Below, piece after piece: positions 1-34,070 of a stretch of 34,070 nucleotides of DNA. Both the position numbers and the translations under genes were made by a program. Location: IMG/VR virus record IMGVR_UViG_3300005904_000001, positions 1 through 34,070 of that record. One strand, written 5' to 3'. The DNA is from a virus. The notes beneath the pieces were generated by a model that saw only the letters and a program-made list of their open reading frames with translations, did no database searches and was not told where the DNA came from. Every line of letters begins with the position of its first letter. The stretch's first letter is position 1.

Positions 1-1522
1 TAAATAATACTCCGATCTTATCTCCCAAAGTAGTTGTACCGATACCAGCAAAACCTGGAGCACTACCGGGATCACCCGACCATCCGGTAGGATTTGTTCC
101 TGTACCGGCTATCGCCATGAATACGCCACCGTTAAGCGTAGTGTAAGACCCAGGACTAACATCTAAAGCCTGTGGCCGATCCAAATTGAACGAACTATCA
201 GCCACACCGACGAGTATAGTGGATTCCCCTCCCGCCATCGTGGCTTCAACTTCGAAGTAGAAGAGATCAGGAGGAACCGTAAAGCCTGTCTCGCTATCGT
301 CTTCGTTGTCGGGATCAGGAATCGGGTTACGGACTTGCGGTATGGTTCGAAAGTTAGTTGTGCATGTTGAAGCGCCGTGCGTATCGGTGTGATGTACGAT
401 CTCTATGCTATCAGAATCCAGTCGGCCGACTGCCATAAAACTGATACGATGAATTGCTGCGATTGGGATAACCGGAACAAAAGCGGCGTCAACCGTTATT
501 GCTTCAAGGGAGCCGTCTCCGATGATCGCAGAGCTAAGGATTTTACGATAAACGCTGGTTCCATCGCGGAGATGAATTCGGATCATCTGCCGTCCTCGGA
601 ACGGTCCAGCGAAATCCGTATAACCGCATCGTTTTACTGTTATGGTTGCAGTATCAAGAGGTTCAGTCGGCTCTAAATCGTTGAAAAATGTCGGAATGAA
701 TAGAGGCTTTTTCCGGCCTTCCAACTGATAGAATAAACTTCTAACCCAAGAATGATCGGCCCGTTTTTTCAGCAGAAAAGTAAATTGCTGAACAGTTACA
801 CCCCATTCGTTCAAATCCTTTCGTCTCTTCAAACCGCTTTGATTATCCAATTCAGAGAGAAGCCTGCTGTATTCGACAGTGAGATCGCTCACGTCATTAG
901 GCTCACGTTCTAATACCGGCTGGTCGTTTATTATCGTCAAAGCGATAGTGTCCGTCATCGGATTTGGGACGTGCGATGAGAATTTTACACGAACTTGAAA
1001 AGCTTCGTCCGCTTTTCTCGTCGCGGTGACAGCCCCTTCTATATGGACTTTCATCGCCGGAAAAATGCGAGTTCCGACCGGCCAATCGTTTTCCAAAACT
1101 ACGTTTGTGGTTATGGTATTTCCTGTCTCGCTGAAATACTCCGTAAGCTCATAGGTAAACGGATTCGCGCCTTGGATGAAGATCGCCGGGCAATTCTTAA
1201 ATTCCGTATAGGCTAGAGAGGCAACGTTCAATGAGCTGCCACCTATATTAGCAGCCACGGTGAGCTTATTCGAATCATGCCATAACGGGAGATAGATATC
1301 GACGCCGCCGGCCCGCTCCATGAATAGGTCGAACAGCGTCCGAATAGGACCATGCGGCTTGAATGTCATCTCGAATGAGCGGCGCGGTGTCTCGCGAACC
1401 GAAAATCGTTGTTCGGCTCCGATCGGCGAAGCCAGGATCGAAGTAAGCCATTCGAGGGTTTCGGTTAAGTCCTGACTCCAATCAGGAGTAATCGTCCAAA
1501 CCAATAAGTTTTCAAGGGCCAT
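1..1522 (-). CDS. Tail-tip (distal tail-like) protein, C-terminus cut by window edge
   Basis: An open frame of 507 codons begins at ATG 1522 and runs off the left edge with no stop, so the gene is partial. It lies directly after the tape measure, where siphoviruses encode distal tail and hub proteins. The protein appears to be built from two related halves. Residues ~33-88 (PRRSFEMTF, then RTLFDLFMERAGG, then LPLWHD) and ~228-286 (VTVQQFTFLL, then RSLFYQLEGRKKPLF, then NDLEPT) share one pattern, and the beta-rich stretches that follow also look alike. The product probably sits at the tail tip and joins the tube to the adsorption apparatus. The location and coding status are firm; the exact role is inferred from gene order, because I do not recognise a named family. 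Confidence 0.75.
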   Translation of the reverse strand, partial: MALENLLVWTITPDWSQDLTETLEWLTSILASPIGAEQRFSVRETPRRSFEMTFKPHGPIRTLFDLFMERAGGVDIYLPLWHDSNKLTVAANIGGSSLNVASLAYTEFKNCPAIFIQGANPFTYELTEYFSETGNTITTNVVLENDWPVGTRIFPAMKVHIEGAVTATRKADEAFQVRVKFSSHVPNPMTDTIALTIINDQPVLEREPNDVSDLTVEYSRLLSELDNQSGLKRRKDLNEWGVTVQQFTFLLKKRADHSWVRSLFYQLEGRKKPLFIPTFFNDLEPTEPLDTATITVKRCGYTDFAGPFRGRQMIRIHLRDGTSVYRKILSSAIIGDGSLEAITVDAAFVPVIPIAAIHRISFMAVGRLDSDSIEIVHHTDTHGASTCTTNFRTIPQVRNPIPDPDNEDDSETGFTVPPDLFYFEVEATMAGGESTILVGVADSSFNLDRPQALDVSPGSYTTLNGGVFMAIAGTGTNPTGWSGDPGSAPGFAGIGTTTLGDKIGVLF

Positions 1523-1527
1523 CGCAT

Positions 1528-1614
1528 TCAACCTTCGATAGAAATCGACGCTAGGGCCGCTAGGAAGCTCGTACAGCACAAGAAGGCCAAGGCGGCTATC
1601 ACCCTACCTGCCAC
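1528..1614 (-). CDS. Small hydrophobic protein, 28 aa
   Basis: This short frame fills most of the gap between the tape measure and the tail-tip gene. The start chosen is GTG 1614, because AGGAG lies 8 nt upstream within an AGGAGAAAGGAG tract. An in-frame ATG at 1650 would give 40 residues but has no clear ribosome-binding site. The product is almost entirely hydrophobic, with a run of Ala, Leu, Phe and Ile around a Cys-Cys pair (AALAFLCCTSF), like a single membrane segment or a lipoprotein-type signal. The stop at 1528 is only 5 bp from the next start. The function is unknown; a small membrane peptide of the lysis or tail cassette is possible. It may also be a chance frame. Confidence 0.45.
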   Translation of the reverse strand: MAGRVIAALAFLCCTSFLAALASISIEG

Positions 1615-1654
1615 TCTCCTTTCTCCTATTGAGCGGGCTCGGCTGGGCATCCTA

Positions 1655-4600
1655 TCAGCCCTTCACGAGCTGCCTTACCGTCGCGGCGTTCTTGATGATA
1701 TGGGAGATGACAACCTTTTCACCGTGCGATCCGGCCATCGCTGCGGGGATCGCACCTTCGTCCTGCACGAGAATACTGCGGATATTAACGGGCTGACTGC
1801 CGCCGCCCCCGTTCAGGATATTCCTCGGGTTGCTTTGCGATAAGACTTCTTCCCCGCGCTGAAGGACCGCAGCCTGTTCATCAGGGGCTAGACCGACAAT
1901 CGTACCACTGTGATATCGGGGAGCCGCAGCCCACCATGAGCCGGGAGCCCGGCCGCTAGTTGGCCGTTGCCCGACGACGCCGCCGCCATGCAGACCTAGA
2001 AATCCCAGCCCGAAAAGGCCGCTGCTGGTAGTCGTGGCGGTCGCTGTCGCTGCCGTAGTTGCCGCTGTCGTCGTTGTTGATGCTCCGCTTGAACTGCTGA
2101 ACAGGCTGGCGATGCCGCTGCTAATACTACCGCCTGTTCCCGAGCCGATCAGCTTCAGGGCCTCAGCCTTAATAACCGCCGTTGCGATGTCTTTCAGCAG
2201 ACCAGCGAAGAAATCAGCGACAGCAGTTCCGAGCGAGGACCATACGTCTTTCCAGCTCTTCGTCTTCGCGATCAATCCGCCGAGAGCTTCAGCCACAGTG
2301 TCGAAAGCTTTGTTGAGGTTCGTCCCGAATGAATCTTCAACCGCTTTCTTGATCGCCTTGAATTCCGGATCAACATACTTGACTTCGGATCGCAGCTCTT
2401 TGACTTTCGCCGTCAACAGTGCAATCGTTTCAGGCTTTAAATCCTTCGCTGTCGAAATGTACTTTTCAAGCGCGGCAGCCGCGTCAAGAATCGCAGGAGC
2501 GGTAAGTTCGAATGCTTGTTTCGTCAGCTTTTCTTGTTCGACGAGCGAAATATCACCGGATTCCTGAAGTTTGGCGTAGCTGCTGACAAGCTCCTTCCTT
2601 GTGGTTATAGCTTCGTTAGCCGACTGTTCAGCGGCCTTACGTTCGTTCAGCGCAAGGGCAGCCTGACGATTGGCTTCATTTTCATCCCTGAGAGATTGAA
2701 GTTTCGCCTTATCCGTAGTGCTTTGCCGTTCGTTCAGCTTTTCGATAGCTTTGAGCTGATTGTCGTAATAAAGGTTCGTCGCCGTATTCAACTGATCGAG
2801 CGCCGACTTATGGGCATTCAAGTTTTGTCGGCGGTCGTTATCAATCTGCTTTTCAAGAGCGTCGAGCTGATCTGTTTCAGTCTTTCGTTTCTGAATGTCA
2901 GCACGAGCTTCCGCTTCGCCCTTGTCTCGGACTTGTTGAAGGTCCTTATAGTTGGTAACGCCTCGCGCAGCAGCATCAGCCACGGCTTTCGCACCGGCAG
3001 CCTGAATGGCACTAGCGTTCCGGCCATCTTCAATCGCCTGCTTATTGCGGTTTTGCTGCCTCTCGTATTCATCCTTATTCTGCCGATAACGAAGTTGCTC
3101 GATATCCTGAAGAGCTTTCTGCCTAGCCTCTTCATCGGTCAGACCTTGGGCTTTGAACTTGTCGAGAGATTGAGTGAAGGCGATATTCCGTTCTTGCTCT
3201 TGACTCTGAGCCCTCAAAAGTTCGTTTTGAAGGCCTAATTCGCGAGTGATCTTCGCCGTGTTATCGACTTGGGTAGCTGTAGCCCCGGAAATTATCGATT
3301 GATCTACCGGAATTCGACCGGCTGTTTTAGCTGCCTCCGGTCCTCCGAGACTGAAATGCCCGGCATCCGGTTTACTGAAGGTAGAGCCTATAGCAACTGT
3401 TTCCCCGCGAGCTGCGGCAATAGCAGCCACGGCTTTATCAAGAACGTCGTATAATGGCCCTCCTTTACCCATTGAGCCAGGGACAGCATTACCGTTCTCG
3501 TCTACGATACGAACATCCATGGCTCTCTTGAAGCCATGCTCTGATGGTTGTCCGGTCCCGGCTACGGTAGCTCCCGGCCGATCCGTGCTAATAGCTTGAA
3601 CTGAATAGCCGGGAGGCAAAGCGCGAGTAGACTGAGAAATGATGTCCGCAAGCTTCTTCAGTTCTTCCGAATTGATAGGAAGTCCTTGCGTACTGAATCG
3701 CCCCGGTCCTCCTTGAGTGCTTGCGGGTCCTTCAGTCCCAATCAATCTATTAAAGAAACGCCCAATAGGATTGGTACGGATATCTTCTTCAGTAGCAAAA
3801 CCGCCAGCCCGAAGCGATTCATCCGTAATTTTTATCTTACTAAGCCGATCGATAACCTTATCGGCGACGGTAACTAGTCGCGTCATCAGGTCGATAATCG
3901 CGGTCAAAGCTTCCGAATCAGACAGATTGTCGATAAAACGATTCCACGATTTCCTTAAACCTTCAACAGATTCTTGAAACGGACTTAGCTTATCCTTTCT
4001 CGCCTTATCGTATTCCTCACCGAGAATACGAACGATTTCGGTTTGAGCTTTTCCCTCTTGACCTGATTGAAACAGAGAACGAATGTATTTCGCCTGTTCA
4101 GCCGTGATAGCTGGATATTTCTCAATTAGCTTGTCGAACGCATCCGTTCCGCCACCAATGCCTTCGGTCAAATCTTTCATGGCTTCAGGCACGGTTCGTC
4201 CCGTGACCTTCGCCATTGCCTCAGCGGCTAAAGTAACTTCCTTAATCTTGTCTGAACGAATGTTCGCATCAATCGCGATCTTGATCGCCTTACCGGCTTC
4301 GTCCCAACCGACTCCTAGATCACGGAGCGTCTTTCTGAGATCGGTTAAAGCCTGAGAGTTCTGTTCAGCAGAATACTTGTTCGTATCGAGAGCTGCGTTG
4401 AATTCACGAATCGATGCAGACTGCCGAAGATTGTTATTCAGGACTTCAACCGCTAACGTTACTGCACCCAAAGCTACAGCAACAGCAGGAAGCCAACGAA
4501 GAGCTGCCCGACCGAAAATTTGAAAGAATTGCCCACCCTGCTGAGCAAGAATTTGGGTTACATGCTGACCTTGAAGTAAACCGGAAACCACGTCGTTGAT

Positions 4601-5605
4601 TTGATACCCAAGATTCGTCAGCTCATAAGGACGAAGACCAAGAAAGCCTATCGGAGCCCCGGCCCCGCGAGAAGGTCCAGTGCTGAGAATACCAAGACCA
4701 CCTGTTCTTGATGGTACAGGAAGAGGAACAACATTGCCGGTCGATACAGCTCCTTCTCGATTAGCTCTCCGGATATCGTCAACAGTCTGCCGAGCTTGCC
4801 TCGTCTCGTCATCGTGCCGTTGTTTCGTCAGCCGCTTCGTATCTTCATTGAACTTCTGAAGATCGGCTGTCTGCTGTCTATTCGCTGCCATCCTGTCAGA
4901 TAGCATGGAACGGAGCTGTGTTGCTTCCTCCTTTCGCCTCTGTTGAGTAGCCGCAACAGCGGCAGCCTGCGTCTTTGCAGCTTCAGCCGCTTCCCGTTGA
5001 GCCTTGGCTGTCGCTAGAGCGGCTTCCTTTGCTTCGCGTTCGATCCTTGCATAGTTCTGAATAGTAGTCGAAAGCTGCGTTCGGGCATCGCCGATCTGCG
5101 TCGCCGTGGCAATGAGCTGCTGTTCTGCCGAAACTAAGTTTGCGGTATCGACGCCGGCCTGCTTCAACGACACGTCATAGCGTTGAAGCGTAGCGATATT
5201 TGTCTCTAACCGCTGCTGCGCCCGTAGAACGGCTTTCTCAAAACCTGAGAGCGCGGCTTCAGCCGACCGCCCCGTGGCTGTATTCGCTGCCATCGCGGCC
5301 TGATGAGCCGCAAGAGCCGATTGCGCTTTCTGAAGCTCTTCCTGATTCCGTTGAACCTGTTCAGACAAGACCTTGAACCGCTGTATCGTCGCGTCGAGCC
5401 CGGCGACGTTCTTAGCGGCTTGGTCTAGCTGCTGAAGAGTTGCCCGAAGTTCTTTCTCTTTGACTTCGAGCCGACTCGCTGCTTGAAGCTGCTTATCGAG
5501 AGCTGAAGAAAGATCGTTGACCGATTGAACGACAGACTTCAGTTCAGCGGTCGAAAGGTCGCGAGCCCGGAGTCGTAGTTCGATGTCCCTCGTAGAATCT
5601 GCCAT
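1655..5605 (-). CDS. Tail tape measure protein with embedded M15-like peptidase motif
   Basis: At 1316 residues this is the longest gene of the window, which fits a tape measure that sets tail length and enters the host envelope during DNA ejection. The N-terminal ~280 residues are Ala/Gln/Glu/Lys-rich and coiled-coil-like. A hydrophobic segment lies near residues 370-390 (LPAVAVALGAVTLAVEVL). Residues ~650-755 carry SEHGFKRAMD and a later AGHFSLGG, giving H690, D697 and H750. This resembles the zinc ligands of M15 D,D-peptidases, suggesting local peptidoglycan cleavage. A second coiled-coil stretch and a Gly-rich lambda-like C-terminus (LQRGEEVLSQSNPRNIL) follow. ATG 5605 is preferred because GGAG lies 6 nt upstream; an in-frame ATG at 5617 would add four residues. 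The start overlaps the HNH stop as TGATG. Confidence 0.92.
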   Translation of the reverse strand: MADSTRDIELRLRARDLSTAELKSVVQSVNDLSSALDKQLQAASRLEVKEKELRATLQQLDQAAKNVAGLDATIQRFKVLSEQVQRNQEELQKAQSALAAHQAAMAANTATGRSAEAALSGFEKAVLRAQQRLETNIATLQRYDVSLKQAGVDTANLVSAEQQLIATATQIGDARTQLSTTIQNYARIEREAKEAALATAKAQREAAEAAKTQAAAVAATQQRRKEEATQLRSMLSDRMAANRQQTADLQKFNEDTKRLTKQRHDDETRQARQTVDDIRRANREGAVSTGNVVPLPVPSRTGGLGILSTGPSRGAGAPIGFLGLRPYELTNLGYQINDVVSGLLQGQHVTQILAQQGGQFFQIFGRAALRWLPAVAVALGAVTLAVEVLNNNLRQSASIREFNAALDTNKYSAEQNSQALTDLRKTLRDLGVGWDEAGKAIKIAIDANIRSDKIKEVTLAAEAMAKVTGRTVPEAMKDLTEGIGGGTDAFDKLIEKYPAITAEQAKYIRSLFQSGQEGKAQTEIVRILGEEYDKARKDKLSPFQESVEGLRKSWNRFIDNLSDSEALTAIIDLMTRLVTVADKVIDRLSKIKITDESLRAGGFATEEDIRTNPIGRFFNRLIGTEGPASTQGGPGRFSTQGLPINSEELKKLADIISQSTRALPPGYSVQAISTDRPGATVAGTGQPSEHGFKRAMDVRIVDENGNAVPGSMGKGGPLYDVLDKAVAAIAAARGETVAIGSTFSKPDAGHFSLGGPEAAKTAGRIPVDQSIISGATATQVDNTAKITRELGLQNELLRAQSQEQERNIAFTQSLDKFKAQGLTDEEARQKALQDIEQLRYRQNKDEYERQQNRNKQAIEDGRNASAIQAAGAKAVADAAARGVTNYKDLQQVRDKGEAEARADIQKRKTETDQLDALEKQIDNDRRQNLNAHKSALDQLNTATNLYYDNQLKAIEKLNERQSTTDKAKLQSLRDENEANRQAALALNERKAAEQSANEAITTRKELVSSYAKLQESGDISLVEQEKLTKQAFELTAPAILDAAAALEKYISTAKDLKPETIALLTAKVKELRSEVKYVDPEFKAIKKAVEDSFGTNLNKAFDTVAEALGGLIAKTKSWKDVWSSLGTAVADFFAGLLKDIATAVIKAEALKLIGSGTGGSISSGIASLFSSSSGASTTTTAATTAATATATTTSSGLFGLGFLGLHGGGVVGQRPTSGRAPGSWWAAAPRYHSGTIVGLAPDEQAAVLQRGEEVLSQSNPRNILNGGGGSQPVNIRSILVQDEGAIPAAMAGSHGEKVVISHIIKNAATVRQLVKG
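5131..5141. promoter_or_regulatory. Dispersed 11-bp motif, site 1 (AAACTAAGTTT)
   Basis: This is an exact match to the dispersed consensus AAASTWASTTT and a perfect palindrome around its central base. It lies inside the tape measure gene. See the finding on the dispersed motif. Confidence 0.6.
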
Positions 5606-6066
5606 CAGATTCTCCATCTTTTACGATTTATGATATTACTGATAGTCGATTGATCTACGCCGTAAAAGTTTGCAAGTATAGTTTGGCGCACGCCCGACCG
5701 TGACAAAATTCGTATTTGATTGATTTTTGATTCTGTTAATTTTGCTTGAGGATTATTCTCTCCGCAAACCGGAAACTTTCTTCCTTTCGAAATCATGTCC
5801 TGCGTATTATCGAGAAACGTACCTAGAAAAAGATGATCCGGATTAACGCATAGAGAAATATCGCACCGATGAAGAACGTTAAGTTCTCCTATCGGTTCGT
5901 TCTTATATAAACTCCAAGAGACTCTGTGAGCCCCTTGATTTCTACCTTCTATAGAGAAATTTCCATATCGATTATCCGGAGCCGAACCTATCCAAAGCCA
6001 ACAACCGCTGTTGGGTTCAGGGATAAACATTTCCTCGAAACGTTCAAGAGCGGTTCGGTCAGCCAT
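5605..6066 (-). CDS. HNH homing endonuclease
   Basis: This 153-residue protein is a free-standing HNH nuclease of the homing type. It has the pattern H47-R-V-S-W, LHRCD (H66), then CVNPDHLFLGT (N75, H78) and DN..DM, the usual ββα-metal nuclease core. A C-terminal helix-turn-helix (residues ~110-147, with LANFYGVDQSTISNII) probably binds DNA. Such enzymes cut unoccupied alleles and spread by repair. It sits between the chaperone frame and the tape measure, which are normally adjacent. Its start shares ATGGCTGA with the end of the chaperone frame and its stop forms TGATG with the tape measure start, so translation passes through it. The gene looks more AT-rich than its neighbours, as expected for a recent arrival. 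Confidence 0.9.
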   Translation of the reverse strand: MADRTALERFEEMFIPEPNSGCWLWIGSAPDNRYGNFSIEGRNQGAHRVSWSLYKNEPIGELNVLHRCDISLCVNPDHLFLGTFLDNTQDMISKGRKFPVCGENNPQAKLTESKINQIRILSRSGVRQTILANFYGVDQSTISNIINRKRWRI

Positions 6067-6379
6067 CGCTCAAATCCTCTATCACCCGCTTCAAATGCCC
6101 TCCACCGCCTATTGCATCCACGATGGCAGCATGAGTCAGGATCGCTTGAGCCGTGAGAGCTGCGTTGTTACGCTCCCTGATGAACCCGGCTTCCGTCCAT
6201 AACATAGCGAGCGGCATCCGCTGTACCGCTTGCCAGGGAAAGCCGTTCGCGAGCAAGAGACTGGCATCCCTTCGAAGCCCCCGGTATGCTTCGACCGCCC
6301 AACTTACTTCCTCTTCGCCGTCCGTGTGTTCGCGGTCGGAAGTATCCCACGAATCATCGCTGTCACGTCGGCGGCTAAC
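6059..6379 (-). CDS. Tail assembly chaperone, -1 frame extension (lambda GT-like)
   Basis: This frame has no good start of its own (only a TTG at 6256), yet it is open upstream without a stop through the slippery sequence at 6379-6385. Reading the upstream chaperone from 6765 to the AAG codon (129 codons) and slipping back one base at 6379 gives 106 more residues, for a fusion of about 235 residues. In lambda and many siphoviruses such a minor fusion product (gpGT) recruits tail tube protein onto the tape measure. The segment contains DASLLLANGFPWQAV and a helical C-terminus. It ends by overlapping the HNH start by 8 bp. The coordinates given are only the -1 frame part of the joined product. 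Confidence 0.8.
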   Translation of the reverse strand, partial: VSRRRDSDDSWDTSDREHTDGEEEVSWAVEAYRGLRRDASLLLANGFPWQAVQRMPLAMLWTEAGFIRERNNAALTAQAILTHAAIVDAIGGGGHLKRVIEDLSDG

Positions 6380-6765
6380 TTTTTTACGGATGCTAAATCC
6401 GTAAAAGTAAGTTTGGCGATTTTCGTTAACGCTTCGAACTGAACTGTCACCGGCAATCGGCTTGCCCGCTCCATCTGATCCGGTTCATCGGCACATACTG
6501 CGATCAGATTGGCGATCAGAATCGGGCTCTCTCGGATCAGTTCGGTCAACATATCAGCGACGATACGCTGAAGAACTGCTTCGTCTTCTCCATGATCGTC
6601 AATGATTTGTTTTCGGTTCTGAACCTTCTCAAAAATCGAAGTGATCGCCATCTCATGAGCGTCAATCAGTATCGCAACATCTGGAAGCGAGATGGCACGA
6701 ACCGCAAAAGTACCTCCGGGGAAAGGAACAACTTCAACAACCGGTGTAAACTCACTGATAGGCAT
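6304..6765 (-). CDS. Tail assembly chaperone (lambda gpG-like)
   Basis: This 153-residue protein begins at ATG 6765, with GGAGG 9 nt upstream. It lies between the tail tube region and the tape measure, the conserved place of the G chaperone. The N-terminal part (VPFPGGTFAVRAISLPDVAIL) and the helical middle resemble G-type chaperones, which coat the tape measure during tail assembly and are absent from the virion. The zero frame ends shortly after the slippery heptamer A AAA AAG, giving the short, abundant product; the -1 shift gives the longer one. The family assignment rests on size, order and the frameshift rather than on a strong sequence signature. Confidence 0.82.
   Translation of the reverse strand: MPISEFTPVVEVVPFPGGTFAVRAISLPDVAILIDAHEMAITSIFEKVQNRKQIIDDHGEDEAVLQRIVADMLTELIRESPILIANLIAVCADEPDQMERASRLPVTVQFEALTKIAKLTFTDLASVKKLAADVTAMIRGILPTANTRTAKRK
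6379..6406 (-). promoter_or_regulatory. Programmed -1 frameshift site A AAA AAG with overlapping hairpin
   Basis: On the coding strand, the zero-frame codons GTA AAA AAG give the canonical heptamer A AAA AAG (6385-6379), the same as the Escherichia coli dnaX site. A perfect 10-bp inverted repeat, TTTTACGGAT at 6382-6391 and ATCCGTAAAA at 6397-6406 with a 5-nt loop, lies just upstream and shares the first four A residues of the slippery site. Stimulating structures usually lie downstream, so this arrangement is unusual. Confidence 0.8.
6404..6414. promoter_or_regulatory. Dispersed 11-bp motif, site 2 (AAAGTAAGTTT)
   Basis: This is an exact match to the dispersed consensus inside the chaperone gene, 18 bp upstream of the slippery heptamer in the direction of transcription. 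Its first three bases belong to the hairpin arm there. Confidence 0.55.
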
Positions 6766-6811
6766 CCAACAGGTCCTCCGTGTTGTTGGGCCGTTCCATC
6801 AGCCCGAAAGA

Positions 6812-7111
6812 CTATCCGGCCGAGACAGTCACCACCCCCGCGTTCGACCATAGCTCGCCGGCTACCGCAGGATCGGCAGTCGGCAGGCCGCTCGCCGTGA
6901 CAGTCCCGGTGACGATCAGGTTCGCATCGACCGTGACATTCGTTCCGTCATCGGTGATTGATGGGATCGAAACCCCGCCCGTAATCGCAAGATTGACGAT
7001 ATCCTGAACCGTGACCCGATAGAACTTCCCATTCGGAGCCCGAACAGCAACCGATTGATCGACATCAGCCGCTATTGTAGTTCCAGGGAAACGAAACAAA
7101 GATGCAGCCAT
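6812..7111 (-). CDS. Small structural protein with fibre-like C-terminus
   Basis: This 99-residue protein begins at ATG 7111 with a strong AGGAGG 6 nt upstream. The N-terminal half (residues 1-45) looks like a small globular beta domain. The C-terminal half is a beta-repeat of the kind seen in phage fibres and surface proteins (DDGTNVTVDANLIVTG), ending in LPTADPAVAGELW and VVTVSAG. That ending is, to my knowledge, common in small phage structural proteins. It lies between the tail tube and chaperone genes, so it is likely a virion or tail decoration protein. It is an extra gene relative to lambda at this place, and its function is not established. Confidence 0.75.
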   Translation of the reverse strand: MAASLFRFPGTTIAADVDQSVAVRAPNGKFYRVTVQDIVNLAITGGVSIPSITDDGTNVTVDANLIVTGTVTASGLPTADPAVAGELWSNAGVVTVSAG

Positions 7112-7134
7112 TTTCAGCCTCCTATAGCTGGCAA

Positions 7135-7170
7135 ACGGCGGTCCCTAAACTTACTTTTAGAGACCGCCGT
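7135..7170. other. Strong intergenic hairpin with the dispersed motif in its loop
   Basis: Two 15-base arms (7135-7149 and 7156-7170) are complementary except for one position that can form a G-U pair in RNA, with a 6-base loop. The hairpin lies between the tail tube gene and the next gene. The leftward transcript shows no U-tract after it, so it looks more like an RNA-stability or processing element, or a DNA site, than a classical terminator. The dispersed motif (7147-7157) covers the loop. Confidence 0.7.
7147..7157. promoter_or_regulatory. Dispersed 11-bp motif, site 3 (AAACTTACTTT)
   Basis: This exact match to the dispersed consensus is intergenic and sits at the tip of the 7135-7170 hairpin. 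Of all copies it is the one least constrained by protein coding. Confidence 0.65.
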
Positions 7171-7187
7171 GAAACGAAGAAGGTTCT

Positions 7188-8288
7188 TTACGCCGCCCGA
7201 GTGACGTAAACCCGCTTCCACAGCGCATTGTCGGGCTGTAGGACCTGCATGTTGAAGGTGATGGTCTGCCACGTCTCGCCCTTCAGCGCGAACTCACCGG
7301 AAGGCTGCAAACGGACACGCGGCCAGAAGTAGTCGGTATTCGCGCCCTTCGGATTGTCGGCGATGAACCGCAGCCGGCCTTCGACTTGGTTCTCCTGATC
7401 GATCACGATGGTTCGCGAGCCGACCTGAACATCGTAAGCGATTTCCAGACTATCGCCATCCGCGATGTCGGCCGGCGTTTCGAACAACGTCACGCGACCA
7501 CGAGCCGTATCGACCGTGTAGTTGCCGGTGGCTGTGATAACTCCACCAGCCGAACCTCCGGTAAGAAATGCTCCACTGATGGTAAAGCCGGCATCGGTAA
7601 CAGCTTCCGCCAAGGCAATCGCGTTGCCTCCGGTGCCGCTGGCGATGGCGATGACATCGATCACATTGCCGTCTCCGGAAGCCGTCACGTCGTAGAGCGC
7701 CGGATAAGCGTTGATTTCTGCTTTCAGCCCTTGCGCCGTCGCAACGACGGTCGGGCCGATTTGAACCTGATGCCCGGTCGGCGTTCCAGTAACGAATTCG
7801 ATTGCCTGCCCGTTGACCGTCACTGTCTCGGTGTTGGCCGGCTGCCCGCCGACATCGATGGAACCGAAAGCCCGAATTCCGGTATTGTTCGTAATAACCA
7901 CGTTGGCGACATTGACGACGCCTTGCGGATTGGTGTCGTCGGAACCGAGCTGATAGATTCGGTTTGGCTTGACCGTGAACGTCTCGGAAAGCCCGGTCGA
8001 TGCGCCTTGTGCATCCGCTTCCGCCGTTGCGCCGAACATCAGCGCAACATTGTCCATGCTGATGTTGTCGCATTGGAAGGAGCCGGCGCGGTCCAACTGC
8101 AATTGAACCGTGTCGTCGAGAATCCGCAGCCCTTCGTCCGAGGAATAATGGTCGAGATTCTGATAGGTGCTCGACATCGTGAGAGCCGGCGTGTTGCCGA
8201 GGTAACGTTCCCCTGTCGGCGTCTGCGTGCCGGTCACGAATTGATCGAAGTACAACTTGCCTCGACCAACGACGTAATTGTTTGCCAT
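7188..8288 (-). CDS. Major tail tube protein (lambda gpV-like) with inserted surface domain
   Basis: This 366-residue protein begins at ATG 8288. Its place between the U-like and G-like genes matches the tail tube protein V, whose rings form the tail lumen. The N-terminal ~135 residues (VGRGKLYFDQF, then LGNTPALTMSS) and the C-terminal part (WPRVRLQPSGEFALKG, then WQTITFNMQVL) form the tube-like body. Residues ~141-247 are an inserted beta-rich domain (TETVTVNGQAIEF, then GNAIALAEAV.DAGF..SGA) that closely resembles one in the head decoration protein of this phage. It probably projects from the tube surface, like the Ig-like domain of lambda gpV. A strong hairpin follows the gene. Confidence 0.9.
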   Translation of the reverse strand: MANNYVVGRGKLYFDQFVTGTQTPTGERYLGNTPALTMSSTYQNLDHYSSDEGLRILDDTVQLQLDRAGSFQCDNISMDNVALMFGATAEADAQGASTGLSETFTVKPNRIYQLGSDDTNPQGVVNVANVVITNNTGIRAFGSIDVGGQPANTETVTVNGQAIEFVTGTPTGHQVQIGPTVVATAQGLKAEINAYPALYDVTASGDGNVIDVIAIASGTGGNAIALAEAVTDAGFTISGAFLTGGSAGGVITATGNYTVDTARGRVTLFETPADIADGDSLEIAYDVQVGSRTIVIDQENQVEGRLRFIADNPKGANTDYFWPRVRLQPSGEFALKGETWQTITFNMQVLQPDNALWKRVYVTRAA

Positions 8289-8305
8289 TTTGAAGCTCTC
8301 CTCGG

Positions 8306-8833
8306 TTACGGCGCAAACGGGCTAGAGATGTCAATCGCTAACCCTACACCTAGCGGCAAATAAAAGAAAGCCTTCTCGCTAATCCCCTGACGCGGAGGAC
8401 TTACGATACCGGGTCCGATAGTCAGTCCTGTGATAGTTTTCATGCTCGACAGTCCGAAATAATACTCATCCGGGTACGTCGGATCGCCGTAATTATTTCG
8501 AACCATCGCCCTCGCAAGCCGATGCTCGACCGCAGCTTTCAGATTGTAGAGATCGTCGGTAGGATTCAGCGGATCATTCTTCGCGATTCCTTGAACCAAC
8601 AAAATCCACGTTTCGATCCGCTCGACATTCTCCTCGCCGGCCGTATCTGTGGTTATGTCGCCCTGAAGATGTTCGACTATCGACACCATCGTATCCGGAG
8701 CTTCCTCGCCGTACAGCAAACGCCCACGGAATACGGCTTCAGATAGATCGAAATCATACCCGTTGATGGGCGTGATTCCCTGCAAATGAGACGTGATCGC
8801 TTTCAGGACCGTGAGCTGTATCGAATCAGCCAT
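8306..8833 (-). CDS. Tail terminator (lambda gpU-like)
   Basis: This 175-residue protein is best started at ATG 8833 (MADSIQLTVLKAI), which overlaps the upstream gene by 8 bp (ATGGCTGA) and has AGG about 8 nt upstream; longer in-frame starts would run deep into that gene. The N-terminal helix (LTVLKAITSHLQGI) followed by a beta-rich body with VSIVEH and a YNL.AAVEHRLAR helix resembles minor tail proteins of the U type, which cap the tail and set its final length. Gene order Z-U-V supports this. The family call is from order and size. Confidence 0.75.
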   Translation of the reverse strand: MADSIQLTVLKAITSHLQGITPINGYDFDLSEAVFRGRLLYGEEAPDTMVSIVEHLQGDITTDTAGEENVERIETWILLVQGIAKNDPLNPTDDLYNLKAAVEHRLARAMVRNNYGDPTYPDEYYFGLSSMKTITGLTIGPGIVSPPRQGISEKAFFYLPLGVGLAIDISSPFAP

Positions 8834-9473
8834 TGGAAAGCCTGATAAACTGACGAAGAAACTCGCTCTCAAGTTCAAGCAGAAGATCGGGAGTGATCTC
8901 AGCCGCAACCGATCTGAACACCTGATCTACACTCGGGCCGTAGAGTAGGGCTACGCCGGCCAGCGGGCCGCTTGTGATGACCTTAGCCCCGATGGTGTGC
9001 TGAAGTACCTCTCCCGGCTTCAGGCGTATGGCGAGCCCTATATTGCCGTTACGGAGAGTAAGCAGGAAGGCGCGCGGAAGCTCAACAAATCGACCGGGCT
9101 TAACTTGAACCCGAATCGTCGGCCGGTTAACCCGACGATTATGCTTCCGTGCGGTCTGGAATCGGGTTCGTTGAGAACCGGAGAAACGAGCAAGCGGTGT
9201 CGGAGTGAATTGCCCTCGGATCACCGCAAGTAAGTTTGCGGGCGAAGCTCGGCCGGTTACGGCGAAGCGAGGAGGATATAAATAGCCGCTCGGAAATGCG
9301 ACCTGTTCGACCATCCTCTCGCGAGCCAGCTTCAAGCCCTTGCGTTCTGCTGTCTGATTGAGCGACATACTTGCCGCCCTCGGAACGATGTCCGGAAACT
9401 GCTCAAGATAGCGAGCGTACTCTTTGATTCCGGAAGCCTCGATAAAGACAGTCACGGCCGAACTACAGTCCAT
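8826..9473 (-). CDS. Minor tail protein (lambda gpZ-like)
   Basis: This 215-residue protein occupies the place of the Z tail-completion protein, which prepares the tail for joining to the head. The N-terminal region (IKEYARYLEQFPDIVPRAASMSLNQTAERKGLKLARERM) matches the helical pattern of that family: a small domain acting on a row of subunits, then an Arg-rich middle (RTRFQTARKHNRRVNRPTIRV) and a beta-rich end. The start ATG 9473 overlaps the previous gene by 22 bp. A near-exact copy of the dispersed motif lies inside at 9227-9237 (first base C), flanked by six-base inverted arms (CCGCAA and TTGCGG). Confidence 0.8.
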   Translation of the reverse strand: MDCSSAVTVFIEASGIKEYARYLEQFPDIVPRAASMSLNQTAERKGLKLARERMVEQVAFPSGYLYPPRFAVTGRASPANLLAVIRGQFTPTPLARFSGSQRTRFQTARKHNRRVNRPTIRVQVKPGRFVELPRAFLLTLRNGNIGLAIRLKPGEVLQHTIGAKVITSGPLAGVALLYGPSVDQVFRSVAAEITPDLLLELESEFLRQFIRLSNG

Positions 9474-9805
9474 GTGATCTTGATCGGACCATCGGGCGGC
9501 TCCTGCACGTCAAGCTCCAATTCGTAATTCCCGAAATCTGTCAATTTGATTAAACCACCGTGCTTCAACGTGACGCCGGCTGTCGCCAGCTCTTCAGAGT
9601 TGAAAAGTAAGTTTTGAATGGTAGAAAGAATTTCGGCGTAATCGCCACTATTGATGTTGCCTACCCGTTCGACCTTATCGTGCCAGCGAACCGTAATCGG
9701 AACCGGCGTCACAGTAACTCCGTCTTCGTAGGTCGCAGCATAGGCAAACGCGGCGTGAATGTCACGCCGCGCTTGAGCCCTTACCGTAAGCCAGTCAGGC
9801 ATCAC
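9452..9805 (-). CDS. Head-tail joining protein (lambda gpFII position)
   Basis: This 117-residue protein lies between the FI-like gene and Z and is the same length as lambda gpFII, the head-tail connector that the tail docks onto. The N-terminus is helical (LTVRAQARRDIHAAFAYAATYEDG) and is followed by beta strands (VPITVRWHDKV, then LELDVQEPPDGPIKITWTVVRP). Sequence similarity to FII is not obvious by eye, so the assignment rests on order and size. The start at 9805 overlaps the preceding stop by 4 bp (ATGA). A dispersed motif copy lies inside it at 9604-9614. Confidence 0.65.
   Translation of the reverse strand: MMPDWLTVRAQARRDIHAAFAYAATYEDGVTVTPVPITVRWHDKVERVGNINSGDYAEILSTIQNLLFNSEELATAGVTLKHGGLIKLTDFGNYELELDVQEPPDGPIKITWTVVRP
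9604..9614. promoter_or_regulatory. Dispersed 11-bp motif, site 4 (AAAGTAAGTTT)
   Basis: This is an exact match to the dispersed consensus inside the head-tail joining gene. A one-mismatch copy lies 377 bp to the left at 9227-9237. Confidence 0.55.
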
Positions 9806-10080
9806 ACTTCATCGTCGTCGTCATCTTCTACCGGCTTTCGGGCCGGTTTCGATCGGGCAGCCGGCTTCTCTTCCTCTTCGACCGGGACCATCGCGGCCTG
9901 AGAAGCGTAATTCGGCTCGTTCGGCGGAAGGATGGTTCCGTTCTTTGCCATCGCTTCCCATTCCTCTCGACCGATATCCGGATAATCGGCCGGATTGAAA
10001 CGTTGCCCGGCCAGAATCGTCTTCCGCTTCCCCTTCCCGCCACTGGTAATGTTGTGGCGGGCGACAAATTCTACAGCCAT
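9802..10080 (-). CDS. Small head protein with acidic C-terminus (lambda gpFI position)
   Basis: This 92-residue protein begins at ATG 10080 with AAGGAG 7 nt upstream, immediately after the major capsid gene. The N-terminal half (EFVARHNITSGGKGKRKTILAGQRFNP) looks like a small beta domain. The C-terminal third is low-complexity, with Glu-Glu-Glu-Glu and Pro/Lys/Arg stretches, and ends in a run of Asp before Glu-Val. Lambda FI, which helps terminase-prohead docking, sits at the same place, but by eye I see only positional similarity. The Asp-rich tail resembles those of two replication proteins in this window. Confidence 0.7.
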   Translation of the reverse strand: MAVEFVARHNITSGGKGKRKTILAGQRFNPADYPDIGREEWEAMAKNGTILPPNEPNYASQAAMVPVEEEEKPAARSKPARKPVEDDDDDEV

Positions 10081-10107
10081 GAACTCTCTCCTTCGTTTTT
10101 CAAAAGT

Positions 10108-10160
10108 GAGGGCGGGAAGCTACTTACTTCCGCTTATCAGTGTCCTATAGGACGGCCCTC
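10108..10160. other. Structured spacer after the capsid gene
   Basis: The gap between the capsid gene and the next gene contains an outer stem, GAGGGC (10108-10113) with GCCCTC (10155-10160). It encloses two inner hairpins: a perfect palindrome GTCCTATAGGAC (10142-10153) and GGAAG/CTTCC (10115-10119, 10127-10131). The leftward RNA could fold into a three-way junction. The loop of the second hairpin contains a partial copy of the dispersed motif (ACTTACTT). There is no strong U-tract, so a partial terminator or RNA-stability element is likelier than a full stop. Confidence 0.55.
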
Positions 10161-10162
10161 TC

Positions 10163-11236
10163 TTACGTCAGAACCCGAAGACGGAAGCTATTGTTCGGAT
10201 TCGTGGGGACGAACAGGGGAGCCGATTGCGACATGGTGTAGACCACGCTCGGGTCTTCCTCCTTCCACATTTTCGGGTAGATCGTTGCCTCGGTCTGGAA
10301 GTTCGCGTCGGCATCCTGAATCGCGCCGAAACAGGCGATGGCGTCGAGCGCCGGCCCGTACCCGCAAACGTCCCGAGAATCGAGAAAATACCCGGTCGAA
10401 ATTGCTCCCGTCTCTTCGTCCACGTCGGTAAACCAGTTCTGATAACGGTACAGGTTGAATGTACCGCCTTGGGTCGATGCGATCTGACCCATGAACTGAT
10501 AGTTGCTGCCGACCTGATTGAGTCCAGTACGGCTAAAATCCGACGTGCTGCCTCGCCGGGTTACGTCGAGAAGATCAATCACATCGTCATGACCTGAGAT
10601 GAATGCGCCCCAAGCGTCGATCCCGAACACGAGATCGGTGATCGGAGCGAAGCCCAACGTAAACGCAGCCGTCACTTTCGCCTGAAGATCGCCGAGCGGA
10701 TCGGAACCAGTCTGATCCCAACGAGCGCCGCCGGACAAAACTTCCGTCAGCGAGGCGTCACGGTTGAAGTCGATGGTCTGAGTCGGATAGTCCTGGCCTG
10801 AGATGGTGATCTCACCGTAGATCGTCGCCATCGCGGCCATCCAATCCCATCGCCGTTCGATGGATTCCCGCTCTTCCCGAAGGCCGTTGGCAACGGCAAG
10901 ATCGAACCGCTGCTGCTGCGACAGGCTGCCGCCGATTGCCTCGCCGAAAGTCCGCCTGACGGCTTTCGACGGATCAACGACATGCTTCGGCTTGACGTAA
11001 GCCGGTGCGAATACGCGGGTCGTGAAACCCTGGCTTCGCATGACGCGGCCTTGCACATTCGGAGCGACGAACGGTGCCAACTTCCGATACGGAGTGTCGA
11101 TCCGGTCGAACATGATCTCTTCACGGTCGCTTGTCACGACTCGCGGATAGAGACGCCGCCAAAAGCCATCCGGCAAATCCGCAAACCGCTGTTGAACAGC
11201 GATCAGCGTTTGGGTGTTATAGAGAGTGACCGCCAT
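10163..11236 (-). CDS. Major capsid protein (lambda gpE-like)
   Basis: This 357-residue protein matches the lambda E family in length (lambda gpE is 341) and layout. It begins MAVTLYNTQTLIAVQQ, followed by the conserved EEIMFDRIDTPYRKLAPFVAP region, the MRSQGFTTRVFAPAYVKPKH loop and the region of the capsid fold containing VFGIDAWGAF. It forms the icosahedral shell with the adjacent decoration protein. The start ATG 11236 has GAGGAG about 6 nt upstream. A dispersed motif copy sits 24 bp upstream of the start in the spacer. Confidence 0.93.
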   Translation of the reverse strand: MAVTLYNTQTLIAVQQRFADLPDGFWRRLYPRVVTSDREEIMFDRIDTPYRKLAPFVAPNVQGRVMRSQGFTTRVFAPAYVKPKHVVDPSKAVRRTFGEAIGGSLSQQQRFDLAVANGLREERESIERRWDWMAAMATIYGEITISGQDYPTQTIDFNRDASLTEVLSGGARWDQTGSDPLGDLQAKVTAAFTLGFAPITDLVFGIDAWGAFISGHDDVIDLLDVTRRGSTSDFSRTGLNQVGSNYQFMGQIASTQGGTFNLYRYQNWFTDVDEETGAISTGYFLDSRDVCGYGPALDAIACFGAIQDADANFQTEATIYPKMWKEEDPSVVYTMSQSAPLFVPTNPNNSFRLRVLT

Positions 11237-11260
11237 TCTTATCTCCTCGGTTTACGTGCC

Positions 11261-11271
11261 AAACTAAGTTT
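11261..11271. promoter_or_regulatory. Dispersed 11-bp motif, site 5 (AAACTAAGTTT), upstream of capsid gene
   Basis: This exact palindromic copy lies in the 39-bp spacer between the decoration and capsid genes. It is not coding, so amino-acid constraint cannot explain it. Confidence 0.65.
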
Positions 11272-11275
11272 TTGG

Positions 11276-12013
11276 TTACAGCAGTTGCTTCACCATGATT
11301 TCGGTACGATCGAAAACCCGCTTCCGATCGTTCAACGAACCGAACCCCGTGGGCCACACGAGAGCCTCGTGGTTGAAACAACCAGCGACGTAAATCGGGA
11401 CATAGTTTCCCGGTGTCGCCGCAGCCGCCGCCTGCGCTGCAATCCCGATCGGCATGTCGCTCGGAACGGTATCGGTAGTATCCGCTGCATCGGTCAACGT
11501 TGCACCGCTGACGAGGAAGCCGGCATCCCCGACAGCTTCCGCCAAGGCAATCGTATTGCCTGCAACGCCTTCCGAGATCGCGACAACCGTAACCACGTTG
11601 GCGACTGCTTCCGCCGTAACCGCGTAAAGGCCGGGATCGGAATTGATGACCGCCGCAAGAGAAGCCGCGGTCACGTCGTCATCCGCATCGATCAGCACTT
11701 GCGTTGCTGTCGGAGTCCCTGTCGCGATGAAGGTGATGGCGTGAGCGTTGACTGAAACCGTCTCGGTGTCAGCCGGATTGACGACAGTGATAGTTCCGGA
11801 GGCGAACCGATCTGTGACCGTCCAAGGTACGATCTTTCCGCCCGCGTCGCGCTTTACGACTTGGAACTGCACGATGGCCTGTGCATCTGCTGCTTGCGCC
11901 TGATCGGTTTTGACTTCCGAATCACCGGCATAAAGCTCGAAAACCGGAGGAACGTCACCCCCACTGCTGACGCCATGCGCGAGAAAATTCGGATAAGTTT
12001 GCGTAGCTGCCAT
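11276..12013 (-). CDS. Head decoration protein (lambda gpD-like) with inserted surface domain
   Basis: This 245-residue protein is over twice the length of lambda gpD (110), because a domain is inserted. Residues 1-70 and 178-245 make up the D-like core, including PVFELYAG, IVPWTVTDRF and YVAGCFNHEALVWP, which resembles the end of gpD before its basic KR segment. Residues ~71-177 are the insert (TETVSVNAHAITF, then GNTIALAEAV.DAGFLVSGATLT), closely matching the insert in the tail tube protein. Decoration trimers stabilise the expanded capsid; the extra domain likely projects outward and may bind a surface or carbohydrate. The start ATG 12013 has AGGAG upstream. Confidence 0.85.
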   Translation of the reverse strand: MAATQTYPNFLAHGVSSGGDVPPVFELYAGDSEVKTDQAQAADAQAIVQFQVVKRDAGGKIVPWTVTDRFASGTITVVNPADTETVSVNAHAITFIATGTPTATQVLIDADDDVTAASLAAVINSDPGLYAVTAEAVANVVTVVAISEGVAGNTIALAEAVGDAGFLVSGATLTDAADTTDTVPSDMPIGIAAQAAAAATPGNYVPIYVAGCFNHEALVWPTGFGSLNDRKRVFDRTEIMVKQLL

Positions 12014-12044
12014 TACCGGACTCCTAGATCAGAGGAAAGGAGAG

Positions 12045-13769
12045 TTACGCTGCCTTCTTAACCGGCACGACTTTGTTGCCGGTTGCAGCAGCATAAGTGC
12101 TGAGAAGCCGGTCAGCGACATCGGTATCCGATTCGCCGCCATCGCCTCCGTCGCCGTCCTCCCCGCCGTTGCCGGGATTATCGGCTCCGACACGGGGGTT
12201 CGGCGTCCGGTCCATCGCTTGATGAAATGGGGTTCTGCCGCGTCCGTTTCCGGACTGCTGCGGCAGTTCTTCGGCCGAGTTTGCCAGGACGCCTTTGATG
12301 TCTTCTGCCGACATCGCCGTGTTGTCGGCCAAGTGAGCGGCGAGCTTCTGTCGCTTCTCCGCTTCCGGCAATGCCATGACAGCGGCGCGGCGTTCCCGCT
12401 TCGCCGTGTCATGCGCTGCCAGCGCGATCGGCAATGCTGCGCTGATACCGTTCTGGATGGCGGCTGCGAGTTCTTCCGGAGTCATCTCAATTCCTTCCGA
12501 TGAAGTGCCTTTCTTGGCACGGGCTTGATACGAGTCGATGACAGCTCTTGCGTCATCCCGAACCGATTGAGGGAGATTATTCATCTGCGGCAATCGGCTC
12601 GCTGCTGCATTCCAACCACTCTGTAATGCAGTCTTTGTACCGCTGATGATATCGGCAAACGGGAGATGATAACTGCCGCGTAGGTTTGGGTTCGCCGAAT
12701 CCCAAACAAGAAATCCGGTCTTAGCTTGATCCGGTTTCGGACTGTTGCCCCCGATCCCTGCGGCGTCGAGCATCCGGCCGGCTGCGGCTGGGCCGTCCCA
12801 TGACTGGCTCGTGTTGATCGGGAGGGAGCGCGAAGCTCCTACTGCAAACTTTACGGAGTTCGCCATTCGAACACCAAACGTCGGGCCATTCTCTCCGGAA
12901 ACAGAGAGATTGGAAATCGCATCGGCCGGAGTTTGAACAGCATCGATCAGCCCGTTTTCCAGGGCATCAGGAGGATCGAAACAACGGGCTTCCATTGCCC
13001 GGATATCGCCTTCATCGATTCCCCGATTTCGTAAGACGGCATCGAAAAACATCGATGCGTGATAGTCAACGCTTTGCTGTATAGTCTTTTTCGCTGTGCT
13101 TGACAAGGGTTCAAATGGATTCCCGTCCGTCTTCTCCTTGCCTGACTTGAAAAATGTGATCTTCACTCCTTCCTTTTCGAGCATTGCGCTCATATCGACG
13201 TGCATCGAAACGCAACCGATACTTCCGATTCCCGAAGACGGTGTAGCGACAAGACGATCGTTCGCGCTTCCGAGGAAATATCCTGCCGAATAACAGGAGG
13301 CATCGATGATTCCCAAACTTGGTTTGACTGCCCGGCTATTGAACATTTCCAACGAAAGTTCAGGACAGCCTGCCGCCGTTCCGCCGTAGGTATTGTAGTC
13401 GTAGACAATCGCCTTCACGTCCGGATCGGCCTCTGCGGCCATGCGTTGCGATCGAATGAAATTGTACCCGGTCGCGAAACCATAACTGCCGCTGAACCGA
13501 TTGAGGAGCATTCCATGAACAGGAATGATCGCCATTCCATCTGCAAATGCAAAAGGTTTTTCCAATCCGGTCGGAGTCGGTTGAAGCCCGTAGGTCAACA
13601 GCAGCTCGGTCTTCCGCTGAATGAATAAGTCTTTCGAATGCGTCCAATCAATCTTCGCGATTTCCTGAATATCTGCGATAAGACGATCGGCGAACTCTTC
13701 GGGAAAATAGGAGGCGCTATGATGCAGCCGATCCAAGATATCCCGTGCGAAATGGCCCATGCTAAGCAT
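12045..13769 (-). CDS. Head maturation protease fused to scaffold (lambda C/Nu3-like)
   Basis: This 574-residue protein has three parts. Residues ~1-300 are an S49 (ClpP-fold, lambda gpC-like) serine protease, with Ser161 in CYSAGYFLGSAND, the GIGSIGCVS strand and Lys211-213 in SGKEKTDGNPF as candidate nucleophile and base. Residues ~323-417 (SWDGPAAAGRML, then SYHLPFADIISG) resemble a domain often found beside phage prohead proteases. Residues ~428-574 are helical and then Gly/Asp-rich, as in a scaffold. The protease cleaves scaffold and head proteins during prohead maturation. ATG 13769 is chosen because GGGAG lies 8 nt upstream; it overlaps the portal stop by 8 bp (ATGCTTAG). No separate Nu3 start was identified. 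Confidence 0.9.
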   Translation of the reverse strand: MLSMGHFARDILDRLHHSASYFPEEFADRLIADIQEIAKIDWTHSKDLFIQRKTELLLTYGLQPTPTGLEKPFAFADGMAIIPVHGMLLNRFSGSYGFATGYNFIRSQRMAAEADPDVKAIVYDYNTYGGTAAGCPELSLEMFNSRAVKPSLGIIDASCYSAGYFLGSANDRLVATPSSGIGSIGCVSMHVDMSAMLEKEGVKITFFKSGKEKTDGNPFEPLSSTAKKTIQQSVDYHASMFFDAVLRNRGIDEGDIRAMEARCFDPPDALENGLIDAVQTPADAISNLSVSGENGPTFGVRMANSVKFAVGASRSLPINTSQSWDGPAAAGRMLDAAGIGGNSPKPDQAKTGFLVWDSANPNLRGSYHLPFADIISGTKTALQSGWNAAASRLPQMNNLPQSVRDDARAVIDSYQARAKKGTSSEGIEMTPEELAAAIQNGISAALPIALAAHDTAKRERRAAVMALPEAEKRQKLAAHLADNTAMSAEDIKGVLANSAEELPQQSGNGRGRTPFHQAMDRTPNPRVGADNPGNGGEDGDGGDGGESDTDVADRLLSTYAAATGNKVVPVKKAA

Positions 13770-15468
13770 TCGAATTACTCCCACCACTTCCCGTCAGGGT
13801 CCCTTGGGTATCTATTCCTTGGTTATTCTGTTGAGCGTTCAAGTTCGGAGTGATACCCAACTGCCCCATAAAATCGGCTTCACGCCTGTTCTGTCGGAAT
13901 ATCTTCCGCCAATCGAATCCCATTCGAGACAGCTCAATCTCCCACGTCGAAAGATTCGCCTTGATGCGAAGCATCGCAGCTTGCGTCTCTTTCAGCTCGT
14001 CGATTTGACCGCGACCGCTACCAATCCAATCGCAAGCCGTAAGAGCTTCTTTCCCATAAGGCTCATAGAAAACTGAGTTTGTCTGCCCGGCAGGCAGAGG
14101 AGGATTCCCATCCGCCAAGTCTTCTTCCAACCACAAGGCGTAAATCCAGTTTGCCCTACGATCGGCGATGAATTTCTTCTTCGCCATCATATGCTTTCGC
14201 GTCTTCTCTGTCGCGAGCTGTCCGGACGAATAGTTGGTCCGCGAGAAGTCGTTGGAAAACTCCTCATAGCTCACGCCGAGCCCGGCCGCGATATGACGTT
14301 GCAAACTTACTTCAAACTCCGTTCCGATGCCGCCCGGCGTTCCAAGGTTGCGTGCATTAAATTTTGTGCCGGGAAAAAGATGAGGGATTTTCGCGCCGTC
14401 GATCGCAACGCCGTTTGCCTCCTTCAAGAAGTCGCGAAGTGCGCCTAGATAATCGTGATAAAAGCCGAGAATGGCGGCTGATGCGCTATCTGTGGCTTGA
14501 CCGCCGCCAAGCATCGCAGCGATAACGTCACTCGGGAGTTCGGACTCGACCGTAGCGGCATAACTCGCATTGATGACGGCATTCTGAAGCGTGATATCGC
14601 GGAATCGTTTTGTCATCCTCATAGTCTTGAGGACTGCAACGATCTCGGACACAGCACGAGTTTGACCGGGTAGAACCGGATCGATGGTATGCAATACCAT
14701 CTGTCGGTTCCACATTGGCGGGGCTCCCGGTATCAGGTTCTTCGCCGCAGGTACGAAAACCCAAGTAAATGAATTGAGGTTGAAGAGAACAGGATTGAAG
14801 AGAACGCCTTGTTCTGCCACTCGAATGTAATATCCGAGTGGCTTGCCGCGATCGTCGATCTTGACGCCACGTCGAAGATTAGCATCGTCAATCGTGTTGT
14901 TCGGATTGCTCAGGCGAGCGGGCGACACATGCTGGATGGCAGTATAGAACGGGCGATCGGCTTCCCGAATCCATTCAGCAGTCGCAAGGTCTTCCCCGGT
15001 ATATCCCCATCCGGTAATCGCCATCCGGATTATTCCGGTAAAGGTCAATCGTCGGGCAGCATCGAACCAGCATTGTTCGCTATCACCGATCAGGTTGAAC
15101 GTCTCTTCGACGTATTCTTGAAATTCTGCCGCCCAAACTTCATCGTATCCAGGGTCTATTCGGGACAGAATTTGATAGTTCGGCTGAGCGTTCAACCGAT
15201 ACTGGCTGCCGACGATCCCATTCCGGTACAGGTCAACGACGCCCTGCACGAAGCCGTCGTTAAGAACCATCTCCCGACCACGGGAATCCGCCTCTTCCTT
15301 GGCCGCGTTGATGAGCTGATCGGGAGAAGCGCGAGAAGCGAACCATAAGGCGGTTTCCCGCTCATTTCGCTCTGCGCCCTCGATACCGCCGCCCATCGCA
15401 CTGATGCCCGGCTTACCGCTCAAAGCCGGCAACATCTGTTGAGTTATGACGCTCTTGCGTTTGGGCAT
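13762..15468 (-). CDS. Portal protein (lambda gpB family)
   Basis: This 568-residue protein is a lambda B-type portal, the dodecameric ring at one capsid vertex through which DNA is packaged and ejected. Recognisable segments are the N-terminal SRGREMVLNDGFVQGVVDLYRNGIVG, the AEWIREADRPFYTAIQ.VSPARL.NPN block, the MVLHTIDPVLPGQTRAVSEI stretch and the LGVSYEEFSNDFSRTNYSSG motif typical of this family. The C-terminus is Asn/Gly/Ser-rich. The start codon overlaps the W-like stop (TAATG). A dispersed-motif copy with one mismatch lies at 14303-14313 and another (AAACTGAGTTT) at 14070-14080. Confidence 0.93.
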   Translation of the reverse strand: MPKRKSVITQQMLPALSGKPGISAMGGGIEGAERNERETALWFASRASPDQLINAAKEEADSRGREMVLNDGFVQGVVDLYRNGIVGSQYRLNAQPNYQILSRIDPGYDEVWAAEFQEYVEETFNLIGDSEQCWFDAARRLTFTGIIRMAITGWGYTGEDLATAEWIREADRPFYTAIQHVSPARLSNPNNTIDDANLRRGVKIDDRGKPLGYYIRVAEQGVLFNPVLFNLNSFTWVFVPAAKNLIPGAPPMWNRQMVLHTIDPVLPGQTRAVSEIVAVLKTMRMTKRFRDITLQNAVINASYAATVESELPSDVIAAMLGGGQATDSASAAILGFYHDYLGALRDFLKEANGVAIDGAKIPHLFPGTKFNARNLGTPGGIGTEFEVSLQRHIAAGLGVSYEEFSNDFSRTNYSSGQLATEKTRKHMMAKKKFIADRRANWIYALWLEEDLADGNPPLPAGQTNSVFYEPYGKEALTACDWIGSGRGQIDELKETQAAMLRIKANLSTWEIELSRMGFDWRKIFRQNRREADFMGQLGITPNLNAQQNNQGIDTQGTLTGSGGSNSNA

Positions 15469-15704
15469 TAGAAAAAGAAATTCACAGGACGGGTAACGAC
15501 AGTAGCGGTGCCTGCGATACAGGCATCGTATTGTGCCTGAAGAACCGCAACCCGTGAGATGAGAGCCGGAAGGCTGGCTGGCGTGTACATGACGCGGGAG
15601 CCGTCCGCGTCCTGAACTTCTCTGATAGCGGCTCCACGTTGAAGGGCGTCAAGAGCTGCTTGAGCCGCATCAAGACGGGTTTTGATCGCCGCGCAATCCG
15701 CCAT
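15468..15704 (-). CDS. Head-tail joining protein (lambda gpW-like)
   Basis: This 78-residue protein has the size and helical pattern of gpW, the small protein that joins the portal and blocks DNA leakage before tail attachment. The pattern is an N-terminal helix (CAAIKTRLDAAQAALDALQRG), then VQDADGSRVMYTPA, then a second helix (LPALISRVAVLQAQYDACI). It lies between terminase and portal, exactly as W does in lambda. The start ATG 15704 is 5 bp past the preceding small gene's stop. Confidence 0.88.
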   Translation of the reverse strand: MADCAAIKTRLDAAQAALDALQRGAAIREVQDADGSRVMYTPASLPALISRVAVLQAQYDACIAGTATVVTRPVNFFF

Positions 15705-15708
15705 TACG

Positions 15709-15798
15709 TCAACTCTTCTTCGGGAAAATAGGCTTCTTCCCTTTCCGGAAAATCGGCTTCTGTCCCTTGGCAGGCTTTTTCGGTGCTGATTTTGCCAC
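15709..15798 (-). CDS. Very small basic protein, 29 aa
   Basis: A 30-codon frame fills the gap between the large terminase and gpW-like genes. It begins at GTG 15798 with AGGAG 6 nt upstream, the best-placed Shine-Dalgarno site of the gap. The product is extremely basic and contains an internal repeat (KPIFRKGK, then KPIFPKKS). Nothing of this sort is in lambda at this place. It may bind DNA or a packaging protein, or only couple translation between its neighbours. The ribosome site and the flush fit between the two neighbours argue that it is real. Confidence 0.6.
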   Translation of the reverse strand: MAKSAPKKPAKGQKPIFRKGKKPIFPKKS

Positions 15799-15807
15799 TA
15801 CCGACTC

Positions 15808-17970
15808 CTATGCTAAATCTTTCCCGAGTTCAGAGAAGTCAATACGCTTTTCAACCCTTGGAGTCAATGCCTCTACAGACTTGTCAACATCCTTCGCTTG
15901 AATGATTAACGGATTTCTCGACCAATCGTCCGCCCACACCGGAGGATTCATCCAGTTGATCGATTCGACGCGAAGCAATGATGAGGCACAAGCGCCTATG
16001 CAATAATACAACAAATCCCAGGATTCATTTCTGACTCCTCGGGTCCCTTCCCAACGTCCGCGCTCGTCCCGATGTTCGACGCAAAGCTCCTTATAGAACC
16101 ACGTTGGAAGCCAATCCGGAAAACGGATCATCCCTTTTCCCGGCGTCAAACTGTCGAGTCTATGATTCAGAGCATCCTTCAAAACATTCGAGTTCAAAAA
16201 CAGAACCGGGACATCGCCTCGTGCGGCTGCAAACTTACTTTTCTGCTTGCTATCTGGAAAATCGATGTAAGTTCGAGGAGCCGTCATCAAAGGATGACCT
16301 TTCACGAGATGAAAGCGAGAGGCCAAACCTTTCCGACGAAGAATGCGGTAAAACTCATAGGCATTAGTCGTAACACCGTCCTCGCCTCCTGAATCTCCAA
16401 TCGTCATTTTGATCGACATTCGCCGACCGGACCCGTCGTCCAACGGATAGGTTTTGCTCATCACGTCTTCGATCAGAATTTCCCAATCTTCGACATAAGT
16501 GCCAGGACGAACTCGGTCGTATTGATCCTCATATTCAAGCCGTTTCGACTTGGTGATGCTCCACCTATCGACAATCGTAATATCGTATGGCGAACCCGGC
16601 CCGATCCCATGAACCTGAACAACGAACCGAGAACGTTGAACATCGACGCACGCAACAAGAAACCGAACTCCGGAATGAACCTGAAGCTCTTCGAATGGTT
16701 CGGCCCGGTCCATCAGGACTTCAGGCAATCTTTCCAGTTCAAGCTTCTTCGGGACGTAGGGCTGAGCAAGGCTGGTGTTAAAGAAGGTCTGAAGAGCTGT
16801 CTCGCTCCCCGTGCGTTCGAACTCCTGGCTGGCATTCAGATACTCAATCACGAGCTGCGACCAAGTTTTGAAACCGGCAGCAACGCCCTGAAGCCAGAAA
16901 GACGCAATACGGCTACGCGAGGACTTACCTACGATCTTACCTTTCTCATCGACGCTCTGACCGTCTTTCAGCCAAACAGACTCTTCAAGCATCCACTGGC
17001 GTTGAAACGGCCAAATCTCTTCGTCGCAATGTGGGCAAATCATCCGCACTGTATCGGCCGCGTCGAGAGCATTGTCCCGCGCGTCCCATTTCAAATTTCC
17101 CCATGTGCCTTCGAAGTATTCCGTGCAATACGGGCAAGGCCAGTAGAGCCGCCGCCTATCGCCTCGATTGTAGAGCGCCAGGATGCCCTTACAGGGGGGT
17201 GCTTCGTGCCGGCTACCCGGAACCCATCTCATGTCCTCAATGGGCCTAGACGGGCTCGACTCGGCGACTGTGAGGGCAAAGGATTTGAACGTCGTGGTTC
17301 GCATGAACGCGAGGTCGAACGGCGAGCCTTCATCGCTCACCGAATCGTCCATCCGGTCATAATCGGTCAACGCGATATGCGGAACCGGCTTGCCGGCCAT
17401 TTCGCTGACAGTCGGCCATGACAAGCTCAAGATCATTCCGGATTGATACTGCTTCGAACCTTTGTTGTCATAAGCCCGGCTCCGGATAAGCCGTGATCGG
17501 ATATGGGGGCTGTTCGCGTTCAACCTATCCACGCGGCGAACTGCGAAGTCTCGTGCGTTCTGCTGCGTCGGATTGAACACCGTCATGTCCATCGGTTCTT
17601 GCATGACGGAATAGGCAATCCAATTGATGATTAAGCCTTCGGTCTTACCCGACTGAGCCGGCCCGCAGAAGATGATCGCGGCCAGCTCTCGGCTCGAAAG
17701 CAAGTTTTGCGGCTCGACCATGTAGGGAGCCTGCGATTCATCCCAATTGCCGGATCGCGCACCGGGCCGTCGAATAACTACGAACTTCTTGGCGCATTCG
17801 GTTACGCTCATACGTCCCGGCTTACGAAACGCCTCCCTCGCTACCGACACGAAAATTTCAGCGACGCTCTTATATTTCCCCTTCCTCGGCAGAAGGTTCG
17901 GGTCCTGATCGACTCGGTTTTCGTAGTTCTTCGACAATGGCATTGCCAAGGCTTTCAAGCGTTGCATCAA
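15808..17970 (-). CDS. Terminase large subunit (lambda gpA/GpA family)
   Basis: This 720-residue ATPase-nuclease cuts the concatemer and pumps DNA into the prohead. The Walker A-like element is GPAQSGKT (residues 103-110) and the Walker B region is HIALTDYDRMD (198-208). Two CPxC pairs (279-282 and 312-315) form the zinc motif typical of the GpA family. The nuclease region includes the conserved VDVQRSRFVVQVHGIG segment. The start is uncertain: ATG 17970 overlaps the small subunit by 101 bp, while in-frame ATG 17943 or a GTG just after the small-subunit stop would shorten it. A dispersed motif lies at 16231-16241 and a one-mismatch copy at 17697-17707. Confidence 0.95.
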   Translation of the reverse strand: MMQRLKALAMPLSKNYENRVDQDPNLLPRKGKYKSVAEIFVSVAREAFRKPGRMSVTECAKKFVVIRRPGARSGNWDESQAPYMVEPQNLLSSRELAAIIFCGPAQSGKTEGLIINWIAYSVMQEPMDMTVFNPTQQNARDFAVRRVDRLNANSPHIRSRLIRSRAYDNKGSKQYQSGMILSLSWPTVSEMAGKPVPHIALTDYDRMDDSVSDEGSPFDLAFMRTTTFKSFALTVAESSPSRPIEDMRWVPGSRHEAPPCKGILALYNRGDRRRLYWPCPYCTEYFEGTWGNLKWDARDNALDAADTVRMICPHCDEEIWPFQRQWMLEESVWLKDGQSVDEKGKIVGKSSRSRIASFWLQGVAAGFKTWSQLVIEYLNASQEFERTGSETALQTFFNTSLAQPYVPKKLELERLPEVLMDRAEPFEELQVHSGVRFLVACVDVQRSRFVVQVHGIGPGSPYDITIVDRWSITKSKRLEYEDQYDRVRPGTYVEDWEILIEDVMSKTYPLDDGSGRRMSIKMTIGDSGGEDGVTTNAYEFYRILRRKGLASRFHLVKGHPLMTAPRTYIDFPDSKQKSKFAAARGDVPVLFLNSNVLKDALNHRLDSLTPGKGMIRFPDWLPTWFYKELCVEHRDERGRWEGTRGVRNESWDLLYYCIGACASSLLRVESINWMNPPVWADDWSRNPLIIQAKDVDKSVEALTPRVEKRIDFSELGKDLA
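16231..16241. promoter_or_regulatory. Dispersed 11-bp motif, site 6 (AAACTTACTTT)
   Basis: This is an exact match to the dispersed consensus inside the large terminase gene. Confidence 0.55.
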
Positions 17971-18478
17971 GCGTACCTTGAACGATTGCTCTCTGCTGTT
18001 CGTTCAAGCCAGCTTTATCCGCAAGCTCGTCAGGAAGCAAGAGCAAGTTCATTCGCACTGAATTGAAAGCCGACGAAGCGACAGACTCGATATCTGATGT
18101 ATGCCACAACTCGCCGACTAATTCTTCGTACTTCCGACGTTGAGCTAGGCCCTCCCAAAACATTTTATTGGTCATGGCCGGAAAGTCACGCGGGTCCATC
18201 TGTTGAAGTGCCGTTTCAATTTGCTTCTCGGTCAACTTGACCCGCACGAGATACTGAGCTGCATCCTTTATCTGATAGAGAGGCGTTCCTTTGTTATTCA
18301 CACCGGATGTCGGACAGCTCACCAATCTTCTTTCCACGTTCTGACGCTTCATGCCGAAAATTTCAGCTAAAGTCGTCACACTGCATCCGTGAAAGATCGC
18401 AGCTCTATCCGCAGCCGAGTAAGTTCTTCCTCTGCCGTCGCCACTCTCCGGAGGCGACGGCGAACGTGTTCTTTTCAT
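17870..18478 (-). CDS. Terminase small subunit (lambda Nu1-like)
   Basis: This 202-residue protein precedes the large terminase, as Nu1 does. It contains a winged-helix-like DNA-recognition region near the N-terminus (VTTLAEIFGMKRQNVERRL, then PLYQIKDAAQYLV), followed by a long helical part. The pattern fits the Nu1/DUF1441 group of DNA-packaging proteins that recognise the packaging site and activate the large subunit. The start ATG 18478 is 8 bp from the upstream stop with only a weak GAG ribosome site. Its C-terminus is acidic (AEEGEI). Confidence 0.87.
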   Translation of the reverse strand: MKRTRSPSPPESGDGRGRTYSAADRAAIFHGCSVTTLAEIFGMKRQNVERRLVSCPTSGVNNKGTPLYQIKDAAQYLVRVKLTEKQIETALQQMDPRDFPAMTNKMFWEGLAQRRKYEELVGELWHTSDIESVASSAFNSVRMNLLLLPDELADKAGLNEQQRAIVQGTLDATLESLGNAIVEELRKPSRSGPEPSAEEGEI

Positions 18479-18485
18479 GGTTTGC

Positions 18486-19076
18486 TTACTCTGTCGGAAC
18501 TGTTACACGTTCGCGAGGATCGCCGAGAACAAGAAATCGAAGACGGGAATCCATTTCGGCCATTTGCCGCTGAATGCTTTCGATCTCCTGCGCCCGCGAT
18601 AGCTCTTCCTTCGGTGTGATCGTCGGCGGCAATTTCTCGTACCTGCCGTCATCGAACTCCGGAGCATACCGAAACCAAATTTTCCCGTCAGCCTCGTCTC
18701 GATAAGCCACGAGGATATCGCCTTCCTGCGGCTGATGCGTGCTGGCCTGAAGTTCTCCCCGGCCGATCTCGACGTAGGTTGATTGCCGCTTTAAGTGCCG
18801 CCATCGCGCCATCGTCGGCGTAATCATCAACTGGCCTTCAAGCGTCAGGATGAGACGCTTGCTGTATTGAGCGGCATCCAACAGCTCTTCATAGAGATGG
18901 TGCAGCCAATCTTTCGTCGAGAAATCTCCCCGACCGAGTCCGACACCATACTTCCGCCATCCTACACGTTGCCGAGCCAGAAGTTCGGCCCGTATGGATT
19001 CTGTCACAGGATCAGGAGGCGGCGTTCCGTTGCCCGGCTGATCGGTATGACCGGGAGCCCGTCGATAATCGCTCAT
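18486..19076 (-). CDS. MazG-like protein fused to a small C-terminal beta module
   Basis: This is a 196-residue protein from ATG 19076, chosen because GAGG lies 6 nt upstream; an ATG at 19136 would give 216 residues. Residues ~25-80 (RQRVGWRKYGVGL, then DWLHHLYEELLDAAQYSKRL) carry the helical EELLD metal-binding pattern of MazG-like NTP pyrophosphatases common in phages. They would hydrolyse nucleoside triphosphates to the monophosphate. Residues ~105-155 (YVEIGRGELQAS, then EGDILVAYRDE.DGKIWFRYAPEFDDGRY) form a second module that I recognise from other phage hypothetical proteins but cannot name. A dispersed motif copy lies 27 bp upstream of the start. Confidence 0.75.
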   Translation of the reverse strand: MSDYRRAPGHTDQPGNGTPPPDPVTESIRAELLARQRVGWRKYGVGLGRGDFSTKDWLHHLYEELLDAAQYSKRLILTLEGQLMITPTMARWRHLKRQSTYVEIGRGELQASTHQPQEGDILVAYRDEADGKIWFRYAPEFDDGRYEKLPPTITPKEELSRAQEIESIQRQMAEMDSRLRFLVLGDPRERVTVPTE

Positions 19077-19314
19077 CTTTCGCCTCGCTCGATTGATCGG
19101 TTGAAAGTAAGTTTTTGTCGTCAGACGGACGTTCATTTCTGGCTCCGCACCAAGGACAGAACCAATTAGGGCGGTCTAGCGGAGCATCGCCGATGCTCCA
19201 CCACATATTACAAACACCGCAACTGAAGTGAACGAGCCGTTCTACCGATTCCTTAAACTTCGCAGAACCCGCCCATGCACGCGAATTCCTTCGCGGCCTC
19301 CGTGTAATCATCAT
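19012..19314 (-). CDS. Zinc-ribbon protein
   Basis: This 100-residue frame carries CGVC (in HFSCGVCNMWWSIGD) and CPWC (in NWFCPWCGARNE), a clear pair of CxxC knuckles forming a zinc ribbon. Such small proteins often bind nucleic acid or act in protein contacts. The frame overlaps the ribonucleotide reductase end by 62 bp at its start and the next gene by 65 bp at its end, which is more than usual here. A Shine-Dalgarno AAGGAGG abuts the ATG at 19314, and no ATG, GTG or TTG lies between the reductase stop and the first knuckle. The ribbon supports coding, but the start is unsure. The C-terminal Ser/Asp-rich part may be dispensable. Confidence 0.65.
   Translation of the reverse strand: MMITRRPRRNSRAWAGSAKFKESVERLVHFSCGVCNMWWSIGDAPLDRPNWFCPWCGARNERPSDDKNLLSTDQSSEAKDERLSTGSRSYRSAGQRNAAS
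19104..19114. promoter_or_regulatory. Dispersed 11-bp motif, site 7 (AAAGTAAGTTT)
   Basis: This is an exact match to the dispersed consensus, 27 bp upstream of the likely start of the MazG-like gene and inside the low-complexity tail of the zinc-ribbon frame. Confidence 0.6.
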
Positions 19315-21268
19315 CCTCCTTGAACTCCGACCAATCGATTGTCTCAGGTGTTTTCGCCTTCAGTTCCTCGAATTGGACCTTCGTGCAAACGATGTAAGGA
19401 GCTTGTCGATATGTCCCACCATCATAAGGCAGAAACGCGATACCGGAAACCCAATTGAAATTCTTGTGAACCCAGCCGCCTACCTCCATCCACTCGCGGT
19501 CCTTCACCGAGATCGTGACGGATGGCTTGTGTTCGCAATAGTGCTGCTGATAGAGGAGCCATATCTGAAGATGCTCCATCGCTGAATAGTCGTCTCGGGT
19601 AATCGCGCCTTCCGGCACCGTTATGGGGAAATACATAACGCGCTCGGTTTCCGGTGCCGCGACTGAAGGCTCGGTATAGACGCCGCGCGTCGTCATGAAA
19701 GCCGCGACAGGATCGACGGTGTTCGCTCGGTTCGTCCTGATGTAGAAATTCTTCGTATGCCGGCCGTGCAGCCCCGAACTGCAATCAACGAGGTTCGAAT
19801 TGTTTCCCTCGGGCTTTACCGTCGTGATCGCGGCCGAACGATTGATACCAATGCGATCCGCCCAATCTGCATTTGTCTCGACAGCGAGATCGCGCATCAT
19901 CCCGAGAACGTTCGGCAGCTCAATCTTCACGCCATCGACAACGAAATCGTCCGACGTGAAAGTACCATTTCGAACATAGTCGAGCCCGGCCATGAATTTG
20001 TTGTCGAAGATGCCGTTCAAGCTGACGCCCAGCAGCCGTTCCTCTTCACAGTTCTTCCGCCAGTCATCTTGGAGGTAACGGAAATTCGTCAGCGTCGATT
20101 GCAGCGTACCGAGAATTGTCGAAAGCTTGATCTTATAAAGCAGCTCTCTCAATCCGTCGCTCGCGCGGATGATGTTAGTCGTCAAATTGCAGAACTGACG
20201 AGGACGCAAGATGATCTCACCGCACGGATTGAGCCCGTAATGATCGCCCCATTTATCCACGTCGATCCGCCGCGACCGTCGCGCCTGTTCGATCAGGGCT
20301 CGCCGACTGATTTGCCCACGCTCGCCGGCCTGAGAACGAATAAGTGCAAGCCATTCCTCCGCGAATTGAGTCGCAGAAGGCATGTCTGTCCAAACCGCTG
20401 AATTATTGGCAAGGCGAAAGTGAGGCTTACGATTCCACCACTCTCCTGACTTAGCATCTCGCATACGCTCGTCGGAAGGGTTCGATAGACTGATCTCCGC
20501 TCCCCGACGCACACCACCACTGTTCGCAACATCGCTTGCCTTCGTCATCAGGTCGTGGTTGTCATAGCTCGTCAGCCGACGAAGATCAGCATCAACCGAC
20601 GCCTTGAAGATGTCGATGGTATGTTGAAACAAATCCTCAAGCGGCTCCGGACCCGAGGCCCGTCCTCCGAACGTCATCAGCCGGGTTCCCTTGCCCCGGA
20701 CTTTCGACGTATTCCATGACGGTATGACGCCTTGGTAGAGCATCATAATCAGTTGGCGGAATGACTCACACCAGCCGATCTTGTCGTCCTCAACGACGAT
20801 AGTATAGTCGGTTTCGCCCAACGCATCCGGCAAAAACGGCATTTGGTTTGTGTATTGCCGTTCGACCGAGAAGCCGACGCCGACCGAACACATGGTAAGA
20901 TAGAAAGCCTCATCATGCGTTTGAATTCGATCACACGGCGCATAAGCACAGTTGTACGCCGCAGCGTTATCCCGCTCCAATGCCGGCCCTGCCGTCATCA
21001 TAGCTCGCATCGACGGCATCACGAGAAGGAACAGAATTCCTTCATAGATCGCAATCTGAGTCTCTTCAGGGATGAGGTATCCGAAATTGTGGTAGATATG
21101 GTTGAACAGAAAATGGCAATACCGGAAAACGGTTTCCGGCCAAAACTCACGCCGTCCCCATTCATCGACGTATCGACTGTATTTCGTCAAATGTGTCTGC
21201 TGCTGGTATAAAGACGGCAGGCTGATATGACGATAGTTGTCGAGCTTGATGAAACATGCGTCTTTCAT
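19253..21268 (-). CDS. nrdJ: Class II (adenosylcobalamin-dependent) ribonucleoside-triphosphate reductase
   Basis: This 671-residue monomeric enzyme reduces ribonucleoside triphosphates to dNTPs using adenosylcobalamin. It aligns by eye with the Lactobacillus leichmannii enzyme (about 739 residues). C107 (AAYNCAYA) and C360 (RPRQFCNLTT) match the redox pair; C349 and E351 in NPCGEI match the thiyl radical and acid residues. C664 and C669 (CMGGFCEV) match the C-terminal shuttle cysteines. The spacing C349 to C360 (11) and C664 to C669 (5) equals that of the reference enzyme. ANSGGVRRGAEISLSN is another family block. The start overlaps the helicase stop by 4 bp (ATGA). It makes the phage independent of host oxygen-linked reductase but needs host B12. 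Confidence 0.94.
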   Translation of the reverse strand: MKDACFIKLDNYRHISLPSLYQQQTHLTKYSRYVDEWGRREFWPETVFRYCHFLFNHIYHNFGYLIPEETQIAIYEGILFLLVMPSMRAMMTAGPALERDNAAAYNCAYAPCDRIQTHDEAFYLTMCSVGVGFSVERQYTNQMPFLPDALGETDYTIVVEDDKIGWCESFRQLIMMLYQGVIPSWNTSKVRGKGTRLMTFGGRASGPEPLEDLFQHTIDIFKASVDADLRRLTSYDNHDLMTKASDVANSGGVRRGAEISLSNPSDERMRDAKSGEWWNRKPHFRLANNSAVWTDMPSATQFAEEWLALIRSQAGERGQISRRALIEQARRSRRIDVDKWGDHYGLNPCGEIILRPRQFCNLTTNIIRASDGLRELLYKIKLSTILGTLQSTLTNFRYLQDDWRKNCEEERLLGVSLNGIFDNKFMAGLDYVRNGTFTSDDFVVDGVKIELPNVLGMMRDLAVETNADWADRIGINRSAAITTVKPEGNNSNLVDCSSGLHGRHTKNFYIRTNRANTVDPVAAFMTTRGVYTEPSVAAPETERVMYFPITVPEGAITRDDYSAMEHLQIWLLYQQHYCEHKPSVTISVKDREWMEVGGWVHKNFNWVSGIAFLPYDGGTYRQAPYIVCTKVQFEELKAKTPETIDWSEFKEDDDYTEAAKEFACMGGFCEV

Positions 21269-22818
21269 TTTTTCAGTCTCCGATGGAGCCGCTGTAAGCG
21301 ACGATACATGGCCTGTTGGGCATCTTCGAGATGTTGAAGCCGCTTAGCCACAACGTTATCCACAGTGCGCCGAGCGGCGAAAAGGTGAACCGTAACCGTC
21401 TCCTCCTGGCCTCTTCTATCGAGCCGGCCGATCAACTGTTCGAATAGCTCGGCCGAATGGAAGAGATCGAATACCGCGAGATGATGACCGCCGAACTGAA
21501 GTTCGATCCCGTGTGAAGCTGAAGCAGGATGAATGAACATCAACTTGAACTTCCGCCTATTCCACTGTTCGATCATCTTCCCTTGCGGGTCCATAACAGC
21601 CGCCTTGGGAAATCGTTGTTTCAAACGAGCGAGGGTAGGTTTGAACCAATAGGAGCAAAGAACCGGCTCATCTTGGGTTTCGTCGAGAAGCTGTTCTAAT
21701 TCCTCAAACTTACTTTCATGGAAAAAATGAACGCCGCGCTGATTGTCGTAGACCGCCCCCGATGCGAGCTGAAGAAGCTTGCCGTTCAAAATGCCGGCTG
21801 ACTTCGCTTCAATTATCTCCTCATCCGGAGCCTCAAGAATAGCCGTCTCCTCGAATTCCCGATATTGCTTGACGATGATATCGGGAAGTTGAACCGGCCG
21901 AATACGAATCATCGGCTCTTCCAAATCTCGGAAATCGGCTTTCCTGATCGGCAACACGATATCCGAGATGACCCGCTCCATCTCTTCTGCGCCGCCCGGC
22001 CGCAGGTCCCATTTCTTCGTGTAAAAGTTCTGAGTGAAATACCGTTGACGGAAAGCAGTTATCCCCCGACCGAATCGTTGTCCTTGGTCCAATAGATAAA
22101 TCTGCGAAAAGAAATAGATGTAGGATTGCTTTGCCGGCGTCGCCGTCAGCTCGTGAACACGGTCCATATACGGACGCATATCCTTGATCGCGTTGAACAC
22201 GTTTGAGTTATGATCCCGCAACTTCGACGACTCATCCCATATCAGAATCCGATACGGCCAAGGCTTCCGACGAGTGACGTAATAATCTACCAGCCAATCG
22301 GTTGCTTCATGATTGATGACATGAATCAAGGATCGGCTTTTCAAGAGATTCCGGCGAAGACGGTTTTTCAACTCTGTCAAATGCTGCCCGATCAAACTTA
22401 GTTTCGTCTTCGCGGCCTCCTTCCGATCCGTCATGTGAGAGAGTCGAGGATGCAGCTCTTCATTCATCCTTTTGCGCTCGGCTATCAAACGGGGATCGTC
22501 GTCTTCAACCCGGAGAATTGTAGAAGACATCCACGCGGTATGCCGCCATCGAGATATCTCAGGCTGCCAAACAGTATTCGCTACCTTGATCGGAGCATCG
22601 ATCAGCACTTTCGCGTGATACCCTTCAGCGAAAAGCCTATCGAGAAGCGTCAGGATGACAATAGTTTTACCGAAGCCGGTCCCAGCGAAGAGGGCTGAAT
22701 ACGGATGATCGTAGAGCCAATCGACTGCGTAATCCTGCGATTCAGTCAAATCTTCTCTGCCGCCCCGAACGGCAGTCCGGAAAAGTTGATCGAGATAGGA
22801 TTCGGCGCTGAACATCAT
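21265..22818 (-). CDS. SNF2-like (superfamily 2) DNA helicase
   Basis: This 517-residue protein starts at ATG 22818, which overlaps the upstream stop (ATGA); a longer start at 22848 is in frame but would overlap by 34 bp. It has the superfamily 2 motifs in order: Walker A GTGFGKT (46-52), the motif II variant LIWDESSKLRD, motif III LTATPAKQ, the late-motif HPASASHGIELQ and motif VI QLIGRLDRRGQ. It resembles the SNF2-type helicases that accompany DUF2800, DUF2815, PolA and VRR-NUC in many phage replication modules. It likely remodels or unwinds DNA during phage replication. Two dispersed motif copies (21706, 22394) lie within it. Confidence 0.9.
   Translation of the reverse strand: MMFSAESYLDQLFRTAVRGGREDLTESQDYAVDWLYDHPYSALFAGTGFGKTIVILTLLDRLFAEGYHAKVLIDAPIKVANTVWQPEISRWRHTAWMSSTILRVEDDDPRLIAERKRMNEELHPRLSHMTDRKEAAKTKLSLIGQHLTELKNRLRRNLLKSRSLIHVINHEATDWLVDYYVTRRKPWPYRILIWDESSKLRDHNSNVFNAIKDMRPYMDRVHELTATPAKQSYIYFFSQIYLLDQGQRFGRGITAFRQRYFTQNFYTKKWDLRPGGAEEMERVISDIVLPIRKADFRDLEEPMIRIRPVQLPDIIVKQYREFEETAILEAPDEEIIEAKSAGILNGKLLQLASGAVYDNQRGVHFFHESKFEELEQLLDETQDEPVLCSYWFKPTLARLKQRFPKAAVMDPQGKMIEQWNRRKFKLMFIHPASASHGIELQFGGHHLAVFDLFHSAELFEQLIGRLDRRGQEETVTVHLFAARRTVDNVVAKRLQHLEDAQQAMYRRLQRLHRRLKK
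21706..21716. promoter_or_regulatory. Dispersed 11-bp motif, site 8 (AAACTTACTTT)
   Basis: This is an exact match to the dispersed consensus inside the helicase gene. Site 9 lies 688 bp away. Confidence 0.55.
22394..22404. promoter_or_regulatory. Dispersed 11-bp motif, site 9 (AAACTTAGTTT)
   Basis: This is an exact palindromic copy inside the helicase gene. Confidence 0.55.
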
Positions 22819-23489
22819 CCGAGCCCGGTAGCCCTCGATTGAGCCCATTCATTCACTTGAAGAATCGGCCATACCCAATCAGGGCATCGACCGCGACCGA
22901 ATACCACGACTCCGATTGTCCCTTCCGGATTACCGAGACGTGCTTTGGCCTCAACAAATGAACGCCCCGTTGTAAGCACGTCATCGACGATAAGAACCGG
23001 ATATCCGGAATCGGGTTCGGCGTATCGATCAAGAGCTTGGGCGAAACGATTCCCGCCTCTCGGTATGCCGTAAACCGAGCGGAACGCAAACTTCCAAGCG
23101 ACGAGTTTTGCGAGTGCTGCCCAATCGGCACTGTCGAGAGCATCGCAATCAAGCTTCCAGGGAAGTTGGAATTTGCTATGGGTAGAGAACCAGCCGAATT
23201 TGAATAGGGCATTATAGATCGATCTTTCCTCATCGTTGACCGCTTTGCCCATTGGAAGCCAAATGACATGGGCTCCCCGGTGACGGGCCTCACGTTCGGC
23301 TGCCGCGATCATGATACCGCCGCCTTCCGGCCGAATCGTCACGGCTACCATGCCGGGCGGCGCATTTCTGACCATCATCCGAATCGTATGAGCGATATCG
23401 ATATTACGGCAGTCGAGAATGTACGGCTCGCCGTCAAGCTTATCTAAAGCTCCACTCAAAATATCTGGCGGTCTGATACGTCGGATCAT
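22815..23489 (-). CDS. Phosphoribosyltransferase-like protein
   Basis: This 224-residue protein carries the PRPP-binding signature VLIVDDVLTTGRSF (residues 165-177), preceded by FRSVYGIPRGGNRFA, the loop typical of type I phosphoribosyltransferases of the orotate/ComF kind. Such enzymes join a base to 5-phosphoribose. The N-terminal ~130 residues (VAVTIRPEGGGIMIAAAEREAR, then HVIWLPMGKAVNDEERSIYNALFKFGWF) are an extra domain I do not recognise. The gene overlaps the helicase and VRR-NUC genes by 4 bp each, so it is in the same operon. A role in nucleotide salvage, or in making a modified nucleotide, is inference. It may also be a regulatory PRTase without catalysis. Confidence 0.82.
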   Translation of the reverse strand: MIRRIRPPDILSGALDKLDGEPYILDCRNIDIAHTIRMMVRNAPPGMVAVTIRPEGGGIMIAAAEREARHRGAHVIWLPMGKAVNDEERSIYNALFKFGWFSTHSKFQLPWKLDCDALDSADWAALAKLVAWKFAFRSVYGIPRGGNRFAQALDRYAEPDSGYPVLIVDDVLTTGRSFVEAKARLGNPEGTIGVVVFGRGRCPDWVWPILQVNEWAQSRATGLG

Positions 23490-23821
23490 TTGAGCCCCAA
23501 TATCTTGTTAGCAGATTTCAAGTTATCGACGACGTAGACTTCGACGCCGGCTTCCCTGAGTTCGTTGATTCGCTTTTGCTGAAGCGGTTCGGGCTCTCTG
23601 CCGTGACGCTTCCATTCCATCAGAACCACGCGGCCCCGACCGCAATGAGGACACCGATCTTGCTCGGCGCATCTCGCATAGAACCGATCCGGAAACCCAT
23701 CGGTTGAAGTTCGCATGATCTTAGAGACGAACCATCCTGCCTTCTGAGCCCAGGTCCGATGATCGCGCTCGACTTCTTTCTCAAGCGGAACCCGTTCCAT
23801 GATCGGTTTGAATTTTCTCAT
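23486..23821 (-). CDS. VRR-NUC nuclease with zinc insertion
   Basis: This 111-residue protein fits the VRR-NUC branch of PD-(D/E)XK nucleases: GFPDRFYA holds the metal-binding Asp, VVLMEWKRHG the E-x-K pair, and LQQKRINELREAGVEVYVV the conserved Gln and last strand. An insertion, CAEQDRCPHCGRG, looks like a three-Cys zinc knuckle, seen in several phage members. These phage nucleases are thought to process branched DNA. The gene overlaps its neighbours by 4 bp on each side (ATGA), consistent with the coupled replication operon. Confidence 0.88.
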   Translation of the reverse strand: MRKFKPIMERVPLEKEVERDHRTWAQKAGWFVSKIMRTSTDGFPDRFYARCAEQDRCPHCGRGRVVLMEWKRHGREPEPLQQKRINELREAGVEVYVVDNLKSANKILGLK

Positions 23822-24372
23822 AGGTAATCATCTCCCCAGCCGTCCCATCCCGGTCGATAGCGCGTTGCGAAAAGCTCGCAATAAGGACCGGCCATAAGCC
23901 GCTCGATACGCGTCGCGCATTCCTCGGGCTTTCGACTGTGCTTCGTCGCCGGCTCCCATATCGTTGAGCGCACGTTCCGCTCGATACGCTTCGGAGAACC
24001 GCGCGTGAACAGGAGAACCGATTCGCTCTCCTGCCGGGACCAATGCCCCATCCCCATCTTCGGCTGTCCGTCCTTGGTCGTCTTTACCCATTCGAAAACC
24101 TTCGTTTTGAAGGTGAAACCCCAAGCCCGGCCGACTTCCATCGCCTGTTCGAAGTGAGCGCCGAAAGTCCAAAGGAAGAGGCCGCAATCCCGAGCTGCCA
24201 ATTCGGCAACCGGAAGGGCCTTCAAATCGGCTAAGGACATCACTTGATACGGCGCTTCCTCCGTGCGATGCGGCAGCGTCGGCCCGCTGTATGACTTGAA
24301 GGACCAGGGCGGGTCCGCCAGGATCACCCCGTAGGACCCGCTGCGGAGCCCCAGGAAGGCCCTGTTAGGCAT
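23818..24372 (-). CDS. MT-A70-family adenine DNA methyltransferase
   Basis: This 184-residue protein has the catalytic DPPW motif (residues 20-23, in VILADPPWSFKSY), then CGLFLWTFGAHFEQAMEVGRAWGFTFKTKVFEWVK and SVLLFTRGSPKRIER, the order of the MT-A70 (METTL3-like) group. The short RNATRYRPGWDGWG-type C-terminal region (FATRYRPGWDGWGDDYL) is also typical. Phage members methylate the N6 of adenine in DNA, likely to hide the genome from host restriction. It starts within the upstream stop (ATGCCTAA) and overlaps VRR-NUC by 4 bp. The target sequence cannot be read from the gene. Confidence 0.9.
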   Translation of the reverse strand: MPNRAFLGLRSGSYGVILADPPWSFKSYSGPTLPHRTEEAPYQVMSLADLKALPVAELAARDCGLFLWTFGAHFEQAMEVGRAWGFTFKTKVFEWVKTTKDGQPKMGMGHWSRQESESVLLFTRGSPKRIERNVRSTIWEPATKHSRKPEECATRIERLMAGPYCELFATRYRPGWDGWGDDYL

Positions 24373-25054
24373 CGTCGGGTAGGATGGTAGCCTGAACGGC
24401 AGTTCGGCCCTCCACAGCCCTCCCAGCGGCTTCTACAAGGGTAAGGAGATCGTCACCCTCCCGCCGAGCCCGAGCGTAAGGCCATTTGTCCGTTCTCGCG
24501 AGCCCTTCCCCTTCACCGTCGAAGTATTCCGGTTCCTCGTAAGGCTTTTTAGCCGGCCAGCCCTCAACGGCCGACTGAGGGATTATGAAACTGTCCCGCA
24601 CGTCAACCCGCATATTATCGGTCAATACCCACGGGCCGTCCGGATGACCGCTGTTTTCCAGAAGACGAAATACCTTCATGGCTTCAGCTTCAGGGATGAT
24701 TTTCATGTCCCATCCGTCTTCGCCTTTCCGGCGAACGGACATTTGGAAGCCAGGACCATCCGTCTTCGTGCCGTCAGACTTGGTGTAAACCGAGTTCTGA
24801 TAGAACAGGGTAAAGCCGCTGATCTCTCGCGGCCGGTGCGGTATGTCCGATAGTTCGGACAAGATTTTCTCAGCCAACGTGTTTTTCTCCTCTTGCGGAA
24901 GTTCCCATTTCCGCCAGTAATAGGGTCCGACAGTCCGTCCGGTGTTGCTGACGAACGAATCGCCGACTTCAATACGAGCGAATCGCAGCTCGTCAGGCAG
25001 CTCCCAAAGGCGTAGCTCTTCCGCCGAAGGATAGCCGAATGCGATGCCGATCAT
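24365..25054 (-). CDS. Unknown protein of the replication operon, 229 aa
   Basis: I do not recognise a family. The start ATG 25054 (MIGIAFGYPSAEE) has GGGG 6 nt upstream and overlaps the cupin stop by 4 bp, making it preferable to ATG 25060. The sequence is a mixed alpha/beta protein without membrane segments: FVSNTGRTVGPYYWRKWELP, a region MSVRRKGEDGWDMKII and a helical EAEAMKVFRLLENSG, ending in an acidic/proline stretch (KKPYEEPEYFDGEGEGLA) and a final helix. It overlaps the methyltransferase by 8 bp. The context implies expression with replication and DNA-modification genes. Confidence 0.8.
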   Translation of the reverse strand: MIGIAFGYPSAEELRLWELPDELRFARIEVGDSFVSNTGRTVGPYYWRKWELPQEEKNTLAEKILSELSDIPHRPREISGFTLFYQNSVYTKSDGTKTDGPGFQMSVRRKGEDGWDMKIIPEAEAMKVFRLLENSGHPDGPWVLTDNMRVDVRDSFIIPQSAVEGWPAKKPYEEPEYFDGEGEGLARTDKWPYARARREGDDLLTLVEAAGRAVEGRTAVQATILPDDA

Positions 25055-25692
25055 TCGCATCCCCGGCCCTTCGTGCCGTAATCCGATGATGTCGGATCGT
25101 CACCAAGGACATAGGTTTCCCAAGGAACCCATCTGGCCGAAAGGTTGCCGGGACACCAAAAGCCCCAATTGCGCCAGTGCGGGAATCCAAGGAACAGGGA
25201 CCATATCGCCTGCGGTTTCCCGTCCGCCTTCCACAGCACAACCCGGTGCGGAGTAGACGGCAGCCGAAGACGAGGCCGCAGGTATTCGACCCGCTTCAGA
25301 TAGGTTCTCGGCAACGGCATCCCTTCGACCGGCTTCACGCAATAAAGCTCTTCCCGGTAGCCGATAGGAGACAGCACAACCGAGATGTTCACCATCCGGT
25401 GATCGTGCAAATCTTCTTCATCGTCGCGCAGGAAGTTGTGCAGATAGCAGTTGACGAAACGGTTGCGCGGCCAAACGTACCAGCGCCAATACGTCGGGTT
25501 TTCGATCTTGAAGGAAGCCCCGACTTCGTTCGATCCGGCTCCCGGTAGAACCGGAGCGACAAGAACCTTCTTACCGCCGATGGCAATCGGATTATGCGGA
25601 TCGACGCCGACCGGATGCGCGTCTCGTGTCCGACGAATGAACGCGTCGATTTGGCGATCAGCCCATGACATGAGACGCCCACGGTATATCAT
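25051..25692 (-). CDS. Cupin-fold protein (phage family)
   Basis: This 213-residue protein resembles a cupin family found in many phages. NCYLHNFLRDDEEDLHDHRMVNISVVLSPIGYREE carries the metal-site H96-D97-H98, followed by the second cupin half LRLPSTPHRVVLW, AIWSLFLGFPHWRNWGFWCPG and RWVPWETYV. The more usual family motif is HDHPW; here Pro-Trp is replaced by Arg-Met. The role is unknown; a small metal-dependent enzyme acting on a nucleotide or sugar is possible. The start ATG 25692 overlaps the preceding small gene by 4 bp (ATGA). Confidence 0.78.
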   Translation of the reverse strand: MIYRGRLMSWADRQIDAFIRRTRDAHPVGVDPHNPIAIGGKKVLVAPVLPGAGSNEVGASFKIENPTYWRWYVWPRNRFVNCYLHNFLRDDEEDLHDHRMVNISVVLSPIGYREELYCVKPVEGMPLPRTYLKRVEYLRPRLRLPSTPHRVVLWKADGKPQAIWSLFLGFPHWRNWGFWCPGNLSARWVPWETYVLGDDPTSSDYGTKGRGCE

Positions 25693-25799
25693 ATCACGCC
25701 TGCCAGCTTCAGGACGCCCAAAATCACGGCGTACAGAACCACGCCTGCAATCGGGCCGAAAAAGAACACGCCGCTTCCCTCAACCCCTAACCGTCCCAT
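25689..25799 (-). CDS. Small membrane protein, 36 aa
   Basis: This short frame lies between the DNA polymerase stop and the cupin start. It begins at ATG 25799 with AAAGG 8 nt upstream and ends in TGA overlapping the cupin ATG (ATGA), the same junction used by its neighbours, which strongly suggests a real gene. After a short Gly/Glu start the product is one continuous hydrophobic segment (VFFFGPIAGVVLYAVILGVL), long enough for one membrane helix, then LKLAGVI. Its function is not known; it might tether replication to the membrane or alter host physiology. Confidence 0.7.
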   Translation of the reverse strand: MGRLGVEGSGVFFFGPIAGVVLYAVILGVLKLAGVI

Positions 25800-25802
25800 C
25801 GT

Positions 25803-27953
25803 TCATGCCTTTCGGTAATAGGCTCCGGACCAGCCGGCAGCGCCGAGAGGCAATCCCGAAGCCCATTCGATTGCCTCGTACATCAACTCGCCGAGGTATT
25901 GCCACGTAAACCTGTTGTCGCCGACACGTCCACGAGCGATCAGCTCGTCATGGGCATGGCCGACAAGCTTGAAACCTGCCTTGTGAGCCCGCATCATGCC
26001 GACCGCCAGGACATCCCTAGCTATCGCTTGCACGATGTTCTCGATTATCACGCCGCCGTGCGATTCGATCCGCCGCCAAACGTTCCGGCCTGTCGGCGTA
26101 TTGTCGCGGCCCCAATGCGTGAAAACCTTCCGGTAATAGCTCTCCTTGACCTTCTTCCCTCTGACGATCTTCTCGATTGTGATCTTCTTGTTTTCGATCC
26201 GTGGCTGATAGTAGTAGATGCGCCGGCCGCTCGGCAGAAGAATCGTCAGATATGGCGGATTCCGTTCAAACACCACAGGGCCGACCGTAACAGGGCCTTC
26301 GCCGCGCATAACCTTGCGGATCGCCTTCTCGTAAAGCTTCCAGTGCGCCGGTATCTCCTCATAGATATCCCGGTAAACGCCGACAGCTTTAGTCGCTGTC
26401 GGAATGTCCATGTCCACTCCCATATTTTCGGCATAACCGAGAAGCCCTGTCTTCTTACCATTCTCAAGCTCCTTGCCCGGCCCTAATCGAAACCCACAGC
26501 CGAGGGCTGGCGGTTTACATATGCCGCGCTCTTCACTGGTGATCTCGGATTCCGGTTTCCGATAGAACTCCTTTCCGAAATCACGATATGGATCGCGGCC
26601 ATCCTTGAACACTCTCAAGAGCCGCTTGCATTTCGTCACCCATGCGATAACGGCACTCTCAATAGATTTGAGATCGGCGGTTTTGAACTCCTCTCCGTCC
26701 GGACAACGGAACATCGATCTCATGCAGCCGGAAAGCGCGATCATCGGTTCCGGCACTGCCAGTTCCAAGTTTTTCATATCGCCGGCACGGATCAAATCAG
26801 TCACGAAAGTAAGTTTCGCATCCGATTTTTCAGCGTCGAGGAGTTTCGGCGTCCGTTTCACGTTCTGCGTCTGCACCTTGCGACCGGCCCAACGAAGGGT
26901 CCGTGATGCGCCGCCAAACTGAAGCGTATACCGAATACAATTTCCTGCCCCGACGACAAGCTTCGCTGTCTTCGCCTTGTTCACGCTCGTCAAGCTGGCG
27001 TACTGGCGCAGCTTGAGGACCTTTACCAGCAGCTTCGAAAGCCCTAGCTCCCTTCGTTTCTTCAACGTCTTCTTGACCGTATCAGCTCGAAGATCGGTAG
27101 CCGTGTATCCATGCTTCCTCAACCACGGCTTCAACTGAGTTGTCGAGTTCGGGTTCTCGCATCCCGTCAACTTGGACATCCTCGCGAGAAGCGCCTTGCG
27201 CCGCTCTGCCGACATCCAAATGATGTTCTCGACAAACTGCATATCGATAGGGATTCCCCGGTCGTTGATGAGCTGATCTAGCTCATACAATTCCCATTCG
27301 AACTCGGGGATCGGATATTTCTTCAAGCTCAACCGATGCAGGATAGCCTCTTCCGAGATTACGTCCTGCCGATTGTACTCGCAAAATTCTTCCCAAAGCT
27401 CAGGATCGGTAGTCCAATCTCGTATCCTATAAGGCTGGTTTTTCGTGACCTTGTTCGGCATACAGAAGATTTTGATGAGCTTCTTGCCGGTCGCCATCTT
27501 CTGTTTGTCTGACGGAAGGCCAATCTGAACGCCAATTTGTTCCAGCCGGCCGGCGAAGCAGTGCATGTACGACAGCACTTGCGAACAGCGCCAGCCTCGC
27601 CTCGGCGTCTTCAGCTTCAGGATACGTTTAGTGATAACCCGTTCGAACTGAGCGTTAAACGCCCACTTCTTCACCCGAGGGTCTAAGAGAGCCCGGCGAA
27701 GCTCGCTCGGCATCGGGCCGAGATGGGGGAACCATTGCTTGAGCTTCCCTTTGTTTATCCGGTATGCCGCCATCAGAACACGGCATGACGGATGGGCGCT
27801 GTAAACGTCTAAACCAACTTTCGTCAGGTCCAATTCGCAAAACGTTTCGAAATCGAGATGAAGCGTTCGAATAACCGGATGGAGGACCGACTCAAGCTCT
27901 GCGTCCGTCAGAACGCGGGCCGGCTTACCGACAAGCTTGAGAGGTTTGGTCAT
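25803..27953 (-). CDS. Family A DNA polymerase with 3'-5' exonuclease domain
   Basis: This 716-residue polymerase replicates the phage genome. The N-terminal exonuclease carries LHLDFETFCE (Exo I Asp-x-Glu) and later NRQDV. The polymerase motifs are A (TADLKSIESAVIAWV), B (ICKPPALGCGFRLG) and C (LVGHAHDELIAR, with the catalytic HDE). It is of the compact phage PolA type lacking a 5' nuclease. ATG 27953 (MTKPLKLVGK) is the chosen start, though its ribosome site is weak. An in-frame TTG at 28040 with GAGG upstream would add 29 residues and would make the upstream hairpin coding. A dispersed motif copy lies at 26806. Confidence 0.93.
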   Translation of the reverse strand: MTKPLKLVGKPARVLTDAELESVLHPVIRTLHLDFETFCELDLTKVGLDVYSAHPSCRVLMAAYRINKGKLKQWFPHLGPMPSELRRALLDPRVKKWAFNAQFERVITKRILKLKTPRRGWRCSQVLSYMHCFAGRLEQIGVQIGLPSDKQKMATGKKLIKIFCMPNKVTKNQPYRIRDWTTDPELWEEFCEYNRQDVISEEAILHRLSLKKYPIPEFEWELYELDQLINDRGIPIDMQFVENIIWMSAERRKALLARMSKLTGCENPNSTTQLKPWLRKHGYTATDLRADTVKKTLKKRRELGLSKLLVKVLKLRQYASLTSVNKAKTAKLVVGAGNCIRYTLQFGGASRTLRWAGRKVQTQNVKRTPKLLDAEKSDAKLTFVTDLIRAGDMKNLELAVPEPMIALSGCMRSMFRCPDGEEFKTADLKSIESAVIAWVTKCKRLLRVFKDGRDPYRDFGKEFYRKPESEITSEERGICKPPALGCGFRLGPGKELENGKKTGLLGYAENMGVDMDIPTATKAVGVYRDIYEEIPAHWKLYEKAIRKVMRGEGPVTVGPVVFERNPPYLTILLPSGRRIYYYQPRIENKKITIEKIVRGKKVKESYYRKVFTHWGRDNTPTGRNVWRRIESHGGVIIENIVQAIARDVLAVGMMRAHKAGFKLVGHAHDELIARGRVGDNRFTWQYLGELMYEAIEWASGLPLGAAGWSGAYYRKA
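26806..26816. promoter_or_regulatory. Dispersed 11-bp motif, site 10 (AAAGTAAGTTT)
   Basis: This is an exact match to the dispersed consensus inside the polymerase gene, with symmetric flanks (CGAAA and TTTCG). Confidence 0.55.
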
Positions 27954-27985
27954 ACGAAAAATCCGAAAATCAAACAAAGGACGAC

Positions 27986-28095
27986 TCCCCCACACCGCTC
28001 GCGTGCCTCGTGTGGGGGATCGTTCGACAAGGTGGAACAAGCGTTGCCGCCTCGGTACACGGAAAAACCTCGGCGAGCTGCCTAACGCGAGCGGT
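27986..28095 (-). promoter_or_regulatory. Structured leader upstream of the polymerase gene
   Basis: The gap between the ssDNA-binding gene and the polymerase start holds a 10-bp hairpin, 27986-27995 with 28010-28019 (five C, ACAC, 14-nt loop). It also holds a second, longer-range 11-bp perfect inverted repeat: ACCGCTCGCGT at 27994-28004 with ACGCGAGCGGT at 28085-28095. The near arm of the second repeat lies in the loop and edge of the first hairpin, so the two folds compete, as in attenuators. There is no clean U-tract after the hairpin. The region could equally be a replication site. Confidence 0.5.
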
Positions 28096-28103
28096 CGAAC
28101 CTG

Positions 28104-28760
28104 CTAAACTTCGTCGTCATCATCATCATCATCGTCATCGTCGTCGTCATCGTCCTCCGCGTAGTTGTCCATTTCCTCGTCGATCTCGTCATCCGAGATG
28201 CGACCCTGCCCGAACGGCTCGCCATCCTTGGCAAACTGAACGGCGACGAGGCCCGCGTTGACCTTCTTGCCGAATTTGTTGTTCATGAACCACGGGCGGA
28301 TCACGGCGTTGACGTAGCAGCCGCCATAGATCACGTCGTCATCGACTCCCGGCTTCAGAACCTTCGGCTTCCCGGTTTTCGAATCGCGGATGCGATGCCG
28401 AACCGCGACCTTCTTCGATTCGGAGGCGTTGATGGTCCAGTGACCTTCGTTCTCCTCCTTCTCGCTGAGATCGCCGTCGCGAAGGAATTTGTTGTCGGCC
28501 TTCAGTTTCTTCTGCTTGTTCTCCTTCATCAACTGCGCGATCCGATCTTCGATCAGCTCGCGAGCCGGCCGGTACGCCTTCTTCTTCGGCAGCAGAAGGA
28601 CGATGCTGTGCTTCGCCTTGGCGTCGTCGTCATCGCCCTTGTACTTGGTCAGGACATGCGGATAGGAACACCGCACCCCTTCGACGAAAATCGTGCCGTC
28701 GCTGTAAAGCTTGGCATACTTCACTTCCTTGACGACAACACGCGGTTCTTTCTCAGCCAT
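28104..28760 (-). CDS. DUF2815 single-stranded-DNA-binding protein
   Basis: This 218-residue protein matches the DUF2815 family, ssDNA-binding proteins found beside DUF2800 and PolA in phage replication modules. Family-like segments are GVRCSYPHVLTKYKG, KHSIVLLLPKKKAYRPA, the PVL-like VIYGGCYVNAVIRPWF and LVAVQFAKDGEPFGQGRIS. The C-terminus is a run of Asp ending in Glu-Val. Acidic C-terminal tails in T7 gp2.5, T4 gp32 and bacterial SSB recruit replication partners and compete with DNA, so the tail is probably functional. The tract is encoded by tandem GAY codons. The start ATG 28760 has AGGAG 6 nt upstream. Confidence 0.9.
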   Translation of the reverse strand: MAEKEPRVVVKEVKYAKLYSDGTIFVEGVRCSYPHVLTKYKGDDDDAKAKHSIVLLLPKKKAYRPARELIEDRIAQLMKENKQKKLKADNKFLRDGDLSEKEENEGHWTINASESKKVAVRHRIRDSKTGKPKVLKPGVDDDVIYGGCYVNAVIRPWFMNNKFGKKVNAGLVAVQFAKDGEPFGQGRISDDEIDEEMDNYAEDDDDDDDDDDDDDDEV

Positions 28761-28781
28761 AACGGGCTCCTGTTTCGAGTT

Positions 28782-28979
28782 TCAGGGTTTCATGGTCTGA
28801 AGTTTGATCGGCTCCTCCTTTCGATATTTCGAGAGTTGAACGTTGATAGCATACTCGGCCGCACGCCGAGCCGCTACATCAGAACCGTAGGGTCCACGAT
28901 TGTAGATCGCGTTCTCACCGACGATCCGCCAGTAGTACCGGCCTTCGATCTCAACAACGAGGTAGGCTAGTGTCTCCAC
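28782..28979 (-). CDS. Small protein, 65 aa
   Basis: GTG 28979 with GGAG 8 nt upstream opens a 65-residue frame; the longer in-frame extension upstream has poor protein-like composition and is probably not translated. The sequence (LAYLVVEIEGRYYWRIVGENAIYNRGPYGSDVAARRAAEYAINVQL) looks like a short strand-strand-helix fold. It starts inside the end of the previous small gene (13 bp overlap). I do not recognise a family. The pattern of an aromatic strand pair followed by a helix resembles its neighbour, so the two may be related. Confidence 0.68.
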   Translation of the reverse strand: METLAYLVVEIEGRYYWRIVGENAIYNRGPYGSDVAARRAAEYAINVQLSKYRKEEPIKLQTMKP

Positions 28980-29149
28980 TCTTCGCGCTCCTCCGGTGTT
29001 GCCGTCAGGTTGTTGCACATGGCGATGGACTGCGCTTCGTCCTTGCTTTTGACTTGCTGTGCCTTGCCGTTCGGGAAGACAACGTACCAATGACCTTCCT
29101 GTTGGACGGCAACACAACCCATCCGGTGATCGTATGGTTCGAACCTCAT
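28967..29149 (-). CDS. Small protein, 60 aa
   Basis: ATG 29149 overlaps the DUF2800 stop by 4 bp (ATGA), with a G-rich ribosome site (GGGGGA) 6 nt upstream. The product has a strand pair (MGCVAVQQEGHWYVVFPNG), then a helix (SKDEAQSIAMCNNL) and an acidic/basic end (EEREEW). This is the kind of tiny alpha/beta protein common in phage replication operons. No function is known. The end overlaps the next small gene by 13 bp. Confidence 0.72.
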   Translation of the reverse strand: MRFEPYDHRMGCVAVQQEGHWYVVFPNGKAQQVKSKDEAQSIAMCNNLTATPEEREEWRH

Positions 29150-30408
29150 TCGAAATCCCCCGTATAGTCGGGAAGAGCCTCCCGGTCGTCTTCACCCTTG
29201 CGAACCAATGTCGGCTTGCCGGGCAATCGATCAACGAACAGCTCAATATATTGCTCAAGAACCTTTCCGCGAAAGCCGTACTCCCGTAGAACCTTCGTCA
29301 TCTTGTTCGGAGACAGCAGCTCCCGCTCGAAAATCTCATCCTCGGGAATGCCCAGCAAACTAAGTTTCTCGGCAAGCTTTTTCGGCTCCTTCCAATGCCT
29401 GAACTTACGCCCTTCGGTGATGTAGAATTCCCCGATGTCCTCGCCGTCAGAGCCACGTTCAAGCAGGACTTCTCCAATCCGTCGAAACCAAGTTTCGAAG
29501 ATGCGCCTGAACGCATAGATCCGAGCTAATTCCTGCGTCGAGAGACGAAGGACCGTCGTTTCCATTGACTTTGGAGGCGTGAAGATCGTAACCGCTTTAG
29601 CCTCTTTGGCCGAAACGGTAGTTTCTTCGAAACTTTCATCGGCGATAGCCTCCAAAGCCGCCAGCTTCGCCCGGCAATCATCTCGCCGTTTGCACCACGT
29701 ACACTGCTTGACGCCAACTGTGTACGAGCGGTTGTTCCGCTTCCACGCTTTCTTCGCACGGACCTTTGCCCACTCCATCCAGTCAAGCAACTCTTGCCGA
29801 GTGATCTCCCAAAGGTCCCAATGCTTCAATCTCGGCTGAGCAATGTGCAGCCCCATCGTCTCAAAGTGATAAAGCCAATCGTGTTCTTCAAAAACTCCCG
29901 CCATATAGAGGAGGAGCTGAGTATTGTCTTTCGCGAAAACCTTTATCCCCGTCCCGTACTTCCAATCAATAATGTCAGCACGGCCAGAAGCAACAAATCC
30001 AACATCGAGAGTGCCGCTTTGATTGGGAATGGGTGTGATATGACTGATATCAACCCGCTGCTCAACGTACCTGCGGCCAAGAAAATCTCTAATATACGCA
30101 AAACATTGCTCCCCGTAGAAAAACATATCCTCATCGACTTCAATGAGGAAAGGTTTGTCCGTCTTAGTGTTGGCGTTCTGCGGCCATACCTCGGCAATCT
30201 GATGCAGGCGATAGGCCGGCTCCTCTCCGGTGTTCAGCCATTCGGCCATGAGATCATGAAACACGGTTCCCCGTGCTGCATCCTCTCCTGCGCTGTCTGG
30301 ATAAAACCGACCGTCGAGAAGCGCGGCCTCACAATTAAGCCAAGTCGCGGAATAGCTCGGGCGAAAGAGGACTATCGCCTCTTCTTCATAGAGATTGTCT
30401 TCAGACAC
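29146..30408 (-). CDS. DUF2800 protein (PD-(D/E)XK nuclease-like)
   Basis: This 420-residue protein is a DUF2800 member, related to Cas4/AddB-type PD-(D/E)XK nucleases. The N-terminal RGTVFHDLMAEWL holds the motif His, VASGRADIIDWKYGTGIKV holds the catalytic Asp and the D-x-K pair, and NTQLLLYM holds the QxxxY-like helix. A Cys cluster (CTWCKRRDDC plus an N-terminal Cys in WLNCEAALL) fits the iron-sulfur site of this group. It precedes DUF2815 and PolA, the usual module order, and likely processes DNA ends in recombination or replication. GTG 30408 is the start, with GGAG 7 nt upstream. A dispersed motif copy is inside at 29357 and a one-mismatch copy at 29485. Confidence 0.88.
   Translation of the reverse strand: MSEDNLYEEEAIVLFRPSYSATWLNCEAALLDGRFYPDSAGEDAARGTVFHDLMAEWLNTGEEPAYRLHQIAEVWPQNANTKTDKPFLIEVDEDMFFYGEQCFAYIRDFLGRRYVEQRVDISHITPIPNQSGTLDVGFVASGRADIIDWKYGTGIKVFAKDNTQLLLYMAGVFEEHDWLYHFETMGLHIAQPRLKHWDLWEITRQELLDWMEWAKVRAKKAWKRNNRSYTVGVKQCTWCKRRDDCRAKLAALEAIADESFEETTVSAKEAKAVTIFTPPKSMETTVLRLSTQELARIYAFRRIFETWFRRIGEVLLERGSDGEDIGEFYITEGRKFRHWKEPKKLAEKLSLLGIPEDEIFERELLSPNKMTKVLREYGFRGKVLEQYIELFVDRLPGKPTLVRKGEDDREALPDYTGDFE
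29357..29367. promoter_or_regulatory. Dispersed 11-bp motif, site 11 (AAACTAAGTTT)
   Basis: This is an exact palindromic copy inside the DUF2800 gene. A near copy, AAACCAAGTTT at 29485-29495, has 7-base inverted arms (TCGAAAC and GTTTCGA). Confidence 0.55.
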
Positions 30409-30425
30409 CCGACTACTCCGCGACG

Positions 30426-30436
30426 AAACTTAATTT
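30426..30436. promoter_or_regulatory. Near copy of the dispersed motif (AAACTTAATTT), intergenic
   Basis: This one-mismatch copy lies 17 bp upstream of the DUF2800 start in the 44-bp gap between the first two genes of the leftward operon. Confidence 0.45.
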
Positions 30437-30452
30437 AGGTTACGACGCCGGC

Positions 30453-30809
30453 CTAGTCGTCGTCGTCATCGTCATCATCGTCGTCGTCGTCATCGTCGTC
30501 CTCGGCCTCCTTGATCGCGGCCTCAGCGGCAGTGATGAACGCGGCGTAATGCTTCGGATCGAGTTCGGCGGTCGCGCTGACTTTGCCGATCTTCTTCAGC
30601 AGCTTGACGACGGTGGGTTTGTCGGTCGCATCGCGAAGCTTCTCGCCGATGGCCTTCACCGCGTCGAGCGTCGGCCCCTTGTCCTTCTTGCCGGCTTTGC
30701 CGGGCTTCTCGCCGGTTGCGTCGCCGACGCCGCCCTTGAACTTTTCGAGGGCCTTCGTCAACGCGATGTTGGACTCCGTGTTTTCTTTCAACGCTTGTTC
30801 GAGCGACAT
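30453..30809 (-). CDS. Poly-Asp-tailed protein, first gene of the leftward operon
   Basis: This 118-residue protein starts at ATG 30809 (MSLEQALKEN) with GGAG 9 nt upstream; an in-frame TTG at 30824 is a weaker choice. The N-terminal half is helical and Lys-rich (ALTKALEKFKGGVGD, then GKAGKKDKGPT). The second half has AVKAIGEKLRDATDKPTVVKLLKKIG and HYAAFITAAEAAIKEAE, followed by an uninterrupted run of about 15 Asp to the stop. It is the first gene downstream of the leftward promoter, so it should be made early and at a high level. I do not recognise the family. Its acidic tail mirrors that of the DUF2815 protein, suggesting contact with a shared partner. Confidence 0.8.
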   Translation of the reverse strand: MSLEQALKENTESNIALTKALEKFKGGVGDATGEKPGKAGKKDKGPTLDAVKAIGEKLRDATDKPTVVKLLKKIGKVSATAELDPKHYAAFITAAEAAIKEAEDDDDDDDDDDDDDDD

Positions 30810-30835
30810 CGTAAACATCTCCAAATGTTACACCC

Positions 30836-30864
30836 TTGCCAGAAGGGCAACGAAAAGATAGTAT
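30836..30864 (+). promoter_or_regulatory. Rightward sigma70-type promoter candidate
   Basis: TTGCCA (30836-30841) and TAGTAT (30859-30864) are separated by exactly 17 bp, the ideal sigma70 spacing. Transcription would begin near 30871, about 30 nt before the helix-turn-helix gene. The -10 box coincides, offset by one base, with that of the leftward promoter on the other strand. The inverted repeat TTGCC-AGAAG-GGCAA (30836-30850) overlaps the -35 box and could be an operator. Confidence 0.7.
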
Positions 30865-30886
30865 CATCCGCTGGATGACCCTGCAA
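30858..30886 (-). promoter_or_regulatory. Leftward sigma70-type promoter candidate
   Basis: On the minus strand TTGCAG (30886-30881) and TACTAT (30863-30858) are separated by exactly 17 bp. Transcription would begin near 30851, about 42 nt before the poly-Asp gene start, and could read the whole leftward operon. A perfect inverted repeat TCATCC-GCT-GGATGA (30864-30878) fills the spacer between the two boxes, where a bound repressor would block it. Confidence 0.7.
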
Positions 30887-30899
30887 GCGGAAAAATTCG

Positions 30900-31199
30900 A
30901 TGATTTCTTTCCCTTATCCGGATTGGATATCCAGAATGCCGGATGGTCCTCAGAAATTGAAGGCAATGAACAGGTTTAGACTGAGACTTGCTGCGCTATA
31001 CGCGCATCCGGACGGGAGACTTTGTACTCTTGCCCGTCTTATCGGCATTTCGCGCTCCGCTCTGAAGTCTCAAGTCAGATCGCAGGATTGTCTCGCGAGC
31101 GCGGAGACAAAAGAAGGCATCGAAAGGCTTCTCGGCCGACAATTCCTTCCCCCCGACCGGCCTAAGAATGGACAAGATTGGTCTTATCTCAGTCGTTAG
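30900..31199 (+). CDS. Small helix-turn-helix DNA-binding protein
   Basis: This is a 99-residue protein, or 77 residues if it begins at ATG 30966. The core LRLAALYAHPDGRLCTLARLIGISRSALKSQVRSQ is a helix-turn-helix of the Cro/YdaS kind: a helix, then TLARLIGIS (second helix and turn), then the recognition helix RSALKSQV. It is followed by LASAETKEGIERLLG. It is the first rightward gene, 36 bp past the overlapping promoters, as expected for a switch regulator. Its stop (31197-31199) sits in the ribosome site of the primase gene, so the two are co-translated. It is a candidate ligand for the operators around the switch or for the dispersed motif; neither link is shown by sequence alone. Confidence 0.78.
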   Translation: MISFPYPDWISRMPDGPQKLKAMNRFRLRLAALYAHPDGRLCTLARLIGISRSALKSQVRSQDCLASAETKEGIERLLGRQFLPPDRPKNGQDWSYLSR

Positions 31200-31211
31200 G
31201 GAGCCCGCATT

Positions 31212-33734
31212 GTGGCGAAACTGTACCTGAAGAGGTACGGCCATCGAATCCTCGATAATGGATTTGAAGTCGTACCGATTACACCGGGAACCAAGTTTCC
31301 GAACTTCGAAACGTGGAGGAACCTACCGAAAATCAGCCACAAGAGAGTAAACCGCTGGCTCTCAAACGGTCACGCCCGAGATGGCGTCGGCATCCGTACC
31401 AAATTCACCCCGTTTCTCGATATCGATTGCCCGCATGACGAGGCCCGCGAAGCCGTAATTAAGTTTGCAGAGGAGACTATCGGGTTTGCTCCCGTTCGCG
31501 TCGGTAATGCACCGAAAATCGGGATGCCGTATCGAGCCGTCGAACCGTTCAAGAAGGTGCAATCCAAAGCCTTTGCCGATCCGGAAGGCCGGAAATGTCA
31601 GGTAGAGTTCTTAGGCGACGGTCAACAGTTCGTGGCCTACGCCATACACCCTGATACGAAGAAGCCCTACCGATGGACAGACGACGGCATGAACCCCGTC
31701 GAGATGGCTTGGGACGATCTCGCACCATGTACTAGAGAACAAGCCGAAGCTGTCTGCCAATTCTTCAATGAACGCTGCGTCGAAGAGGGCTGGCAGCGAT
31801 GGAAATCGAAGAAAAGAACCACGGGTACAGCCGTCGCCGTGCGGCGCGCGAGAGATGTTGACGACATCACCGATGGCGACGGGACGCCGCTCGGCCTCTC
31901 GACCGATGAAGTTCGGTCATGGATGGAACGGCTGCCCAACGATGAGTCGGTCGAATACGAGGATCAGTTCGAAGAGCGGCCGGATACCGCAAACTACCGC
32001 AATGTGATCTTCGCCATATGGCACGAGACAAACGGCTCGGATGAGGGCCGCGAGATCGCATGGGATTGGTCTGAACAGAACACGGCGAAGCATGAGCAAG
32101 AAGAAGGCCGGTTCGACAAGCTGTGGCGCTCGGCCGATCCCGAGGAGTTGGATTACCCGGTCACATTTCGCTACGTCATTCGGGTAGTCCTCAACATCGA
32201 ACGCGAGGCGAAAAAAGAGCTTCGCGACAACTACATCGAATCGCTGAAGGATGTCGATGACATCGACGAGCTGAAAGAGCTGGTTTCGAAGATCGCCAAG
32301 ACTCAATTCGACGATATGGACTTGGGACAGCTCGCCGCCGAGCTGAAGCGAGCGTTCACCCGGCTCCGGGTAAGTCTGACGCCCGCGCAAGCGCGGAAGA
32401 TGATAGCGCACCGGCCGACCGAGGACGAAATTCCGCAATGGGTTCGCCCGTGGGTCTACATCATGCACACAAAACGGTTCTACAACACCGAAACCGGACT
32501 TGAGATCGAACGCGAGGCGTTCGACGCCGCGTATTCCCGCTATCTGGATGGCGCTCAAGCTTCGTTCTTCGCCCTGAATTCAGCTCGGATCAAAGCCTAT
32601 TGGAACCTGATGTATAAGCCCGACGATGACGAGGAGTTCGTTTTCGAGGGCCGGTTGTGCATCAACACCTTCTCCGACCGCCTGATGCCGCCTATGCCTG
32701 AGAAATATACACGGAAGGACCGAGCTGCGATCCGGATATTCGAAAAGCATGTAGAGAACATCCTGCCCGACGAACGCGAGCGCGAGATTTTCCTATCCTG
32801 GCTGGCCTACATCGTTCAAACCAAAGAGCGGCCGAATTGGACTACCCTCCTTCAAGGTGTCGAAGGCGATGGAAAGTCGTTTTTCGGCGAGATGATGGGC
32901 GCAATCCTCGGCGGCACCCGGAATGTCCGGAAGCTAGACGCTCAGCAGCTTGAAGATCGCTACACCGGATGGGCGGTAGGCCAACTTCTCGCGGTCGTGG
33001 AGGAGCTGAAGCTGCACGGGCATAACCGATACGATATCCTGAACAAGATCAAACCGTTCATCACCAATCCCTCCATCAACGTGCATCCGAAAAACGTCAA
33101 TCCGTACACCGCGCTCAATACGACAGCGTATCTCTGTTTCACGAACTTTCGGGATGCCCTGCCCATCGATGACAATGACCGTCGGCACTACATCCTGAAA
33201 TCCGCTTGGCAGAGCGGCGAGGTAATCCGGCAGCTCGAAAGGGACGATCCCGACTACTTCAAGCGGCTGTTCGGCACCCTCAACCGGGCCGGGGCTCTCC
33301 GCAAGTACCTGACGGACTATGAACTGCACCCCGAATTCCATCCAAAAGGCCGGGCTCCGATCACCAAAGCTCGTCAAGAGATGATCGATCTGTCGAAAAC
33401 CGATGCTCAAGTTGCATTCGAAGACGCAATAGCGAAAAACACCTATCCACAGATAGGTCCGGAGCTTGTCGTCAGCGGCGCATTAACCGGGCATATCTCG
33501 GACGCAACAGGCGAAAGCTTGAATACGCGAGCTGCTTCGACCCTGATGATTCGGAACGGATACGAAAAACTACCTTTTCGGATACGTCTTTCGAGCGATC
33601 CAACCGACAATTTGGACTCTATATGGGTAAAAAGCCCTTCGGAGTTCCCTCAGTCGGATATCTCGTCGCAACGCCAGGGAGTTAAGAAATTTCTCAAGCG
33701 GCGTGAAGCTGAGATCAACCACGGGGATGTTTAG
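31212..33734 (+). CDS. Primase-polymerase/helicase fusion
   Basis: This 840-residue protein starts at GTG 31212, with AGGGAG 8 nt upstream. Residues ~10-175 look like a bifunctional primase-polymerase domain: GVGIRTKFTPFLDIDCP contains the D70-x-D72 metal pair, and VEFLGDGQQFVAYAIHPDTKKPY is the later conserved strand. Residues ~230-330 (WMERLPNDESVEYED, then FAIWHETNGSDEGREIAWDWSEQ) resemble a PriCT-2 linker. The C-terminal part is a D5/superfamily 3-like helicase with Walker A GVEGDGKS (549-556) and LLAVVEELKLHG as the Walker B region. It would prime and unwind DNA for the PolA polymerase. It is the only large rightward gene, controlled apart from the other replication genes. Confidence 0.9.
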   Translation: MAKLYLKRYGHRILDNGFEVVPITPGTKFPNFETWRNLPKISHKRVNRWLSNGHARDGVGIRTKFTPFLDIDCPHDEAREAVIKFAEETIGFAPVRVGNAPKIGMPYRAVEPFKKVQSKAFADPEGRKCQVEFLGDGQQFVAYAIHPDTKKPYRWTDDGMNPVEMAWDDLAPCTREQAEAVCQFFNERCVEEGWQRWKSKKRTTGTAVAVRRARDVDDITDGDGTPLGLSTDEVRSWMERLPNDESVEYEDQFEERPDTANYRNVIFAIWHETNGSDEGREIAWDWSEQNTAKHEQEEGRFDKLWRSADPEELDYPVTFRYVIRVVLNIEREAKKELRDNYIESLKDVDDIDELKELVSKIAKTQFDDMDLGQLAAELKRAFTRLRVSLTPAQARKMIAHRPTEDEIPQWVRPWVYIMHTKRFYNTETGLEIEREAFDAAYSRYLDGAQASFFALNSARIKAYWNLMYKPDDDEEFVFEGRLCINTFSDRLMPPMPEKYTRKDRAAIRIFEKHVENILPDEREREIFLSWLAYIVQTKERPNWTTLLQGVEGDGKSFFGEMMGAILGGTRNVRKLDAQQLEDRYTGWAVGQLLAVVEELKLHGHNRYDILNKIKPFITNPSINVHPKNVNPYTALNTTAYLCFTNFRDALPIDDNDRRHYILKSAWQSGEVIRQLERDDPDYFKRLFGTLNRAGALRKYLTDYELHPEFHPKGRAPITKARQEMIDLSKTDAQVAFEDAIAKNTYPQIGPELVVSGALTGHISDATGESLNTRAASTLMIRNGYEKLPFRIRLSSDPTDNLDSIWVKSPSEFPQSDISSQRQGVKKFLKRREAEINHGDV

Positions 33735-33996
33735 AGACTTCTGATCTACTTTCGATCTATTTCTAAGTTGCCGATTTTCCTCATCTTTTTCCTCTTTTTA
33801 GATCATATATCTATTAGATCAAATATATAACGTATATAGGAAGAAAACTAAGAAGATGGCGTTATAGTTGTCGTATGACGTGTTTTTTCCTATGGAGGTA
33901 CTAGGGGCCTATCAAAAGATCGAACGGAGCTATTTGATCTAAATGCAGTCATATTTCAACTATGACACGTTTCTTTAATGGTCCGGATACCCGCCC

Positions 33997-34007
33997 AAAC
34001 TTAGTTT
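33997..34007. promoter_or_regulatory. Dispersed 11-bp motif, site 12 (AAACTTAGTTT), intergenic
   Basis: This exact palindromic copy lies in non-coding DNA near the right edge. It is one of three exact copies outside genes, with 7147 and 11261. Confidence 0.65.
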
Positions 34008-34053
34008 TAGCCTCATGGGAGGCGTATAGGAGGGAATCGAAACGCGGGAAAAC

Positions 34054-34068
34054 CGGGCTCAGCGCCCG
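34054..34068 (-). terminator. Possible rho-independent terminator
   Basis: CGGGC and GCCCG are five-base arms around a 5-nt loop. On the minus strand the hairpin is followed by G and TTTT. It could end leftward transcripts arriving from beyond the window. The stem is short and the U-run brief. Confidence 0.3.
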
Positions 34069-34070
34069 CC

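Follow-up and report, generated by a model that had tools for sequence, protein, structure and literature searches.

Positions 30836-30886 of a 34,070-base virus record, hereinafter the window, comprise about 50 bases that, on direct reading of the sequence, appear to be the common start region of two diverging genes and can be read both ways. This raises the question of how transcription might be controlled at a locus where two opposed promoters share a -10 region. The initial annotation had proposed that RNA polymerase bound in one orientation must exclude the other, making the locus a bistable switch. We instead favor a different reading, which we regard as probable though open to real doubt, namely that a Casjensviridae-like phage here uses a bidirectional sigma70 promoter, at which a Cro-like protein would bind a dyad and shut off both directions.

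Two opposed promoters with a common -10 region

The two promoters described in the initial annotation, TTGCCA-17-TAGTAT on the + strand and TTGCAG-17-TACTAT on the - strand, are both present where it had placed them, and the single-base offset between their -10 boxes is borne out by the sequence (Table 1). The -10 elements overlap reciprocally on opposite strands, which is one feature by which Warman et al. recognize bidirectional promoters. They lie in a gap of about 90 bp (88-90) between the two divergent start codons (30809 and 30900), and the predicted transcription starts are separated by 20 bp. The rightward promoter agrees with 9 of the 12 positions of the sigma70 consensus and the leftward promoter with 7, though the sigma preference of the host may differ from this consensus.

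Table 1. Coordinates of the predicted regulatory elements and of the flanking genes in the window
Feature	Position	Strand	Evidence and remarks
Rightward -35, TTGCCA	30836..30841	+	Sequence, consensus scan; weight-matrix score 11.2, shuffle p 0.005
Rightward -10, TAGTAT	30859..30864	+	Sequence, 17-bp spacer; predicted start ~30871
Leftward -35, TTGCAG (+ strand CTGCAA)	30881..30886	-	Sequence; poor hexamer, 3/6
Leftward -10, TACTAT (+ strand ATAGTA)	30858..30863	-	Sequence, 17-bp spacer; predicted start ~30851
Short inverted repeat, TTGCC-AGAAG-GGCAA	30836..30850		Predicted 5' end of leftward transcript; includes rightward -35
Operator-like dyad, TCATCC-GCT-GGATGA	30864..30878		Perfect; consensus TCRTC-N5-GAYGA, one exact match in window
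Cro-like helix-turn-helix regulator, 99 aa	30900..31199	+	Family profile, predicted structure, AH2 orthologue annotated Cro
Primase-polymerase, 840 aa	31212..33734	+	PHROG 1156 DNA primase, E=3.5e-86; tblastn to AH2 primase-polymerase
First leftward gene, 118 aa, poly-Asp tail	30453..30809	-	ATG at 30809; orthologues at same place in relatives
Exonuclease, second leftward gene	29146..30408	-	PHROG 69, E=3e-69
Gp2.5-like single-stranded DNA binding/annealing protein (SSB)	28104..28760	-	PHROG 112, E=3.7e-41
DNA polymerase (family A type)	25803..28040	-	PHROG 17, E=1e-96

A match to the consensus means little by itself, since a plain consensus scan covering 14 kb recovered 5 promoter-like sites, fewer than the 7.5 +/- 2.6 encountered in shuffled sequences. 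We scored the intergenic region with a sigma70 weight matrix and compared it with 3000 dinucleotide shuffles. The best + promoter was significant (p = 0.005), the leftward promoter was weak and not significant alone (p = 0.11), and the two taken jointly had p = 0.0007. Just 0.13% of the intergenic shuffles contained a face-to-face pair of this quality with an offset within 1 bp (p = 0.0013). Across the entire 34-kb window the rightward promoter is the top sigma70 match and the sole promoter on either strand to score at least 11.1, and the pair is likewise the sole one of its kind. Our first view, that the pair was a chance by-product of the symmetry of the -10 sequence, was countered by these shuffles and by the relatives described below. 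We also considered a hairpin at the 5' end of the leftward transcript, formed by the short inverted repeat, but do not advance it as a main claim, as its predicted folds were no better than those of shuffles; an Rfam search gave no match. Repeats resembling this one are also present in two related loci (L012 and L016) and in Sphingomonas phage Carli.

Gene neighborhood and phage affiliation

The leftward promoter precedes a block of replication genes, and the rightward promoter a small regulator and a large enzyme (Table 1). This gene content is as the initial annotation had described it, except that the right-hand enzyme is better named a primase-polymerase than a primase-helicase. The window also encodes a helicase, ribonucleotide reductase, large terminase, portal, capsid and tail proteins. 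This gene content and the local gene order match those of the Casjensviridae AH2, BcepNazgul, phiAxp-2 and JS26, and the same local order is seen in the related Carli, FoX4 and Erythrobacter phages, and also in R22L. In these phages the polymerase-SSB-exonuclease-small ORF block points leftward, while the small regulator and primase point rightward, an order kept in most of about 90 loci. In its replication and virion gene order the virus agrees with the chi/Nazgul group, and by gene content it is a Casjensviridae-like phage; the related chi phage has been described as lytic (PMC4342425). That two real-looking, overlapping and opposed sigma70 promoters head a leftward replication unit and a rightward helix-turn-helix (HTH)/primase unit is supported by the sequence, from which we infer that both promoters would be active.

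Promoter geometry in related loci

Searches of viral contigs with the single primase or the single regulator protein drew in no relatives, and family alignments were required to recover them; distant blastn searches in named phages gave weak primase and SSB matches and nothing else. The resulting set consisted of 80 loci from viral contigs and later additions, with intergenic regions mostly beside orthologous genes. Closest to the window, by regulator or primase, are four loci (L012, L013, L016 and L095) with gaps of 85-118 bp. In all four a leftward promoter occupies the corresponding position: TTGACG-18-TATCCT in L012, TTGACC-18-TATTCT in L013, TTGACG-18-TAAGCT in L016 and TTGCAT-18-TAGTCT in L095, where it is just the second best. 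Those of the first three score 10.3-11.5 (p 0.009-0.03). Interleaved with these are rightward promoters (p 0.002-0.06 in the four relatives), namely TTGCAA-18-TATCGT in both L012 and L016, TTGTCA-17-TATCAT in L095 (p 0.002) and TTGACG-18-TAAGTT in L013. The offset of the rightward -10 is not fixed, being +1 in the window, +4 in L012, L016 and L095, and +13 in L013. As interleaved promoters occur in all four relatives, overlapping face-to-face promoters are a trait of this group, with a variable offset. The primase of L095 sits on a very long branch of the primase tree and its placement is unsure; family similarity in this gene (from position 3001 of that locus) ends after about 398 residues, which suggests that the frame is broken or the C-terminal part replaced.

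Family-wide, a shared -10 region (within 3 bp) is not enriched: it was seen in 9.6% of cases as against 11.6% in shuffles. Both promoters score at least 6 in 45 of 66 dereplicated relatives, and among these 45 the shared -10 class again shows no enrichment (4 observed, 2.85 expected). A back-to-back arrangement, with -10 boxes 38-43 bp apart and -35 hexamers that abut or overlap, is present in 15 of the 45, while simulations gave a mean of 0.85 and no more than 3 for -10 distances of 36-44. This indicates that overlapping or abutting -35 hexamers are the commonest arrangement in the family and that the group containing the window is a compact variant. Back-to-back promoters of this kind are seen, among others, in L005, L021, L024, L028, L032, L046, L060, L070 and L089. 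In five loci (L005, L024, L070, L089 and L008) the leftward -10 is closely followed by a conserved TTCGTTCCG-like block, located where the transcript is predicted to begin. Face-to-face promoters with a common -10 also occur in a separate clade (L064, L066, L069 and L072), as TTGCAA-17-CACTAT against TTGACT-17-CATAGT with an offset of -1 or +1, and are strongest in L072. Control of cro-primase and of polymerase-SSB-exonuclease from a divergent region thus appears to be conserved in the Casjensviridae-like group across several promoter geometries.

The Cro-like regulator and an operator-like dyad

The first rightward gene codes for a protein of the Cro-like HTH type, as the family profile indicates: a profile of 70 orthologues matches Cro (3bd1, E=1e-8) and XPH1 (5w8y, E=2.5e-6), while the protein of the window by itself matched no Pfam family. 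The orthologue in AH2 owes the name Cro to its match to a Xylella Cro (PMC3483164). Structure prediction, in which rows from annotated records were left out, gave a small helical HTH protein (pLDDT 83). Foldseek with this model returned no match at E<=0.001, and VIA gave middling HTH matches (Z about 5-6), which may reflect no more than a shared helical layout. The Cro-like protein is the single regulator visible in the window, where no homologue of the CI-like gp70 of AH2 was detected by blastp at E<=1, though the window is perhaps only part of a genome.

A perfect dyad adjoins the leftward -10 within the leftward spacer, and its center coincides with the predicted rightward start. In L012, L016 and L095 the consensus TCRTC-N5-GAYGA recurs at the position that aligns with it, with variation in the middle five bases. 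The regulator alignment covers 63 loci; exact matches to this consensus occur in four of them, which are exactly the four whose regulator has an (A/T)LKSQ recognition helix. L013 combines an LRSQ helix with one degraded dyad arm, and the remaining 58 have neither the dyad nor the LKSQ helix. In the primase tree, the LKSQ group falls to one side of a branch supported at 89. Allowing at most one mismatch, TCATC-N5-GATGA is found in 4 of 94 intergenic regions, all belonging to the group of the window, as against 11 of 2820 shuffled regions. It should be noted that these counts overstate the independence of the observations, because the consensus came in part from the very loci to which it is applied and was loosened after some of them had been seen, and because the loci share ancestry. 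Nevertheless, the pairing of helix and dyad in the sequence is the strongest regulatory clue at this locus. The dyad is probably the binding site of the virus's own repressor, and LKSQ helix and TCRTC-N5-GAYGA dyad offer a testable operator-recognition pair.

Comparison with known divergent promoters

The locus resembles lambda PR/PRM with OR in having a Cro-family protein at a divergent promoter region. However, in lambda the two promoters stand apart in back-to-back orientation and are served by three operators and two repressors, whereas the window has one dyad and one visible regulator. The initial annotation had contrasted the geometry, read as a compact bistable switch, with the separated PR/PRM arrangement of lambda. 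It is no exotic alternative to lambda, and a claim of a new kind of switch fails, as the geometry is already known from a published and very common class, the bidirectional promoters of Grainger, Wade and colleagues. In the accounts of this class, opposed promoters have a common -10 region and starts 7-25 bp apart, and give 19% of the detected RNAs of E. coli (PMC12825309, PMC10268837). Those on the Salmonella chromosome are biased towards divergent intergenic regions (PMC12825309, PMC10268837). The region studied here is similar in consisting of opposed sigma70 promoters with a common -10 between divergent genes of linked function. Its separation of 20 bp, computed from starts predicted from sequence, falls inside this published range; it is not among the preferred values (18, 10 and 23), while L012, L016 and L095 would give 23. 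It differs further in belonging to a phage and in having an embedded dyad operator. The regulation of bidirectional promoters has been described as hardly studied (PMC12825309), and the locus provides a compact phage example.

The soxS/soxR pair is alike in that the regulator site occupies one promoter's spacer while covering the divergent start, and in that one of the divergent genes encodes the regulator (PMC12825309), but SoxR is a MerR-type activator whereas the Cro-like HTH protein is probably a repressor. The Pc/Pr promoters of pLS20 with Rco, a switch on a mobile element, are similar in that the divergent promoters coincide and the regulator gene lies to one side of them; there, however, it is the -10 of one promoter that is proposed to fall on the -35 of its partner, and Rco both activates and represses with DNA looping (PMC4207663), while neither a second operator nor a loop is seen in the window. 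The nearest counterpart in gene order is the Cro-primase divergon of AH2 (gp77) and BcepNazgul (gp73), which has an orthologous Cro-like protein (PMC3483164), but its intergenic region is about 180 bp long, and BcepNazgul has separate back-to-back promoter matches without the TCRTC-N5-GAYGA dyad.

Proposed regulation of the bidirectional promoter

In the reading that we favor, the A+T-rich core at 30858-30864 would serve as the -10 region for polymerase in either orientation, a single melted core giving leftward transcription into the replication genes from about 30851 and rightward transcription into the regulator and primase-polymerase genes from about 30871. The Cro-like protein would bind the dyad, which sits between the two leftward hexamers and covers the predicted rightward start, and would block both starts. 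This would result in autorepression of the cro-primase operon, and the leftward operon would be turned down as the protein accumulates. That the dyad is occupied, and which way regulation works, we infer from sequence features. Since the products of both operons act in replication, it is easier to see why the two would be controlled together than why one should exclude the other.

It is conceivable, though unlikely, that the leftward promoter, whose -35 and -10 are conserved, is alone real, with the rightward match being a by-product of the -10 symmetry and the TTGCC..GGCAA repeat, and the regulator being transcribed from another start. The TTGCC/TTGCA segments of L012, L016 and Carli lie within a short inverted repeat that could be kept for some other reason, the rightward -10 of L013 sits elsewhere, and -10 boxes within 3 bp of each other are not rare in shuffles. 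Yet the window holds no stronger promoter match than the + one, L095 has a strong rightward promoter of its own, the repeat folds no better than shuffles, and the 90 bp contain no other good + promoter. Somewhat less probable still is a scheme in which a single Cro-like repressor in the shared core blocks partially or in an orientation-selective manner and so sets the ratio of the two halves of the replication machinery, the layout having arisen by compaction of the family's back-to-back promoters with overlapping -35 hexamers.

We consider it quite doubtful that the dyad sets direction, with the Cro-like protein in the leftward spacer favoring one orientation of polymerase by analogy with SoxR. 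MerR activators correct long promoter spacers, but the leftward spacers here are of 17-18 bp, and Cro-family proteins are not DNA benders of the MerR type. In favor of such a scheme is the placement of the dyad, which, as with SoxR, falls inside the spacer of one promoter and covers the start of its partner (PMC12825309).

Least tenable of all is the exclusion switch, in which polymerase at the common -10 would impose mutually exclusive leftward and rightward states: overlapping -10 boxes do sterically bar simultaneous binding in both orientations in this class, but a working switch does not follow, because in E. coli the five bidirectional promoters tested were basally too weak for polymerases to compete, and the divergent RNA was repressed only upon strong activation of one direction (PMC12825309). 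Both promoters of the window are below consensus, and their outputs, SSB and polymerase on one side and primase on the other, serve a single process, replication. Bistability is unsupported, since it needs mutual repression or positive feedback and just one regulator is visible; neither positive feedback nor a second repressor was seen in the window, which may be just part of the genome. The lytic description of chi phage also speaks against it, and nothing here shows a two-state switch. The dyad, which the initial annotation had not recorded, offers a firmer footing for regulation than exclusion between polymerases.

Additional features of the window

Several other genes lie amid the replication genes on the - strand, namely those for ribonucleotide reductase (19253-21268), an MT-A70 methyltransferase (23818-24372) and a cysteine-dioxygenase-like protein (25051-25692). 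A 224-aa protein encoded at 22815-23489 (-) matched nothing confidently in Pfam, in PHROGs or among PDB sequences, and contains a VLIVDDVLTTGRS motif typical of phosphoribosyltransferases. Related GAC/GAT repeats at 30457-30506 and 28111-28194 (88% and 75% identical DNA) encode the poly-Asp ends of the first leftward protein and of the Gp2.5-like SSB, respectively, and the presence of such ends on both proteins suggests a shared acidic-tail function.
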